Below, piece after piece: positions 1 to 64,000 of a DNA stretch of 64,000 bases. Numbering within the stretch: position 1 is the first letter of the stretch; each line of letters starts with the position of its first letter. The DNA comes from Rubrobacter calidifluminis. Its GTDB lineage: Bacteria > Actinomycetota > Rubrobacteria > Rubrobacterales > Rubrobacteraceae. Under the pieces are notes generated by a model, which ran no database searches, was not told where the DNA came from, and worked only from the letters and a program-made list of their open reading frames with translations. A program made the translations under genes and the position numbers. The stretch is taken from positions 1 to 64,000 of the forward strand of contig NZ_JAQKGV010000016.1 of assembly GCF_028617075.1 (NCBI RefSeq), in the 5' to 3' direction.

Positions 1-3000
1 AGGCGAAGACCGATCCGACCATCGACTCGAGGCCGAGCGGGGGGGGCGGCCTGCCGGATGGGGGGCAGTTGCCTGGGGTCGCCGGCCAGGACGACGCTTC
101 CGCCCTTCGCCAGCGAGCAGAGGGCGAGGATGGAGAGGGCCACGTCCATCTGCGAGGCCTCGTCGATGAGGATGAGGTCGAAGAGCTCCTCGCGGGCCTC
201 GCCGGAGTGAGCCCGGAGCAGGTGGTAGACCTGCCCCGGGGTCGTACCCACCACCGTGACCCCCACGCGGTTCCCCAGCCTCTCCAGCAGCTCCTCGACG
301 CGCTCCGAGGGCCGAGAGCGGTCCAGCGCCGCGTCTATCCCGGCGGGGACGTCGGCGTCCGGAAGCCGGGTGTGGCTCCGCACCCGGTAGAGCCGGAAGG
401 CGTTCTCGGGGAGGAGTTTCCCGAGTCCCTCGTGGACGCCGAGGAGCACGACGTCCATGGCGTTGTAGTTCTGCGCGCAGACGAGGATCCTGATGGGCTT
501 TCTCTGCTGGTGAGCCTCCAGGGCGGCGCCCAGGATCACGGCGCGCGCCGTGCGGCTCTTGCCGGTCCCCGGCGGACCCCAGATGAGGGAGAGGCGGCGG
601 GTGAGAGCCTCCTTCCACGCCCTCCACTGGGTCGGGTTGAGGCCGAGGCCGTTCTCTTCGAGCGCCCGGCGAACGGGTTTCAGCTCCCTCCCGAGGCGGC
701 TCTCGTGCATCCCCTTCGCCCCCCAGAGAAAGTCCGCCGGAGGGGTGGGGGCGGTGGGGCGGGAGCCGCGAGCGGTGATCTGACCGAGGGCCCGCCGGAC
801 GATGGGGTCGTCGCGCGCGGCGGGCGGGTTGCCGATTGCCTGCAGGGCGGCGAGCAGCTTGCCGGTGAAGTAGTCGGTGTAGACCCTGTCGAGGACCACC
901 TTCGAGTCGAAGCTGGCTATCCCGGCCGCCTCGAGGTCTTCAAGGCTCGGGTAGCCGGAGAGGGTGCGGGGGTCCAGCGCGACGAGACAACGGTCCCGGT
1001 CGATGGCCGCGACGGTGACCCGCGTGATCTCTCCCATGCGCCGCTGGTATTCCGAGGCGTAGTTGTCTTCGAGGGAGGTCCCTGCGGTCACGCTCTTCAG
1101 GCTGCGATCCAGGAAGTCCGGCCAGCCCTCGGGGGCCAGAGCCAGCTCGAAGTCCCCCTCCTTGAACTTCACCTCCCGGCTGCCCGGCGCGAGCCGGTAG
1201 ACCCTGCGTCCGGGGCGGGGTTTGAGCCCGAGGGTCTCGAGCGCCCGTGCCGCTGCATCCCCGGAGAGGCGTTCGGGAAGGCGGGCGCACTCGAACTTCG
1301 CCTCCCGGGCGTGCGGGGGCAGGGCGTGCAGCTGCTGCACCTCCAGCTGCTGCATGCCGGCGTCGAGCCGGGCGAAGGCGTACCAGAGCTGGCCGTCGAG
1401 GCTGAGGCGGGGCTTGCGCTCCGGCGGCCTTACCGCCTGTATGCGCGGTGCGGCCTGGTTGGGGAGGCGGGGGCGCAGGTCGCTCTCCAGACGGCGGACG
1501 ACGGCCTCGAGCGCGGTGAGCCGCTGCGCGACCGTGCGGCGCAGGGTTTCGAGCTGCTCCGTCCAGTGGCGCGGGCTCGTGGAGCGCGACCAGATCTCGT
1601 GTGCCCGCTCGGAGGGGATCTGATCGCTCAGGGCGTCCTCGAAGAGCGGGTGGACGTTGAAGCTCCTGAGGCCCTCCGGGAGGTTCTCCGGGTGGTAGCA
1701 GCGGGCCGTCTCGAGCAGGCTGTAGTAGTGCGGGACGGGGACGGCGAGAACGGAGCGGACGACGTCCCGCACCGTGGTGATCGGCGACTGACGGGTCGAG
1801 AGCCGGGGGTTCTGCAAGAGCTCTTCCGGCGGGAAGAGCCAGGCCAGCCGCCAGAGGCTCTCCTGGTCGAGGATCTCACCCAGATGCCGCCCCACCACCC
1901 GGCAGAGGTGCTCGAACTGGAGCGTATCCCAGAGGTAGAACTGCACCGTGGAGCGGCCATCCAGCTCGTGGGCCTCCTCGAGGATGACCGAGATCCTGTC
2001 CAGGAACGCCAGAAGCTCCCGCCGCTCGGCGTCGAGATCCCTCAGGTCCACGACGAACGACTCGGCCTCCCACCTCTTGTGCCTGCGGGGGGTGCTGTTG
2101 CCCGAGCCGAACGGGCGAGGCTCCATCCAGAAGGCCTTGATGCCGAAGGCGAGGGTGATGGCGCTTCCCACGTCGAAGTCCGCCGAGAGAAAGACCCGCA
2201 GATCGGCCCACCTCGGCATCACCGCCGAGGTGCCGCTGTCCTTCGGGATCACCGCCCGGCCGGTCTTGAGCGCCGCAGCCCGTCCCGGGACCACCGTGCG
2301 GGTCGCCTTGAGCACGTGGTGCGCGTCGAAGATGGGATCTTCCGGCCGGCGCCCGGCGAGAACCTCCACGTCTTCCACGCCCCTCTCCTGCAGCGCGGCG
2401 CTCGCCCCCCGGGAGATGAAGGCGACCCGGCTGAGATGCCCCCTCCTCCCGGCCTCGGGCATGCAGTGGTCGGGGTGGTCGGTCCTCTCTCCTCCGCTCT
2501 TCCACGGGTACCCGAGGTAATCGCAGCCCTTGCAGCGGTTGTCCACGTGCCAGGGCAGCTCCCTCCACGACGACACCGAGAGAACCTCCGGCAGCTCCTC
2601 CCGGAAGAAGTGCCGGAGGCGGCAGGCGAAGATTTCGAAGGGAACCGGCTCCAGGTCCTGCTCCAGCGCCTCGCGCAACCGATCTTCGGCCGGATCCTCG
2701 CCCGCTCTGGTCAGGTGCCGGTGGGTCGTGATGAGCTCGGATGCCTCGTGGGAACCGGGCCACACGGCGCCGTCGGGGACGGCCACGAAGCGGTGATCCA
2801 GGCCCCCGTCCACGAGCCATCCGGCGAGCATCATCGTGTAGTAGGCCACCTCGGCGAAGTAGCCGGGCGAGGGCTCCGCGGTGAGCTTGATGTCTACGAC
2901 GCGCAGCTGAAGACGCGGGTCCTCCGCTTCGAGGGGGCGCGTCTCGCCGGAGGGGTCCACGCACCGGGAGAAGTGCCCCGGCGGGAGCACCTCGATGATG

Positions 3001-3431
3001 TCCGGCCGCACCCCGGCGTACTCCAGGCCGTACTCCTCGCGCAGATGCGCGATGCCCAGCGCCTCCTCGAAGGCCGGCCCCACCCCGTACCCGGCCTCGA
3101 CCAGAAACTGTCCCGGGCGGGCGCCGGAGAGGGCCTCTTCCAGCGGCACGTTCCGGTAACGCAACCGCCCCGGGGAGGTCGTATAGTCCTCGCCCACCAC
3201 GGACTCCTCACCGAAGGTCTCGACCAGGTCGTGCAGCTTCTCGGCCTGCCACTCTTCGCCGAGCCGGGCGATCTGCTCGAGCCCGGGCCGGGGCCGCTGG
3301 CGGGGCGGCATGCCCTGCTCTTCCCTCTCGGTGCGGAACCTCTGGGTATCCGGCGAGAGGTTCAGGCGCAGCTGGCGCCTGCACCTGGTCCGGAAGTACA
3401 GGGAGAGCGCCCTCTTAGAGAACAGGGGCAC
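1..3431 (-). CDS. RecB-like nuclease fused to Upf1-like SF1 helicase (partial, C-terminus outside window)
   Basis: About 1143 residues are visible before the gene runs off the left edge. The GTG start at 3431 has an AAGGAGG Shine-Dalgarno 6 nt upstream and overlaps the methylase stop by 17 nt, so translation is probably coupled. The first residues read VPLFSKRALSLYFRTRC. Around residue 179 a VDIK motif followed by YFAEVAYYTMML looks like a PD-(D/E)XK RecB-type nuclease. Four downstream cysteines (FAC, NRC, KGC, DHC) could hold an Fe-S cluster, as in Cas4/AddB-like nucleases. Walker A (GPPGTGKS) lies near residue 951 and Walker B with DEAS (LILIDEASQMD) near 1087, typical of Dna2/Upf1-like SF1B helicases. 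The protein resembles TM0106-family RecB-like nucleases joined to COG1112 helicases. Helicase motifs III-VI are outside the window. A role in defence or DNA processing is inferred from the adjacent methyltransferase. Confidence 0.85.
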   Translation of the reverse strand, partial: MPLFSKRALSLYFRTRCRRQLRLNLSPDTQRFRTEREEQGMPPRQRPRPGLEQIARLGEEWQAEKLHDLVETFGEESVVGEDYTTSPGRLRYRNVPLEEALSGARPGQFLVEAGYGVGPAFEEALGIAHLREEYGLEYAGVRPDIIEVLPPGHFSRCVDPSGETRPLEAEDPRLQLRVVDIKLTAEPSPGYFAEVAYYTMMLAGWLVDGGLDHRFVAVPDGAVWPGSHEASELITTHRHLTRAGEDPAEDRLREALEQDLEPVPFEIFACRLRHFFREELPEVLSVSSWRELPWHVDNRCKGCDYLGYPWKSGGERTDHPDHCMPEAGRRGHLSRVAFISRGASAALQERGVEDVEVLAGRRPEDPIFDAHHVLKATRTVVPGRAAALKTGRAVIPKDSGTSAVMPRWADLRVFLSADFDVGSAITLAFGIKAFWMEPRPFGSGNSTPRRHKRWEAESFVVDLRDLDAERRELLAFLDRISVILEEAHELDGRSTVQFYLWDTLQFEHLCRVVGRHLGEILDQESLWRLAWLFPPEELLQNPRLSTRQSPITTVRDVVRSVLAVPVPHYYSLLETARCYHPENLPEGLRSFNVHPLFEDALSDQIPSERAHEIWSRSTSPRHWTEQLETLRRTVAQRLTALEAVVRRLESDLRPRLPNQAAPRIQAVRPPERKPRLSLDGQLWYAFARLDAGMQQLEVQQLHALPPHAREAKFECARLPERLSGDAAARALETLGLKPRPGRRVYRLAPGSREVKFKEGDFELALAPEGWPDFLDRSLKSVTAGTSLEDNYASEYQRRMGEITRVTVAAIDRDRCLVALDPRTLSGYPSLEDLEAAGIASFDSKVVLDRVYTDYFTGKLLAALQAIGNPPAARDDPIVRRALGQITARGSRPTAPTPPADFLWGAKGMHESRLGRELKPVRRALEENGLGLNPTQWRAWKEALTRRLSLIWGPPGTGKSRTARAVILGAALEAHQQRKPIRILVCAQNYNAMDVVLLGVHEGLGKLLPENAFRLYRVRSHTRLPDADVPAGIDAALDRSRPSERVEELLERLGNRVGVTVVGTTPGQVYHLLRAHSGEAREELFDLILIDEASQMDVALSILALCSLAKGGSVVLAGDPRQLPPIRQAAPPARPRVDGRIGLR

Positions 3432-5559
3432 CCGGAGCCTCCTTCGCGACGTCGATCAGCGCGGGCACCCGCTCCAGCGCCGCTTCGAGCGGCATACCGC
3501 GCCCGTCCGCCGGGGCCGGGAAGCACCCGAGCGCGGCGGCCACCAGGCAGGCCCGCAAGAGGTTGCACCGGTCGGCCTCGCGGAACCCCTCCACCTCGGA
3601 GAGCCTCTTCGTCCAGTAGAGGCAGTGCGCGCGGGCGCGCCCCAGCTGTGCCCCGGAGAGACGCAGGGACTCTGTCGGAGGGTCGCCTTCTCCCTCGACG
3701 GCCACGAAGACCGCATCCCACCTGATCGTCCCCTCGTGATTGTGGGGGCCGCGGTCCCCGTTCCCGAGCAGCGGGAAGACCTGCACGGGACGCAGCCGCG
3801 CGCAGGCCATGGCACGGGCGAGGGCGCACCAGGCTCCGGCGGTGCGGTGCTGGTAGGTGAAGACGAACCTCCCTGCGGGCTTCAGCACGCGGGAGACCTC
3901 GCAGAAGCACCGCGCGAGCGCGCGCCGGTATCCCTCGACCGCCGCGCGGTTCCGCCCCCTGGCGGCCAGGTTCCGCTCGAAACCCGAGACGCCTTCGCCA
4001 TCCGCCGGGGCGAGCGAGAGAAGCTGCATCCAGGGCAGGAAAAAGTCCGAGAGCTCCGAGTAGGCCACGTTGTCCAGGTAGGGTGGGTCGGTGAGCACGA
4101 GGTCGACGCTTCTGTCCTCGATGAAGCCGAGGTTGCGGGAGTCGGTGTGCACGATCCTCGCCGGAGAGGAGGCGGTGCCGTCGCGGACCGGGCGGAACCC
4201 GCCCTCGAGCAGGGGCTCCCTGGGGTGGCGGGCAGACTCGATGGCCCGCTGCACCTGTCGTACGGCGTTCGGGAAGGTCCCACGGCCTGTACCGTCGAGC
4301 CACGGGTTGATCTCCACGGGCCGCGTTATGTGCCGGAAGGCGCGAACGGAGAACAGCGGTGCCAGGCGCCGCCACCCGAACGCGTAGTGGGCCATCATGC
4401 AGTTGGCCGTCAGGTGGTCGCTCAGGGCCAGGGCGAGAGCCTCACGCTTAGGCCCCCGCAGCCCGTCGATGGCCTCGGCCAAAAGCGAGAGGTGCAGGAG
4501 CTGGCGGGCGTTGAAGAGCTCCGCGTACCTCTCGTAGCCGTAGGCAGGCAGGCGGCCGTCCGCCCGCCCCTCGCGCGGGATGCGCCGCCCGGGCACCCAC
4601 CGGAGGGAGCCGTTGTCCCCCGTGCGCTCCATCAGGGCGCTCTCCGCCGCCTCGAAGATGCGGACGTCCTCCTGCGTGGCGCTCCGGAAACGCCGCCCGG
4701 AGAGCGGCACGGGCTTTCCAGGTTCGGGTTCGATATCCAGGAACTCCAGAGCGAACAGCCGCCACCGCGGGGGGCCGCCGGTGCGTGAGGCGACGTCGAT
4801 GAGGCGTTCGCGGTGCCCGCAGGACGGGCACGTAAGGCACCCGCGCCGTACCGGGCCGGTCTCTACGGAGGTGGCGATGCCGCATCCGCCACAGCGCAGC
4901 ACTCTCTCCCCGCGGGACAGCTCGTGTACACCGTGGCAGCCTGGACAGAAAACCCACTGCGTGCAGCCTTCGGCCTCGTACGCGAGCCGGTGGTGAGGGT
5001 GGGCCTCTATCTCCTCCCCGCAAGAGGCGCAGGCGACGACCTGCACCCAGAAGTAGTGGAGTACGGTCTTCTCGCCCTCCGGCGTGCGGGTGCGGTAGTA
5101 GGGGGCGAGCCTGCCTCCGACCTCTCGCTTCAGGCTTTCCAGCGCCTCCCCCAGGTCGGGGGCCTCTGCGGCCCGCGTCTCGAAGCGCGTGATCGCGCAG
5201 GCCACCGCGTCGACGTCGACCCCGACCACCTCTGCACCCAACCGCCGGGCTTCCAGGACGGAGGTGCCGCCGCCAACGAATGGGTCGAGCACGACCCCGC
5301 CCCGCCAGAGGTCCGCACCCTCGTAGTACGCACCCCAGAAATCCCCGTCCTCAGGCAGCGCCGCAGCCACGAGCAGGGCGCGGAAGGCCGATCCGAACCG
5401 GCGGGCGAACCAGCGATGGGCCCCGTAGACCGGCCGGGGACGCCGGCCCTCGCGCGCGGCGATCTGCGCCAGATCCTCCACCGGCAGCGTCCCCGCGTCC
5501 AGCATCGACGGGCCGTGTAAGATCCGCCCGTTGCGCCGTTCGGGCTCAGCGTCTGCCAT
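3415..5559 (-). CDS. Zn-ribbon DNA methyltransferase, DUF1156/COG1743-like
   Basis: A 714-residue protein from the ATG at 5559. A GTG at 5619 would add 20 residues without obvious homology, so the ATG is preferred. Motif I (VLDPFVGGGTSVLEA, about residues 90-104) precedes the catalytic DPPY (about 491-494), the alpha/gamma order of amino-methyltransferases. DPPY suggests N6-adenine methylation, although N4-cytosine cannot be excluded. Between them is a cysteine-rich insert with several CxxC pairs (about residues 177-247: CASC, CPGC, CGGC, CLTCPSC), matching the Zn-ribbon adenine methylases of COG1743. The helicase-nuclease start overlaps its stop by 17 nt. Members of this family often sit next to helicases or ATPases in defence islands. 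A modification role in such a system is inference. Confidence 0.88.
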   Translation of the reverse strand: MADAEPERRNGRILHGPSMLDAGTLPVEDLAQIAAREGRRPRPVYGAHRWFARRFGSAFRALLVAAALPEDGDFWGAYYEGADLWRGGVVLDPFVGGGTSVLEARRLGAEVVGVDVDAVACAITRFETRAAEAPDLGEALESLKREVGGRLAPYYRTRTPEGEKTVLHYFWVQVVACASCGEEIEAHPHHRLAYEAEGCTQWVFCPGCHGVHELSRGERVLRCGGCGIATSVETGPVRRGCLTCPSCGHRERLIDVASRTGGPPRWRLFALEFLDIEPEPGKPVPLSGRRFRSATQEDVRIFEAAESALMERTGDNGSLRWVPGRRIPREGRADGRLPAYGYERYAELFNARQLLHLSLLAEAIDGLRGPKREALALALSDHLTANCMMAHYAFGWRRLAPLFSVRAFRHITRPVEINPWLDGTGRGTFPNAVRQVQRAIESARHPREPLLEGGFRPVRDGTASSPARIVHTDSRNLGFIEDRSVDLVLTDPPYLDNVAYSELSDFFLPWMQLLSLAPADGEGVSGFERNLAARGRNRAAVEGYRRALARCFCEVSRVLKPAGRFVFTYQHRTAGAWCALARAMACARLRPVQVFPLLGNGDRGPHNHEGTIRWDAVFVAVEGEGDPPTESLRLSGAQLGRARAHCLYWTKRLSEVEGFREADRCNLLRACLVAAALGCFPAPADGRGMPLEAALERVPALIDVAKEAPGAPVL

Positions 5560-5686
5560 CGATGGAGACCTTTTTATCCTTCCGTACGCCCCTTCTGACC
5601 GGCCTCGGTTCCTCCCCACCCAGTCTCATGTGTCGTTTATGATAGCGAAAGTCCCGGCGTGGTTTTTTGATACTTGGGTTGCATCG

Positions 5687-6766
5687 CTACCATACTGCGT
5701 CCCAGACCAGATCGTCGTCGCGGATGCAGGAATACCCCTGCTTCTCGAGCAGCGAGACGACCTGTTTTTCGTTCTCGTGTGCGATCACCGGATACGAAGT
5801 ATCCAGGATAGTTTCTACTAAGAAGCCGTATCTCTCGATGATTTCGTGGCCCAACCACCTGCTCATCATGTCCGGAGCCCATTCCGGCCAGTAAGAGTCC
5901 GCGTATGCGGAGATCTCATCGGGGTCGAACGCGTCGTCCGGCTTTGGAGGATCGACCTCGATCCCTTCGGCGTCTTCAAGATCGTTCTCGGACATGATAT
6001 TGTCTATCTTCGATTCTATCCGCTCATCCACGGTTTCTTCGTAGCGTTCAGCGCTCACCATGCTCCTGAGTTCGCCCCAGGTGCGGGCCTCACCGAGAGC
6101 CCTGCGGAAGGTCGCGATGTCTCTGGCGTAGTTCTTCTCGAGAAACACCAGACCGTCGTTTATGCTCCCGTAGACCAGTTGGGTTCGGGGCTCCTCCTCG
6201 GGAGTTTCCCTGGCTTCCTGGATCGCCCTGCTCGCCCGCTCGACGCTCTCCACCGAAGCCCCGATCTCTTCCAGGTTTTTCATGATGACGATCTTGTAAC
6301 GATCCGAGAGAGCTCTTATGAGCTTCCGAAGGGCCCTCTGGGACATCGGAGCGAGCCTTGGAGTGGGTGCACCACCCTCCTTTCTCAGCATCACCCCTTC
6401 TATCCCGAGTTCGACTGCCTCACGCCAGAAGGTTCGACTGGCCTGTGGGGACTGCCATAACTCTTCCTGCGTGGGGAAAGTATCCGGCTCGTCCCAACCG
6501 CGCCCGTCCGGATCGGAGACTGCGCGTTGCTCATCCGTATAGAATGGGGCGAGCACCTCCCTGTACGGCTCCAGCACCTTGCGGGCCTCGGCGGGTTTGA
6601 GCCTGCCTCCTTCGACCTCTCCAGCGGCGGCGAGCATCATCACGTCTGCCTCATGCAGGAACAGAAAGTAGAAGCCATACCCGCGGTAATCTGTCCCGTC
6701 TACGCAGAAGATTATCTCCCTCGCATCTGGCGGAGTTTCGCCCCACTCATTTCTGGTACCGTTCAC
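5687..6766 (-). CDS. hypothetical protein upstream of the methylase
   Basis: A 359-residue protein not recognised from any family. GTG start at 6766 with a GAGAGGAG Shine-Dalgarno 5 nt upstream. The N-terminus (EIIFCVDGTDYRGYGFYFLF) looks globular. A helical middle (about residues 130-230) is followed by a markedly acidic linker (about 255-290, rich in D and E) and a C-terminus rich in tryptophan and tyrosine. No transmembrane segment or catalytic motif stands out. The gene is visibly less GC-rich than its neighbours and lies 127 nt upstream of the methylase on the same strand, so it may be an accessory or specificity gene of that cluster, but nothing in the sequence proves this. Confidence 0.7.
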   Translation of the reverse strand: MNGTRNEWGETPPDAREIIFCVDGTDYRGYGFYFLFLHEADVMMLAAAGEVEGGRLKPAEARKVLEPYREVLAPFYTDEQRAVSDPDGRGWDEPDTFPTQEELWQSPQASRTFWREAVELGIEGVMLRKEGGAPTPRLAPMSQRALRKLIRALSDRYKIVIMKNLEEIGASVESVERASRAIQEARETPEEEPRTQLVYGSINDGLVFLEKNYARDIATFRRALGEARTWGELRSMVSAERYEETVDERIESKIDNIMSENDLEDAEGIEVDPPKPDDAFDPDEISAYADSYWPEWAPDMMSRWLGHEIIERYGFLVETILDTSYPVIAHENEKQVVSLLEKQGYSCIRDDDLVWDAVW

Positions 6767-7223
6767 CGGTTCTCCTCTCTACGTCTTTCTCTGGGCCGCT
6801 TTTCCCCACCCCACGTGGAGCCTTACCCCTCTTGCTGGCTCGTTCCGTGAAGCCTGCAGCGATATTATCGGCTCAGGGCCGCCGGAGCTTGAGCCAGAGC
6901 CGATCTTTACCAAAGCCCCGGGGATCGCCACCCGGTGTAGATGCACGGTGTACGATGTTCTCCGCCCGTTCCTCACCGGGGCACAGTGGGAAGAGGGAAA
7001 AGCATGCGCCGGAACCCGGCTCAAACGCCTCGACCCCTCTTACAGACGGTTGAGGTGCATGTTACGATAAATTACAGACAAAGATTGTGAGCTGTGTAGC
7101 GGGTAAACCCATACCGCTGCACGAAGACTCACACGCGGGTGCTGTACACAGTGCAGGTTGAGGGTTGCCCGCCGGTGCAAAGCCACCCGCCCATTGAAGA
7201 CAATTTATAAGAAAGGAGGGGTG
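6767..7223. other. 457-nt intergenic region, no gene seen
   Basis: The space between the hypothetical minus-strand gene and the SCP2-like gene. I find no open frame with coding character on either strand, no tRNA and no riboswitch I recognise. It must hold divergent promoters. An AT-rich stretch (TTGAAGACAATTTATAAG, 7196-7213) lies just before the Shine-Dalgarno of the next gene but gives no well-spaced -35/-10 pair. Confidence 0.5.
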
Positions 7224-7625
7224 ATGGCTACAGATACGGCGTCGGTTGAGCGTTGGGTAGAGCAGTTTCGACAGGTCACGGACGAGGATCCAGAGATCCA
7301 AGCGCATGGCAGGCACTATACATGCTCATTCCTTCTCGATATGAAAGAGAGCAGGTATCTGGTGAAGATGCATGCTGGTAAGGTAGAGGAGATCCTGGTC
7401 AATCCGGGGCCGCTTGATGAGCGATACCAGTTCGCGCTCAGGGCCAGCGCAGACACCTGGCGCAAGTTCGGAGAAGAGATACCCGAGCCAATGTACCATG
7501 GTATCTGGTCGGCATCTTTCCAGAGGGATCTCAAGCTCGAGGGGGACATCCTGGTGTTGATGCAGAACCTTCGCTGCTTTACTCGGCAGTTTGAATTGCT
7601 CAGGAAGACTGGCGTACCGGTGTAG
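7224..7625 (+). CDS. SCP2 sterol-binding-like domain protein
   Basis: A 133-residue protein. ATG at 7224 is chosen because AAAGGAGG lies at 7212-7219, at proper spacing. A longer frame beginning at 7158 lacks any ribosome site. The pattern of a short alpha/beta domain with a hydrophobic ligand pocket (YLVKMHAGKVEEI, FALRASADTWRKF, DILVLMQNLRCF) resembles SCP2-like proteins that bind lipids or CoA esters. It precedes an alpha/beta hydrolase by 29 nt on the same strand, so the two are probably co-transcribed and could act together on a hydrophobic substrate. No substrate can be read from the sequence. Family assignment rests on pattern recognition only. Confidence 0.65.
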   Translation: MATDTASVERWVEQFRQVTDEDPEIQAHGRHYTCSFLLDMKESRYLVKMHAGKVEEILVNPGPLDERYQFALRASADTWRKFGEEIPEPMYHGIWSASFQRDLKLEGDILVLMQNLRCFTRQFELLRKTGVPV

Positions 7626-7654
7626 GGTACTCTCTCGGGAAAGGAGGAGAGAAA

Positions 7655-8518
7655 ATGGCTCGGTTCTCACCCGTTACCGGACGTTACGTGACCATTGACG
7701 TCATGGGTGATGAGTGCAAGGTCTTCTTCCTGGAGAATGGGGAGGGACAGCCGCTCGTCTGCCAGCACACTGCCGGTTGCCACAACCACCAGTGGCGTTA
7801 TCTTCTCGAGGACGAGGAGATCACGAAAGACTACCGGGTGATCGCCTACGATCTCGCCAGGCACGGCAAGTCCGATCCACCGAAGAACAGGGAATGGTGG
7901 AAGGAGGAGTACCGGCTTACCGCTGACTATTACACGGCCTTCATAGTTGCCTTCTGTAATGCGTTGGAGCTTGAGTCGCCTATCTTCATAGGCTCCTCCT
8001 TCGGGGGAAACGTCGCGCTGCAGCTCGCCTACCGACACCCCGACCGGTTCAAGGCGGTGATCCCAGTAGAGGCCGCGGACTACTCTCCAGGGTTCTTTCT
8101 CGACTGGTGGCAGCACCCACACGCCAACGCCGCCCAGGTCTGCGCCAGCGGTGTGTGGGACCTGATGGCCCCGCAGTCTCCTGAGGAGGATCGCTGGGCC
8201 ACTTGGTTCTATTACACGCAGGGTTCGGAGGCTTTCCGGGGCGACCTCTACTTCTACTCGGTGGACCACGACCTCCGGGGGAAGCTGGACCAGATAGACG
8301 GTGAGAGGTGTCCAGTTATCATGTTGACTGGCAACTACGATTATCTCACTACTCCTGAGGACGGTAAGCGCACCGCTGGACAGATAAAAGGCGCCGAGTT
8401 CATCGAGATGAAGGACATCGGCCACTTCCCGATGAGCGAGAACTACCCGCGTTTCAAGGAATATCTCCAGCAGGCGCTCCGTAAGATCGAGGAGCGAACC
8501 GGCACTTCAGACGGATAG
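7655..8518 (+). CDS. alpha/beta hydrolase
   Basis: A 287-residue protein, ATG at 7655 preceded by AAAGGAGGAG. The nucleophile elbow GSSFGG (about residues 111-116) and the late DIGHFPMSE motif (catalytic His near residue 252) mark the alpha/beta hydrolase fold. The segment VIMLTGNYDYLT carries a plausible acid residue. HTAGCHNHQWRYLL near the N-terminus would form the oxyanion loop. It follows the SCP2-like gene closely and is followed by an IS5-type element inserted 20 nt after its stop. Likely a cytoplasmic esterase or C-C hydrolase of a catabolic route; the substrate is unknown. Confidence 0.85.
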   Translation: MARFSPVTGRYVTIDVMGDECKVFFLENGEGQPLVCQHTAGCHNHQWRYLLEDEEITKDYRVIAYDLARHGKSDPPKNREWWKEEYRLTADYYTAFIVAFCNALELESPIFIGSSFGGNVALQLAYRHPDRFKAVIPVEAADYSPGFFLDWWQHPHANAAQVCASGVWDLMAPQSPEEDRWATWFYYTQGSEAFRGDLYFYSVDHDLRGKLDQIDGERCPVIMLTGNYDYLTTPEDGKRTAGQIKGAEFIEMKDIGHFPMSENYPRFKEYLQQALRKIEERTGTSDG

Positions 8519-8641
8519 GTATTGTGAAATACTACTTAGAGCTTGCGCGGATAGGAAGGCAGCAGCTGCACTTGAAAAGCGGGCACAAGACGCTCGATCA
8601 TCCGGGGAGGTCTCGAAGCTTCCCAACGAAGGAGTCTGCCC

Positions 8642-9476
8642 GTGCCCGCCATCCCACCATACCTCATCGAGCCTATCTGGCAACAGTTCTCTGCCCTGCT
8701 GCCCGAAAGGGAGGTTCATCACCCACTGGGATGCCATCGTCGACGCATACCAGACAGAGTAGTTTTCGAGAAGCTGGTGCAGGTTTTAGTGTATGGATGC
8801 GCCTACCGCAGGATCGCCGACGAGTCCTGCTCGGCCACCACCCTAAGAGACCGCCGCGACGAGTGGATCGACCTTGGAATCATCGAAGAGCTGCGCGAAA
8901 TAGTCCTCGAAGCCTACGACCGATACATAGGCCTTGAGCTTTCTGAGGTGGCCGTAGACGGTTGCATAACCAAAGCCCCTTGCGGAGGGGAAAAGGCGGG
9001 TAGAAGTCCGGTGGACCGGGGCGAAGGAGGCATCAAGCGCTCAATGGCGGTCGAGGCGGAGGGTATCCCCCTGGGAAGCATCACCGCTCCTGCCAACAAC
9101 CACGACTCGCCACTGTTGATCCCCACCCTCCAACGCGCTTTCGAGTCGGTAGGAACTTGGCCCCAGGAAGCGCGCGTGCACCTCGATCGTGGCTACGACT
9201 CCACCCTCACCCGAGAGCGCCTTTTGGGAGATCTCTTGCGCAAGAGATCTCCCAAAAGGGCAAATCTTCACCGCTTGGAGCGAGTAGACGCTGGGTGGTG
9301 GAGAGGACGGGCTCATGGCATAACGCCCATAAAAAGCTTGTGTGGTGCACGGAAAGGAGAGGGAGGGTGGTGGACTTCTGGGTGGCCTTCTCCGAGGTAA
9401 TCATCATCGTAGGAGGCTCATCAGGAAGGGATGGAGACGCTACCGTTGGGAAGGACGACCCACCCGATGCCCATGA
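8642..9476 (+). pseudogene. IS5-family transposase, two frameshifts
   Basis: GTG start at 8642. The first part (MPAIPPYLIEPIWQQF through LDRGYDSTLTRERLLGDLL) carries the first two DDE acidic residues (AVDG and LDRGYDS). The protein continues one frame lower with AQEISQKGK and RRWVVERTGSWHNAHK, holding the catalytic E and the W-x-ERT motif. A second shift near 9405-9410 moves to the third frame, which gives a plausible family C-terminus (RRLIRKGWRRYRWEG) and a TGA at 9474-9476. Each shift equals loss of one base. The first coincides with a perfect 40-bp palindrome at 9220-9259. Programmed frameshifting is unlikely because no good slippery heptamer is in register and two shifts are needed. Confidence 0.85.
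9220..9259. repeat. perfect 40-bp palindrome inside the IS5 transposase
   Basis: Left arm 9220-9239 (CCTTTTGGGAGATCTCTTGC) is the exact reverse complement of right arm 9240-9259, with no spacer. It sits where the transposase reading frame breaks, inside coding sequence and without a following T-run, so it is not a terminator. Confidence 0.97.
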
Positions 9477-9580
9477 TATGACCTATCCGTGCAAGCTCTT
9501 AGTACTAGTTTGCGGTGCGAAAAGAGCCGGTCCTGTAGGATTCCTATGCGCAAAAAGCCCACAGGACCGGGGCAATCACC

Positions 9581-10008
9581 ATGATAGTCGACCGATACGA
9601 TCCCATAAACCTCTTCGAGGAGTTGGTGCCCAAACTGGAGTTGGAATTCGAACCGGAGCTGGCCCGGCTCGATCGGCTGCTCGATGACGACGAACTCTTC
9701 GCGCTCGTCAAGGCGGATCTTCTCAAACGTTACCCCAACTCGGCAAAGCTGGGGCGGCACTCCACTCCCGCGGAGGTGATCCTGAGGATGTTGGTGGTCA
9801 AAAGGCTCTACGGATGGAGCTACGAGCAAACCGAGCATTTCGTCTCCGATTCAATCGTCTTGAGGCAGTTCTGTCGGTTGTACCTCGAGCCCACCCCGGA
9901 CGATACGACGCTCATCCGTTGGGCGAACACGATCGGGCCGAAAACGCTTGAGAGGCTCAACGACCGCGCCGTCGAGTTGGCCCGTTCTCTGAAGGTCACA
10001 AAAGGCCG
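9581..10008 (+). pseudogene. 5' part of DUF772-type transposase (IS5/ISNCY-like), split by IS3 element
   Basis: ATG at 9581. The product begins MIVDRYDPINLFEELVPKLE and has the DUF772 region (PAEVILRMLVVKRLYGWSYE, DSIVLRQFCRLYLE, PDDTTLIRWANTI) typical of large DDE transposases. It stops being homologous at KVTKGR, exactly where the IS3 element starts at 10009. Joining 10008 to 11285, after removing one target copy, restores KVTKGRKLRVDS in frame. An inverted pair CCGGTCCTGT/ACAGGACCGG at 9527-9536 and 9561-9570 just upstream may be part of the original left end. Confidence 0.85.
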
Positions 10009-10041
10009 TGGGATTCCCCCGCTAGAGCGGACACGTTGACC

Positions 10042-10920
10042 TTACGCGACCCTAGCTTCTTCTATTCTATCCTCCTCGAAGTCCGCAGGGCTCATGTAGC
10101 CTAACGACGAGTGCAGACGGCGGGTGTTGTAGAACGTCTCCAGGTAGTCGAAGATCGCCGTCTTCGCCGACTGCCTGGTTGGAAACTCCAGGTTGCTCAC
10201 CAGCTCCGCCTTCAACGTCGAAACGAAGCTCTCGGCCATGGCGTTGTCCAGGGCGCTCCCGGTCCTTCCCATAGACGGGGTGATGCCCACCTCCCTGAGC
10301 CTCTCCGAGAAGGAGAGCGCGGTGTACTGCACTCCCTGGTCCGAATGATGAACCAGCCCGGGAGCAGGCTTGCGCCTCCACACCGCCATTTGGAGGGCAT
10401 CCACCACGAGCTTGGTCCTCAAGTGGCTCTCCATCGCCCAGCCCACGATCCTTCTCGAATAGACGTCGAGGATGAAGGCGAGGTAGAGGAAACCTTCTCC
10501 GCTAGCGACGTATGTGATGTCCGCCACCCAGACCCTGTCCATCTGGGTAGCCGCGAAGTTTCTCTTCACAAGATCCTCGGCAGGAGCGGCACTCTTGCTC
10601 CGGCGAGTTGTTCCTCTTTGTCTGCCACGCATACAGCCCTGTAGTCCGGCCTCTCTCATGAGCCGCGCCACTCTCTTTCTCGAACAGCGCCTCCCGAGCG
10701 ACTTCAACTCGGCATGGACCCTCGGAGAACCGTAGGTCTCTCTGCTTCTGCGGTGGATCTCGCTGATCTTCTCGATGAGGATGGCGTCCTGGCGGCTCCT
10801 CCTGGATGGTGGCCTGCCCCTCCAGGCGTAGTAGCCACTGCGAGAGACTTCGAGCATCCGGCACAACAGCGCGACGGGTAGATGAGCCCTCTCCGCGTCG
10901 ATGAACCTGAAGAGGTTCAC
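10042..10920 (-). CDS. IS3 family transposase OrfB (DDE integrase domain)
   Basis: A 292-residue protein with an HTH_21-like N-terminus ([20 protein letters not shown]) and an rve integrase core. The catalytic triad is visible as WVADITYV (D), [11 protein letters not shown] (D) and [14 protein letters not shown] (E). Its GTG start (10920) overlaps the orfA stop as GTGA, so it may start by coupling. The frame is also open upstream through the end of orfA, so an OrfAB fusion by -1 frameshifting (CGAAAAG near the overlap) is possible, as is usual in IS3 elements. All catalytic residues are present and the gene looks active. Confidence 0.93.
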
Positions 10921-11210
10921 CGAATCCCGTCCTCCCTGGCGAAGAAGGCTGCTGCTTTTCGCAAAACTTCCTTTTCCTGCTTGAGGATGCGGTTCTCCCG
11001 ACGAAGCCTGCTCAGTTCCTCGCGCTCTTCAGTGCTCAGCCCTTCGCGCTCACCTGCGTCGATCTCGTGCTGCTTGATCCATCTTCTTAGCGACTCGGTA
11101 GCCACTCCGAGATCTTTAGCAAGCCCTGAGATTGACTTGCCCGAGGAGCGATAGAGGCGGACAGCCTCCCGCTTGAACTCTGGTGGGTAGTGTGGTGTTG
11201 GTCCCGGCAC
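10917..11210 (-). CDS. IS3 family transposase OrfA (HTH and leucine zipper)
   Basis: A 97-residue protein, GTG start at 11210. An HTH_Tnp_1 motif ([33 protein letters not shown]) is followed by a leucine-zipper-like helix ([26 protein letters not shown]). It binds the element ends and multimerises with OrfB in IS3 family members. Its stop overlaps the orfB start by 3 bases. Confidence 0.93.
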
Positions 11211-11280
11211 TGTGTGGACCCCCTTTCTGGGAACTCAATAGTCCCCACTTTAGAGTGTCCGTCTTACCGGGGGAAGCCCA

Positions 11281-11605
11281 GCCGCAAGCTGAGGGTGGAT
11301 TCCATGGTGGTAGAGACGAATATCCATCATCCTACCGACAGCGCCCTTCTTAGCAACGGGGTTCGGGTCATCAGCCGACTCTTGAGACGAGCGAAGAAGG
11401 TTTTGCCGACCGAGGTTGCCGGCCGGTTGGGCAAGGAGGCCTTTCGTACCCGCAACCGGAGCGTGAGGCGCACGGCTCAAAGGCTGCACAGGATCGCCCG
11501 GCGCAAAGGTGAGGACGCCGAAAAGGAACTCAAAGAGGCTTACCGGAAGCTGATCGGCATAACCCGCTCGATACCGCCCGTGCCCTCGAAGAAGCCCTCG
11601 GTTGA
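11281..11605 (+). pseudogene. 3' remnant of the DUF772-type transposase
   Basis: It continues the frame of 9581-10008 after the IS3 element: RKLRVDSMVVETNIHHPTD then VISRLLRRAKK and AEKELKEAYRKLIGITRS. Near 11568 a one-base loss moves the homology to another frame (DTARALEEALG), ending at TGA 11603-11605. The remaining C-terminal DDE part of a normal copy (about 450 or more residues) is absent, so the element lost its right end before or at formation of the adjacent tRNA-side junction. Confidence 0.75.
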
Positions 11606-11621
11606 GGGGTGCAGTAAACGG

Positions 11622-11641
11622 CCCCGGCGAGAAAGCCGGGG
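11622..11641 (-). terminator. probable original terminator of the tRNA-Leu gene
   Basis: A 7-bp GC stem (CCCCGGC/GCCGGGG) with a 6-nt loop lies 52 nt beyond the 3' end of the displaced tRNA-Leu fragment at 11693-11747. On the minus strand it is followed by CCGTTTAC, a weak T-rich tail. It is probably the host terminator carried away from the tRNA by integration. Confidence 0.45.
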
Positions 11642-11692
11642 TATCCTCTTTGTGGCTCAGATTTTCGCCGTTTTTGCAGAGATTTCGTCTGG

Positions 11693-11747
11693 TGCCGGAG
11701 GTGGGACTCGAACCCACACGACCTTGCGGCCACCGGATTTTGAGTCC
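11693..11747 (-). repeat. attachment site, displaced 3' half of tRNA-Leu
   Basis: Matches the 3' half of the intact tRNA-Leu gene. The T arm and acceptor (11693-11720) and the anticodon-stem core (11729-11747) are identical, while the variable arm differs (GCAA loop here, CTAGA loop in the intact gene) and is one base shorter. After excision through the 19-bp core this half would rejoin the 5' half at 19201-19229, so it is probably the native host 3' half. Confidence 0.9.
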
Positions 11748-11859
11748 TCACCTTCTTGTTCTGATGCATCCTGCCGTGTTGGGAAATCCGGCTTATACAA
11801 AGGGAATTCGGCCGTCAAGCCGGCGTCACTGTCCTACCGTGTACGGCCCTGTTCTGGCT

Positions 11860-11882
11860 CTACTGCTGCCACTACTGCTGCC
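11860..11882 (+). repeat. integrase arm-type site pair, left end
   Basis: Two direct copies of CTACTGCTGCC at 11860-11870 and 11872-11882, one base apart. The same pair in the same orientation recurs at the integrase end (19047-19068). The distance to the core is about 113 bp here and about 114 bp there. Confidence 0.8.
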
Positions 11883-11954
11883 ACCTCAAAGGGGCGTATT
11901 GGGCGTAAAGGGGACAGGATAGAATAGTAACGATGTACCACAGAACACAATAGA

Positions 11955-11996
11955 GAGGAGGCGCGGCGCGGGCCACTCCGCCGAAGAGCCCGCGCC
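11955..11996 (+). promoter_or_regulatory. leader hairpin between Shine-Dalgarno and start of the 12006 gene
   Basis: GAGGAGG (11955-11961) is the only good ribosome site before the ATG at 12006 but lies 44 nt away. Between them is a 9-bp GC stem (GGCGCGGGC 11965-11973, GCCCGCGCC 11988-11996) with a 14-nt loop. If the hairpin folds, the effective distance from ribosome site to ATG falls to about 12 nt. Confidence 0.5.
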
Positions 11997-12005
11997 ACAG
12001 TCAGC

Positions 12006-12758
12006 ATGGAGAGTTTAGCAGAGCCGGCCTGGACTGGAGGGTGTACAGGAGGAGCCCCGGCTTGCACTGATCTACTGCAAGATCCCGTCGGCGTGTTGAG
12101 TGATCCTAAGCGGTGGCCCAACCATCTTTGCTATGAGGCGTTCCTGCGGGAGAGTACGGTGCGGTGGGCACACCAGGCATACGATCGGTGGGTAAGAGTG
12201 ACAGGCAGAGAACTAACCGCCGCCGACGAGATAAGCATAAAGCGGTGGCTCGGGAGTTGGCCCCTGCCTGTAGGCTTGAGGCATCCGCAAGCGCCAGAGC
12301 CTTCGGGCATGTTACACCTTGAAGGCCATCAGGAGGCACTCTGGGCACTGCGAATCCACAAGAAGGGCTCAACATACCTCGGCAGTGTAGTAGATATCTT
12401 CGGCCTGGCGGCGTACCGTTCGAGTGAGGATGAACCCATCTCCCCCGGAAGTACAGCGTACGCCCTGTGGGGAGAAGACACATCCCTGCTTGATCTGGTC
12501 TACGCGGCCGAACGCTGGTGGTCTCGGGGCTTTGTGCAAGATCTCCATTTCGTCCGGGGGCGTCCCAGAGGTACGGGAACGTGGGCGTCCGCCCAAGCGT
12601 TTGAGAGCGACTTACGAACAGCTGTGAAAAGCCTGAATACGAAACAGGAAATGATAACCCAAGAGAAAGTTGCCGGCCTGCTGCATTGTGACGTTGCAAC
12701 GCTGAAGCGATGGCTCAAACGCTGCGGCATTAATTGGCGAGACATTAAAACGTTCTAG
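12006..12758 (+). CDS. hypothetical protein of the integrative element
   Basis: A 250-residue protein if it starts at the ATG 12006; an internal GTG at about 12093 is also possible. I do not recognise the family. The first 30 residues are cysteine- and glycine-rich and may not be translated. The middle is alpha-helical with aromatic clusters (WPNHLCYEAFL, VRWAHQAYDRWVRV). The C-terminus (TQEKVAGLLHCDVATLKRWLKRCG) has the spacing of a helix-turn-helix, so DNA binding is plausible. First gene of the element on the plus strand, 137 nt before the excisionase-like gene. Confidence 0.6.
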   Translation: MESLAEPAWTGGCTGGAPACTDLLQDPVGVLSDPKRWPNHLCYEAFLRESTVRWAHQAYDRWVRVTGRELTAADEISIKRWLGSWPLPVGLRHPQAPEPSGMLHLEGHQEALWALRIHKKGSTYLGSVVDIFGLAAYRSSEDEPISPGSTAYALWGEDTSLLDLVYAAERWWSRGFVQDLHFVRGRPRGTGTWASAQAFESDLRTAVKSLNTKQEMITQEKVAGLLHCDVATLKRWLKRCGINWRDIKTF

Positions 12759-12895
12759 TCCGCTCTTTCTTGCGCTTCATACCCTTGTGTGACGCTTGTG
12801 TATCACTTTTTTGCGCTGTTTCTGCTCTCGAATGTGTTCATAGAGCGCTCTAGAGTCGAGTGCATGTAGATGTAAAAGAGCTCATGGAGGCCGGC
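12759..12895. other. intergenic region before the excisionase-like gene
   Basis: 137 nt, relatively AT-rich for this genome. It contains two related words, TTGTGTGACG and TTGTGTATCAC (about 12784-12807), and a short inverted run GAGCGCTC. These could be repressor or Xis sites and it probably holds the promoter of the replication genes, but no clear -35/-10 pair is seen. Confidence 0.4.
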
Positions 12896-13096
12896 ATGAA
12901 CACGAGAGAAAAGCAGCGCGACTGGCTCACGGTCAAAGAAGTCGCGGAGGAGCTCCACATCCCGCGCACTCGCGCTTACGAGCTAATCTCACGCGGCGAG
13001 CTTCCAGCGGTCCGGATCGGCGAGCGCTCCATCCGGGTCAACCGGCGCGAGCTCGAAGAGTTCTTGCTCTCCGAGCGGCGCTACATCAACAGATAA
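12896..13096 (+). CDS. excisionase-family HTH protein
   Basis: A 66-residue protein. ATG 12896 is chosen because GGAGG lies at 12885-12889; the frame is open to 12860. DWLTVKEVAEELHIPRTRAYELI then ELPAVRIGERSIRVNRRELEEFL is the classic MerR-like winged-helix of the excisionase/AlpA family. In integrative elements such proteins direct excision with the integrase or activate the replication module. It is placed directly upstream of the primase genes, so either role fits. Confidence 0.85.
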   Translation: MNTREKQRDWLTVKEVAEELHIPRTRAYELISRGELPAVRIGERSIRVNRRELEEFLLSERRYINR

Positions 13097-13127
13097 AGCC
13101 CCGCCGGGGCCGGAGGGGCTGAAGCTG

Positions 13128-13307
13128 ATGCAAGTGTACAGCAACTTTCGCGAATCCGAAGTACTGGTTGAGCTTCGCGATTTTCTGGCCTGGAATCTCG
13201 AACTCGAGCCCGGGCCGGAGGAGCTCGCGGAGGCGCTCGGCGCGGACGTGTTCGCCGTTGAAGCTGCGCTCGAAGCGCTCGTGCTCGATGGGGAGCTGCT
13301 CGCATGA
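13128..13307 (+). CDS. 59-residue ORF coupled to the primase
   Basis: Starts MQVYSNFRESEVLVELRDFL and ends VLDGELLA. A GGAGGGG Shine-Dalgarno lies about 10 nt before the ATG. Its TGA overlaps the primase ATG as ATGA. The protein is acidic and helical, and the second half (PEELAEALGADVFAVEAALEAL) has the pattern of a small winged helix or ribbon HTH. It is too short to classify. Tight coupling suggests it acts with the primase, perhaps as a loader or regulator. Confidence 0.65.
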   Translation: MQVYSNFRESEVLVELRDFLAWNLELEPGPEELAEALGADVFAVEAALEALVLDGELLA

Positions 13308-16003
13308 GCATCTTCGAGCAGCTGCGCGAGCAGATATCGCTTCAGGAGCTCGCGGGACGCTTTACTGAGCTCAAACCTTCGGGAGGCAAGCTCAAGGGGC
13401 GTTGTCCGTTTGCGGATCACAGGGACGAAGAGCCAAGCTTCTACGTCTACCCGGACAACAGGTTCCATTGCTTCGGCTGCAGACGGCACGGCGATGTCGT
13501 CGATTTTTGGGCCGGCATGCAGGGCCTGGAGCTTGGCATCGAGGCTGCGCGGGCTCTGACACGGGAGTACGGCATCGAGCTGCCAGAGAATCAGGACCCT
13601 GAAGCGGCGAGGAAAGCCCAGAAGCGCCGCAGCGCGGAGGAGCGCTACCTGGAGCAGGCGGAGACATGCCACAGGGCTCTCAAGAGGCACCGGCACGTGA
13701 AGGAGTGGTGGGAAGGCCGCGGCTTTGGTGAAGCGCTGCAGAAGCACTTCCTGCTTGGCACCAACAGAGATGGCACCGAGGCGGTGATCCCGTTCTGGAA
13801 CCAGGGAAGGGCGCAGGGGATCATCCGCCGCAAGCTCGAAGGAGAGCCGAAGTACATCCTCCCGCGGACGGAGGACCTCGCCTGTGGCCACCGGCCGCTG
13901 TTCATCCCCGGCCCTGCCCACGGCGACGTGTTCCTCGTCGAAGGATACGTGGATGCTCTGGCTCTGACCGCACTCGGACAGAGCGCCGTGGCAGTCGGAG
14001 GTACCGGAATGAGCCGGGAGCAGCGCGAGGACCTGCTGCACCTTCCAGGATCTCTCTACATCCTGCCCGATGCCGACGCCGAGGGAGAAAGAGCAGCCCG
14101 CGTGTGGCTGCGTGCGCTCTACCCCAAAGCGCTCCTCTGCCCCGCGTCCTACGGCGAGGGATGTAAGGACGCCGCGGATCTCTACCAGGCGAGACGAGAG
14201 GAAGCGCGGGAGGTCCTGGAGGGCCTCAAGGCCAATGCGGTAGATGCTCTCGCTCTGGAGCTCTCCGAAGCCCGCGCAGGCAGGAACAGCCTCGATGCCT
14301 ACAGAAGGTGCAAAGAGAAGATCCTGCCGCTCCTTGTAGAGCTCGGAGATCCCGGTGAGCGGGATGCCGCGCTGCATGACGTTGCGGCCAGGCTCAAGCT
14401 CTCCATAAAGCCTCTGCGGCACGCTCTTGACGGGCTGCGTGCGGAGCGTTCCGCAAGCCTCAAGGCCGAAGCCGAACCGGGCGGCGATGACGCCGGAGTG
14501 CCGACGCCGGGAAGCAAGCGCTACGAACGCGCCATGGAACTCCTGCATGATCCTCACCTGCTTGATCGCGCCGCGCAGGACATGGAGCAGCTCGGCCACG
14601 TCGGAGAGCCGGTAGCAAAACGACTCGCGTTCGTCTGCGCAGTCTCTGCCAGAAGCGGCAACCCCATCCAGCCCTCCACACACGCTCAGAGCTCGGCCGG
14701 TAAGAACTTCCTCTGGGATACCGTCCTCTCGCTCCTGCCGCCCGAGATGGTAATAAGACGCAGCGGGCTCTCGGCCAAAGCACTCTTCCGCACCCAGGCT
14801 TCGCTCGAGGGCGCGGTTCTCTACATCCAGGAAGTATCCGGCTCAGAGGACGCCGAGTACACGATCCGCGTCATGCAGTCAGACGGCAGGCTCGAGTACG
14901 AAGCCACCGAGAAGATGCCCGACGGCTCGATGAAAAACGTCGTGCACCAGACCGAGGGGCCCACGGTGGTGGTGCAGACCACGACCAGAAGCCACCTCCA
15001 CCCGGAGAACGAAACCAGGGTGTTCCCGATCTACCTGGACGAATCCGAGCACCAGACCGCGCGCATCGTAGAGAGCATCCTCCAGGAAGCCGCCGGCGGC
15101 GGTGTAGGAGGTGAGACGCGAGAGAGCATCGTAAGCCGCTGGCACGACGCCATAAGGCTCCTCGAACCCGCTTCGGTGGTGATCCCCTACGCCGACAGGA
15201 TAGAGATACCCAGCTCCCCGCTGCGCATCCGACGCGACGCCCGTCGGCTCATAGACGTCGTCAGAGTCATAGCCTGGCTCCACCAGCACCAGAGAGACCG
15301 CAACCCCGAAGGCCACATCATCGCAACCGAAGAAGACTTCCACGAAGCCCTCCGGCTCGTCAGCGAATCGCTCAGGAGAGCCTGGCAGACCCTCACGCCG
15401 GCAGAAGAAGCCGTCCTCAGGACCATCCGCGAGCTGCCCGAGCAACTGCGCACGAAGGGCTTCAGACGCCGCGATCTAGACGTCAAAGGACTGTCGGACA
15501 GGAGCGTGAAGCTGGCGTTGAAATCACTTACCGACACCGGCTACCTCGACTGCGACGGCCGGGCAGGGCCGCAGGGCTACACCTACACCCTCGCAAGAGA
15601 CGCCGAAAAAATTTCTTTGGGTATATCTCTCTGCCCGTTGCCCGATAGCAGAGAATCCAGCTTATCTAAGCCGAATACTACCGGGCAAGAGGCATTTGCC
15701 CAATATTGCCCGATACCCGATAAAGAGCAGACAGCAGGCGTTAACGGGCAATCGGGCAAAAGCGGGCAAAACGGCCATTGCCCGATAAAAGATCCCGATT
15801 TGCAGGAAAAACGTACTATCGGGCAATCGGGCAACCCGGTAACCGAAGAAAAAATTTTCTGGGACGAGGAGCTTGCCTGCAAAGCGCATGCCCGGACGCA
15901 ATGCGAGGAGTGTTGGCGGCGGGTGCACAAGCTCAAACACGAAGGCATGGCCAAGGATTGGGCGATCGCGGAGGTGATGAAGACGGGAGATGAGCTATTT
16001 TGA
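13304..16003 (+). CDS. primase/helicase replication protein of the element (CHC2 zinc finger, TOPRIM)
   Basis: An 899-residue protein. A CHC2-type zinc finger is formed by C34, H39, C56 and C59. The TOPRIM fold shows VEGYVDAL (E213) and LPDADAEG (D255, D257). A P-loop-like SSAGKN (463-468) followed by GAVLYIQE suggests an ATPase, shorter than usual Walker A. Residues about 690-760 look like a winged helix (RDLDVKGLSDRSVKLALKSL). The tail has a possible metal knot (CKAHARTQCEEC). Residues about 776-844 are low-complexity because the DNA there is an iteron array. A fused primase-helicase is the usual initiator of satellites and small integrative plasmids. It probably replicates the excised circle. 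Its stop overlaps the next start. Confidence 0.9.
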   Translation: MSIFEQLREQISLQELAGRFTELKPSGGKLKGRCPFADHRDEEPSFYVYPDNRFHCFGCRRHGDVVDFWAGMQGLELGIEAARALTREYGIELPENQDPEAARKAQKRRSAEERYLEQAETCHRALKRHRHVKEWWEGRGFGEALQKHFLLGTNRDGTEAVIPFWNQGRAQGIIRRKLEGEPKYILPRTEDLACGHRPLFIPGPAHGDVFLVEGYVDALALTALGQSAVAVGGTGMSREQREDLLHLPGSLYILPDADAEGERAARVWLRALYPKALLCPASYGEGCKDAADLYQARREEAREVLEGLKANAVDALALELSEARAGRNSLDAYRRCKEKILPLLVELGDPGERDAALHDVAARLKLSIKPLRHALDGLRAERSASLKAEAEPGGDDAGVPTPGSKRYERAMELLHDPHLLDRAAQDMEQLGHVGEPVAKRLAFVCAVSARSGNPIQPSTHAQSSAGKNFLWDTVLSLLPPEMVIRRSGLSAKALFRTQASLEGAVLYIQEVSGSEDAEYTIRVMQSDGRLEYEATEKMPDGSMKNVVHQTEGPTVVVQTTTRSHLHPENETRVFPIYLDESEHQTARIVESILQEAAGGGVGGETRESIVSRWHDAIRLLEPASVVIPYADRIEIPSSPLRIRRDARRLIDVVRVIAWLHQHQRDRNPEGHIIATEEDFHEALRLVSESLRRAWQTLTPAEEAVLRTIRELPEQLRTKGFRRRDLDVKGLSDRSVKLALKSLTDTGYLDCDGRAGPQGYTYTLARDAEKISLGISLCPLPDSRESSLSKPNTTGQEAFAQYCPIPDKEQTAGVNGQSGKSGQNGHCPIKDPDLQEKRTIGQSGNPVTEEKIFWDEELACKAHARTQCEECWRRVHKLKHEGMAKDWAIAEVMKTGDELF
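15631..15834. repeat. iteron array, candidate replication origin
   Basis: Six perfect copies of ATCGGGCAA or its complement: 15638-15646 (-), 15706-15714 (-), 15751-15759 (+), 15778-15786 (-), 15818-15826 (+) and 15826-15834 (+). There are at least four one- or two-base variants at 15681, 15696, 15743 and 15761. The array is flanked by AT-rich words AAAAATTTC (15606-15614) and AAAAAATTTTC (15849-15859). It lies entirely inside the primase reading frame. Mixed orientation and AT flanks are typical of iteron origins bound by their own initiator. Confidence 0.75.
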
Positions 16004-16929
16004 GCGCCAGGCGAAATCAGGTGCAACGAAACGGAGGAGGGCCCGTGACCCAAGCTGGGAAGGAGGTGGCTCGCTGGAACGCCACCCGACACGGCATCCG
16101 TTCTCCTGCCCCGGTGGTGCCCGGTATGGAGAAGATGGAAGACTGGGAAGAGCACCTTGAGGGCATACTCGAAGACCTCGCCCCAACCGGACATCTGGAG
16201 ACGGTGCTGGCCGAGAGGGTGGCACTGCTCTCCTGGAGGCTTCATCGCGTAACCCGCTACGAGACAGAGACCATCGCCCTCTCCCAGGAGAGAATAGAGG
16301 ATGATCTGGCGGACAGGCGCCGCTTTTTGAGGGTGAATCTCACCGAAGGCATACACCCTGAAGATGTACGCACCATGGCGAAGTACGCCGCCGCCAGGCA
16401 CAGGCTCTTCAAGCGGTTGCCGAAGCTCGAAGACGAGCGTGTGCTACCAGCCGAAGATGCGGAAGCGATCCTGTGGGATGCTCTCAGCCGGACGGATGTA
16501 GTAGATCGGGGAGAGGCGACCGAAGAGGAGATCCTCTCGCGTCTTTCCATCCCCGGTGTCCCTGAAGGTGTCGAGTGGGAAGAGTTCGAGGGCTGGACGG
16601 CCGGCATGGTCCGGGCCGGTCTTGAGGCCATCGCAAGGGCCACAGGCGAAGATCCCGAAGCGCTCCTTGAGGTAGCCACGGAAGAGGCCCGAAGGGAGGC
16701 GCTCAGCGCGAAGTACCAGGCGGAGCAGGTGGAGCGGGACCTCGAACGGATGAGCCGGGAGCGGCTCCTGCCGGACGATACTACACTGCAGAAGATAACC
16801 CGCTACGAAGCGCATCTCTGCCGGCTTCTCTACAAGACCCTGCACGAACTCGAAGCGCTTCAGGCCAGAAGATCGGGCCAGGCTGCGCCGCTTGCGCGGC
16901 TGGACATAGACGGATTGCCAGAGGGCTAA
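16000..16929 (+). CDS. conserved hypothetical protein with N-terminal NATRHG motif
   Basis: A 309-residue protein from TTG 16000, overlapping the primase stop; GTG 16045 is an alternative. The N-terminus RRNQVQRNGGGPVTQAGKE then WNATRHGIRS is shared by a widespread family of uncharacterised proteins on mobile and plasmid-like DNA (pattern NG-P-T-GK-NA-RHG). The rest is charged and helical, ending with ITRYEAHLCRLLYKTLHELE. Its position after the primase is where satellites often carry a small terminase. A terminase role is only a guess from position and length. Confidence 0.75.
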   Translation: MSARRNQVQRNGGGPVTQAGKEVARWNATRHGIRSPAPVVPGMEKMEDWEEHLEGILEDLAPTGHLETVLAERVALLSWRLHRVTRYETETIALSQERIEDDLADRRRFLRVNLTEGIHPEDVRTMAKYAAARHRLFKRLPKLEDERVLPAEDAEAILWDALSRTDVVDRGEATEEEILSRLSIPGVPEGVEWEEFEGWTAGMVRAGLEAIARATGEDPEALLEVATEEARREALSAKYQAEQVERDLERMSRERLLPDDTTLQKITRYEAHLCRLLYKTLHELEALQARRSGQAAPLARLDIDGLPEG

Positions 16930-16958
16930 ACTGCCGAACGAACTTCCGGGAAGACGCT

Positions 16959-17186
16959 CTAGGAGCGTTCGGGTACGACGGAGAGGATCCTTCTCAGGTC
17001 CGGCGAGTAGGTCACGAGAGCCTTGCTCTGCCCCTCATCGTCCGCGTACTCCACCAGCACGGCGGGGCGGGGATGCTCGAAGATCTCCACCACCACCCCC
17101 CTATCGCCGGCAGAGACGCCTATCTCGGGGATGCCCTGCGGGGCCCGTATCTCATCAAGCTCTCTGTACGCCGTAACGTTCGACAT
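16959..17186 (-). CDS. DUF4926-like protein
   Basis: A 75-residue protein, ATG 17186. The sequence GVSAGDRGVVVEIFEHPRPA then VLVEYADDEGQSKALVTYSP fits DUF4926, a small SH3-like barrel often found beside DUF6883 proteins. It follows the DUF6883-like gene by 14 nt on the same strand, opposite to the rest of the element. Such pairs look like toxin-antitoxin or defence cargo, which would suit stable maintenance of the element. Which partner is the toxin cannot be told from sequence. Confidence 0.7.
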   Translation of the reverse strand: MSNVTAYRELDEIRAPQGIPEIGVSAGDRGVVVEIFEHPRPAVLVEYADDEGQSKALVTYSPDLRRILSVVPERS

Positions 17187-17200
17187 ACCAGGATTTTAAC

Positions 17201-17587
17201 CTACAGCTCCTCCCTCCGCTCCTCTCTCCGCCACTGCGTGGTCCTCACGTAGAGGGTGACCAGACGTGGAAAGTCCTCCCCCACCCTGTAGATCCACTTC
17301 GTCCTCACCGGAGCCTCCCTGCCCGAAGGACCGGATACGACCATATCAACATCGTACGTCACACCCCACTCGTCCCGATGGCTGAAGACCGCCGGCCAGA
17401 CCGCCAGCCCCTCCCTGATCGCCTCGCGCAGCTCCTCCCAGTTGCCCGCCCCCTCACTGTAACCCAAAACGCCAAACGGCCTCCTCTTGTCCCGATCCCT
17501 CAGAGCGTAGCGGATCTTACCCTCGGGCACGCACGCCCGCTCGAAGTTGCGCAAAGCATCCGGATGTGGCTCTCCTCTCTCACCCAT
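17201..17587 (-). CDS. DUF6883-like protein
   Basis: A 128-residue protein, ATG 17587. The order of motifs (EGKIRYALRDRDKRRPFGVL, NWEELREAIREGL, GVTYDVDMVVSGPSG, VRTKWIYRVGEDFPRLVTLY) matches the DUF6883 pattern, in which a protein of similar size precedes a DUF4926 partner. It reads away from the XRE-integrase promoter region and is probably expressed from the 100-nt divergent space 17588-17686. Cargo of the element; function unproven. Confidence 0.68.
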   Translation of the reverse strand: MGERGEPHPDALRNFERACVPEGKIRYALRDRDKRRPFGVLGYSEGAGNWEELREAIREGLAVWPAVFSHRDEWGVTYDVDMVVSGPSGREAPVRTKWIYRVGEDFPRLVTLYVRTTQWRREERREEL

Positions 17588-17640
17588 AGCCCACGCAGCA
17601 TAGAGAAAAGAAAAAGAGAAAACATCCCCGATCTACTCCC

Positions 17641-17678
17641 TCTAGTGTATTGACTAGACAATACGAAAGCAATAAAAT
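17641..17678 (+). promoter_or_regulatory. promoter of XRE-integrase operon with overlapping dyad
   Basis: -35 TTGACT (17650-17655), 17-bp spacer, -10 TAAAAT (17673-17678). An inverted repeat TCTAGT/ACTAGA (17641-17646 and 17653-17658) straddles the -35. The ATG at 17687 comes 8 nt after the -10 and lacks a Shine-Dalgarno, so the mRNA is probably leaderless. The dyad is a candidate operator for the XRE protein encoded immediately downstream. Confidence 0.75.
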
Positions 17679-17686
17679 ATCCAAGT

Positions 17687-17890
17687 ATGGAGGTAGACCA
17701 CACGAAGTTGAGGCGGCTACGGCAGGAGAGGGCTCTCTCCATCCGGGAGCTGGGCGAGAAGGCCGGGGTATCTACGGAGACGATCTACAGCCTCGAACAC
17801 GGACGCAGGGAGTGGGCGTGGCCCCGCACGGTGCGCAGGCTGGCACAGGCGCTCGAAGTGGAGCCGAAAGAGTTGATGAAGGGGGAGTAG
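17687..17890 (+). CDS. XRE-family HTH repressor
   Basis: A 67-residue protein that is almost only a Cro/C1-type HTH: KLRRLRQERALSIRELGEKA then VSTETIYSLEHGRR and RRLAQALEVEPKELM. It starts at the -10-proximal ATG 17687 (leaderless) and its stop lies 5 nt before the integrase GTG. Probably the master repressor of the element, controlling itself and the integrase through the dyad over the -35. Confidence 0.9.
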   Translation: MEVDHTKLRRLRQERALSIRELGEKAGVSTETIYSLEHGRREWAWPRTVRRLAQALEVEPKELMKGE

Positions 17891-17895
17891 CGAAG

Positions 17896-19044
17896 GTGGC
17901 GAGGAAGAAGGAGCAGGGCAACGGGACTGGCACGGTCTACCCTCGAAAGAACAAGGCCGGGAAGGTCATCGGGTATCGGGGTAGTTACTTCACTGCGGAT
18001 GGCAGACGCCGCTACGTGTCCGCCAAGACCAAGACTGAGGCGCGGCGTGCTTTGAGGCAGGCTATGGCGGACGCGGATCGGGGCCTTATCTTCGACGCAG
18101 AGGGCCTCAAGGTGGGTGAGTACCTGAACCGCTGGCTTGCCGACTCCGTGAACGGCACCGTGAGGGCGACGACCTTCGAGCGCTACGAGCAGATCACGCG
18201 CGTCCATCTCAAACCCACGCTCGGGCAGGTAAAACTCAAGGCCCTTACGCCGGCGCACGTGCGCGGTCTCTACAAGGAGAAGCTAAAGACCCTGAGCCCC
18301 CGCACCGTGCAGTACATCCACGTTACGCTCCACAAGGCGCTCTCGCAAGCCGTCATGGACGGGCTTATCCCGCGCAACGCCACGGAGGCCGTCAAGCCCC
18401 CGCAGGTGCGCCGGGAGGAGATACGGCCCCTAACTCCCGACCAGGTCAGGGCGCTGCTCGACGCCGCGAGCGGAGACCGCCTGGAGGCCCTCTACGTCCT
18501 CGCCGTTCACACGGGACTGAGGCAAGGCGAGCTCCTCGCACTCCGGTGGGATGACGTGGATCTCGAAAGCGGCACGCTCCAGGTCCGCCGGACGCTTTCG
18601 ATGACGAAGGATGGCCCGGCCTTCACGGCTCCGAAGACCGCCGGATCCCGCCGGAGCGTGAAGCTCACTAACGCGGCTGCCGAGGCTCTACGGGGCCACC
18701 TCAAACGCCAGCTCGCCGAGATGGATAAAGCCGGCTCACTGTGGAGAGCCGGAGAGTACGACGGCCTCATCTTCGCCTCAGAGACCGGCATGCCCCTCGA
18801 CAGGAGGGACCTCACCACACGCCGGTTCAAACCGCTCTTGAGGCGTGCCGGGCTTCCACAGATACGGTTCCACGACCTCCGCCACACCTGCGCCACGCTA
18901 CTGCTGAGCAGAAACGTCAACCCCAAAATAGTCTCGGAGATGCTCGGACACGCCACCATTGCTATCACCCTCGATACATACTCCCACGTGCTGCCGAACA
19001 TGCGAGACACGGCCGCGAAAGCGCTGGAAGAGGCCCTCTCGTGA
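17896..19044 (+). CDS. int: tyrosine recombinase, integrase of the tRNA-Leu element
   Basis: A 382-residue protein. GTG 17896 is chosen; the frame is open further upstream but is then just a shadow of the XRE gene. Arm-binding AP2-like N-terminus (GTVYPRKNKAGKVIGYRGSY), SAM-like core-binding domain (GEYLNRWLADSVNGTVRATT), and catalytic domain with R near 204 (HTGLRQGELLALRW), HDLRH near 325, LGHATIAITLDTYSH with Tyr near 363. All catalytic residues are intact. It ends 100 bp from tRNA-Leu(CAA), its integration target. Paired arm-type repeats begin directly after its stop. Confidence 0.97.
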   Translation: MARKKEQGNGTGTVYPRKNKAGKVIGYRGSYFTADGRRRYVSAKTKTEARRALRQAMADADRGLIFDAEGLKVGEYLNRWLADSVNGTVRATTFERYEQITRVHLKPTLGQVKLKALTPAHVRGLYKEKLKTLSPRTVQYIHVTLHKALSQAVMDGLIPRNATEAVKPPQVRREEIRPLTPDQVRALLDAASGDRLEALYVLAVHTGLRQGELLALRWDDVDLESGTLQVRRTLSMTKDGPAFTAPKTAGSRRSVKLTNAAAEALRGHLKRQLAEMDKAGSLWRAGEYDGLIFASETGMPLDRRDLTTRRFKPLLRRAGLPQIRFHDLRHTCATLLLSRNVNPKIVSEMLGHATIAITLDTYSHVLPNMRDTAAKALEEALS

Positions 19045-19046
19045 TT

Positions 19047-19068
19047 CTACTGCTGCCCTACTGCTGCC
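19047..19068 (+). repeat. integrase arm-type site pair, right end
   Basis: Two abutting copies of CTACTGCTGCC (19047-19057 and 19058-19068) directly after the integrase stop, matching the pair at 11860-11882. Confidence 0.8.
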
Positions 19069-19098
19069 AAAGCTGTCGGCGCACGCGCCGGCAGCTTT
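19069..19098. terminator. bidirectional hairpin terminator after the integrase
   Basis: A 12-bp stem, AAAGCTGTCGGC with GCCGGCAGCTTT (one U-G pair), and a 6-nt loop. Read on the plus strand it ends in CTTTCT; the A-run on the other side gives CAGCTTT on the minus strand. It can end integrase mRNA and shield the tRNA side. Confidence 0.65.
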
Positions 19099-19144
19099 CT
19101 CCCTCGCGCCGAATTTTCCCCCTATTTGCAGGTATTTTCTCTTG

Positions 19145-19229
19145 TGCCGGAGGTGGGACTCGAACCCACACGGCCTCTAGGGCCACCGGATTTTGAGTCC
19201 GGCGCGTCTACCGGTTCCGCCACTCCGGC
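19145..19229 (-). tRNA. tRNA-Leu (anticodon CAA)
   Basis: An 85-nt class II tRNA. Acceptor GCCGGAG pairs with CTCCGGC, discriminator A at 19145, no encoded CCA. Anticodon loop CTCAAAA gives CAA. Variable arm stem GGCC/GGCC with loop CTAGA. T loop GTTCGAGTC. A -10-like TATACT lies upstream at 19244-19249 (minus strand). Its 3' half was supplied by the integrated element and differs in the variable arm from the displaced copy at 11693-11747. Confidence 0.95.
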
Positions 19230-19301
19230 TCTCGGGCGGAGCAAGTATAGCATGTAGCCTTCTGGTCCTGGCCGCACGACCCAGTATAATCACGATACAT
19301 T

Positions 19302-21830
19302 ATGCGCCTGTATTTGATCGACGGATACTCGCTTCTCTACCGGGCTTTCTATGCTCTTCCGCAGAGCATATCCACCCGTGAGGGGCTCATGACCAACGCC
19401 CTCTACGGGTTCACGAGCGTCCTGCTCAAGATCCTCGGCGAGGAGGGCGAGAAGGGGGTCGCGGTCGTCTGGGACGGTGGGCTGCCCAGCTCCCGGACCG
19501 GGCTCTACGAGGGGTACAAGGCGCAGAGGAAACCCATGCCGGAGGAGCTCAAGGACCAGCTCGAGCACCTCGACGACATCCTCCGGGCGATGAACGTGCC
19601 GGTCGTCAGGGTCGAGGGGCACGAGGCCGACGACGTCATAGCCACCCTCTCACGGCGGGTGCCGGAGGGGAGCGAGCTCATGATCGTCACCGGGGATCAG
19701 GACGCCATGCAGCTCGTAGACGGCAACGTCAGGGTGATGCGCACCAGCTCCAGGAGCGGATTCTCCGAGACGAAGGTCTACGGGAGGGAGGAGGTCGTCG
19801 AGGAGTACGGGGTCACCCCGGAGCAGATCCCGGACTACAAGGCGCTCACCGGGGATCCTTCGGACAACATCCCCGGCGTGCGGGGGATCGGCCCCAAGAG
19901 CGCCTCGAAGCTCCTGCAGAGGTTCGGGAGCCTGGAAGGCATCTACGAGCACCTGGACGAGGTTTCTCCCGAGGGGACGCGCCGCAAGCTCGAGGAGGGA
20001 AGAGAGAGCGCTTTCATGTCGCTCGAGCTGGCGCGGATGCACTTCGACGTACCGGTGGATTTCGATCTCGAAGGGCTCAGGTTCGAAGGGGTCGCGCCGG
20101 AGTGCCGGGAGGTCTTCGAGCGCTACGAGTTCAACAGCTTCCTTGAGAGGCGGCTGCCGGAGCTGCCGGTGGCCGGTGGCGGCAGGGTCGAGGCGCCGCG
20201 CCGGAGACGCGTCCGGATCGCGGGAGAACCATCGGAGCCGAGCCTCGACCCGGTGGCCGTGGCGCCGGTCGGCGACGGGCGCTGGGCCGTCGCCACCGCC
20301 GGGGACGAGGCGTACGTCTCCGGGGAGCTCCCGGCCGGACAGCTCTGGGTACACGACGCCAAGGGCTGCGGCGTGAGGCGGGCCAGCTTCGACACCTACC
20401 TCGCCGCCTACCTCATACAGCCCGGCACCCGCAGCTACGAGCCCGAGACGCTGGCCCGGGAGCGGGGTCTCGAGGAGGTCGAAGTCGAGCACGAGGACCC
20501 CGAGGTGGCCGGCGCCGCGCGGCGGGCGGCGCTGGTCTACGCGCTCGTCCCCGGTCTGCGCGACGAGCTCGAGGAGATGGAGCTCTCCCGCCTCTATTAC
20601 GAGGTCGAGCTCCCGCTCGCCGACGTGCTCGCGAAGATGGAACGGGTGGGGATGCCGGTGGACGTGGGGACGCTCGAGGAGGTCGGGCGGGAGATAGAGG
20701 GCAGGATCTCCGAGCTCGAGGCCAGGATCTTCGAGGAGGTGGGGCACCCGTTCAACATCAGCTCGCCCAAGCAGCTCGGGGAGGTTCTCTTCGAGGAGCT
20801 CTCCATACCCCCCGTCAGGAAGACCAAGACCGGATACTCCACCGACGCCAAGGTGCTCCAGCAGCTCGCGCTGCAGGGTTACACCGTGGCCGGGCGGGTC
20901 ATCGAGTACCGCGAGCTCACCAAGCTCCGCGGCACCTACGTGGAGGCCCTGAGCAGGCTCGTCGGCGAGGACGGGCGCATCCACACCACGCTGAACCAGA
21001 CCACCACGGCCACCGGGCGCATCTCGAGCGACTCGCCCAACCTGCAGAACATCCCCGTGCGCACCGAGCTCGGGGCGCGCATCAGGGACGCGTTCACCGC
21101 CTCCGAGGGCCGCGTTCTGCTCGTCTGCGACTACTCGCAGATAGAGCTCAGGATCCTTGCGCACATGACCCGGGAGCCCGCGCTCGTCGAGGCCTTCCGG
21201 AGCGGGGAGGACATCCACACCCGCACCGCTTCAGAGGTCTTCGACGTCAGGCCCGAGAGCGTGACCCCCGAGCTCAGGCGGAGGGCCAAGATGGTCAACT
21301 TCGGCATCCTCTACGGCATCTCCGGATACGGGCTCGCCACGCGCCTCGGCAACGTCCATCCCTCCGAGGCCGAGCGTTACATAAAGCGCTACCTCGAGCG
21401 CTACCCCAGGGTCAGCGAGTTCATCCGCAAGACCAACGAGGAGGCGAGGGAGCTCGGGTACACCACCACCCTCTTCGGCAGGAGACGCTACGTCCCCGAG
21501 CTCAGGAGCAAGAACAAGAGCGTCCAGAGGCTCGGCGAAAGGCTCGCGTTCAACGCCCGGGTGCAGGGAACGGCCGCGGACATCATCAAGATCGCGATGG
21601 TGGACATAGACGGGCGGCTGCCGGAGGGGGTGGATATGATCATGCAGGTCCACGACGAGCTCGTCTTCGACGTCGAGAGGGATCTGGTCGGGGAGGTCGC
21701 CGCGCTCGCCGCCGCGCGCATGGTCGCGGCCTGCGAGCTCGACCCCCCGCTCGAGGTCGAGATAAAATCCGGGGAGAGATGGGGCAGCGTCGCGCCCCTG
21801 TTCCTGCAAAAGAGTGATAGAATGAGCTAG
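19302..21830 (+). CDS. polA: DNA polymerase I, proofreading domain degenerate
   Basis: An 842-residue protein. The N-terminal 5' nuclease (residues 1-285) has YLIDGYSLLYRAFYAL, GHEADDVIATL and GVRGIGPKSASKLL. The 3'-5' exonuclease region (about 300-420) is short and lacks the Exo I and Exo III acidic motifs, so it should have no proofreading, as in Taq polymerase. The polymerase domain has motif A DYSQIELR (about 609), O-helix RRRAKMVNFGILYG (about 660) and motif C QVHDELVFDV (about 783). It fills gaps after nucleotide excision repair. TATAAT at 19285-19290 lies only 11 nt before the ATG, so the message is almost leaderless. Confidence 0.98.
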   Translation: MRLYLIDGYSLLYRAFYALPQSISTREGLMTNALYGFTSVLLKILGEEGEKGVAVVWDGGLPSSRTGLYEGYKAQRKPMPEELKDQLEHLDDILRAMNVPVVRVEGHEADDVIATLSRRVPEGSELMIVTGDQDAMQLVDGNVRVMRTSSRSGFSETKVYGREEVVEEYGVTPEQIPDYKALTGDPSDNIPGVRGIGPKSASKLLQRFGSLEGIYEHLDEVSPEGTRRKLEEGRESAFMSLELARMHFDVPVDFDLEGLRFEGVAPECREVFERYEFNSFLERRLPELPVAGGGRVEAPRRRRVRIAGEPSEPSLDPVAVAPVGDGRWAVATAGDEAYVSGELPAGQLWVHDAKGCGVRRASFDTYLAAYLIQPGTRSYEPETLARERGLEEVEVEHEDPEVAGAARRAALVYALVPGLRDELEEMELSRLYYEVELPLADVLAKMERVGMPVDVGTLEEVGREIEGRISELEARIFEEVGHPFNISSPKQLGEVLFEELSIPPVRKTKTGYSTDAKVLQQLALQGYTVAGRVIEYRELTKLRGTYVEALSRLVGEDGRIHTTLNQTTTATGRISSDSPNLQNIPVRTELGARIRDAFTASEGRVLLVCDYSQIELRILAHMTREPALVEAFRSGEDIHTRTASEVFDVRPESVTPELRRRAKMVNFGILYGISGYGLATRLGNVHPSEAERYIKRYLERYPRVSEFIRKTNEEARELGYTTTLFGRRRYVPELRSKNKSVQRLGERLAFNARVQGTAADIIKIAMVDIDGRLPEGVDMIMQVHDELVFDVERDLVGEVAALAAARMVAACELDPPLEVEIKSGERWGSVAPLFLQKSDRMS

Positions 21831-21906
21831 GATATCGCTCCAGGAGCGTGATCCTTGAGATAGTCGTCTGTTCGTAAGCCATGTGGAAGAGGAAAGTTAC
21901 TGTTAG

Positions 21907-23142
21907 ATGACGGAAGCCACTGAAAAAACGTCCCGAGAGCTGACGATGCGGGACTTCTTCCGCGAGGAGAACGGGGAGATAGTCCCGGTAGACGAGAGCA
22001 TCCTCATAGACTTCAGCGACGGGGACATAGTCGAGGGCGAGGTCGTCCGGATAGACAAGGACGAGGTCCTCGTGGACATCGGGTACAAGTCTGAGGGCTT
22101 GATCCCGGCCAACGAGCTCTCGATCCGCAAGGGCGTCGACCCGCACGAGATCGTCGAGCTCGGCCAGCGCATCGAGGCGCTGGTGCTCCAGAAGGAGGAC
22201 GCCGACGGGCGTCTGATCCTTTCCGCCAAGCGGGCGGCCTTCGAGAAGGCCTGGAACCGGATCGAAGAGGCCTACGCCGCGCAGGAGAACGTCGAAGGGC
22301 CGGTCATAGAGGTCGTCAAGGGCGGTCTGATCCTGGACATCGGGCTGCGCGGCTTTTTGCCGGCGAGCCTGGTGGACATCCGGAGGGTCAGGAACCTCGA
22401 CGCCTTCCTGGGTCAGAGGCTCGAGTGTAAGGTCATAGAGCTCAACCGCAGCCGCAACAACGTGGTGCTCTCCCGCCGCGCGGTCCTCGAAGAGGAGCGC
22501 AAGGAGGAGCGCGAGAGGATCCTTACCTCCCTCAAGGAGGGCGATATCGTCGAGGGTACGGTCTCGAACCTCGTCGACTTCGGCGCGTTCGTGGACCTCG
22601 ACGGGATAGACGGTCTGATCCACATCTCCGAGCTCTCCTGGAACCACGTCGACCATCCGAGCGAGGTCGTCCAGGTCGGCGAGAAGGTCAGGGTCAAGGT
22701 GCTTGAGGTGGATCAGGAACGCGAGAGGATCTCGCTCGGCCTCAAGCAGACCCGCAAGGATCCCTGGCAGGAGGTCGTCGAGCAGGTCAAGGTCGGTCAG
22801 ACGATCCATGGCCGGGTGACCAAGCTCGTCTCCTTCGGGGCGTTCGTCGAGGTCGCCGAGGGGGTGGAGGGTCTCATCCACATCTCCGAGCTCGCCGACC
22901 ACCACGTGGAGACGCCGGGCGAGATCGTGCGCAGCGGCGACGAGGTGGACGCGCGGGTGATCGACGTCGACCCGAAGCGCCGGCGGCTCTCGCTCTCGCT
23001 GCGTCCCGAGCGCTCCGAGAAGGAGGAGCGGCGCCGCGAGGAACGCGAGGACCGTCCGCGCCGCGACCGGCCCAGGGATACCGGCGTGCGTACGGCCGGG
23101 GCCTTCGACCAGCTCTCCAACCTGGATCTGGAGAGGGAGTAA
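21907..23142 (+). CDS. rpsA: 30S ribosomal protein S1
   Basis: A 411-residue protein with four S1 OB-fold repeats: about residues 33-105 (GDIVEGEVVRIDKDEVLVDI), 120-190 (VEGPVIEVVKGGLILDIGL), 208-278 (GDIVEGTVSNLVDFGAFVDL) and 293-365 (GQTIHGRVTKLVSFGAFVEV). The last two are the well-conserved FGAFV type. A basic/acidic tail follows. Four repeats is normal for actinobacteria, against six in E. coli. It binds mRNA on the 30S subunit. The polA-rpsA-coaE order is common in Actinobacteria. Confidence 0.97.
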   Translation: MTEATEKTSRELTMRDFFREENGEIVPVDESILIDFSDGDIVEGEVVRIDKDEVLVDIGYKSEGLIPANELSIRKGVDPHEIVELGQRIEALVLQKEDADGRLILSAKRAAFEKAWNRIEEAYAAQENVEGPVIEVVKGGLILDIGLRGFLPASLVDIRRVRNLDAFLGQRLECKVIELNRSRNNVVLSRRAVLEEERKEERERILTSLKEGDIVEGTVSNLVDFGAFVDLDGIDGLIHISELSWNHVDHPSEVVQVGEKVRVKVLEVDQERERISLGLKQTRKDPWQEVVEQVKVGQTIHGRVTKLVSFGAFVEVAEGVEGLIHISELADHHVETPGEIVRSGDEVDARVIDVDPKRRRLSLSLRPERSEKEERRREEREDRPRRDRPRDTGVRTAGAFDQLSNLDLERE

Positions 23143-23159
23143 GCGCCGGGAGGCCGGGT

Positions 23160-23774
23160 GTGTCGGAAGAGGGAGGGCCGGTGACGCTCGCCGTCACCGG
23201 CCCTCTGGCCTGCGGGAAGAGCACCTTCGTGGCGATGCTCGGTGAGCTGGGGGCAGAGACCATCTCGGCCGACGGGGTGGTGCACGATCTCATGGCCACG
23301 GATGCGGAGCTGATCGAGAAGATCGTACGCCGCTTCGGGGAACACGTGCGGGGGGAGCGGGGGATAGACCGCCGGGTGCTCGGACGGGAGGTCTTCGGCG
23401 ACCGGCGGGCCCTCGAGGATCTGGAAGAGATGGTCCACCCGCTCGTCTGGCGTGAGGTCGGGCGCAGGATCTCCATCAGCCGCGCCCCGCTCTTCGTGGC
23501 CGAGGTGCCGCTGCTCTTCGAGGGTAAACACGCCTCCGACTTCGATTTCACCCTGACGGTGCTCGCTCCCCGGGAGCGCCGGCTGGGGTGGGCGCGGGAG
23601 AGGGGGATGCCCGGGGGGCAGTTCGAGTCCATAGAGGCCAGGCAGCTCAGCGCTGAAGAGAAGGCACGCCGGGCCGACATCGTCGTGCACAACGACGGCG
23701 GGTTGGAGCACCTCCGGAGGCAGGCCGTGGAGGTGTGGGAACGACTCGTGTCCGGAGGAGGGCGGGGACGGTAG
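23160..23774 (+). CDS. coaE: dephospho-CoA kinase
   Basis: A 204-residue protein, GTG 23160 with GGGAGG 4 nt upstream; GTG 23181 is an alternative. P-loop TGPLACGKST, then SADGVVHDLM, the HPLVWREV motif and FVAEVPLLFEGKHASDFD. It catalyses the last step of coenzyme A synthesis, ATP-dependent phosphorylation of dephospho-CoA. It overlaps the lytic transglycosylase start by 40 nt. Confidence 0.95.
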   Translation: MSEEGGPVTLAVTGPLACGKSTFVAMLGELGAETISADGVVHDLMATDAELIEKIVRRFGEHVRGERGIDRRVLGREVFGDRRALEDLEEMVHPLVWREVGRRISISRAPLFVAEVPLLFEGKHASDFDFTLTVLAPRERRLGWARERGMPGGQFESIEARQLSAEEKARRADIVVHNDGGLEHLRRQAVEVWERLVSGGGRGR

Positions 23775-24370
23775 TCTACACGAGCAAGAGGGGCGGCCGC
23801 AGGCCGGCCCGGCGCAGGGCTCGCCGCAAGATGAGTGGCCTGTTTTTCGCCGTACTGCTCGTGCTCATCATCCTCGCCTCGTGGTCACGGCTCTACGGGG
23901 CCTTCGAGCGCGCTACGCATCCCCTGGAGTACGCGCCGCAGATACGCGCCGCGAGCCAGAAGTTCGGCGTCGACCCCACGCTCGTGGCCGGTGTGATCTA
24001 CACTGAGAGTCGTTTCGGGCACGATTCGGAGTCCTCGAAGGGGGCCTACGGCCTGATGCAGCTCATGCCCTCCACGGCGCGCTTCGTCGCCGGACACAGC
24101 GGCATACGGGGAGACTACCGGGATCCCGGGGTCAACATCGAGATGGGCACCTGGTATCTGAGCTACCTGGAACGACGCTATCCGCAGGACGAGCGTCTGG
24201 CGCTCGCCGCCTACAACTCCGGGGAGGGGAAGGTCGCGCAGTGGGGGCTGCGTCCGGGTTTCAGACTCCGGCAGATCCCGTATGCCGAGACCCGCGACTA
24301 CGTGAGGAACGTGCTCGCCGCGCAGAAGACCTACCGCAGGCTCTACGGTCCCGAGCTGCGCGGCGGCTAG
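23735..24370 (+). CDS. membrane-anchored lytic transglycosylase (SLT domain)
   Basis: 211 residues if the GTG 23735 is used. The ATG 23831 is an alternative that would remove a very basic 32-residue cytoplasmic tail; neither has ideal ribosome-site spacing. A transmembrane helix (LFFAVLLVLIILASW) is followed by an SLT domain with catalytic Glu in YTESRFGHDSES (about residue 88), GAYGLMQLMPSTA and LALAAYNSGEGKV. It cleaves peptidoglycan outside the membrane. Tail-to-tail overlap of 3 nt with the MerR-type gene. Confidence 0.9.
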   Translation: MGTTRVRRRAGTVVYTSKRGGRRPARRRARRKMSGLFFAVLLVLIILASWSRLYGAFERATHPLEYAPQIRAASQKFGVDPTLVAGVIYTESRFGHDSESSKGAYGLMQLMPSTARFVAGHSGIRGDYRDPGVNIEMGTWYLSYLERRYPQDERLALAAYNSGEGKVAQWGLRPGFRLRQIPYAETRDYVRNVLAAQKTYRRLYGPELRGG

Positions 24371-25114
24371 GGCTTATCCTCGCTGGCCTCCGCTCGCGAG
24401 ATGTAGGAGATCATCTCACGCATCCGCGCGGTGTCGTGGCCGTGTATCTCTTCCTCCTCGCCCCACATCCTGCCGAGCGAGCGGGAGATCCCCTCGTCGC
24501 CGCCGGTGAACTCCTCGACCAGCTTCTTCCAGCGCCGGGCGAGCTCCCTCACCCGCTCGCTCCGGGGGGCGGTCCCCGCCTCCATCTCGGCCCGGACCTC
24601 CGCGATGAGGCGCGGCCATTCCTCCTCGACCCGGCGGATCCTCTCCCGGCCGAGCTCCCGGGCCCTCTTCTCGAGGTACTCCCGCTGCTCGGGGGTGTAG
24701 TATCTCTCGAGCCTCTCCGACATCTCGATCACCTCCATCGCTGTTTGCACGAGTTCTGCTGGGGAAGACCCTCCGGACGAGCGCAGCCTCTCTGCCACCA
24801 GCTCCAGCCGCTCGAGCAGAGCCCCCTTGATGCGCAGCTCCTCCCTCACCCGTTCCGCGTGCAGCTCGACGACCCGCGACGGCGTGAACTCCGGATCGTC
24901 CAGGCAGCGGGCGACCTCGCGCAGGGGCAGCCCCAGCGAGCGGAGCGAGAGGATCCGCTGCAGTCTGAGAACGTCCTCCGGGCCCGTAGAGCCGGTAGCC
25001 GGACTCTGTCCTGCGGGCGGGGCGGAGCAGCCTGATCTCGTCGTAGTGGCGCAGCGTGCGCACCGAGAGGCCGGTGTTCCGGGCAAGCTCTCCTATCCTC
25101 CAGGTCTTCTCCAT
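24367..25114 (-). pseudogene. TipA-like MerR regulator, single frameshift
   Basis: ATG 25114 begins MEKTWRIGELARNTGLSVRT and the MerR HTH through ESGYRLYGP. The frame then breaks: the expected EDVLRLQRILSLRSLGLPL follows in another frame, to the TAG at 24367. One extra base in the GGGCCCGG run near 24978-24984 explains it. The downstream part has a TipAS-like helical ligand domain (YYTPEQREYLEKRARELG, RWKKLVEEFTGGDEGI, SLGRMW). Either a true inactivating mutation or a sequencing error. Its promoter still has a good MerR-type operator. Confidence 0.85.
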
Positions 25115-25124
25115 GCCCCAGGAG

Positions 25125-25153
25125 GATAAAGCCTCACGCGGTGTGAGGGTCAA
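25125..25153 (-). promoter_or_regulatory. MerR-type promoter and operator of the TipA-like gene
   Basis: -35 TTGACC (25148-25153) and -10 TTTATC (25125-25130) with a 17-bp spacer filled by a perfect dyad CCTCAC/GTGAGG (25132-25148). The start codon lies 10 nt after the -10. An operator within the spacer is typical of MerR regulators, suggesting autoregulation. Confidence 0.75.
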
Positions 25154-25176
25154 GGGACGTGGGAGAGTTTTCGCCG

Positions 25177-25204
25177 CTGTCACGATCCGAGCCGGACGTA
25201 TAAT
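25177..25204 (+). promoter_or_regulatory. uvrB promoter
   Basis: CTGTCA (25177-25182), 16-bp spacer, TATAAT (25199-25204), 43 nt before the uvrB ATG. No actinobacterial LexA box is recognisable here. Confidence 0.65.
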
Positions 25205-25247
25205 CTCTTGACGCAGCGTCCTACGAGACGGGTTCGGGTGTGATCGC

Positions 25248-27251
25248 ATGGAGAACCAGCTAGAGAACAGCTTCCGGGTGAACAGCGCCTACCGGCCGAC
25301 CGGAGACCAGCCGCAGGCCATAGAGAAGCTCGCCTCCGGGCTCGAATCCGGGCTGCGGGCGCAGACGTTGCTCGGGGTGACCGGCTCGGGCAAGACGCAC
25401 ACGATGGCCCGCATCATCGAGAAGGTCGGGCGGCCCTCGCTCGTCATCGCGCACAACAAGACGCTCGCGGCCCAGCTCGCGAGCGAGTTCTCCGAGTTCT
25501 TCCCCAACAACGCCGTCGAGTACTTCGTCAGCTACTACGACTACTACCAGCCCGAGGCCTACGTCCCGCAGACGGACACCTTCATCGAGAAGGACGCCCA
25601 GATCAACGAGGACATAGATCGCCTGCGGCACTCGGCCACCAGCGCGCTCTTCACCCGTCGCGACGTGATCGTGGTTGCGAGCGTCTCGGCGATCTACGGC
25701 CTGGGGAGCCCGGAGGAGTACCGGCAGAAGATGGTCCTGCTGGAGAGGGGCGGCTTCTACGACCTGGACGACGTGCTGCGGGATCTCGTGCGCATCCAGT
25801 ACGCCCGCAACGACTACCAGCTCTCCCGCGGCAACTTCCGGGTCCGGGGGGACGTGCTGGAGATACACCCGGCCTACCAGGACACCGTCTACCGCATCTC
25901 CTTCTTCGGCGACGAGGTGGAGAGCATCGCCGAGGTCGATCCGCTGACCGGGGAGGTGCTGCGCGAGCCGGAGACGCTCACGATCTACCCGGCGACACAC
26001 TTCGTCACCGGCGAGGAGAAGCTCGATCGCGCGATAAAGAGCATCGAGGAGGAGCTCGAGGAGCGCTACGCCGAGCTCGAGCGTGAGGGGAAGATGCTCG
26101 AGGCCTACCGGCTCCGGCAGCGGACCCAGTACGACCTGGAGATGCTGCGCGAGCTCGGCTACTGCTCCGGGATAGAGAACTACTCCCGGCACCTCGACGG
26201 GCGCCCCGCGGGCTCGACGCCGTACACCCTGCTCGACTACTTCCCCGACGACTACGTCACCTTCGTCGACGAGTCGCACATCACGCTGCCCCAGATCCGG
26301 GGGATGTACAACGGCGACCGCAGCCGCAAGGAGACGCTGGTGGAGCACGGCTTCCGGCTCCCCTCGGCGCTGGACAACCGGCCCCTGAGGTGGGAGGAGT
26401 TCCTCCTGAAGACCAACCAGCTCGTCTTCGTCTCGGCCACCCCGGGCCCCTACGAGCTCGAGAACAGCGACCAGATAGTCGAGCAGATCATCCGCCCGAC
26501 CGGGCTCGTCGACCCCGAGGTCGAGGTCCGCCCGACGCGGGGTCAGATCGACGACCTGATGAACGAGATCCACAAGAGGGTCGAGCGGGACGAGCGGGTC
26601 CTGGTCACCGCGCTCACGATCAAGATGGCCGAGGACCTCACCGACTACCTCCTCGAGCACGGGGTGAGGGCCCGCTACATGCACGCGAACATCGAGACGC
26701 TGGAGCGCATCCAGATCATCCGTGGCCTGCGCAGCGGCGAGTTCGACGTGCTCGTCGGGATAAACCTGCTGCGCGAGGGGCTCGACCTGCCGGAGGTCTC
26801 GCTCGTGGCCATACTGGATGCGGACAAAGAGGGCTTCCTGCGCGGCGAGCGGGCACTCATCCAGACCATAGGCCGGGCGGCGCGCAACGTGAACGGGCGG
26901 GTCATCATGTACGCGGACAGAGAGACCGAGGCGATGCGCGCGGCGATCGGCGAGACCAACCGCCGCCGGGAGATACAGACCGCCTACAACGAACGCCACG
27001 GGATCACGCCCCAGACGATCAAGAAGGGCGTCTCGGACATCCTGATCGCCGCCGAAGCGAAGGGGCTCTACAAGACGCAGCGTAAGGAGCGCCGCGCTGC
27101 CCCGCGCGACCCGGACGAACTTCGCGACCTCATCGCGCGTCTGCAGGCCGAGATGATGGAGGCGGCCGAGGAGCTGAGGTTCGAGCAGGCGGCGGAGCTG
27201 CGCGACGAGATCCGGGAGCTCGAACGCCAGCTGCAGGAAGCCGCTTCCTAG
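25248..27251 (+). CDS. uvrB: excinuclease ABC subunit B
   Basis: A 667-residue protein. Walker A GVTGSGKT (43-50), the DNA-clamping beta-hairpin [13 protein letters not shown] (about 95-107), Walker [11 protein letters not shown] (about 340), helicase motifs V/VI ([23 protein letters not shown]) and the C-terminal UVR motif binding UvrC ([15 protein letters not shown]). The damage-verifying helicase-like subunit of nucleotide excision repair. It stands alone with its own promoter, away from uvrA and uvrC. Confidence 0.98.
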
Positions 27252-27322
27252 GAGCGGGCCTTCTTCTCCGAGTGGTGCTACCATCAGCGTGAAGGGATGT
27301 CTTTCGCGCCAGGAGGTGTGGA

Positions 27323-28234
27323 TTGCAGCGAGAGAGGGAGGGCGGTCTCAGAGGGGTCTTCGCCGCCGTGCTGACGCCGCTCGACGAGCACCTCGACCCG
27401 GACCACGAGGCGTTCGTCCGCCACTGCCTGAGGCTTCTCGACGCCGGATGCCACGGGGTGAGCGTCTTTGGGACGACGGGGGAGGGGAACTCGTTCTCGG
27501 TGGCCGAGAGGGAGGAGGCGCTCGAGGCGCTGGTCGAGGGTGGCGTGCCGGGCGAGAGGCTCCTGCCGGGCACGGGTTCGTGCTCGCTCACCGACGCGGT
27601 TCATCTGTGCGAGAAAGCGCTCGGGGTCGGTGCGGGCGGCGTGCTGGTCCTGCCGCCCTTCTACTACAAGGACGCCGGCGACGAGGGGCTCTTCCGCTTC
27701 TTCGCCGAACTGGTCGAGCGGGTGGGGGACGAGAGGCTCAGGGTCTACCTGTACCACATCCCGCAGGTCTCCGGCGTCGGGCTGAGCCTGGATCTGATGC
27801 GCCGGCTGCACGAAGCGTACCCGCAGACGATCGTCGGGACCAAGGACAGCGAGGGCCGCTGGGAGCGCATCGAGAGGACCTGTCGCGAGCTCGACGGGTT
27901 CGAGGTCTTCGCCGGCTCCGAGGAGTTCCTGCTGCGCACGCTGCGCGCCGGTGGGGTGGGATGCATCTCCGCCTCTGCCAACCTGAACTGCCGGCTCGCG
28001 CGCAGGGTCTACGACCTGCACGAGGCCGGTGAAGACGCGGAGGGAGCGCAGAGGGAGCTCGACGCGCTGCGAAAAGCGATGGAAGGCTACCCGACGATCC
28101 CGGCGCTCAAGGCTCTTCTGCACCTGGCCACCGGGGAGGAAGGTTGGACCCGGCTCAGACCGCCGCTCCTCCCGCTCTCCGAGCGGGAGGAGCTGGAGCT
28201 CGCCTCCGGCGTTCCGGTGGAGGAGCTGCTCTAG
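27323..28234 (+). CDS. DapA/N-acetylneuraminate lyase superfamily protein
   Basis: A 303-residue protein, TTG 27323 with AGGAGGTG 5 nt upstream. TIM-barrel Schiff-base lyase: substrate-binding FGTTGEGNS, YLYHIP with the catalytic Tyr, and Lys in VGTKDSEG (about residue 171). It could be dihydrodipicolinate synthase, but the PPFYYKDAGDEG region and its isolation from lysine genes leave KDG aldolase or another pyruvate lyase possible. It overlaps the end of the opposite-strand PH-like gene by 4 nt. Confidence 0.85.
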   Translation: MQREREGGLRGVFAAVLTPLDEHLDPDHEAFVRHCLRLLDAGCHGVSVFGTTGEGNSFSVAEREEALEALVEGGVPGERLLPGTGSCSLTDAVHLCEKALGVGAGGVLVLPPFYYKDAGDEGLFRFFAELVERVGDERLRVYLYHIPQVSGVGLSLDLMRRLHEAYPQTIVGTKDSEGRWERIERTCRELDGFEVFAGSEEFLLRTLRAGGVGCISASANLNCRLARRVYDLHEAGEDAEGAQRELDALRKAMEGYPTIPALKALLHLATGEEGWTRLRPPLLPLSEREELELASGVPVEELL

Positions 28235-28515
28235 CCGTACAGCCCGGCCTTACGCTTCTGGTGGCCGATGGCCTCCTTTATCTCGCTGGCGTCCGGGAGA
28301 GCCATGTGTTCCAGCCGGTAGATGCGGCCTTCGTTGGTGGATATCGTGAGGGTGCAGTTGACGAGACCGCGCACCCGGACGTCGGCGATGCTGCGGTGGG
28401 GGATACGCTCCGTGTTCTGCCCCTGCCAGCCGCTCACGATCTCGACCCGGTCGGCGTAGACGCTGACTATGGTGTTGCCTCGCGCCGCCGCCTGAGCCGT
28501 GGGCTTCTCCGCCAC
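28231..28515 (-). CDS. small PH-like domain protein downstream of amt
   Basis: A 94-residue protein, GTG 28515, 6 nt after the amt stop, so the two are one operon. The core (NTIVSVYADRVEIVSGWQG, TERIPHRSIADVRVRGLVN, TLTISTNEGRIYRLEHM) looks like a bacterial PH-like beta-barrel, followed by a helix. Soluble, no membrane segment. The gene in this place is usually glnK/glnB, which is absent. A role in ammonium transport control is inferred only from the operon. Confidence 0.75.
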   Translation of the reverse strand: MAEKPTAQAAARGNTIVSVYADRVEIVSGWQGQNTERIPHRSIADVRVRGLVNCTLTISTNEGRIYRLEHMALPDASEIKEAIGHQKRKAGLYG

Positions 28516-28521
28516 CCCGCT

Positions 28522-29931
28522 CTAGCCCTCCCGTCCACCGGAATCGAGGGTGACTGCTTCCCGGTACTCGTCCGTCGCGACCAGGGATTCCGCGTAACCG
28601 TAGACCCCGTGCTCGCTCACGTCCAGACCGTCGAGCTCCTGGTGTGGCTTGACCCTGAGGCCGATCGTCGCCTTGAGGATCGCGAAGACGATGTAGGAGG
28701 TTACGAACGTGAAACCGCCGGCCGCGAGTATACCGAGCGCCTGTACTCCCAGCTGGTGCAGCCCGCCGCCGTAGAACAGCCCCGGATCCCCCACCCCGAT
28801 CTCCCTGACGAGCTGCGGGGTCGCGAAGAGGCCCGTGGAGAGCGTCCCCCAGACGCCGCCCATGCCGTGGGAAGCGATCGCGCCGAGCGGGTCGTCCACC
28901 CGGAGGCGCTCCACGAAGATGTAGGTGGCGTACATGACCACCGCGGCGACGAAGCCGATGACGATCGAGGCCCAGGGCGCGACGAAGGCGCACGAGGCGG
29001 TTATCGCGACCAGCGCGGCGAGCGCGCCGTTGCCGAGCATCCCGACGTCGATTATCCGGCGGTGCAGGTAGCTCGCCACCATAGCCCCGAGGACACCGGC
29101 CCCGGCGGCCAGGTTGGTCGTGAGCGCGATGTAGGCGAAGGGCGCGCCGACGGCCGCCATCGTCGAGCCGGGGTTGAAACCCCACCAGCCGATCCAGAGT
29201 ATGATCACGCCGAGGACCGCGAGCGGCATGTTGTGGCCGGGGATGGTGCGTGGACGTCCCTCGTCGTCGTACTTGCCGAGACGGGGGCCGAGCAACAGCG
29301 TCCCGGCGAGCGCGGCGACCGCGCCCTGCAGGTGGACGACCGTCGAGCCGGCGAAGTCCTGCATCCCGAGCCCCGAGAGCCAGCCGCCTCCCCAGATCCA
29401 GTGCCCCACCGTCGGGTAGATGAAACCGGCGAAGACCACCGCGAAGACGCAGTAGACGGCGAACTTGGTCCGCTCGAGCATCGTGCCCCACACGATGGCC
29501 AGCGAGACGAGCGCGAAGGCCACCTCGAAGAGGAACTTGGCACCGAGCGGCACCTCGGTCCAGGAGAGCCCGGCGAAGACTTTGTCCACCTCCCCAGGTG
29601 CCGCGCTCGTGAACCATCCCTCGGTACCGAAGACGGCGTTTCCGGTCCCGAACGCTATCGCGAAACCGAACGCCCAGAAGACCACGAGCCCGATGCCCAT
29701 GTTCGCCAGGATCTTGGCGACCACGCTCCCGACGTTCTTCATCCGGGAGAAGCCGACCTCGAGCATCGCGAACCCGGCCTGCATGAACAAGACCAGACAC
29801 GCGGTCACGATCACCCACACCGTGTCCACCGCGAGCCTGACATCTGCGATCGTCGTCTTGGCGAAGGCCGCCTGCGGCAGCAGCATTACCAGCACCAGTG
29901 CCGTCGCAACTACTATACCGACTCTGCGCAC
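28522..29931 (-). CDS. amt: ammonium transporter
   Basis: A 469-residue protein, GTG 29931 with AGGAGG 7 nt upstream. Signal-like first helix (VVATALVLVMLLPQAAFA) then eleven membrane helices. Conserved FAGSTVVHLQGAVAAL and ASHGMGGVWGTL hold the twin pore histidines. RMKNVGSV and WWGFNPGSTM are also family signatures. It imports ammonium. The C-terminal tail, which normally contacts a PII protein, is present (KPHQELDGLDVSEHGVYGY). Confidence 0.97.
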   Translation of the reverse strand: MRRVGIVVATALVLVMLLPQAAFAKTTIADVRLAVDTVWVIVTACLVLFMQAGFAMLEVGFSRMKNVGSVVAKILANMGIGLVVFWAFGFAIAFGTGNAVFGTEGWFTSAAPGEVDKVFAGLSWTEVPLGAKFLFEVAFALVSLAIVWGTMLERTKFAVYCVFAVVFAGFIYPTVGHWIWGGGWLSGLGMQDFAGSTVVHLQGAVAALAGTLLLGPRLGKYDDEGRPRTIPGHNMPLAVLGVIILWIGWWGFNPGSTMAAVGAPFAYIALTTNLAAGAGVLGAMVASYLHRRIIDVGMLGNGALAALVAITASCAFVAPWASIVIGFVAAVVMYATYIFVERLRVDDPLGAIASHGMGGVWGTLSTGLFATPQLVREIGVGDPGLFYGGGLHQLGVQALGILAAGGFTFVTSYIVFAILKATIGLRVKPHQELDGLDVSEHGVYGYAESLVATDEYREAVTLDSGGREG

Positions 29932-30069
29932 GTCCGTTCCTCCTATGAGGGGTCTTGGCTGATCGGGTACAGGTTATCTCCGCTGTGTGGGGGAAGTCTT
30001 TGGCCCGATGTCCAAACGGACGGCTCCCTCAGGCAGGTTGTTTTGTGCGCGGCGTACGGTCCGTTGCCG

Positions 30070-31164
30070 TCAGCCGGAGGTCGTGACCGTGATTTCGCTC
30101 GCGCCTCCTGAGATCTCGATCTCGTAGCGGTCGGCGGCGTTATGGCTATCCGGGCTCTGGAGCCGGAGCGTGCCGCCCACGGCCTCGAAGCTCTGCCCGT
30201 CGAAGACCAGCTTGCTGGCCCCGCCTCTCATGTTCAGGTGCGCCTCGACGCCCGCCGGACGGCGTATGGTTACCTTGCTCGCCCCTCCCGACAGACGTAT
30301 CGGGACCACCCCCGACGGCTCCGGGAGCGTCAAGGCCACGTTGCTGAAACCGCGTGTGAGGACGAATGAGGTCAGCCGTAGCCCGCTGAGATCCGCCTCG
30401 ACCTTGTACGCCCCGCCGCGTACCTCGACCTCCCAGGGCACCGCGGTGCTGAGCGTCACCTCCCCTCCGGATCGGTTGCGCCATTCGAAGAGCACACCGA
30501 GGCGCCTGGGATAGCGGAAGGTCACGATGCCATCTGCAACCTCGACCTTCGGTACGGGCCCCTCGAAGCGTGCCCGGTAGAGGTCGTCCATCCCGGAGTC
30601 GGCCCGGAGGATGAGCCGGGCGGCCCCTCCCGCAAACACCAACCGCCCGCTCCGTGCGGATCCCAGAGGGGCCGAGAACTCGCCCCCTTCACCCCCTCTC
30701 AACTCGGCCCGGATCCTTTCCGTCTCCCGCCGGTTTATCGCGTTGGCCTTACGCATGAAATCCAGGAAGAGCGCGAGGTCCCGGTCGTCGTACTCCGACA
30801 TCAGCTGCTCAAATTCCCTGTCTTGCGCACCCAGGAAACCCACCCCCGCGTGCTCCAGCTTCTCGGGGACGGGACATACGATCACCCGCCGTTTGTCGTT
30901 CGGGTCCCTCTCCCGCCGCACGTACCCGGCGCGCTCCATCCGGTCGATCACACCCGTCACAGAGCCCGTAGTGAGCCCCATCTCCTCTGCCAGTCGCCCG
31001 GCCGTGATCGGACCGGTCGAAGACAGGATGCTGATGCACTGCAGATCTGTCAGGTTCATCCCGCTCCGCTCTGCAACCGCCTGCAACAGGAACAGACCCT
31101 CCGCCGTGCTCTTGCGGTTCTCCTCCGCAAGCCTGCGCAGCAACTCCTCGCGTTTTTCTGACAT
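30070..31164 (-). CDS. MarR-family regulator fused to a beta-repeat domain
   Basis: 364 residues from ATG 31164 (GGAGG 10 nt upstream). The MarR winged helix occupies about residues 30-140 (LTDLQCISILSSTGPITAGR, TTGSVTGVIDRMERAGYVRR, DPNDKRRVIV). From about 165 a glycine-rich region repeats GGA-(S/A/Y)-K/R (GGAARLILRA, GGAYKVEADL, GGASKVTIRR, GGASKLVFDG, GGASEITVTT), like DUF4097-type beta-solenoids. A DNA-binding MarR head with such a tail is unusual. It diverges from a DrrAB-like efflux ABC operon, which it probably represses. Confidence 0.85.
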   Translation of the reverse strand: MSEKREELLRRLAEENRKSTAEGLFLLQAVAERSGMNLTDLQCISILSSTGPITAGRLAEEMGLTTGSVTGVIDRMERAGYVRRERDPNDKRRVIVCPVPEKLEHAGVGFLGAQDREFEQLMSEYDDRDLALFLDFMRKANAINRRETERIRAELRGGEGGEFSAPLGSARSGRLVFAGGAARLILRADSGMDDLYRARFEGPVPKVEVADGIVTFRYPRRLGVLFEWRNRSGGEVTLSTAVPWEVEVRGGAYKVEADLSGLRLTSFVLTRGFSNVALTLPEPSGVVPIRLSGGASKVTIRRPAGVEAHLNMRGGASKLVFDGQSFEAVGGTLRLQSPDSHNAADRYEIEISGGASEITVTTSG

Positions 31165-31215
31165 CCCAGAGAGCCTCCAACCCTTGACAATATTCACACA
31201 CTCGCTTATCCTGAA

Positions 31216-31236
31216 TTAACTTGGCTGCCAAACTAA
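31216..31236. promoter_or_regulatory. candidate MarR operator in the divergent promoter region
   Basis: TTGGCTGCCAA (31221-31231) is a perfect inverted repeat around one base, extending to a 21-bp near-palindrome at 31216-31236. It lies in the AT-rich 158-nt space between the MarR-fusion gene and the ABC transporter, where a shared repressor site is expected. Confidence 0.6.
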
Positions 31237-31322
31237 ATTGTTAAATAAAAGCTAGAATTGGAAGCTAAGTAAAAAAAGTATAGCACGGAGTGTCGTGAGA
31301 GTGTTATGGAGGTCATAGGGGC

Positions 31323-32309
31323 ATGAGTGTCGGGCGGGACGGGGTGCTGGCGGTAGAGGCGGAAGGGATCGTCTACCGCTTCGGGGGCAACGTGGCGGTG
31401 GCGGGGGTTGATCTGGAGGTTCGGCAGGGTGAGATCTTCGGGTTTCTCGGACCGAATGGGGCGGGCAAGACAACCACCATCCGCATGCTCACCACCCTGC
31501 TGCGCCCGCACTCCGGCACGGCGCGCGTATTCGGACATGACGTCGTGCGCGAAGCCGACAAGGTGCGAGAGAAGGTGAGCCTCACCGGGCAGTTCGCCTC
31601 GGTTGACGAGGACCTGACCGGGTTCGAGAACCTCGTTCTGGTTGCACTGCTCTTGGGCTACCCGCGCAAAGAGGCGAAAGTGCGTGCCGGGGAGCTGCTC
31701 GATGCCTTCGGGCTCTCAGGGGCGGCGGGCCGGCCGGTCAAGGCCTACTCGGGCGGAATGCGTCGCAGGCTGGATATTGCTGCGAGCCTGGTCGTCACCC
31801 CGGAGCTGCTCTTTCTCGACGAACCGACCACGGGCCTCGACCCCCGCAGCCGTAACCAGGTCTGGGACATCGTTCGGGCGCTCGCCTCCGGGGGGACGAC
31901 GGTATTGCTGACGACGCAGTACCTCGATGAGGCCGACCGGCTCGCGGACAGGATCGCCGTGATGGAGGGCGGTAGGATCATCGCCAGAGGGACCCCTGGG
32001 GAGCTCAAGGCCTCGGTCGGCTCGGGCGTGCTGCGCGTCAGGCTGCGCGAGCCGGGTGATCGCGCTGAGGCCGGGCGCATCCTCTCGCGGGAGCTCGGCG
32101 TCGAGGTGGAGACCCCTCCGGACCCAGCAGCTCTTCTGGCGAGGGTCTCCGAGCCCTGGCGGGTGCCCGAGGCTCTCGCAGTGCTGACCCGCGCCGGCAT
32201 CGGTCTTGCAGACTTCTCGCTCGGACAGCCTAGCCTCGACGAGGTGTTCCTTGCCCTCACCGGGCACACCGCCGAAGAAGAAAAAGACGAAGGAGAGGAG
32301 GCAGTATGA
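31323..32309 (+). CDS. ABC transporter ATP-binding protein, DrrA-like
   Basis: A 328-residue protein, ATG 31323 with GGAGG about 12 nt upstream. Walker [15 protein letters not shown], signature [15 protein letters not shown], Walker [15 protein letters not shown]-loop region [15 protein letters not shown]. The C-terminal extension ([34 protein letters not shown]) is of the daunorubicin-resistance DrrA type. It overlaps the permease by ATGA. Likely drug or lipid export, controlled by the divergent MarR fusion. Confidence 0.93.
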
Positions 32310-33145
32310 CCGATCCGGCAGGCACGTCCCGCGCCGCTATAGCCGAGGGTGCACTCCGTTCGGCGCTCTCGTCCCGCGAGAGGCCCCAACGTCCAAACGT
32401 GCTCTCCGCTTCACTCACGTTCGCGTGGCGGGCGCTGTTGAAGATAAAACACGTCCCCGAACAGCTGTTCGATGCGGTAGGAAACCCGATAATCTTCACC
32501 CTGTTGTTCACGTACCTCCTCGGTGGTGCCATGGCAGGATCTCCCGGGGCATATCTCCAGTTCCTGATACCCGGCATCCTGGTGCAGACCGTGCTCCTCA
32601 TCACCTCCTATACCGGATTCAACCTCAACACCGACATCTCCAAGGGCGTCGCGGACCGCTTCCGGTCGATGCCGATATGGCGGCCGGCCGTCATCGTGGG
32701 GGCGCTGCTCGGCGACATGGTGCGTTACACGCTGGCTTCGTTGATCGTCCTCTTACTCGGTCTGATCCTCGGTTTCCGGCCAGAGAGCGTGCCCGGAGTT
32801 TTGCTCTCGCTGGTCCTCATCCTCGTGTTCGCGTTCAGCGTCTCCTGGATCTGGACGACCCTGGGGCTCGTGGCGCGGACGCCGAACACCGTGCTGTGGG
32901 TGAGCACCCTGATAACGTTCCCCCTCACGTTCGCCAGCAACATCTTCGTCGAGCCGAAGACGATGCCCGGCTGGCTACAGTCGTTCGTAGCCTTCAACCC
33001 GGTCACGCACCTGGTAACCGCCGTCCGCGGCCTGATGTCCGGGACTCTGCCCGCTGGAGACAGCGCCTGGTTGCTCGTGGGGTGCGCGGTGCTCGTCACA
33101 GTCTTCGCCCCTGCCACCATGTACCTCTACGGCCGCAGAGGTTAG
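32306..33145 (+). CDS. ABC-2 type permease, DrrB-like
   Basis: A 279-residue protein with six probable membrane helices, coupled by ATGA to its ATPase. Motifs [53 protein letters not shown] and [20 protein letters not shown] are typical of DrrB/ABC-2 exporters. The stop overlaps the tail of the PucR gene on the other strand by 3 nt. Confidence 0.92.
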
Positions 33146-34818
33146 CGGTCGGCGAAACTGGAGCCCTGCTCTGGATGGCGACCGAGGAGCTGCATCGCCT
33201 TTATGCCGAGCGTGAGCTGTTCCCGGTCCTCACTCCTGTCCACGTCCAGGCCGGTCAACTCCCTTATCCTCTCCAGCCGGTAGCGGACGGTGTGGCGGTG
33301 GGCGAAGATCTCGGATGCTGTCTTCGCCGTTGAGGCGTCGTTCTTGAGGTAGGTGATGAGGGTGTTGACAAGCTCGGTACCGTAGCGCGAATCATAGGCG
33401 ACCACCGGTCCCAGAGTTTCTCTGTAGAAAGACTCTATCTCCTCAGGGTCCTCCTGCAGCACCCGGAAGAGCAGCTTGTACGTACCTGTCCCCTCGAAGG
33501 TCGAGATGGCGGAGGGTCCCTGGATGCGGTGCCCTATCTCGAGTGCGACCTCGGCCTCCGAGTAAGCCTCCGGCAGGTCTTTGGGGTCTTTCGCGTAGCG
33601 CCCGATGCCGACCGAGACCGTGAGGTCCGGCAGGAGCCCCTTGACGTAGCGCTGCACGCGGGTCGCGAGCTCCGGCGCCCGCTCTACCACCTCTTCCCGA
33701 CCTCCTCTGGAATTAGGACCGATCAGGAGTATCACGTTGTCCGAGCGCGGACCGAGGAGGAAGTTGGAGAAGAGTTGCCGGCTCTGCAGGCGCACGGCCT
33801 CTGCAAGCCTCCGTTTTAGCTCCTGGATGGAAGATTCCCCGAGAGCGCGACGCTCGAGGTAGCGGGCGAAGTCGTCGATGTCGAAGATGACGGCTAGCGC
33901 CCCCTCGGAGAGGTCGGCGCCCAGATAGCGGGCCCGCTGGAGGAGGATGTCTACCGAACCGTAGTGCCCGTCGACGAGATCGTCCATGAAATCTCCCCGG
34001 ACCCCGAGCTCGGTCTCTAGCCGTACCCTCTCCTTGCTCAGCTCTCCCTCCAGGACGAGCCGCGTCCAGTAGAGTACGACGACGTCCTCCGGACGCAGGG
34101 GACCCTGCGAGAGGTCGACCCACAGGTAGCCCATGGGCCTGTCCCTGCCTACGGGGAGCCAGTGGAACTCTTCATCTCCCGCCCGCCATCTTTCCACGGG
34201 AACCGAGAGGAAACCGTCTGGCAGGCGGGCGTAGCGGTCCCGGCGCTCGCGGTAGGTCTCCGGTATTCCGGTTCCCCTCGAGGCCCTCAGACCCAGCTTC
34301 TCAATCGAGGTGTACAGACCGGTCTCCTCTCCGCAGATCAGGCGACCAACCGAGTCTTCGACTACGAGATCTCTACCGAGCAGCCCGGAGGCTTTCTCAG
34401 TGAGGCTCCGGACCGAGGAGTCGCCACCGATGTGACCCGCCAGCTCCCTACCCACCCGATGGGAGAGGAGCAGCATATCTTCCGGCCCGGGCAGTATCTC
34501 CTGCAGTCTGCGCAGCGGCACCGAAGGAGGGATGGTGATGAACGCCATGCCGAGTTCGCTCGCGGCAGAGACGTGTTCCTCCGGCGGGGCACCGTCCACG
34601 CGCCAGACCACCGCCGGGCAGCCGGCCTTCCTCAGAGCCGCGAGCGATTCCCTGTCGAGCCCCGCGCGCCAGACGACGGCTACCTCTCCCGGAGAGAGCC
34701 AGCCGTCGGTGCCGTCTTCCAGGGCCACGCCCGCGAGCATCTCGCCCGAGACACCTTCGGCCAGGCATCGGGCCCCGAGTCGCTCCGCCAGTAGCCGCGT
34801 GAACTCGCCGAGATCCAA
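33142..34818 (-). CDS. PucR-family transcriptional regulator
   Basis: A 558-residue protein, TTG 34818 with GGGATAGG upstream. An N-terminal PucR-like sensor region (about 1-250) is followed by a GGDEF-like middle (ARYLGADLSEGALAVIFDID, PDLTVSVGIGRYAKD) and the C-terminal HTH_30 (LITYLKNDASTAKTASEIFA then HRHTVRYRLERIRELTGLD). Such proteins regulate purine or amino-acid catabolism. No target is obvious, since neighbours are an ABC exporter and uvrA. Confidence 0.88.
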   Translation of the reverse strand: MDLGEFTRLLAERLGARCLAEGVSGEMLAGVALEDGTDGWLSPGEVAVVWRAGLDRESLAALRKAGCPAVVWRVDGAPPEEHVSAASELGMAFITIPPSVPLRRLQEILPGPEDMLLLSHRVGRELAGHIGGDSSVRSLTEKASGLLGRDLVVEDSVGRLICGEETGLYTSIEKLGLRASRGTGIPETYRERRDRYARLPDGFLSVPVERWRAGDEEFHWLPVGRDRPMGYLWVDLSQGPLRPEDVVVLYWTRLVLEGELSKERVRLETELGVRGDFMDDLVDGHYGSVDILLQRARYLGADLSEGALAVIFDIDDFARYLERRALGESSIQELKRRLAEAVRLQSRQLFSNFLLGPRSDNVILLIGPNSRGGREEVVERAPELATRVQRYVKGLLPDLTVSVGIGRYAKDPKDLPEAYSEAEVALEIGHRIQGPSAISTFEGTGTYKLLFRVLQEDPEEIESFYRETLGPVVAYDSRYGTELVNTLITYLKNDASTAKTASEIFAHRHTVRYRLERIRELTGLDVDRSEDREQLTLGIKAMQLLGRHPEQGSSFADR

Positions 34819-34974
34819 CGCCTATCCCGCCGCGTTGTGGATGGTCTCCATGACTACGTAAATATATCCGAGATGTGCCGGAAGACTCCATCGCCCGCGG
34901 GATTCTGCCCGGATGCGCGCGTCTTGGTGTGGCGTGCGGGTGCTAAAATCCAGATAAAAGAGATATCAGATACT

Positions 34975-35002
34975 TTGGCCTCCATAAAGGAGGCCGTATA
35001 CT
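34975..35002 (+). promoter_or_regulatory. uvrA promoter containing a hairpin-forming dyad
   Basis: -35 TTGGCC (34975-34980), 16-bp spacer and -10 TATACT (34997-35002). The spacer and part of the -35 form a perfect inverted repeat GGCCTCC-ATAAA-GGAGGCC (34977-34995), positioned like an operator. It does not resemble the actinobacterial LexA box. Confidence 0.65.
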
Positions 35003-35036
35003 TGCCGGGGCTTACCGGAGAGACGAGGAGTCGAAG

Positions 35037-37886
35037 ATAGCGGAGAGCCACATAGTCGTCCGCGGGGCGCGCGAGCACAACCTCAAAGACGTGACGGTCT
35101 CGCTGCCGCGGGACAGGTTCATAGTGATCACCGGACTCTCGGGCAGCGGGAAATCCTCGCTTGCCTTCGACACCATCTACGCCGAGGGGCAACGGCGCTA
35201 CGTCGAGAGCCTCTCCGCCTACGCCCGGCAGTTCCTCGGCCAGATGGACAAACCCGACGTGGACCACATAGACGGGCTCTCTCCGGCCGTCTCCATAGAC
35301 CAGAAGACGACCTCGAACAACCCCCGCTCGACGGTGGCGACGGTCACCGAGATCTACGACTACCTCCGGCTCCTCTACGCGAGAGCCGGGCGGCCGCACT
35401 GCCACGTCTGCGGTTTCCCCGTGGCCCGCTCGACCCCGCAGCAGATGGTCGAGCAGGTCCTGGCCCTCCCGGAGAGGACGCGCTTCATGGTCTTGGCGCC
35501 GGTGGTGCGGGGGCGCAAGGGGGAGTACGGCAGGCTCTTCAGGGAGCTCGCGGAGGACGGATACGCCCGGGTGCGGGTGGACGGCGAGCTCCACGAGCTT
35601 CCGGTCGAGCTGGAGCTGGACAGGAACCGCCGGCACGACATCGAGGTTGTCGTGGACCGGCTGGTGGTGCGCGAGGGGATCGAACGGCGCCTGACCGACT
35701 CGATAGAGACCGCGCTCGGGCTCGCGGATGGGCTGGTGCAGATAGAGACCGTCGAGCGTGACGGTTCGGTGGGGGAGAGGATGCTCTTCTCGGAGAGCTT
35801 CACCTGCACCAACTGCGGGGCTTCGATCGCCGAGATACAGCCGCGCACCTTCTCGTTCAACAGCCCGCACGGGGCCTGCGACCGCTGCGACGGGCTCGGG
35901 AGCCGGCTCGAGATAGACCCGGAACTGGTGGTCCCGAACGAGGACCTGAGCATCGAAGAGGGTGCGATAGCCCCCTGGGCCAACTCCTCGAGCGAGTACT
36001 ACGCGAGCGTCCTCTCCGGCCTCTCCGAGGAATACGGGGTGGATCTCGGAAGGCCCTGGCGCGAGCTGCCCGAGGAGCACAGGAGGCTCGTCCTCTACGG
36101 GACCGGGGACGGGCGCATCCACGTCTCCTACACCAACCGCTACGGCAGAAGACGCCAGTATACGACCCGGTTCGAAGGGGTCATAGGCAACCTGGAGCGC
36201 CGCTACGCGGAGACCGAGTCCGAGTACCGCAGGGAGAGGATAGAGGAGTACATGAGCCACGTCCCCTGCCCGAAGTGCAAGGGGGCGCGCCTCAGGCCCG
36301 AGGCGCTCGCCGTGACCGTCGGGGGCAAGAACATCTACGAGCTGACCCGGATGAGCGTGACCGAGGCGCTCGAATTCCTCGACGGGGTCGAGTTCACCCC
36401 GCGGGAGTGGATGATCGCCGAGCGGGTCGTCAGGGAGATAAAGGAGCGGCTCGGGTTCATGGTCGACGTCGGGCTCGGGTACCTGACGCTCTCCCGCTCG
36501 GCCGGGACGCTCTCGGGTGGTGAGGCGCAGAGGATACGGCTCGCCTCGCAGGTCGGGAGCGGTCTCGTCGGGGTGCTCTACGTGCTCGACGAGCCCTCCA
36601 TCGGGCTGCACCAGCGCGACAACCGCAGGCTGCTCGCCACCCTCGAGCGCCTGCGCGACCTCGGCAACACCCTGATCGTGGTCGAGCACGACGAGGAGAC
36701 CATAAGGACCGCGGACCACATCGTCGACGTCGGGCCTGGGGCCGGGGTGCACGGTGGGGAGATCGTCGCGCAGGGGAAGGTCGAGGACATCGTCGCCGAG
36801 CCGCGTTCGATCACCGGCGACTACCTCGCCGGAAGGCGCCGGATAGAGCCGCCCGGGGAGAGGAGAAAGCCGAAGGGTTACATCACGCTGCTCGGGGCGA
36901 GGGAGTTCAACCTCAAAGGGATAGACGTGGATTTCCCGCTCGGCGTCCTCACGTGCGTGACGGGCGTCTCGGGCTCCGGCAAGAGCACGCTGGTGAACGA
37001 GATCCTCTACAAGACCCTCGCCAACCAGGTCAACCGTGGCAAGCAACGCCCCGGGCGACACGCGGGCCTCGAGGGAGTCGAACACATAGACAAGGTAATA
37101 GACATAGATCAGAGCCCCATCGGCCGCACACCGCGCTCTAACCCCGCGACCTACACCAAGGTCTTCGACCACATCCGACAGCTCTTCGCCGCCACGCCGG
37201 AGGCGAAGATCCGTGGCTACAAGCCCGGGCGGTTCAGCTTCAACGTCAAGGGAGGGCGGTGCGAGGCGTGCCGGGGGGACGGTCAGATCCGCATCGAGAT
37301 GCACTTCCTCCCCGACGTCTACGTCCCGTGCGAGGTGTGCAAGGGCCGCCGCTACAATGCCGAGACCCTGCGCGTCACCTACAAGGGACGCTCCATCGCC
37401 GACGTGCTCGAGATGACCGTGGACGAGGCGTGCGAGTTCTTCGACGCGGTGCCCGCGATCTCGCGCCGGCTGCAGACCCTGCGCGACGTCGGGCTCGGGT
37501 ACATCCGGCTCGGCCAGCCCGCCACCACGCTCTCCGGCGGCGAGGCCCAGCGGGTCAAGCTCGCGAGCGAGCTCGGGAAGAAAGCCACCGGAAGGACACT
37601 TTACATCCTCGACGAGCCGACGACGGGGCTTCACTTCGCCGACGTCGAGCGTCTGCTCGACGTCCTGCACCGGCTCGTGGACGCCGGAAACACCGTCATC
37701 GTCATCGAGCACAACCTCGACGTGATCCGCTGCGCTGACTACCTCATAGACCTCGGTCCCGAGGGCGGCGACGAGGGAGGAGAGGTGGTCGCCGTGGGTA
37801 CCCCCGAGGAGGTGGCCCGCGTGGAGGCCTCGCACACCGGGCGTTTCCTGCGTGAGCTGTTGCCGGACGTCGCGGCGGCCAGCTGA
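35037..37886 (+). CDS. uvrA: excinuclease ABC subunit A, apparent AUA start
   Basis: 949 residues from ATA 35037. Homology to UvrA begins there ([18 protein letters not shown]), GAGGAG lies 6 nt upstream at 35025-35030, and no ATG, GTG or TTG exists in frame between the stop at 34944 and GTG 35091. Starting at 35091 would delete the conserved first 18 residues. Two ABC modules: Walker [10 protein letters not shown] (about 33) and GVSGSGKST (about 642), signatures [14 protein letters not shown] and [14 protein letters not shown]. Zinc sites CTNCGAS/CDRCDG and [16 protein letters not shown]. Damage recognition in nucleotide excision repair. Its own promoter precedes it. Confidence 0.95.
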
Positions 37887-37975
37887 GCTTCGGCACAAGC
37901 TGTTACGAAACCGTTACCGAAAACTGGCTCCCCGGCTTTGAAAGGTCTCCGGGTGGCTGCTATTTTGTAGGTGAG

Positions 37976-38875
37976 ATGAGCGAGAGCAGACGTAACTCAC
38001 AGCTCGTAAGCGGGAGCGCCGTTCTCGCGGGAGGGATAGCCTCGGCAACCGCGGCGGCCATCACCTCGAAGTTCGGGGTGGGAGGAACCATCGGTGGGGC
38101 GGCTATCACCTCCATGATAGTCATCGCCGTCTCTTCGATAGTCAAGGCCCACCTTGAGACCGCGCAATCGAAGGTGCGGCAGCTCGGTAGCGGACTTCAG
38201 ACGCGGAACCTGAAGAAGGGAGGCTTCAATCCACTGCGGAATCTGGCCAGCCTCGGAGAGGCCCTCAGGTGGTTCTCTTTGATGCCCGGCTACCGCAGGA
38301 AGGCGATCCTGGTCCGTGTCCTGCTCGCCGCCGCGCTCACTTTCGTCGTGGGCCTCGCGATCATAACCGCGACCGAAGCTTCGTTCGGTAAGAGCCTCTC
38401 CTGCAAGATCTGGGGCAACTGCCCGGTGGTGACCACGGCGAACGGTGCCACCGAGAAGGCGACGAGCACGGGACTTTCGATCTTCGGCGGCGGCGCGAAG
38501 GCCACGAACAGTGGACCCGTGACGAGCAGCGGAACGAGCAGCGCTCCCGCCGTCCAGCGGAACCCGAGCTCTGCTGCGCCTTCTGGAGGGACACCCTCCA
38601 ACGTGCAGAGTGCCCCGGCCAACGGCTCGCAGAACAACGCCGCGCAGCCCTCAGGGGGCAATCAGCAGTCCGCACCCGCTGGCGGGGTGCAGCAACCCTC
38701 GGGTGGCAACCAGCAGTCCGCCCCTGCTGGTGGAGCGCAGCAACCCTCGGGCGGCAACCAGCAGTCCGCCCCCTCCGGGGGACAGGTTCCCTCCCAGCAG
38801 CAGGCTGCTCCGGGCGGTCAGGGGGCCGTGCAGCGGGCTGTTCCTGCGGGGGCGGTCGCCGGCGGTAACCAGTAG
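37976..38875 (+). CDS. membrane protein with Gln/Ser/Gly-rich repeat tail
   Basis: A 299-residue protein, ATG 37976, not assigned to a family. N-terminal Gly/Ala-rich hydrophobic segments (AVLAGGIASATAAAIT, IGGAAITSMIVIAVSSIV), a basic loop, then a membrane helix (VLLAAALTFVVGLAIITAT). The C-terminal 120 residues are low-complexity with three tandem 16-residue units QQPSGGNQQSAPAGG(V/A), encoded at about 38644-38790. The tail is probably outside the membrane, as a wall-spanning linker. It stands alone between uvrA and a strong terminator. Confidence 0.8.
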   Translation: MSESRRNSQLVSGSAVLAGGIASATAAAITSKFGVGGTIGGAAITSMIVIAVSSIVKAHLETAQSKVRQLGSGLQTRNLKKGGFNPLRNLASLGEALRWFSLMPGYRRKAILVRVLLAAALTFVVGLAIITATEASFGKSLSCKIWGNCPVVTTANGATEKATSTGLSIFGGGAKATNSGPVTSSGTSSAPAVQRNPSSAAPSGGTPSNVQSAPANGSQNNAAQPSGGNQQSAPAGGVQQPSGGNQQSAPAGGAQQPSGGNQQSAPSGGQVPSQQQAAPGGQGAVQRAVPAGAVAGGNQ

Positions 38876-38903
38876 CAGAGCGGGGATAAAGCTCTTTTCT
38901 TAA

Positions 38904-38937
38904 AGAGGCTCCGGAACCAGAAGGTTCCGGAGCCTCT
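38904..38937. terminator. bidirectional rho-independent terminator
   Basis: A perfect 15-bp stem built on GAGGCTCCGGAACC with an AGAA tetraloop. A pyrimidine- and A-rich flank on the left (CTTTTCTTAA) gives a U-rich tail for the minus strand. It separates two convergent genes. Confidence 0.88.
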
Positions 38938-38965
38938 CCGTCTTACGCCGGAGTGCTCAGACGGC

Positions 38966-40813
38966 CTAGCCGAGCCTGCGCTCCATCTCCTCTTCCTCTG
39001 GGGTGACCAGACCGGTTCCGGACTCGGCTATCTCCTTCATCTCCTCCGTCTGATATCCAGCGGCGACGCCCCAGTAGTACGAGATCAGACCGATCACGAC
39101 GGCTATCAGGTTGTCCCACGGGAACGGGACCAGCGGGGTCTTCAGGGGCCCGTATGATCCATAGTAGGAGAGCAGGTAGGTGGCGAACATCATGAACAAC
39201 ACCCACCAGGCCGCGTGTACCTCGCGCTTTTGGTTGGTGAAGCGCCAGACGAGACCGGCGAACGCGAGAACCTCTGCCGCGGTCAGCGCCCAGTAGAGCA
39301 AGAACGGCAGGCTGTTGCTGAAGAGCGGCCCGAAGTACTGGGTCGCCGCGAAGATTATCAGGTACGGTACGCCTATCGCGAGCCCGACGTTGCGGCTAAA
39401 GCGCCCGCGCACGGGTCCCTGGATGAAGGTGTACAGACACAGTCCGACGAGCACGGATGCGATAACACCCCTGAGGTTGTCGAAACCGGCCCAGTAGAAG
39501 ATCATGCTGCCGGCAAGGAAGCCTAGCGGCGAGAGGATTGAGGCTCCCTTGAGATAGAAGGGTCGCTCGAGGTTGGGCGCGGTCCGGCGCATCACCTGCA
39601 GGTGCAGGCTACCCATGACGAACGTCAGCACTGTCGCGTCTGTGATGAACCCGACGAGCAGCGCCCAGCCGGAGTAGGGGATGAGAAAGAAGCAGCCGAC
39701 TATCAGCGAGGCGATGAGGGCGACCCATGGTATCCGGTAGCGCTCGCTCACCCTCGTCAGGCCTCCCGGCAGGTCGCGGTGCATGCCCATCCCGTAGAAC
39801 ACCCGGGTGGAGGCCCCCATGTAGATGAGCCCGGTCCCAGAGGGCGAGATGATCGCGTCGGCCAGAAGCACGTACGCGAAGTACGCCAGGAGCGCTATCC
39901 CGGCGGCGTTCAGGGCGTGGTAGAGCGGGCCGTCGGCCCACTTGCTGGTCGCGAGCCCCGCCCAGTCCCCGGGATGCACCCCGGCAGCGTTCCAGTTCAG
40001 CGCGCCGAGGAAAGCGACCTGCAGGAGGATGTAGATCGCTGCCGCGACCACCACCGAGCCGATGGTGGCCAGCGGGATGTCACGCTGGGGGTTTCTCGCC
40101 TCCCCGCCGAAGTCCAGGCCCTGCCGGAACCCGAAGTACGAGAATACGATGCCCGCCGTGGCGACCGCGTTGAAGACCTCACCCCCGCCAAGTGGGGCGA
40201 AGCCGCCGGCCGAGGAGAAGTTGGAACTTTTGAACGCGAAGAACAGCAGGACGAAGGTGATGACGGGTATGGCAAACTTCCACCACGTCACCCAGCGGTT
40301 GAATTCCCCGAAGAACTTGACCCCGAGGAAGTTGATCAGGAAGAAGACTCCCATCAGCAGGACGGCGAAGAGCAGGCCGAGGCCGGTGAGCACGGTCACA
40401 CCGTTGGAGGTCGTCGTCAGGTTCAGGTTCGTCGCGTAGGAGGCCGCGTACTGTACGGCCGCCTCGGCCTCTACCCCGGTCACCGATACCGTGGCCAGAA
40501 GGAACGCCCAGGCCATGATGAAGCCTAGAAAACCCCCGTGTGACAGGTGCGGGTAGCGCACCACCGCACCACTGCGCGGTAGCATGCACGAGACCTCCGC
40601 GTAGTTGAGCGCAATAAAACAGACCAGTATGCCACCGATGATCCAGGAGATTGTCGCCGCCGGGCCGGCTATCGCCGCCCCGTTCAGGGTAGCGAACAGC
40701 CATCCGCTGCCTATGATGCTGCCGAAAGAGATGAAGAATAGCTGTTGTACTCCCAGTTCTCTCCGGAGTTTCCTGTCTGAGGCCTCCCACTCCCTGCTCT
40801 GCGAGGATGCCAC
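38966..40813 (-). CDS. APC-family amino acid permease
   Basis: 615 residues from GTG 40813 (GAAAGGGG upstream); the frame is open far beyond but only as a shadow of the opposite gene. About twelve membrane helices. The first carries the APC signature FFISFGSIIGSGWLFATLNG, then ISWIIGGILVCFIALNYAEV and the GGEARNPQRDIPLATIG motif. Longer than the common 450-500 residues because of an extended C-terminal part. Probably imports amino acids or amines; substrate unknown. Confidence 0.9.
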   Translation of the reverse strand: MASSQSREWEASDRKLRRELGVQQLFFISFGSIIGSGWLFATLNGAAIAGPAATISWIIGGILVCFIALNYAEVSCMLPRSGAVVRYPHLSHGGFLGFIMAWAFLLATVSVTGVEAEAAVQYAASYATNLNLTTTSNGVTVLTGLGLLFAVLLMGVFFLINFLGVKFFGEFNRWVTWWKFAIPVITFVLLFFAFKSSNFSSAGGFAPLGGGEVFNAVATAGIVFSYFGFRQGLDFGGEARNPQRDIPLATIGSVVVAAAIYILLQVAFLGALNWNAAGVHPGDWAGLATSKWADGPLYHALNAAGIALLAYFAYVLLADAIISPSGTGLIYMGASTRVFYGMGMHRDLPGGLTRVSERYRIPWVALIASLIVGCFFLIPYSGWALLVGFITDATVLTFVMGSLHLQVMRRTAPNLERPFYLKGASILSPLGFLAGSMIFYWAGFDNLRGVIASVLVGLCLYTFIQGPVRGRFSRNVGLAIGVPYLIIFAATQYFGPLFSNSLPFLLYWALTAAEVLAFAGLVWRFTNQKREVHAAWWVLFMMFATYLLSYYGSYGPLKTPLVPFPWDNLIAVVIGLISYYWGVAAGYQTEEMKEIAESGTGLVTPEEEEMERRLG

Positions 40814-40951
40814 CTGTGTATCCCCTTTCTCCCTGCCTGCGCGAATTAAATAATGTATCCATTTTAGGATCCGATATCCGTGTTCGCAACATCCCCTGCG
40901 GGTGGGGCGGGGGCGCCCGCGCTTCTCAGAAGCGGCTAAAATAGATGAGAA

Positions 40952-42439
40952 TTGGGTTATCCGAACGACAGATTCAGGCCCAAGCCCGTGTTGCTGCTGG
41001 TCCTCGATGGTATCCGGCCGGACGTGCTGCGGGATGCCGTCGGGGAGGGGGAGGCTCCCGCCCTCGGTGCGCTCGCGCAGGCCGGGGAGGCCGTCTGGGA
41101 CGGGGTCTCTGTGTTCCCCAGCATCACCCCGGCGGCGACCGCGGCCATAGCGACCGGGTGTCCGCCGGCGCAGAGCGGCATCCTCGGCCACGCCTGGTAC
41201 GACCGTCGTGAGGGGAGGCTCATCGTCTACGGGGCGATGACCGAGACGGTCATCCGCAGCGGCCCGATAAAGGTCTTCCACAACAACGTCTACCGCCTGA
41301 ACCGGGACGATCTGCTCGTGCCGACGATCTTCGAGCGGCTGCACGAGCGCGGTATAGACGGCTCGTGCGTGAACTTCCCGATCCGACGCGGCCCGCACGA
41401 GCACCCGGTGCGCTCGAAGGTCATCGACGGGTACGCGAGCCGGGGTGGGCGTTACCTGGGGCAGGCCGTGCGCGGGCCCAAGGAGTACTACCTCGGCGAT
41501 CTCTTCTACACCCGCCAGACGAAGGCCAACGGCCGCAGGGGGAGCGGCGGCCTCCTGCGCTCGGTCGGGATAAACGACGAGTACGCCTCCGAGGTGGGGG
41601 CGATGCTGATCCGGGAGCGGGCCACGCCTTTCACGCTGCTCTACTTCTTCCGGGGGGACAAGATCGCTCACCACAAGGGGCTCGCCGCGCAGCGACGCTA
41701 CGTCGCGCAGCTCGACGGATACGTCGGGCGCGTCTTCGAGGCCGGGGGCGGGCTGGAGCGGTTGCTCGATGAGTACGCCATCCTCGCCCTCTCCGACCAC
41801 GGACACGACCCCCTCCTGCCCGAGAGCCGCTACGTAGACCTGCGCTGGATACCGGGATACAGGGTCTCGATAGGGACGCGGGCCAGGCTGACGCCTAGAC
41901 GCGATGTAGTCGCGGTGCCGGGAGGGCGCTCGGCGATGCTGTACCTGCGGGAGGGCATCCCGGCGGAGCGGGTTGCCGATGCGCTCATGGGGCGCTGCGG
42001 CGTGGACCTCGCCGCATGGATGGAAGACGGGTGGGTGCGGGTGCGCAAGCCGGGAGGAGACCTGAAGTTCAGGCCCGGCGGGGGCCTGCTCGACCCCTAC
42101 GGAGGCTGCTGGAGGCTGGAGGGGGAGCCCGGCGTGCTCGACATCGAGGCCGGCGAGGTGACGATCTCTTACGGCGACTACCCCGACGCCCTGGAGAGGC
42201 TCTGGGGAGCGCTCCGCTCGCCCCGTTGCGGGGACGTGGTCCTCTCTGCGGCCCCGGGGTACACCTTCGGCGAGGTGGCCCGCAGCTTCCACGACGCGAG
42301 CGATCACGGCTCGCTGCACGCCTCCGATTCGAGCGTCTTCGTGCTGGCGAGCGGGATCTCCGCCCCCCGGCGGATCACCGGGGTCGTCCCGGCGGTGATC
42401 TCGCACTTCGAGGGCCACAGGGAGAGGTATGCCGTCTGA
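40952..42439 (+). CDS. type I phosphodiesterase/nucleotide pyrophosphatase, alkaline phosphatase superfamily
   Basis: A 495-residue protein from TTG 40952. TAAAAT (40937-40942) lies 9 nt before, without a Shine-Dalgarno, so possibly leaderless; GTG 40988 is an alternative. Metal-binding LVLDGIRPDVL, nucleophile region SVFPSITPAATAAIATG and the late ALSDHGHDPLLP and SDHGSLHASD motifs define the superfamily. No signal peptide. It overlaps the next membrane gene by 11 nt. Hydrolyses phosphodiester or pyrophosphate bonds; substrate not predictable. Confidence 0.88.
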   Translation: MGYPNDRFRPKPVLLLVLDGIRPDVLRDAVGEGEAPALGALAQAGEAVWDGVSVFPSITPAATAAIATGCPPAQSGILGHAWYDRREGRLIVYGAMTETVIRSGPIKVFHNNVYRLNRDDLLVPTIFERLHERGIDGSCVNFPIRRGPHEHPVRSKVIDGYASRGGRYLGQAVRGPKEYYLGDLFYTRQTKANGRRGSGGLLRSVGINDEYASEVGAMLIRERATPFTLLYFFRGDKIAHHKGLAAQRRYVAQLDGYVGRVFEAGGGLERLLDEYAILALSDHGHDPLLPESRYVDLRWIPGYRVSIGTRARLTPRRDVVAVPGGRSAMLYLREGIPAERVADALMGRCGVDLAAWMEDGWVRVRKPGGDLKFRPGGGLLDPYGGCWRLEGEPGVLDIEAGEVTISYGDYPDALERLWGALRSPRCGDVVLSAAPGYTFGEVARSFHDASDHGSLHASDSSVFVLASGISAPRRITGVVPAVISHFEGHRERYAV

Positions 42440-43130
42440 GGAGCGGCTGGCCTCCGGAAAACGCGGCGAGGAGGCGGGCCTGCGCTCCCCCCACCGGCGG
42501 GCCTTCGGTTGCGTGAGCTGGTTCTACACCGCCACACTCGTGCTGCTCGCGGCCGCCTTCCTGCTCTCCGTGCCCTTCCGCTACGCCGGTGAGCGGGAGG
42601 TATACCGGGTCGTCCTCTCGATCGTGGACCTCTACGGCTTCGTGCTCATCGTGCCGGGCACCTTCCTGGCCGCGGCGGTGGGCGCGCGCACGCAGAAGAC
42701 CGACGCCCGGGCCGCCGGGAGGGCCGGGGCGGCGGGCGGAGCCGTGCTCGGGTGGGCTTCCTTTCTTCTCATAGCCTGGGTCATGAACGCGATGGGCCTG
42801 CAGGAGCGGCGGGAGCTCTCCTCCAGCGTCGTCTTCGTCGGGTTGCACGCGGGAGCCCTGCTCTACGTTTTTATGGGCCTATCCCTGATCTCCATCGCGC
42901 TGCTCCTCGCCGCCGTTTTTTCCCGCGCCGGGGCCTGTGGGCGTGGCCGGGTGCTCCGGGCCGCGGCTCTCTTGACCGTCCTGCCGGGCCTCGCGAGCCT
43001 CGCCCTCGCCCCTGGGACCCTCGCCGTCGCCGGGCTCGCGGTCTCCACCATCTCCTGCGCCCTGGCCGGGTGGGTGATGGGCTACGGCTACGCCCGGGCC
43101 GGGGGCAGGGAGGCGCCCTCGCCAGGGTGA
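42429..43130 (+). CDS. multi-pass membrane protein, hypothetical
   Basis: A 233-residue protein, ATG 42429, starting within the end of the phosphodiesterase. Six hydrophobic segments (for example YTATLVLLAAAFLLSVPF, GLSLISIALLLAAVFS). No motif recognised. It is co-directional with uvrC 30 nt downstream, but uvrC has its own -10, so the link is probably positional. Confidence 0.75.
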   Translation: MPSEERLASGKRGEEAGLRSPHRRAFGCVSWFYTATLVLLAAAFLLSVPFRYAGEREVYRVVLSIVDLYGFVLIVPGTFLAAAVGARTQKTDARAAGRAGAAGGAVLGWASFLLIAWVMNAMGLQERRELSSSVVFVGLHAGALLYVFMGLSLISIALLLAAVFSRAGACGRGRVLRAAALLTVLPGLASLALAPGTLAVAGLAVSTISCALAGWVMGYGYARAGGREAPSPG

Positions 43131-43160
43131 CGCCCGGCCCGGCGGTATAATCTCTTTCGT

Positions 43161-44993
43161 ATGCCAGAGGACGAGGTATTCCCCGACCGCTCGCATCTTC
43201 CCACCACACCCGGTGTCTACATCTTCAGGGATGCCGAAGGGAGGATCCTCTACGTCGGGAAAGCCAGGAACATCCGCAGCCGGGTGGCGAACTACTTCAC
43301 CCGCTCGGGAGACGGCAGGCCCAAGGTGGCCGAGCTGCGCTCCCGCGTGCGGCGGATAGACTTCATCACGACCCGCGGTGAGACCGAGGCGCTCGTGCTG
43401 GAGTCGAACCTGATAAAGCGCCACCGGCCGCGCTTCAACGCCTCCTTGCGCGACGACAAGAGCTACCCGTACATCGTCGTCACCACCGGCGACGAGTACC
43501 CGCGCGTCTTCGCCACCCGCTCGGCCCACGACCCGCGCCACCGCTACTTCGGCCCGTTCCCGAGCGCGGGGAGCGTCCACGCCACCCTCGACGTCCTGAA
43601 CAAGACCTTCCCGTTCCGCAAGTGCCGCGGCGCTAAGCCCGGGCGCAAAAGCGGCGTGCCCTGCCTGAACTACCACATCGGTCGCTCGTCCGCCCCCTGT
43701 ATAGGGGCGATCTCGAAGGAGGAGTACGCCCGCATCATAGACGAGGTGATCGCCTTCCTCGAAGGGCGGGTGGATGGTCTGATCCGCGATCGGGAGGAGG
43801 CGATGTGCGAGGCTGCTTCCCGGATGGACTTCGAGCGGGCGGCGAAGCTGCGCGACGAGCTCTCCGCGCTCCGTCACGTGCGCGACCGGCAGCAGGCGAC
43901 GCTCGCCTCGGAGGACTCCTTCGACGCCTTCGGAGTCCATGCCGGGGGAGAGTCGGCCTGCGTGCAGGTCTTCGCCGTGCGCGGCGGGCAGATCGTGAAC
44001 CGGGATTCCTTCCTGCTGGACAACTACGGCGAGGTGGGAGAAGAATCGATCGTCCTGCAGTTCGTCCCCCAGTACTACGAGAACGCCGCCGTCCCCCGCG
44101 AGGTGCTCGTCCCGGCGGACGCCGGGCTGGAGCCGCTCGCGGAGCACCTCTCCTCCCTGCGGGGCGGCCGGGTCGACGTGCACCGTCCCCGGCGCGGAGA
44201 CAAACGGCGGGTGCTCGAGCTCGCGATGAAGAACGCCGAGGCCGGACTCGAGCACGAGCGCGCGCTCGAGGAGGCGCGCCGCAGCCGCATCGCCTCCACC
44301 CTCGAGCGGTTGCAGGAGGAGCTCGCCCTCCCGAAGCTCCCCGTGCGCATCGAGTGCTACGACATCTCCAATACGATGGGCACCGACTCGGTCGCCTCGA
44401 TGGTCGTCTTCCAGGGCGGTCGCCCGGCGAAGGACCAGTACCGCCGGTTCAGGATAAAGACCGTCGAGGGATCAGACGACTTCGCGAGCATGGCCGAGGT
44501 GATAAGGCGACGGCTCGCCCGCCTGAGGGAGGGGGACGAGAAGTTCTCCCCGGCGCCGGATCTGATGCTCCTCGACGGTGGCAAGGGGCAGCTCTCGGCG
44601 GTGGTTCCGGTCCTGGAGGAGATGGGCGTTGGGGACGAGCTGCCGGACATCCCGTTGCGCTCGCTCGCCAAGCGGGAGGAGGAGGTCTTCGAGCCCGGAA
44701 GGCCGGCTCCGGTTCTGCTGGGGCGTGATTCCCCCGAGCTCCACCTTCTGCAGCGGGTACGCGACGAGGCCCACCGCTTCGCCAACGCCTACCACCGCCG
44801 CCTGCGCGGGAGGCGGATGACCGCCTCTATCCTCGACGAGCTCCCCGGCGTAGGCCCGGCGCGCAAGAAGAGGCTGCTCGAGTACTTCGGAACCCCCGAG
44901 GCCTTCATGGACGCCTCCCTGGAGGAACTGGAGTCGGTCCCCGGCATCCCCGGCCGGGTGGCCCGGGAGATACACGCCCGGCTCCACCGTTGA
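43161..44993 (+). CDS. uvrC: excinuclease ABC subunit C
   Basis: A 610-residue protein. GIY-YIG nuclease at the N-terminus ([32 protein letters not shown]), the UVR motif ([19 protein letters not shown]), an RNase H-like EndoV domain ([30 protein letters not shown]) and a C-terminal helix-hairpin-helix ([27 protein letters not shown]). Makes both incisions in nucleotide excision repair. TATAAT (43146-43151) is 9 nt before the ATG. The rapZ frame begins at its stop. Confidence 0.98.
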
Positions 44994-45049
44994 GGGACCG
45001 TGGTGGCGGTGCTAACCTCTGCGAGGTGGCCGGTCGCCCGGAAGGTAAG

Positions 45050-45973
45050 GTGCGCGGAGTGTACGCCGCAGGAGGAGAAGCAGAGGAGACCTCGCCCGAT
45101 CGAGAGCGCCGGGTCGTCGTCATCACCGGCCTCTCCGGGGCGGGGAAGACCGGGGCCCTGAAGGCCTTCGAGGACGCGGGATACTTCTGCGTGGACAACC
45201 TGCCTCCCGCCTTGATCTCTGCGTTCGTCGATGCCGTCGAGGGGCGTGAGGAGGGACCGGAGAAGCTCGCGGTGGTCGCGGACATCCGCGGCCGCCGGTA
45301 TTTCGGCGGCGGGCTTGAAGGGGTGTTGAACGAGCTTCGCGTCCGGAAGAGGTGGGAGAGCCGGCTCATCTTCGTCGAGGCCGACGAGCCGACCATCGTC
45401 CGGCGCTACAAGGAGAGCCGCCGGCCTCACCCCGTCGCGCGGGACGGGGACGTCCCGTCGGCGATCCGGGCCGAACGCCGCGACCTCGCCCCCTTGCGGG
45501 AGCTCGCCGACGTCGTGGTGGACACCTCTTCGCTCTCTCCGGCCGAGTTGCGCGGGCGTTTCGACGCGCTGGCCCGATCCCATGCCGGTCGGCTGGCGGT
45601 GAGCCTCGTCTCGTTCGGCTTCAAGAACGGAGCACCCCTGGACGTGGACATGCTGCTCGACGTGAGGTTCCTGCCCAATCCCTACTACGACCCCGCCCTG
45701 AGGCCCCTCACCGGTCACGACGAGCCGGTGAGGGATGCGGTGCTCTCATCCGGGGATGCCCGGGAGTTTCTGGAGCGGACCGAAGGGTTGCTCTCCTTCC
45801 TCGTACCGCGCTACCTGGCGGAGGGCAAGGCCTACTTCACGCTCGGGGTGGGTTGCACCGGGGGGCGGCACCGCTCCGTGGCGATCGTCGAGGAGCTCGC
45901 CCGCCGGCTCTCCTCGTGTCCCCGCGTCGACCTCTTCGTCCGGCATCGGGACCTCCCGCGGTCTGACGGTTAG
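45050..45973 (+). CDS. rapZ: RapZ/YvcJ-type nucleotide-binding protein
   Basis: 307 residues from GTG 45050 (GGAAGG 4 nt upstream); a TTG at 44990 overlapping the uvrC stop would add 20. P-loop GLSGAGKTGALKAFEDAGYF, CVDNLPPALI, then FGFKNGAPLDVDMLLDVRFL, PNPYYDP and the signature GVGCTGGRHRSVAIVEEL. In other bacteria RapZ links cell-wall precursor levels to RNA decay. In actinobacteria it sits beside yvcK and whiA, as here. Confidence 0.95.
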   Translation: MRGVYAAGGEAEETSPDRERRVVVITGLSGAGKTGALKAFEDAGYFCVDNLPPALISAFVDAVEGREEGPEKLAVVADIRGRRYFGGGLEGVLNELRVRKRWESRLIFVEADEPTIVRRYKESRRPHPVARDGDVPSAIRAERRDLAPLRELADVVVDTSSLSPAELRGRFDALARSHAGRLAVSLVSFGFKNGAPLDVDMLLDVRFLPNPYYDPALRPLTGHDEPVRDAVLSSGDAREFLERTEGLLSFLVPRYLAEGKAYFTLGVGCTGGRHRSVAIVEELARRLSSCPRVDLFVRHRDLPRSDG

Positions 45974-46011
45974 AATCGGCTGGCCGGGAGATACGCTGGA
46001 AGGAGGCACCG

Positions 46012-46968
46012 TTGGCACCGGGCATGATGGTAGAGGGGGTCTGGAAGACCGAGAGACAGGAGCAGGACGAGGGGGGCCGCTTCATCCGGCCCGAGACGAG
46101 CTTTCGCGGCAGGATCACCGCTGACGGTTCGAGCGGCTTCCCCGCCGAGAGCGGACGTTACCACCTCTACATCTCCTGGGCCTGCCCCTGGGCGCACCGC
46201 ACGGCGATCATCCGCTCCCTCAAGGGGCTCGAGGATGCGATCTCCATCTCCGTCGTCGACCCGTACATGGGCGAGATGGGCTGGGAGTTCACCGAGGGAC
46301 CGGGCCGCATCCCCGACACCGTCAACGGCGTCCGCTACCTGCACGAGATCTACGCCCTCGCCGACCCGTACTACACCGGGCGATGCTCCACGCCCGTCCT
46401 GTGGGACAAGGAGCGGCGCACGATAGTCAACAACGAGTCGCGCGAGATCCTGCGCATGCTCGACACCGAGTTCGGGGAGTTCGCGAAGAACGACGTCGAC
46501 TTCTGCCCCAAGGAGCTGCGCGAGGAGATAGACGCGACCATAGACGCCATCTACGAACCGATAAGCAACGGCGTCTACCGGGCCGGTTTCGCCGCGACCC
46601 AAGAGGCCTACGAGGAGGCGGTCACGGAGCTCTTCGAGGCTCTGGATCACTGGGAGGAGGTCCTCTCCGGGCGGCGCTACCTGTGTGGAGATCGCCTCAC
46701 CGAGGCGGACATCTGCATGTTCACGACCCTCTACCGCTTCGACCCGGTCTACCACTACCACTTCAAGTGCAACCTCAGGCGCTTGCGGGACTACCCGAAC
46801 CTCTGGGGCTACACCCGGGACATCTACCAGCACCCCGGCGTCAGGGAGACCTGCCACCTCGACCACATAAAAGAGCACTACTACACGAGCCACCCGCACG
46901 TAAACCCCACCCGCATCGTCCCGAAGGGCCCGATCATCGACTACGACGAGCCGCACGGGAGAGGCTAG
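46012..46968 (+). CDS. glutathionyl-hydroquinone reductase-like, Xi-class GST
   Basis: A 318-residue protein, TTG 46012 with AAGGAGG 5 nt upstream. Thioredoxin-like domain with the SWACPWAHRT active site (catalytic Cys in CPWA), then a helical C-terminal domain (YLCGDRLTEADICMFTTLYR, YHYHFKCNLRRLRDYPNLWG). Reduces thiol-quinone conjugates in other bacteria. Actinobacteria rarely make glutathione, so the real thiol may be another one. Inserted between rapZ and yvcK, which are normally adjacent. Confidence 0.9.
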   Translation: MAPGMMVEGVWKTERQEQDEGGRFIRPETSFRGRITADGSSGFPAESGRYHLYISWACPWAHRTAIIRSLKGLEDAISISVVDPYMGEMGWEFTEGPGRIPDTVNGVRYLHEIYALADPYYTGRCSTPVLWDKERRTIVNNESREILRMLDTEFGEFAKNDVDFCPKELREEIDATIDAIYEPISNGVYRAGFAATQEAYEEAVTELFEALDHWEEVLSGRRYLCGDRLTEADICMFTTLYRFDPVYHYHFKCNLRRLRDYPNLWGYTRDIYQHPGVRETCHLDHIKEHYYTSHPHVNPTRIVPKGPIIDYDEPHGRG

Positions 46969-46990
46969 CGCTGGCGGGTATACTGGTGGT

Positions 46991-47950
46991 GTGGAGAGAA
47001 CGGCTGATCTCAGGGTGGTCGCCTTCGGCGGCGGGACAGGGCTTCCCGTGCTGCTGCGCGGTCTCAAGGATCTGGTAGGCGATCTCACGGCCGTCGTCAC
47101 GGTCGCCGACGACGGGGGCTCAAGCGGCAGGATCCGGGATGAGCTCGGCGTGGCTCCTCCGGGGGACGTGCGCAACTGCCTGGTCGCGCTCGCCGAGCGC
47201 AGGTGGCTCGCGGAGGTCTTCAACTACCGCTTCGAGGGCGGCCGGGATCTCCGGGACCACAGCGTGGGCAACATCATCATCGCCGCCCTCACAGACATGG
47301 CCGGGGGCTTCTGCGAAGGGGTCGAGCAGGCGGCCCACTTCCTGCGGGCGAAGGGACGGGTCTACCCGGCGGCGGCCCTGCCGCTCACCCTCTTCGTCCG
47401 TTACGAGGATGGCTCCGTGGTGCGCGGCGAATCCGTGGTGCGCGAGGTCGGCAAGCGCATCTCGCGCGTGTGGGTCGAGCCGGAGGCCCCGGCCCCGGAG
47501 GGCGCCATCGAGGCCGTCTCTCAGGCCGACGTGGTGGTCCTCAGCGCCGGCAGCCTCTTCACCAGCACGATCCCCGCGCTGCTCGGCACGGGGGTGCGGG
47601 AGGCGCTCGCGGGCTTCGGCGGCCCCGTGATCTACGTGGCGAACGTCATGACCCAGCCCGGAGAGACGTCCGGGTTCACCGTCTCCGACCACCTGCGGGC
47701 CATAGCCGAACATACCGGGCCTGTCGTGACCGACGTACTGGTCCACTCCGGGAAGCTGCCGCCGGACGTCCTCGCCCGCTACGAGGCCGAGGGGGCGCAT
47801 CCGGTCGAGCTCGACCGGGAAGAGGTCGAGGCGATGGAGGTGCGCGTACACGAAGGAGAGCTTCTGGCGGACGATTTCGGAGCCGGCGTGCGCCACGACC
47901 CGCAGAAGCTCGCGCGGGAGGTGCTCGCCGCTGCCCTCGTACGCCTCTGA
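46991..47950 (+). CDS. yvcK: YvcK/CofD-like gluconeogenesis factor
   Basis: A 319-residue protein, GTG 46991, 6 nt after TATACT (46979-46984), so probably leaderless. VVAFGGGTGLPVLLRGLK, VTVADDGGSSGRIRDELG, PPGDVRNCLVALA, GNIIIAALTDM and ADVVVLSAGSLFTSTIPALL are characteristic. Binds UDP-sugars and influences cell-wall synthesis and central carbon use. Overlaps the presumed whiA start by 20 nt. Confidence 0.95.
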   Translation: MERTADLRVVAFGGGTGLPVLLRGLKDLVGDLTAVVTVADDGGSSGRIRDELGVAPPGDVRNCLVALAERRWLAEVFNYRFEGGRDLRDHSVGNIIIAALTDMAGGFCEGVEQAAHFLRAKGRVYPAAALPLTLFVRYEDGSVVRGESVVREVGKRISRVWVEPEAPAPEGAIEAVSQADVVVLSAGSLFTSTIPALLGTGVREALAGFGGPVIYVANVMTQPGETSGFTVSDHLRAIAEHTGPVVTDVLVHSGKLPPDVLARYEAEGAHPVELDREEVEAMEVRVHEGELLADDFGAGVRHDPQKLAREVLAAALVRL

Positions 47951-48791
47951 GCTGCGCCGGGAGCTGGCTGCCCACACGGGGGACTCCCCCCGCGAGCGAC
48001 GGGCCGAGCTGGCCGGGCTGGTCGACGCGGCCGGAAACTGGGACGAAGAAGGGGTCACCGTCCGTACCCCGAGCGCGGCGGTCGCCCGCAGGGTGATGCG
48101 CCTCTGGCGCTCGGAGTTCGGGGTTGCGGCGCACCTCGAGGCCGGGGGGAAGGCCCGGGGGAGCTTCGGCCGGTCCAGCTATCCCGTGCGTGCCGCGGGC
48201 AACCGGGTGCTGCAGGCGGCCGAGGAGCTGCGCGTCTCCCGGCTGGGGCGCTCGGCGGCGGAGCACAACGCTTATCTGCGCGGGGCCTTCCAGGGGGCCG
48301 GATACGTGGTGCGTCCCGGGTATGCGAGGGGACACCACCTGGAGTTCGTCCACCGCGAGGAGTCCTTCGTCCGGCGGGTCGCCGGGATCTCCAGGGCCCC
48401 TCTCAAGGTCACCCGGCGGCGGGGAAGATGGGTCGCGTACACCAAGAGCGCCGAGGGGGTGACGACGGTGCTCTCGCAGATAGGGTTGCACGGGGCGGTG
48501 TTAGACTACGAGACGCGGGCCGTGCTGGGCGAGGCCAAGGCGAATGCCAACCGGGTGACCAACTTCGACGCGGCCAACGCCACCCGGGTCGCCCTCGCTG
48601 CGGCGCGACAGCAGAAGGCCATCTCCGGGCTCGACCCGGAGAGGTTGCCCCCGGCTCTGCGTGAGATGCGCGAGCTCCGGCTCGCGCACCCTGACGCTTC
48701 GCTCTCCGAGCTGGCACGTCTCGGCGGGATCTCCAAGAGCGCCGCCAACCACCGCTTGAGGAGGCTGCTCGCCATGGCCGACGAAGGGTGA
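47931..48791 (+). CDS. whiA: WhiA-family regulator, apparent CUG start
   Basis: 286 residues from CTG 47931. The N-terminus typical of WhiA (SYASELRRELAAH) is in frame only after this codon, no ATG/GTG/TTG occurs in frame upstream within yvcK, and GGGAGG lies at 47916-47921. GTG 48093 would remove 54 conserved residues. LAGLIDADG-like domain (RRAELAGLVDAAGNWDEEG, EHNAYLRGAFQGAGYVV) followed by a C-terminal HTH (LSELARLGGISKSAANHRLR). A DNA-binding protein needed for sporulation septation in Streptomyces and conserved in non-sporulating Gram-positives. Shorter than the usual 310-330 residues. Confidence 0.92.
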   Translation: MPSYASELRRELAAHTGDSPRERRAELAGLVDAAGNWDEEGVTVRTPSAAVARRVMRLWRSEFGVAAHLEAGGKARGSFGRSSYPVRAAGNRVLQAAEELRVSRLGRSAAEHNAYLRGAFQGAGYVVRPGYARGHHLEFVHREESFVRRVAGISRAPLKVTRRRGRWVAYTKSAEGVTTVLSQIGLHGAVLDYETRAVLGEAKANANRVTNFDAANATRVALAAARQQKAISGLDPERLPPALREMRELRLAHPDASLSELARLGGISKSAANHRLRRLLAMADEG

Positions 48792-48860
48792 GGGCGCTGT
48801 TAATCGGGAGGCGATTCGGGCAAAATACGACTGGAAGCGAACGCGAGAAACGGAGGAAGG

Positions 48861-49862
<1,002 letters not shown>

Positions 49863-49889
49863 CTGGCGTTCTCTGCGGCTATCTTCCGC

Positions 49890-49924
49890 CGGGCGGCCCG
49901 GAGCGCTACCCTCCGGGCCGCCCG
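49890..49924 (+). promoter_or_regulatory. stable hairpin between gap and pgk
   Basis: A 14-bp stem CGGGCGGCCCGGAG with its exact complement and a 7-nt loop, no following U-run. It lies 15 nt before the pgk ATG and just upstream of the pgk ribosome site. More likely an mRNA stabiliser or processing point than a terminator. Confidence 0.7.
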
Positions 49925-49939
49925 CGGTGAGGAGGTGAT

Positions 49940-51118
49940 ATGAACAAGAGGAGCGTGAGGGACCTCGATGTGCGGGGCAAGCGGGTGCTCGTGCGGGTCG
50001 ATTTCAACGTACCGATAAAAGACGGGCGGGTCACCGACGACACCCGGATAAGGCGGGCGCTGCCGACGATCCGCTACCTGCTCTCCGAGGGGGCGCGGCC
50101 GATCCTGATCTCGCACCTCGGGCGCCCCAAGGGCGAGCCCGACCCGAAGTACAGGATGGACCCGGTCGCCCGGCGCCTCGGCGAACTCCTCGACCGGCAG
50201 GTACTCAAGCTGGATGAGGCCGTAGGTCCCGAGGTCGAGCGGGCGCTCGCGGAGTGGGACGGGCAGGGGGTGGTGTTGCTGGAGAACTCCCGCTTCTACC
50301 CCGGCGAGACGAAGAACGACCCCGAGTTCGCGAGACAGCTCGCCGCGCTCGCCGACCTCTACGTGAACGACGCCTTCGGTGCGGCGCACCGGGCGCACGC
50401 CACGACCGTCGGGGTCGCCGAGCTCTTGCCGTCCGCTGCGGGTTTTCTGCTGGAAGAGGAGCTCGACTACCTCGACGCCGTGCTCGAGTCCCCGGAGCGC
50501 CCGTTCGTCGCGATCCTCGGCGGGGCGAAAGTCTCGGACAAGCTCGGGGTGATAAAGAGCCTCCTGGAGCGGGCGGACACCCTGCTCGTCGGCGGGGCGA
50601 TGTGCTTCACGTTCTTCAAGGCCAGGGGCTACGAGGTGGGGAGCTCCCTCGTCGAGGACGATTACGTCGAGCAGGCGAAAGAGCTGATGGAGAGCGCCGG
50701 GGAGCGCCTCGTCCTGCCCGTCGACGTGGTCGTCGCACGCGAGATGGAGGAGGGCGCCGAGAGCAGGACGGTGCCGGCGGACGGTATCCCGGAGGGCTGG
50801 ATGGGCCTCGACATAGGCCCCAAGACGGTCGAGCTCTTCGGGCGGCACATCTCCTCCGCGCGCACGATCTTCTGGAACGGCCCTATGGGCGTCTTCGAGA
50901 TCGAAGCGTTCGCGAAGGGCACCGAGGGTGTGGCGAAGGCGGTCGCCGAGAGCGGGGCGACGAGCGTCGTCGGCGGCGGGGACTCTGTCGCCGCGGTGCG
51001 CAAGCTCGGGCTCGAGGATGAGATGAGCCACATCTCTACCGGCGGCGGGGCCTCGCTCGAGTACGTGGAGGGCAGGGAGCTGCCCGGCGTCGCGGTGCTC
51101 CCGGAGAAGGAGGGGTAG
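49940..51118 (+). CDS. pgk: phosphoglycerate kinase
   Basis: A 392-residue protein, ATG 49940 with GAGGAGGTG upstream. [40 protein letters not shown], the linker [13 protein letters not shown] and C-terminal nucleotide site [10 protein letters not shown] with [10 protein letters not shown]. Transfers phosphate from 1,3-bisphosphoglycerate to ADP. 6 nt before tpiA. Confidence 0.98.
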
Positions 51119-51124
51119 CAACGT

Positions 51125-51886
51125 ATGGCGAGAAGACCGATGATGGCGGCGAACTGGAAGATGAACAAGACCGTGCGCGAGGCGCAGGACTACATGGCCG
51201 CCCTGATCCCCTACGCCAGCGACGCCGAAGGGGTGGACGTGGCCGTCTTCGCCCCGTTCACCTGCCTCTCCGAAGTCGCCCGGATGGCCGAGGGTACCCC
51301 GATCATCCCCGGCGCCCAGAACTTCTTCTACGAGGATTCCGGGGCATACACCGGCGAGATCTCCGCTCCCATGCTCCTTGACCTCGGCGTGGAGGCGGTC
51401 ATAATCGGGCACTCCGAGCGGCGCGAGATCTTCGGCGAGACCGACGAGATGGTCGCGCGCAAGGCGGCGAAGGCCGTCTCGTCGGGCCTGCTCCCGGTCG
51501 TCTGCGTGGGGGAGACCAAGGAGGAACGCGACGCCGGTGGGATGTGGGAGAAGGTCTCCGGGCAGGTCAAGAGCGTCGTCGAGGTGCTGGGCGGTGAGGC
51601 GGGAGGCGGCTCCATAGTCTTCGCCTACGAGCCGATCTGGGCCATCGGCACCGGGGATACGGCCACCCCGGAGGATGCACAGGATGCCATCGGCAGGATC
51701 CGGGAGCTCCTCGGGGAGCTCAGGGGGGAGGATTTCGCCTCGGAGGTGCGCATCCTCTACGGCGGTTCGATAAAACCGGAGAACGTGGCACAGATCGTAG
51801 CCCAGAAGGACGTCGACGGCGGGCTCGTCGGCGGGGCGAGCCTCGAGGTCGAGTCTTTCGCGAGGTTGATCGAGGCCGCCGGGTAG
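51125..51886 (+). CDS. tpiA: triosephosphate isomerase
   Basis: A 253-residue protein, ATG 51125. AANWKMNKT (catalytic Lys), IIGHSERREIFGE (catalytic His), AYEPIWAIGTGDTAT (catalytic Glu) and YGGSIKPENV. Interconverts dihydroxyacetone phosphate and glyceraldehyde-3-phosphate. Co-transcribed with pgk. Confidence 0.98.
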   Translation: MARRPMMAANWKMNKTVREAQDYMAALIPYASDAEGVDVAVFAPFTCLSEVARMAEGTPIIPGAQNFFYEDSGAYTGEISAPMLLDLGVEAVIIGHSERREIFGETDEMVARKAAKAVSSGLLPVVCVGETKEERDAGGMWEKVSGQVKSVVEVLGGEAGGGSIVFAYEPIWAIGTGDTATPEDAQDAIGRIRELLGELRGEDFASEVRILYGGSIKPENVAQIVAQKDVDGGLVGGASLEVESFARLIEAAG

Positions 51887-51958
51887 GGTGGACCGTTCGC
51901 CCGGAGGCGCTGGAGAAAAGACGTCCGGGACGGGAGAGTTTGTGGTAGAGTACGCTGC

Positions 51959-52183
51959 ATGATCTACGTGCTCGCGTTCTTCCACATAATGTTCTGCATC
52001 GCGCTGGTCGTCCTCATCCTGCTGCACTCCGGAAAGGGCGGTGGGCTCTCCACCACCTTCGGCGGCGGCATCGGGAGCACTTTCTCGGGAACCACGATAA
52101 TGGAGAAGAACCTCAACAAGCTCACCGGGGTCGTCATCGTGCTGTTCCTGATAACGACGGCGCTCCTGATCTACTTCGGCTGA
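51959..52183 (+). CDS. secG: preprotein translocase subunit SecG
   Basis: A 74-residue protein with two membrane helices (YVLAFFHIMFCIALVVLILL and GVVIVLFLITTALLIYF) separated by the SecG loop HSGKGGGLSTTFGGGIGS. Auxiliary subunit of SecYEG. ATG 51959 follows a -10-like TAGAGT (51946-51951) by 7 nt, so possibly leaderless, separate from tpiA. Confidence 0.95.
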   Translation: MIYVLAFFHIMFCIALVVLILLHSGKGGGLSTTFGGGIGSTFSGTTIMEKNLNKLTGVVIVLFLITTALLIYFG

Positions 52184-52364
52184 CGCAAGAAGAAAGAGGA
52201 GCCGCCCGGGGAGGATGGGGAGAACAGGCGACTCCTGAGACCCATTATACAACGAAAGGCGTTTTCCAGCCTGTGGACGATTACAGAACCGGCGACCGGC
52301 CGCACTGACCCCTGCTGACCTGAGGGAGGGACGCACGCGGGATCGGATTGCATGCGCCCCACTG

Positions 52365-52451
52365 TGTCGGAGGGGGGACTCGAACCCCCACGTCCTTGTA
52401 TCGGACACTAGCCCCTCAAGCTAGCGCGTCTACCTATTCCGCCACTCCGAC
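52365..52451 (-). tRNA. tRNA-Leu (anticodon GAG)
   Basis: An 87-nt class II tRNA. Acceptor GTCGGAG/CTCCGAC, discriminator A, no encoded CCA. Anticodon loop TTGAGGG gives GAG. Long variable arm (TGTCC...GGACG). T loop GTTCGAGTC. Confidence 0.96.
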
Positions 52452-52467
52452 ATGGCCGTGTGCGGAG

Positions 52468-52496
52468 AGTATACGAGAGATACCCGCGGTATTCAA
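52468..52496 (-). promoter_or_regulatory. tRNA-Leu(GAG) promoter
   Basis: -35 TTGAAT (52491-52496), 17-bp spacer, -10 TATACT (52468-52473) on the minus strand, 16 nt before the tRNA 5' end. Confidence 0.85.
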
Positions 52497-52552
52497 ATAT
52501 CCGGTGTGTTTCCGCAGCAGTCCCCGCGTGAGGTGTGCTAATGTTGTCTTCT

Positions 52553-53392
52553 ATGCCGGTGGAGAAGCAACCGTCCCGGAGGCTCTTCGGGGAGGAGTGG
52601 CCGGTGAACCTTGCCCACCGCGGGGCATCGGCCAGGGCGCCCGAGAATACGCTGGAGGCCTTCCAGGCCGGCCTCGAAGATGGCGCGGGCGGTCTTGAGC
52701 TCGACCTGCGTCTTACCTCGGATGGGTGCGTGGTGGTCATGCACGACGCGACCGTCGACCGTACGACGGATGGTTCCGGTCCGGTACGCGGCATGACGCT
52801 CGAGCGGCTCCGTCGGCTGGATGCCGGCTACCGCTTCACGACCGACGGCGGATGCACGTACCCTTTCCGGGGTAAAGGGATAACGGTGCCGACCTTCGAG
52901 GAGGTGCTGAACGCCTTCCCCGACGTACCGGTCAACGCGGACATAAAGGATCCCATCCCCGGGGTGGAGAGGACCGTCCTCTCGGTGATAGAGGCGGCGA
53001 GCGCCGGTGGGCGTGTCATCGTCGCCTCTCGCCACCTGAGGGTGATGCGGCGGTTCCGGCGGCTGGTCGGGGGTCGGATCCCAACTGCCGCCTCGGGGCC
53101 GGAGATCCGGGCGTTCTACCTGCTCGCCGGGGCCGGGCTGCAGCGGGTTCTCAGGCCGGGGTACGGGGCGTTGCAGGTGCCCTCGGTCTACAGGGGAGTG
53201 CGGGTCGTGACCCCGCGCTTCGTACGGGCGGCTCATGGGATGGGGCTCAGGGTGGACGTCTGGACGATAAACGGGGCGGAGGAGATGCGGTCCCTGCTCG
53301 ACATGGGGGTCGACGTGATCATGACCGACCATCCCGGCGTGCTCGCCGGGGTGTTGCGGCAGAGATCTCACGAAAGGACGGGTGAGGATTGA
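52553..53392 (+). CDS. glycerophosphodiester phosphodiesterase
   Basis: 279 residues from ATG 52553, 8 nt after TAATGT (52539-52544), likely leaderless. AHRGASARAPENTLEAFQ, ELDLRLTSDGCVVVMHDATV, VNADIKDP and the C-terminal VWTINGAEEMRSLLDMGVD are GDPD signatures with the metal and catalytic His/Glu/Asp residues. No signal peptide. Splits glycerophosphodiesters into glycerol-3-phosphate and alcohol. Its stop overlaps the ahcY TTG. Confidence 0.93.
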   Translation: MPVEKQPSRRLFGEEWPVNLAHRGASARAPENTLEAFQAGLEDGAGGLELDLRLTSDGCVVVMHDATVDRTTDGSGPVRGMTLERLRRLDAGYRFTTDGGCTYPFRGKGITVPTFEEVLNAFPDVPVNADIKDPIPGVERTVLSVIEAASAGGRVIVASRHLRVMRRFRRLVGGRIPTAASGPEIRAFYLLAGAGLQRVLRPGYGALQVPSVYRGVRVVTPRFVRAAHGMGLRVDVWTINGAEEMRSLLDMGVDVIMTDHPGVLAGVLRQRSHERTGED

Positions 53393-54639
53393 GCCAGGAT
53401 TCGATCATCGCTGATCCTGCTCTCGCTCCCGAGGGGGAGCGCAAGATAGGTTGGGTGGCGCAGCACGCGCCGGTGATGAACGCCGTCTACGAACATTACC
53501 TTTCCGACGGTACTCTGCAGGGACGCAGGATCGCGATGGCGATCCACCTCGAGGCGAAGACCGCCTACCTCGCGCTGCTCTTCGCCCGGGCCGGGGCAGA
53601 CGTGACGGTGGCCGGGAGCAACCCGCTCTCCACGCAGGACGACGTGTGTGCCGCGCTCGCCGCCCGCGGGGTTCGGGTCTACGCCACCCACGACCCGACC
53701 GAGGAGGAGTTCGAGGGGTACCTGCTGCGCACGATAGAGACGGCCCCCGAGATAATCGTCGACGACGGGGCCGAGCTCGTGAGCCGCCTGGTGCGGATGC
53801 GCCCGGACCTCGTCGACGGCGTCGCGGGCGCCTCGGAGGAGACGACGACCGGGATCATCAAGCTGCGCGCGATGACCGCGGAGGGGGCGCTCCCCTTCCC
53901 GGTCCTCGCGGCGAACGATGCCCGGTGCAAGCATCTCTTCGACAACCGCTACGGGACCGGGCACTCGGCGCTCGTGAGCCTGCTCGCCGCCACGAACCTC
54001 TTCATCTCGGGCAAGACGGTGGTGGTGATGGGCTTCGGGTGGGTGGGACGCGGGCTCGCCCGCTACGCGCACGGCCTCGGGGCCCGGGTCGTCGTCTGCG
54101 AGGCCGACCCGGTGAAGCTGCTCGAGGCCCACGCCGAGGGCCACGAGGTGATGAACTCCCTCCGGGCTGCGGAGGAAGGGGACGTCTTCCTCACCGGCAC
54201 CGGCAACCTGAAGGTGCTGCGCGCCGAGCACTTCGAGCGGATGAAGGACGGTGCGATACTCGCCAACGCCGGACACTACGACCACGAGTTCGACCTGGCC
54301 GCGCTCAAGGAGATGTCCGTGTCCGAGCGCGAGGTCCGCAGGAACGTGACCGAGTACGAGCTTCCCGACGGCAGGAGGTTGCACGTCCTCGCCCGCGGCA
54401 GGCTGGTCAACATCGCCGCCGGGGATGGGCATCCCGTCGAGATCATGGACCTCACCTTCTCGGTGCAGGCGATGTGTGCCCACTATCTGGCCGGGGCTGC
54501 TTCCAGGCTCGAACCGGGGCTGCGTCCCATACCCCCGGAGATAGACGAGTACGTCGCCCGTACCAAACTCTCGACGCTCGGCGTCGAGCCGGAGAGGCTC
54601 ACGGAGGAGCAGATCGCCTACCAGAGGAGCTGGAGGTAG
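53389..54639 (+). CDS. ahcY: S-adenosylhomocysteine hydrolase
   Basis: A 416-residue protein, TTG 53389 overlapping the previous TGA. HLEAKTAYLALLFARAGADV, SNPLSTQDDVCAAL, DDGAELVSRL, GASEETTTGIIKLRAM, NDARCKHLFDNRYGTG, the NAD loop VVMGFGWVGRGLARYAHGLG and ANAGHYDHEFD. The short form (no eukaryote-type insertion of about 40 residues), as in thermophiles and archaea. Recycles S-adenosylhomocysteine. Confidence 0.95.
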   Translation: MSQDSIIADPALAPEGERKIGWVAQHAPVMNAVYEHYLSDGTLQGRRIAMAIHLEAKTAYLALLFARAGADVTVAGSNPLSTQDDVCAALAARGVRVYATHDPTEEEFEGYLLRTIETAPEIIVDDGAELVSRLVRMRPDLVDGVAGASEETTTGIIKLRAMTAEGALPFPVLAANDARCKHLFDNRYGTGHSALVSLLAATNLFISGKTVVVMGFGWVGRGLARYAHGLGARVVVCEADPVKLLEAHAEGHEVMNSLRAAEEGDVFLTGTGNLKVLRAEHFERMKDGAILANAGHYDHEFDLAALKEMSVSEREVRRNVTEYELPDGRRLHVLARGRLVNIAAGDGHPVEIMDLTFSVQAMCAHYLAGAASRLEPGLRPIPPEIDEYVARTKLSTLGVEPERLTEEQIAYQRSWR

Positions 54640-54648
54640 CGCATAGAG

Positions 54649-55524
54649 TTGGAAGACATCCTGAGCTTTCGCCCGATGACCACGGACGATGTGGACGCCG
54701 CATACGAGCTGGTCTCCCATGCCTTCGCGAGAGACCGGGAGGAGATACTCAGGCGTACCCCGGGAGAAGTGGCCCACCGCAAAGACCGCTACCGGCACTT
54801 CCTGAGCACGGACCCTGCCGGCGCCTGGCTCGCCGAAGACGGAGAAGGGCGTCTCGCCGGTGTCTCCATCGCCCTCAGGAGGGGAGAGATCTGGATACTC
54901 TCCCTCCTCGCCGTGGACGAGAGCTACAGGGGCCAGGGCGTGGGGAAGAAGCTTTTGCAGAGGGCGATGGGCTACGCCGAGGGGTGCAGGGGTGGCATGA
55001 TCGCCTCTTCCACACATCCGGCGGCGATGAGGAGTTATGCGCTGGCCGGCTTCACGTTGTGTCCTACCCTCACTGCCCGGGGATACGTGGATCGCAGGAG
55101 CCTGCCCGGGAGGCTGGGGGTGCGCGAGGGAGGAGGGGAGAACGACCTCCGGCTGGCGGCGGAGGTGGACAGGTTCGTCCGGGGCGCGCCGCACGGCCCG
55201 GATCTCGAATTCCTGCTCGACTCTGGGGCCCGCATGTTCGTCTACGAGGCGGAGGGGGAGAGGGGCTACGCCCTCACGTACAAGGGACGGCCGCTGGTTT
55301 TGGCCGCCAGGGGTGAGAAGGCGTCGACAGCCCTGTTGTGGGAGGTGCTGGCGAACTCCGACCCTCAGAGGGAGGTCGAGATCTCCTGGATCACGGCGGA
55401 GCAGCAGTGGGCCGTGAGGGTGGCGCTCGCAGCCGGGCTCGTGCTGGAGCCCGCCGGGCCCATCTGCATCCGAGGTGAACTCGGTCCGCTGGCCCCCTAT
55501 CTCCCTAACGGGGCCTTCCTGTAG
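54649..55524 (+). CDS. GNAT-family N-acetyltransferase, two-domain
   Basis: A 291-residue protein, TTG 54649, GGAGGT 11 nt upstream. The N-terminal GNAT domain has acetyl-CoA loop SYRGQGVGKKLLQRAM and the ending AMRSYALAGFTLCPT. The C-terminal half (about 150-291) lacks that loop but keeps a GNAT-like pattern, as in tandem GNAT proteins. Acceptor unknown. Ten nt after ahcY, probably co-transcribed. Confidence 0.85.
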   Translation: MEDILSFRPMTTDDVDAAYELVSHAFARDREEILRRTPGEVAHRKDRYRHFLSTDPAGAWLAEDGEGRLAGVSIALRRGEIWILSLLAVDESYRGQGVGKKLLQRAMGYAEGCRGGMIASSTHPAAMRSYALAGFTLCPTLTARGYVDRRSLPGRLGVREGGGENDLRLAAEVDRFVRGAPHGPDLEFLLDSGARMFVYEAEGERGYALTYKGRPLVLAARGEKASTALLWEVLANSDPQREVEISWITAEQQWAVRVALAAGLVLEPAGPICIRGELGPLAPYLPNGAFL

Positions 55525-55527
55525 ACC

Positions 55528-57024
55528 TCAGCGGGCTCTGGTCGTCCCGGAGGTGGCGAGCACGTTGCCTGATTCGTCTACGGCCTGAATCGCAAAGTAC
55601 GGACCTCCGCCGCGCAATGTGACGGCCGTTTCGAAACCCCGCTTCGGTGCATCCCCGGCCTCTCTCAGATCGGAAGGGACGCGTCCAGAGAGCACCCTCC
55701 ATCTTTTGACGGCCGTAGACCCGTTCCAGCTTGCGTAGATGGTGATCCCGCCGTCGGCGTGCTTCTTCGCCACCACGGCGGGCCTCCCTTCCGGGTGACC
55801 CTCCCAGGGATGCCAGTAGGTGCGGTACGAGCGTCCCTGACCGGGTAGACGGGCATCGAAGACGAGGTCACCACTGCCGGTGAAGCCCGAGAAGAACGGC
55901 TCGTAGCCCCACCCGATAAAGGCTTCTCCGGTAGGGAGCATCTGCACGTTGCCTTCGGCCCCGGCCAGGATCCTCCTGCCGGGGTGGACGTACTCGCGTA
56001 CCAGCGTCGCCCGCATCTTCTGCATGTCCAGGCGGAGGACCACGCCCCGCGACTGGCGGTGCACCGGCGGGTTGCCGCCGTTGTCGAAGATCGTGATCGT
56101 GCCGTCCGGGTGGCGTCTGGCGTCGTGCTGGTAGGCTGTCCTGGTCCCGGGGCCCATCTCGAAGTCACTCTCCTTGCCGCCCAGGCGCCAGAGCACCCGA
56201 CCACTCGCCCGGTCCACTTTGTAGACAGCCCAGGTGTTGCGGGAGGAGATGAGCAGGTTCCCGTCGTGGTCTACGTCTATGGAGTTTATGTGGAAGTAGT
56301 CGAAGGGATCGTCGGGGTTCTTCGGTGGCCTGCCGTAGGACAGCTCGACGGGGACGTGATCCAGGCTGTGCCACTCGAAGAGCACCTTCCCGCTCTCGAC
56401 GTCGACTTCCTGGGCGATGCCGTCGTAGACCAGGGCGTCTTTGCTCCCCCCGGCCGGGGTGAGATCGTGGCGCACGGGGTGGTAGGCGGTGAAGAGGGCT
56501 GTCCCCTGCGGGGTGAGGAGGAACTCGTGCAGGTCGCCTTTGTACCCGTTACCGGCACGAACCCGCTTTATCTCCCGGTAGGAGCGGTCGAGGAGGACGT
56601 ATTCGCCGGAACCGTGTCCGTTCGTGACCCGGCCTTCCCACCACGTCAGGACCGGCTCATCGCGGTAATGCTGTACCCGGAAGTTGTCCAACCTTCGTTC
56701 CTCCGGCTGGTGGAACCACACGAGATGGCCCTCGCTGTCGAGGATCATGGCCCCGGAGCTGCCGGGGGTCTTGGGTTGCGGGGCGAGGAAGACGCAGTCG
56801 CCCTTTCGGGCGAAGATGCCCCTCGGTCTCTTCTCGATCTCGACGGCGGGGGGCTTCAGGTCCGGGCGCGAACGGAAGCTCAGCACGTTCCCTTCGGGTA
56901 TGGTCCGGGAGACGTTCTCTATTCGCGTGCCCTTCGCGGTCTGCTGCAGGGTCCAGACCCCGCCGCCGGCTAGCACCCCCGCACCGACCAGCGCCCCGAT
57001 GAACTTCTTTCGCGTGAGCTTCAC
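55528..57024 (-). CDS. arylsulfotransferase-like (ASST) secreted protein
   Basis: 498 residues from GTG 57024, 7 nt after CATAAT (57032-57037 minus strand). N-terminal KLTRKKFIGALVGAGVLAGG is a Tat-like or lipoprotein-less signal with KK instead of RR. Beta-propeller features of the ASST family: HLVWFHQPEE, GDLHEFLLTPQGTAL, DYFHINSIDVDHDGNLLISS, GRVLWRLGGKESDFEM, QHDARRHPDGTITIFDN. Probably exported. Family members transfer sulfate between phenols, but many actinobacterial homologues are uncharacterised. Confidence 0.85.
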   Translation of the reverse strand: MKLTRKKFIGALVGAGVLAGGGVWTLQQTAKGTRIENVSRTIPEGNVLSFRSRPDLKPPAVEIEKRPRGIFARKGDCVFLAPQPKTPGSSGAMILDSEGHLVWFHQPEERRLDNFRVQHYRDEPVLTWWEGRVTNGHGSGEYVLLDRSYREIKRVRAGNGYKGDLHEFLLTPQGTALFTAYHPVRHDLTPAGGSKDALVYDGIAQEVDVESGKVLFEWHSLDHVPVELSYGRPPKNPDDPFDYFHINSIDVDHDGNLLISSRNTWAVYKVDRASGRVLWRLGGKESDFEMGPGTRTAYQHDARRHPDGTITIFDNGGNPPVHRQSRGVVLRLDMQKMRATLVREYVHPGRRILAGAEGNVQMLPTGEAFIGWGYEPFFSGFTGSGDLVFDARLPGQGRSYRTYWHPWEGHPEGRPAVVAKKHADGGITIYASWNGSTAVKRWRVLSGRVPSDLREAGDAPKRGFETAVTLRGGGPYFAIQAVDESGNVLATSGTTRAR

Positions 57025-57101
57025 GCGGGAGATTATGCAACTTCAGCGCCTCCTGCGTTAGACTCACGTCTGCCAGAAGGCTCTTCGGAGGGTGTTTTCC
57101 T

Positions 57102-57386
57102 GTGAGGAAGATCACGATCCGCTACACCGGGTTCCGTGAGTGCCCCAACTGCGGCGGCCTGGGGGACGACGGGGCTTCCTGGCGTCCGATCCCGTGCCGG
57201 CGCTGCAGAGGACACGGGGTTCTGGTCACCGACGTCGAGGTGGAGGATTCGGAGGAGGGCGTCCTGCCCCGCTCGCGCTACGACTTCAACGCCCTCGGGG
57301 AGGTCTTCCTGCTCGACTTCGACGAGGACGAGGAGATAGAGGTCATCCGTCCCGAGGCCCCGTGGGATCGAAGTGGGCTATCCTGA
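57102..57386 (+). CDS. small zinc-finger protein, DnaJ-type motif
   Basis: 94 residues from GTG 57102. CPNCGGLGDDG then CRRCRGHGVL form one CxxCxGxG pair as in the DnaJ cysteine-rich domain, with no J domain. The acidic tail (LLDFDEDEEIEVI) is unusual. Its end overlaps the opposite membrane gene by 44 nt. Function unknown; RNA or protein binding possible. Confidence 0.75.
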   Translation: MRKITIRYTGFRECPNCGGLGDDGASWRPIPCRRCRGHGVLVTDVEVEDSEEGVLPRSRYDFNALGEVFLLDFDEDEEIEVIRPEAPWDRSGLS

Positions 57387-57792
57387 TGAGCAGCCAGGAG
57401 AAAGCGGCGGCTCCTCCGACGGAGAGGATGTCCCAGAGCGCCCACCGCTCGTAAGGAGGACGGGTGAATCCGGCGAAGCGCCGCTCGTAGCCCGAAGGAT
57501 CGGGGATGCTGGCGAACCCGAGCGCGGTGGAGAGGAGGGCCCACTCCGCCGCGGTGGCGAAGACGGCCATGAAGAGGGCGGCAACCACGCCTCTCCAGCC
57601 GCCCTGGAAGACGAGCAGAACCCCAAGCGCCACGTACACGAGGAGCCGGGCCGTCTGGATCAAAGCCTCCCTCCCCACGTGCCCCGCATAGACGCTCCTG
57701 AAAGAGAACACATCGCTTCCGAAACCGAAGACCACCGCCGCGAGCGCACAGGCCAGCGTGAGCGCGGCGAGAGATCTCACGCTCCTGTTCAT
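57343..57792 (-). CDS. small membrane protein, hypothetical
   Basis: A 149-residue protein with four hydrophobic segments (LAALTLACALAAVVFGFG, LLVYVALGVLLVFQGGW, VVAALFMAVFATAAEWALL, VGGAAAFSWLLIRIAHF). Start ATG 57792 with no clear ribosome site. No family recognised. Converges with the DnaJ-type zinc-finger gene (44-nt overlap) and diverges from tetR. Confidence 0.7.
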   Translation of the reverse strand: MNRSVRSLAALTLACALAAVVFGFGSDVFSFRSVYAGHVGREALIQTARLLVYVALGVLLVFQGGWRGVVAALFMAVFATAAEWALLSTALGFASIPDPSGYERRFAGFTRPPYERWALWDILSVGGAAAFSWLLIRIAHFDPTGPRDG

Positions 57793-57848
57793 GGGTGGAT
57801 TATAAGGCGCGGGGTCTCCGGCGGGGCACGGTATGCTAGCATCGTTTT

Positions 57849-58469
57849 ATGACCCGCGGTCGACAAAGGAGCCGGGGAAGACCCAGGTCCAAACCCCCCG
57901 ACGAACGCCGAAGGGAATTCCTCGAAGCGGCGCTGGAGCTCTTCACCGAGCACGGTTACGAGAGTACCAGCGTGGAGGAGCTCTGCCGCCGGGTCGGGGT
58001 CGCCAAAGGAACCTTCTACCTCTACTTCGGAAGCAAGGAGGAGCTGGCCCTCGCCCTGCGCGAACGCTTCGTCGAGGAGAGCCGAACCCGGCTCACCCGT
58101 CTGATCGAAGGCTGGGAAGGTTCCTTCACCGAACTTATCGATGCAGCCATAGATTTCGTCTTCGAGTTCCACCACAATAACCGTTCGCTCTTCAACCTCT
58201 TCTACCGCCACTACCCGACGGAGTTCGGCCCCGGCGCCGCCGAAAACCGCCGGCGCTACGTGGAGCCCATGGCGCGTATCATCGAAGAGGCGGTGAAACG
58301 CCGGGAGGCCGACGCCGCCGGATACCCAACCCTCTTCGCTTACCTGATCTCCGGCGCCGTCGAGGAGAACCTCTTCTCCTCCATGGCCTTCGGAATCCCC
58401 GATGACCCGGATTCTCTCAAACAGGCAACCAAGATCTTCGTCCGTAAGGTACTCTCTCCCCATCCCTGA
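57849..58469 (+). CDS. TetR-family repressor
   Basis: 206 residues from ATG 57849, 11 nt after TATGCT (57832-57837). N-terminal HTH FLEAALELFTEHGYESTSVE then RVGVAKGTFYLYFGSKEEL. The ligand domain is helical with FNLFYRHYPTEFGPG. Directly upstream of the export operon whose promoter contains a 29-bp palindrome, so it very probably represses that operon. Confidence 0.92.
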   Translation: MTRGRQRSRGRPRSKPPDERRREFLEAALELFTEHGYESTSVEELCRRVGVAKGTFYLYFGSKEELALALRERFVEESRTRLTRLIEGWEGSFTELIDAAIDFVFEFHHNNRSLFNLFYRHYPTEFGPGAAENRRRYVEPMARIIEEAVKRREADAAGYPTLFAYLISGAVEENLFSSMAFGIPDDPDSLKQATKIFVRKVLSPHP

Positions 58470-58494
58470 TCGCAATACGCCGCGCCATGCAGGC

Positions 58495-58548
58495 TTGTCC
58501 GTGCGGAAATCGCTGTTATATTTTATGACTGACGGTCGGTCATAAAAT
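58495..58548 (+). promoter_or_regulatory. promoter and TetR operator of the export operon
   Basis: -35 TTGTCC (58495-58500), 16-bp spacer, -10 TATATT (58517-58522). The 29-bp palindrome at 58520-58548 has 10-bp perfect arms ATTTTATGAC/GTCATAAAAT and a TGACGGTCG centre. It covers the end of the -10 and the start site, so a bound repressor would block initiation. Confidence 0.85.
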
Positions 58549-58564
58549 GTTCGGAGGTGATCTG

Positions 58565-59824
58565 ATGCGTGGGGCGATCGGTTGGTTGCGGGAGCGGGCG
58601 GCGTCTTCACCGGCGTGGTTCACGGTGTTGCTCGGGGTGGGTGTGTTCGTTTTGCAGATGCTCTTCATCTGGTCTTACGTAGGAGCTCTGCATGCTCCCG
58701 AGCCGCACGAGGTCCCGGTCGCGGTCGTCGGTTCGAACGGTGCGGTGGCACGGTTCGAGCGGGTGGTGGAGGGGGCGGTGGGGAACGACCTGAAGCTGGA
58801 GAGGAAGCGTGGGGTGTCGGAGGCGCGAGGAGCGATAGACGACCGCGAGGTTTACGGGGCCGTCGTTTTGGGGCGTGGAGGAGATCGCCTGCTGGTCGCG
58901 GATGCTGCGAGCCCGATCGTCTCGCGCATGCTCCGGGAGGAGTTCTCCGGGATCGAGCGCTCTCAGGGCCGGACGCTCAGCGTGGAGGACGTCAGGCCGC
59001 TACCGGGTGGAGACTCCAGGGGGCTCTCGTCCTTCTACGCGGTCGTCGGCTGGGTCGTCGGGGGCTATCTGCTGGCGACGGCGGTGGCGATCCTGCGTGG
59101 CAGGAACGTGGAGGGCTGGCGGGCGGCGCTGGGGCGCGTGGGAGGCTTCGCCGCGTACGCGGTGGCGGCCGGGGCGATCGGGGCGGTGTTGCTGGAGGGA
59201 GTAATCGGGGCGCTCGGCGGTCCGGGGGCGGATCTGGCCGCGATCGGCGCCCTCGTCGTCTTCGCCACCGCCGTCGCAGCGGCGGCCCTGCAGGCGCTCT
59301 TGGGGATCGCGGGGACGGGCGCCGCGATACTGCTGTTCGTCGTACTCGGGAACCCGTCGTCCGGGGGGCCTTACGCGCCGGAGCTTTTGCCGCAACCCTG
59401 GCGGACGTTGGGCGTCTTCCTGCCGCCGGGGGCAGGGACGACGCTGGTGCGGAATACGGTGTATTTCGGGGGGAACCACATCGCGGGTGCGCTCGGAGTG
59501 CTCGCGGCCTACGCGGTGGTCGGGAGTGTGGGTGTGGTCTGGTCCGGTGTCCGGAGGCGCGGGTGCGCCGGGGGCGACCTCCGCGTGCGGCAGGATGGTT
59601 TGCTCACCGCCTTCGTGCTCGAGTGCGTGGCGCTGCGCGTGATGGATGATGCAGGGAGCAATCCCGCCCTGGTCCATGCCGTCTCCCGGCTCGTTCCCGA
59701 GGTTGAGGGGGAGACGGAGCAGGAGCGCGCCCGGCGCGCCGTATCCGAGGTGCTCCGGCCCATGGCCGCCCGGATGCTGGATCCGGAGGGAAAATCCACA
59801 TCCAGGAGTTCTGGAAGGTGGTAG
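58565..59824 (+). CDS. ABC-2/YhgE-like membrane protein with C-terminal module shared with MmpL
   Basis: 419 residues from ATG 58565 (GGAGGTGATC upstream). ATG 58547 lies inside the operator and near the start site, so it is less likely. One N-terminal helix (AWFTVLLGVGVFVLQMLFIW), an extracytoplasmic domain of about 130 residues, then five or six helices, the ABC-2 or YhgE/Pip layout. The last 60 residues (LTAFVLECVALRV, EQERARRAVSEVLRPMAARM) are soluble and clearly related to the end of the MmpL gene downstream. Probably a partner of that transporter. Confidence 0.8.
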   Translation: MRGAIGWLRERAASSPAWFTVLLGVGVFVLQMLFIWSYVGALHAPEPHEVPVAVVGSNGAVARFERVVEGAVGNDLKLERKRGVSEARGAIDDREVYGAVVLGRGGDRLLVADAASPIVSRMLREEFSGIERSQGRTLSVEDVRPLPGGDSRGLSSFYAVVGWVVGGYLLATAVAILRGRNVEGWRAALGRVGGFAAYAVAAGAIGAVLLEGVIGALGGPGADLAAIGALVVFATAVAAAALQALLGIAGTGAAILLFVVLGNPSSGGPYAPELLPQPWRTLGVFLPPGAGTTLVRNTVYFGGNHIAGALGVLAAYAVVGSVGVVWSGVRRRGCAGGDLRVRQDGLLTAFVLECVALRVMDDAGSNPALVHAVSRLVPEVEGETEQERARRAVSEVLRPMAARMLDPEGKSTSRSSGRW

Positions 59825-59878
59825 AAAGAGAGGCCGACGCGCGGAGGTACGCGCCGGGAGAAGCACGATGGAGGTTCT

Positions 59879-62293
59879 TTGATCCGATCCCGACTACCGC
59901 GAGGCTCTGTCGGAGGACGGGATACACGCGGGGATGGCGGCCTGCTCAGGAGGTGGGCGCGCCTGGCGGTCCGGAGGAGGTGGGCGGTCATCGTCTGCTG
60001 GGCCGTCGTGCTCGGCGTCTTCGGCGTCCTCTCCCAGGTCTATGGAGGGCACTTCGTGGACTCCTTCAAGCTGCCCGGGGCCGAGTCCCAGAGGGCGCTC
60101 GATCTGCTCCGGAGCCGGTTCCCGAGCCAGGCCGGAGATTCAGCCACCCTGGTCTTCAAGGCGCGCCGGGGCGAGATTGCCAGCCCAGGGGTGGAACGGA
60201 AGATACAGAAGATCCTGCGCAGGGCGGAGAAGCTTCCGGAGGTGACGGGGGTCAGCTCGCCCTACAGGGTGCCCGGCGCCATCTCGAAGGATGGCAGGAT
60301 AGCCTACGCTGTCGTGCAGTACGACAAGCTCGCACCCGCGGTCGACCCCGAGAGCGTGAAGAAGCTGGAAGATCTCGCTGATAACTCGAACACGAAGACG
60401 CTCAGGGTCGAGGTTGGGGGGCAGGTGATCTCGGCGACCGAGACCACCCCTCCCGGGCGCTCCGAGGCGATAGGCCTCGCCGCCGCGGTTGCCATACTCC
60501 TCGTCGCGTTCGGTTCCGTCGTGGCGATGGGGCTGCCGATAGCCACCGCGCTCGCCGGGCTCGGAACCGGGCTGGCCGGCGTGGAGCTTCTCACGCGCGT
60601 CACGGACCTCAGCACCTTCACCCCGGCGTTCGGGGCCATGATCGGGCTCGGCGTCGGGATAGACTACGCGCTCTTCGTCGTCGTACGTTTCCGTGAGGGG
60701 CTCTCCTCCGGGCTCGGGGTGGAGGAGGCGGTGGCGCAGGCGGTCGACACCTCCGGCAGGGCGGTGGTCTCGGCCGGCACGATCGTCGCCATAGCGCTTC
60801 TGGGGCTTTTCACCATGGGGATACCGTTCGTGACGGCGCTGGGTGTCGCCGCGGCACTCGTTGTCGGGCTCAGCGTCGTGGTCGCGGTGACGCTCCTTCC
60901 TGCGCTGCTGGCGCTCGCCGGGCGCAACGTGGACCGGTGGCAGGTTCCGCTGCCGCGGGGTGAGGGGAAGAGCTCTCTGGGGAGACGCTTCAGCGGGCAG
61001 ATACAGAGGCGTCCGCTCGTGTATGCGGTCCTGGCGGCCTCCCTCCTGGTGGTGCTCGCGCTGCCGGTCTTCAGCATGCGCCTGGGGTTCTCCGACGACG
61101 GGAACAAACCCACCTCGATGCACAGCCGCAGAGCCTACGATCTCTTGACCGAGGGGTTCGGTCCCGGGTTCAACGCGCCGCTGCTCGTGGTGCTCGAGAA
61201 GAACGGGGGGCTCTCCAGGTCCACCCTGAGCCGTGTGGAGCGGGCGCTCGGGAGCACCGGGGGCGTGGCCGAGGTGACGCCGCCGAACCTCAACCGGGAA
61301 GGCAACACCGCCGTCATAACCGCCTACCCGAAAAGTTCACCCCAGAGCCAGAAGACCACGGATACCGTAAAGCGTCTGCGGGATCACGTGTTGCCCCGGG
61401 TGCTCGGGGGTACCGGTGTCAGGGCGTACGTGGGCGGGGCGACGGCCGCGTTCATAGACATCGGCGACAAGATCTCTTCCCGGATGCCCTACTTCTTCAC
61501 GCTCGTGATCGGGCTGAGCTTCCTTCTCCTGATGGCCGTCTTCCGCTCGGTGCTGGTGCCGCTGAAGGCCGCGGTGATGAACCTGCTCTCGATCGGGGCG
61601 GCCTATGGCGTCCTGGTCGCCGTCTTCCAGTGGGGGTGGGCGGCGGGTATCTTCGGGGTCGGGAAGACCGGCCCGATCGAATCCTACCTGCCTATGATGC
61701 TCTTCGCGATCCTCTTCGGCCTCTCGATGGACTACGAGGTTTTCCTGGTCAGCCGCATCCGGGAGAGCTACGTGAGGAGCAGGGACCCGAGGGGTTCGGT
61801 GGGGGAGGGGCTCGCGCTCACCGCGCGCGTCATAACGGCCGCCGCCGCGATAATGGTCCTGGTCTTCCTCTCGTTCGTCATCGGGGACGACAGGATCATC
61901 AAGGAATTCGGGCTGGGGCTGGCCACCGCGATCTTCGTCGACGCCACCGTGATCCGGCTGGTCCTCGTCCCGGCGACGATGACGTTGCTCGGTAGGTGGA
62001 ACTGGTGGTTCCCGCGCTGGCTGGACCGGATCGTTCCCCGTCTGAACATCGAGGGCAAGACCGCGGAAGGGTCGCCTGAGGTGCACCGGCTGCTGCTCGC
62101 GGGGGTGACGCTGGAGTACCTGGCGCGCAGGGTGGAGAGCGCCGACGGCAGGATGCCGAACCTGGTGCGCGCGGCGGCGAGGCTCTCGCCGGACGGTTCC
62201 GGGACGGAGGAGGAGCGGGCCCGCAGGGCGGCCCGGGAGATCCTCCGGCCGCTCGCCATCCGCCTGCTCGCTGGTGCGATCAGGGGACGCTAG
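59879..62293 (+). CDS. MmpL/RND-family transporter
   Basis: An 804-residue protein, TTG 59879 with GGAGG about 5 nt upstream. Two repeats of a lone helix, a large loop and a helix bundle. First bundle GAMIGLGVGIDYALFVVVRF, second FAILFGLSMDYEVFLVSRIR carry the proton-relay Asp-Tyr pairs of MmpL proteins. Typical loop starts HFVDSFKLPGAESQRA and LGFSDDGNKPTSMHSRRAYD. The soluble C-terminus (EEERARRAAREILRPLAIRL) matches the end of the upstream membrane protein. Likely exports lipids or drugs. It overlaps the Bax1 gene end by 4 nt. Confidence 0.92.
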   Translation: MIRSRLPRGSVGGRDTRGDGGLLRRWARLAVRRRWAVIVCWAVVLGVFGVLSQVYGGHFVDSFKLPGAESQRALDLLRSRFPSQAGDSATLVFKARRGEIASPGVERKIQKILRRAEKLPEVTGVSSPYRVPGAISKDGRIAYAVVQYDKLAPAVDPESVKKLEDLADNSNTKTLRVEVGGQVISATETTPPGRSEAIGLAAAVAILLVAFGSVVAMGLPIATALAGLGTGLAGVELLTRVTDLSTFTPAFGAMIGLGVGIDYALFVVVRFREGLSSGLGVEEAVAQAVDTSGRAVVSAGTIVAIALLGLFTMGIPFVTALGVAAALVVGLSVVVAVTLLPALLALAGRNVDRWQVPLPRGEGKSSLGRRFSGQIQRRPLVYAVLAASLLVVLALPVFSMRLGFSDDGNKPTSMHSRRAYDLLTEGFGPGFNAPLLVVLEKNGGLSRSTLSRVERALGSTGGVAEVTPPNLNREGNTAVITAYPKSSPQSQKTTDTVKRLRDHVLPRVLGGTGVRAYVGGATAAFIDIGDKISSRMPYFFTLVIGLSFLLLMAVFRSVLVPLKAAVMNLLSIGAAYGVLVAVFQWGWAAGIFGVGKTGPIESYLPMMLFAILFGLSMDYEVFLVSRIRESYVRSRDPRGSVGEGLALTARVITAAAAIMVLVFLSFVIGDDRIIKEFGLGLATAIFVDATVIRLVLVPATMTLLGRWNWWFPRWLDRIVPRLNIEGKTAEGSPEVHRLLLAGVTLEYLARRVESADGRMPNLVRAAARLSPDGSGTEEERARRAAREILRPLAIRLLAGAIRGR

Positions 62294-63519
62294 AGCCGCT
62301 CGAGCACGTCCGCGGGGCGCAGCCGGCCCTTGAACGGGATCACCCCGCTCTCCGCGGCCTCCGAGAGGGCTTCCGGGGAGACGGAGAGGCGTTCCGAGGC
62401 CGCGACGAGCACCCTCTTCCCCCGCTTCGCCGCCTCCCGGACCAGATGCACCCGCTCGACGAGGTGGCGTCTGCTCCAGAAGCCGAGGATCTCCAGGTGG
62501 ACCTCTTCTTCGTCCCGGCGCAGCGTGAAGTCCGGCACGAGCGCGGTGCCGAGCTCGGGGAGGGGGATGATCGAGGCTTCGGCGTCGAGCTCCCAGCCGG
62601 CGACATCCCGGGTGCGCTCCCAGGACGTACGGAAGGCGGAGCGCAGATCCTCTTCCTCCACCGCCGCCTCTGGTGCCGCGTAGTGGCTCTCGAGATCACA
62701 GCTCCCCGAGTCGAGCTCCAGGCGGGCCTCGCGGCCGCGCCAGGTCACGTCCGCGGAGAGGCGCCACGGGGAGGTCAGAAGCAGCGCGGGGAGAAACTTG
62801 GCGATCCTCAGGCCGTAGCGGCGGGTGCCGCTGAAGATCGAGAGCGGGCCGTCGAGGTGGAGCCGGTATCCATCCGGGATGATCTCCAGGCGGTAGATCA
62901 GACCGAGCAGCTTCACGTAGCCGAAGACCGTCCTGGCGTCGGCCTCACGGCCCAGGTCCACCACCAGCTCGCGTGCGGAGTAGAGCACGCCCTGGACCTG
63001 AGCGGTGTTGTAGCGGGCGATGAGCTCCTCGGGGGAGGGTTCGGAGAGGCTCGCGAGGATCTGCTCGGCCGGCCGGTCGGCGTACATGACGGCGGATGGA
63101 TCCTCGAGGCCGGTCTCGCGCGAGACCTGCGCGAGCACCTCCTCGCGGGTCGCCACGTCGAGAAGACCGGGCTCGGAGGCCGGGAGCTCGGGCATCGCGG
63201 CGGCGAGCTCGAAGATGCGGGTGCGCACGGTGTAGGGGTCGGCGTCGGTCGGGGGAGCCCACCCGGATCGCTCCTCGAGGAGCTTCGCCAGCGCCCGCAC
63301 CACCCGGAAGCCGCGCCTCGGGTCGAGCCGGGGACCGGCCTCCTCCTCGGCGCGGGAGAGAGCCTCTTCGAGCTCGCGTCTCGGACGGCCCAGATGCGAG
63401 GCGTAGACGCGGCAGACCTCGCCCGCCGCCTCGAATGCCCGGCCGTCTTCGGGCGAGAGCCGGTGCGGGACGACGGACCCGCGCCGGAGGTGGGCCATCA
63501 CGTGCTCGCCGCGCAGCAT
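62290..63519 (-). CDS. Bax1-like DUF790 nuclease
   Basis: A 409-residue protein, ATG 63519 overlapping the XPB stop (TGATG). DUF790 pattern: PEELIARYNTAQVQGVLYSA, KLLGLIYRLEIIPDGYRLHL, LFSGTRRYG-like FSGTRRYGLRIAKFLPALLL, and a PD-(D/E)XK nuclease C-terminus (LVPDFTLRRDEEEVHLEILG) ending GVIPFKGRLRPADVLERL. In archaea Bax1 binds XPB and cuts bubble DNA at the junction. The overlap with XPB indicates the same two-protein machine here. Confidence 0.92.
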   Translation of the reverse strand: MLRGEHVMAHLRRGSVVPHRLSPEDGRAFEAAGEVCRVYASHLGRPRRELEEALSRAEEEAGPRLDPRRGFRVVRALAKLLEERSGWAPPTDADPYTVRTRIFELAAAMPELPASEPGLLDVATREEVLAQVSRETGLEDPSAVMYADRPAEQILASLSEPSPEELIARYNTAQVQGVLYSARELVVDLGREADARTVFGYVKLLGLIYRLEIIPDGYRLHLDGPLSIFSGTRRYGLRIAKFLPALLLTSPWRLSADVTWRGREARLELDSGSCDLESHYAAPEAAVEEEDLRSAFRTSWERTRDVAGWELDAEASIIPLPELGTALVPDFTLRRDEEEVHLEILGFWSRRHLVERVHLVREAAKRGKRVLVAASERLSVSPEALSEAAESGVIPFKGRLRPADVLERL

Positions 63520-64000
63520 CAGGCGAAGGCCTCGCGCCTGCGCCGGGAGGTGAACTCCTCGCCGGTCGCGCTCGTCACCAGCTCGTAGAGCACGGCCCGC
63601 TTGCCGTCTCTCGGGCGCAGGATCCGTCCCAGCCGCTGGACGTACTCGCGCACCGAGGCGCTTCCGGCCAGGATCATGGCAACGTTCGCGTCCGGCACGT
63701 CAACCCCTTCGTTGAGGACGTCGGAGGCGATTATCGCCCGGTAGCGGCCCTCGCGGAAGCGGTCCAGGATCTCCTTGCGCTCCTTCGCCGGGGTCTCGTA
63801 GGTTATGCCCGGGATCAGGAACCTGCGGCTCAGCGCGTAGACCTCCTCGACGCTCTTGGTGAAGACGATCGAGCGGTCGTCCCAGTGCTTCTTGAGGAGG
63901 CTCTCGAGCGTCGTCACCTTGCGCACCGCCGAGGACTGGATCTCGCGCCTCCTCCTCGCGGCGAGCAGCGCCTCCCTGCCCCCGGAGTGGCTGGTCGAGG
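63519..64000 (-). CDS. XPB/RAD25-like DNA helicase (partial, C-terminal part)
   Basis: Only the last 160 residues lie in the window. Helicase domain 2: DRSIVFTKSVEEVYALSRRF, YETPAKERKEILDRFREGRY, RAIIASDVLNEGVDVPDANV (motif V) and REYVQRLGRILRPRDGKRAV (motif VI, with the arginine finger). Ends TGEEFTSRRRREAFA, then overlaps Bax1. An SF2 helicase that opens DNA in archaeal-type nucleotide excision repair. The N-terminal damage-recognition domain is beyond the right edge. Confidence 0.9.
   Translation of the reverse strand, partial: STSHSGGREALLAARRRREIQSSAVRKVTTLESLLKKHWDDRSIVFTKSVEEVYALSRRFLIPGITYETPAKERKEILDRFREGRYRAIIASDVLNEGVDVPDANVAMILAGSASVREYVQRLGRILRPRDGKRAVLYELVTSATGEEFTSRRRREAFA

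Follow-up and report, generated by a model that had tools for sequence, protein, structure and literature searches.

A small integrative element in tRNA-Leu(CAA) of Rubrobacter calidifluminis, possibly a minimal phage satellite

Background

What kind of mobile element occupies the tRNA-Leu(CAA) gene in the 64,000-nucleotide stretch of Rubrobacter calidifluminis DNA analysed here (the window), and how might it travel? A sequence-only reading had described an integrated element that carries its own replication module and no capsid or transfer genes, and had suggested a phage satellite, with a decayed prophage as the alternative. By examining its boundaries, its genes, and its relatives among 39 Rubrobacteraceae genomes, we ask how far each of these proposals holds.

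Boundaries and empty site

The element spans 7,453 bp and is integrated in tRNA-Leu(CAA) (19144..19229, minus strand), flanked by two identical copies of a 20-bp attachment core: the left at 11728-11747, and the right at 19181..19200 within the intact tRNA. The direct tRNA repeats reported earlier at both ends are therefore real; beyond the core, the similarity extends over 64 bp at 86% identity, taking in the 3' half of the tRNA together with the adjoining flank. The absence of any empty-site strain was to have counted against an integrated element, and an exact one is present in the sister species G001, where window positions 11564-11747 run straight into 19181-21321 (95-98% identity) and a single intact tRNA-Leu is found. 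The 3' half of the G001 tRNA is that of the displaced host copy at the left end (11693..11747), including the letters of the variable loop (ACGACCTTGCGG), and differs from the present tRNA (ACGGCCTCTAGG); hence the crossover took place inside the 20-bp core, and the 3' half of the present tRNA, which is element-derived, was supplied on integration. Its ends are clean and its integrase/XRE/excisionase/replication set is complete, with open frames: a small mobile element that is intact.

Gene content and replication module

The integrase, XRE, excisionase-like, primase, DUF4926 and DUF6883 assignments of the sequence-only reading were all confirmed by Pfam. The tyrosine integrase (382 aa; 17896..19044, plus strand; Phage_integrase PF00589, 1.7e-30) has relatives that adjoin tRNA-Val, tRNA-Arg and tRNA-Leu genes, and is preceded by a 67-aa XRE (Cro/CI-type) regulator (17687..17890, plus strand; HTH_19, 4.4e-11). 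This regulator has a homologue at 85% identity in the related element L087, as does, at 67.5%, the HTH_17 excisionase/AlpA-like protein (12896..13096, plus strand; HTH_17 PF12728, 1.4e-15; TIGR01764 excise). Between the latter and the primase sits a conserved 59-aa protein (13128..13307, plus strand), whose 63% identical homologue holds the equivalent position in a tRNA-Val element of the same genome. The cargo lies on the minus strand and consists of a DUF4926 protein (16959..17186; Pfam 6e-9) and a DUF6883 protein (17201..17587; Pfam 3.8e-17), both of whose genes recur at 96-98% identity in a remnant at the G001 tRNA-Arg site. A PADLOC search for defence functions matched neither the two DUF proteins nor the function-unassigned proteins of the element, and the literature on the two families yielded a single passing mention, of DUF4926. 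Capsid, portal and terminase genes, the small terminase (terS) included, are absent from the element.

The replication protein (899 aa; 13304..16003, plus strand) combines a CHC2 zinc finger and Toprim domain with an MCM-like AAA+ helicase domain and a winged helix-turn-helix, and has a GKN Walker A motif. Its first half is a DnaG-like primase by Pfam (Zn_ribbon_DnaG, 2.7e-16; Toprim_2, 1.8e-8). The helicase half carries no Pfam annotation, yet the AlphaFold model of residues 370-800 finds MCM helicases as its top PDB matches (E 2.8e-10, probability 1.00, TM 0.50), so that the protein is a DnaG-like primase fused to a domain predicted to fold like an MCM helicase. In the 3' end of this gene (15638..15834) lies a cluster of iterons with the core CGGGCAA/TTGCCCG, a candidate replication origin: six copies of ATCGGGCA, both strands counted, fall within 195 bp, and none of 100 dinucleotide shuffles reached this, which excludes chance as the source of the iterons noted in the sequence-only reading. 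The local A+T content is 0.45-0.55, against 0.33-0.42 across most of the stretch just upstream. Relatives with other types of replication gene have iterons of their own near its 3' end, and of 19 relatives tested roughly one in three had a significant cluster, so it is not universal.

The last gene of the replication operon encodes a helical protein of 309 aa (16000..16929, plus strand; 294 aa from the GTG at 16045), with homologues (60-75%) at the equivalent position in L087, L088 and L125. It had been put forward as possibly terminase-like. That proposal was dropped, as PHROGs, tblastn against phages and plasmids, IMG/VR, and Foldseek in BFVD and PDB all gave no terminase signal in sequence or structure.

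A conserved leader and a family of related elements

The early operon starts with a 79-nt hairpin leader (11945..12020, plus strand), in which AGGAGG (11956-11961) is followed by a GC-rich hairpin (11965-11996) and then by ATGGAGAGTTTA. The leader (11945-12020) had not figured in the sequence-only reading. Just upstream, TAGAAT at 11920..11925 (plus strand) is a candidate -10 box of the operon, and a TAGAAT/TAAAAT box precedes 22 of 27 leader copies. Our leader model (R1) has 28 matches, in 17 of the 39 Rubrobacteraceae genomes, and its hairpin shows paired changes among copies; Rfam holds no match, and every match in a 296-genome sample of the phylum fell within the family. The first early gene (12006..12758, plus strand) begins at the conserved ATG of the leader and encodes 250 aa with a C-terminal helix-turn-helix, for which there is a weak Pfam hit only; at 14 other leader copies an ORF of 290-421 codons starts from the equivalent ATG. 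Not catalogued before as an RNA or a DNA element, the shared leader offers a means of searching for the whole family and of testing its induction.

Rubrobacteraceae elements of about 7-11 kb form a group, apparently not described before, to which the present one belongs; its members have the integrase/XRE/excisionase set in common and swap their replication modules. Independent members of 7.3-10.8 kb have near-exact att repeats and an equivalent gene plan; one sister carries a Prim-Pol gene, and the leader-bearing relatives L116, L170 and L184 encode terminase parts. L122 and L116 have a split terminase, for which Thermus phage Riverbug and Meiothermus phages MMP7/MMP17 are the nearest matches. 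Between two genera with flanking sequences about 74% alike, a related element keeps 99.46% identity over 11.1 kb; it crossed genera recently, in a family reported to be free of AICEs. Together, the empty site, the iterons, the element family and the lack of an AICE-type FtsK/TraB bear out an element that is integrated, replicates itself and has neither capsid nor transfer genes, and we are highly confident that it is a real one, belonging to a Rubrobacteraceae family of such elements.

How the element may spread

On balance, and by a small measure, we favour a small mobile element that works most like a minimal phage satellite of the PICMI/PICI/SaPI type. A satellite is plausible because of the PICMI-like gene order, the terminase parts in sister elements, and the two tailed prophages of the same genome, which are possible helpers. 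A shared packaging site or helper was not found, the stretches common to the element and the genome's prophages being chance-level matches. Viral-collection contigs likewise gave no match to the primase (a close-relative search of IMG/VR), to the 309-aa gene, or to the leader consensus (two exact-pattern scans), and the nearest replication modules outside Rubrobacteraceae, which are plasmid-borne, count against a satellite. Whether the element travels by means of a helper phage we regard as evenly poised.

As a satellite, the element would act as follows. The integrase recombines the 20-bp core in tRNA-Leu(CAA) and rebuilds the tRNA, as the empty site shows, and the XRE protein would repress the integrated element. 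On induction, a promoter upstream of the hairpin leader would fire the early operon, yielding the regulator, the excisionase/AlpA-like protein, the 59-aa protein and the primase-helicase. The integrase and the HTH_17 protein would then excise a circle; the MCM-like helicase would load on the iterons in its own gene, and the fused primase would prime, amplifying the circle. Copies would putatively exit packaged by a helper phage, which would provide the capsid and the terminase.

The capsid-less phage satellite is the most likely reading, held at about even confidence, and its main rival is a mobilised integrative plasmid: an element that excises, replicates by its own primase-helicase and iterons, spreads by transformation, generalised transduction or mobilisation through an unrelated conjugative element, and has no dedicated helper phage. 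To this we give a lesser but substantial weight. Outside Rubrobacteraceae, the replication protein has its most complete relatives on Leptospira plasmids, partial relatives occur on small circular plasmids (for example, 8.8 kb in Shigella and 11.3 kb in Lonsdalea), the plasmid relatives are arranged as HTH, CHC2 primase and XerC-type recombinase, and the element has no packaging gene. The order HTH_17, small gene, primase, however, together with the terminase parts of leader-bearing relatives, suggests phages, and Pfam recognised no relaxase among the element's own genes.

A tailed-prophage remnant that lost its structural genes, the alternative named at the outset, is improbable, since in related genomes this module sits in equally small bounded elements and not in larger prophages. 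Phages too carry integrase, repressor, excisionase and primase genes, and tailed prophages do occur in the genome, but the latter have no gene in common with the element except for a generic HTH_17 hit, no larger phage with its integrase-primase module was found, and neither 7.45 kb of open genes with clean boundaries nor the recurrence of that plan in independent elements fits decay. Least probable of all is an AICE or its mobilisable derivative: a tyrosine integrase into a tRNA 3' end, an Xis, a replication gene and the Prim-Pol gene of one sister, as found in some AICEs (PMC3218068), would all suit one, but we rejected it because no TraB-type or AICE-type FtsK/SpoIIIE transfer protein is encoded by the element or in the 39 family genomes (each with a single strong FtsK, presumably chromosomal), the replication protein is not RepSA, RepAM or Prim-Pol, and Rubrobacteridae were reported to be devoid of AICEs (Ghinet 2011, PMC3218068).

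If the satellite reading is correct, minimal phage satellites extend to a deep actinobacterial lineage, and gain a replication protein in which a bacterial primase and an MCM-like helicase are fused. More tentatively, the leader might define a large satellite family of small elements whose replication modules (DnaG-MCM, NrS-1-like polymerase and others) are interchangeable and whose integrases are of the tyrosine or the serine type, all switched on via a shared helper-responsive hairpin leader RNA. If true, this would be a leader-defined satellite family in a bacterial family without known satellites or AICEs; our literature search found no paper describing satellites in Rubrobacteraceae.

Comparison with known systems

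The gene order matches that of the PICMIs, the phage-inducible chromosomal minimalist islands of Vibrionaceae, which have the order alpA-up1-prim and whose model accepts PF05930 or PF12728 for the AlpA regulator (PMC10803314). Both have few genes, an integrase (here PF00589; tyrosine or serine in the PICMI model) and site-specific integration, an AlpA-type regulator (here PF12728) followed by a small gene and a primase, and neither has capsid or capsid-remodelling genes. They differ in that the primase here is DnaG-like (CHC2/Toprim) with an MCM-like helicase and not DUF3987/DUF5906, and in that the site is tRNA-Leu(CAA), whereas PICMIs lie next to fis, in another phylum. PICMIs spread via a virulent helper phage; a helper for the present element is hypothetical.

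With PICIs and SaPIs the element shares Int, a repressor, an excisionase/AlpA protein, a primase and helicase with iterons by the gene, and cargo, and it appears to match their replication module with an iteron origin, as judged from sequence and predicted fold. SaPI Rep recognises iterons adjoining its gene, and the Cch protein of SCC is MCM-like (PMC7581432). Here, by contrast, the primase is of the DnaG type and not AEP, the iterons lie inside the gene and not downstream, and there is neither terS nor a cos/pac site in common with the genome's prophages. A helper phage induces and packages PICIs and SaPIs; for this element such a helper is putative. SCCmec and other SCC elements are likewise mobile islands that lack transfer genes and carry an MCM-like helicase, but they use Ccr recombinases together with a distinct ssDNA-binding protein instead of a fused primase-helicase and a tyrosine integrase. 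AICEs of the pSAM2 type resemble the element in tRNA integration, Int/Xis, a replication gene and an actinobacterial host, and differ in their FtsK-like transfer protein and replication protein. Finally, although the Leptospira and enterobacterial modules share about 27-32% identity, are plasmid-borne and travel with other cargo, they set an equivalent type of primase-helicase beside a regulator and a tyrosine recombinase.

Integration into tRNA-Leu(CAA)

The tRNA-Leu(CAA) gene that holds the element was located by ARAGORN at 19144-19229 on the minus strand, and an identical 20-bp core lies at both 11728-11747 and 19181-19200, embedded in a more extended repeat that covers the tRNA 3' half at 86%. 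A sister species of the same genus (G001) preserves the empty site: the stretches matching window 11564-11747 (95%) and 19181-21321 (98%) are contiguous there, with one intact tRNA-Leu. A further genome, G002, is consistent with an empty site on the 5' side only, where its contig ends. Where the two copies differ, the 3' half of the G001 tRNA agrees with the displaced left copy rather than with the tRNA now in the window; the crossover therefore fell within the 20-bp core, and the element supplied its own tRNA 3' half. The core and the longer repeat bear out the tRNA repeats noticed at both ends in the sequence-only reading, and the observation as a whole is confirmed.

The element's immediate neighbour on the left, just beyond the tRNA fragment that it displaced, is a pair of IS3-type transposase genes (10042-11210). 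In another genome, an 11.8-kb island (L053 3894-15799, G012:C11) occupies tRNA-Leu(CAA) between 57-bp att repeats at 86%; since its cargo is of efflux type and no integrase was found in it, it was left out of the family count. As this island indicates, tRNA-Leu(CAA) is an integration hotspot in Rubrobacteraceae.

Gene content

From left to right, the element encodes a 250-aa protein (12006-12758), an excisionase/AlpA-like HTH_17 protein (12896-13096), a 59-aa protein, an 899-aa replication protein and a 309-aa protein (16000-16929) that ends the replication operon, followed by DUF4926 and DUF6883 genes on the reverse strand, a 67-aa XRE regulator and, rightmost, a tyrosine integrase. No capsid, portal, terminase or transfer protein was matched among these genes. 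The 309-aa product had been proposed as possibly terminase-like, a reading that is not supported: PHROGs, tblastn against phages and plasmids, IMG/VR and a fold search gave no terminase signal, the fold search being weak negative evidence because the model is of moderate confidence only (pLDDT 72). Its close homologues in other Rubrobacter elements hold the same position at the end of the replication operon.

Replication protein and iterons

Over its first third, the 899-aa protein is a DnaG-like primase with CHC2 and Toprim domains. Residues 370-800 contain no Pfam domain, and their model (pLDDT 76, pTM 0.75) aligns with PDB structures of MCM AAA+ helicases (E 2.8e-10, probability 1.00, TM 0.50); as sequence profile searches from the protein do not reach MCM, it is by fold that this region is a putative MCM-like helicase. 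Its Walker A motif reads GKN in place of GKS/T, as it does in the relatives L021 and L116. The C-terminal ~45 residues of the primase (window 15866-16000) recur at 65-76% identity in the replication proteins of two other loci, L026 and L027. Those proteins belong to very different classes (Prim-Pol/AAA_25 and NrS-1-like), so the shared tail may be an exchanged domain or mark a recombination point.

Near the 3' end of the 899-aa gene, ATCGGGCA occurs six times, on either strand, within 195 bp, a number reached in 0 of 100 shuffles, and the A+T content is higher here than in the coding sequence immediately upstream. In relatives whose replication protein is of another kind, the iterons differ as well and lie within or next to the 3' portion of that protein's gene: GTCAACAC in L023, ACCGTCAC in L125 and L087, TGATTCCA in L027 and GCCAAAAC in L122. 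Those of L087 lie inside the next ORF because its replication gene is apparently split. Given that SaPI Rep recognises iterons directly downstream of its own gene and that Cch, the helicase of SCC, is MCM-like (PMC7581432), the element, judged by its anatomy, most likely replicates as those islands do. A recurrent HTH - CHC2 primase - XerC module is also seen on plasmids of Shigella, Lonsdalea, Leptospira and Janthinobacterium (L097-L100), several times near immunity proteins and SymE-type genes.

Related elements in Rubrobacteraceae

The same genome carries a 7.7-kb element in tRNA-Val(CAC), bounded by a 46-bp exact repeat, whose 59-aa gene and integrase are 63% and 59% identical to those of the window element and whose replication protein is Prim-Pol/AAA_25; a third element lies at a tRNA-Arg cluster. 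Elements with defined ends also occur in other family members, at L027 (7.3 kb) and L023 (10.8 kb), and the family is assigned to Rubrobacteraceae from contigs that carry a name. The related element L087 has the closest XRE (85%), together with a similar integrase (62%), excisionase (67.5%) and 309-aa homologue (62%), yet its replication pair is unlike that of the window element, while G001 retains, at its tRNA-Arg site, a disrupted element (L089 8656-9829, G001:C4) in which DUF6883, DUF4926 and the 309-aa C-terminus are 96-98% identical; modules are therefore exchanged among elements. The tRNA-Arg elements of the window's genome, G000 (L025 5024-16145, G000:C4), and of G011, another genus (L031 6175-17298, G011:C56), are 99.46% identical over 11.1 kb, whereas the flanking chromosomal genes are ~74% alike: a relative of the window element was recently transferred horizontally between genera. 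A metal-ATPase-like gene lies at the far end of this tRNA-Arg element.

A conserved hairpin leader

At window 11945-12020, AGGAGG is followed by a GC-rich hairpin and then by ATGGAGAGTTTA. A covariance model built from the first six copies of this 79-nt leader, all in replication-module loci, retrieves 28 matches with E values as low as 3e-21, spread over 17 of the 39 Rubrobacteraceae genomes, on otherwise unrelated mobile elements (the window's, L033, L036, L038, L087, L116 and others). When 296 genomes were sampled across the phylum, every match fell within Rubrobacteraceae. The leader has no Rfam match, and the control pattern, read backwards, matched nothing. Paired changes occur in 5 of 13 hairpin pairs, more than in shuffles and many more than in slid controls, a result biased towards structure because the alignment was fitted to the model; single-sequence folding by itself is not unusual (z -0.5 to -1.8).

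The conserved ATG opens an ORF of 250-421 codons in 15 of 27 copies, and in one more the ORF runs off the contig after 266 codons; the encoded proteins have little in common beyond the first few residues. TAGAAT or TAAAAT stands directly upstream in 22 of the 27. For about half of the copies, a replication gene, of one of several types, or a terminase gene was identified within a few kb downstream; others are on short contigs or resemble solo remnants. We read the leader as the 5' leader of the early operon, with the hairpin between ribosome-binding site and start codon; it may act as RNA or as DNA, for example as a packaging or regulator site.

Mode of spread

A single strong FtsK match was obtained per family genome and regarded as the chromosomal copy, so on FtsK profile matches no TraB was found in these genomes, in agreement with the reported absence of AICEs from Rubrobacteridae (PMC3218068). 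Neither an HK97-type capsid profile nor one TerL profile matched in the family genomes; a broader TerL profile matched in 8 of 39, including two tailed prophages of the element's own genome (L117/L118, G000:C6; L119, G000:C11), which have terminase, portal-like and capsid genes. These prophages are possible helpers; no sequence common to them and the element was found.

Terminase parts occur, with no capsid genes in the available sequence, in some leader-bearing elements: an ATPase, a nuclease-like partner and a TerS-like gene in L116, a nuclease in L184, and in L170 a TerS-like gene 36% identical to that of L122, the TerS-like calls being made by position and by likeness among these elements rather than by family match. 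L122, which has no leader, carries a split terminase beside its primase. On short Rubrobacteraceae contigs (L116, L122, L115), a primase-helicase stands together with a large terminase whose ATPase and nuclease are encoded by separate genes, and the split TerL is closest to those of Thermus phage Riverbug and Meiothermus phages MMP7/MMP17.

Comparison with known systems

The element is best read as a satellite of a phage yet to be discovered, working like a minimal satellite; an integrative plasmid is the next reading after the phage satellite. Because it has no Tra, which AICEs have, neither the terS of PICIs nor a packaging site shared with the prophages of its own genome, and a primase type and integration site different from those of PICMIs, it is filed under none of the three. 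The earlier interpretation as a satellite is supported in part. In its order HTH_17 - small gene - primase - XRE - integrase, the element is similar to PICMIs with their alpA-up1-prim plan; PICMIs have no genes for capsid remodelling, and virulent-phage particles package them as concatemers (PMC10803314).
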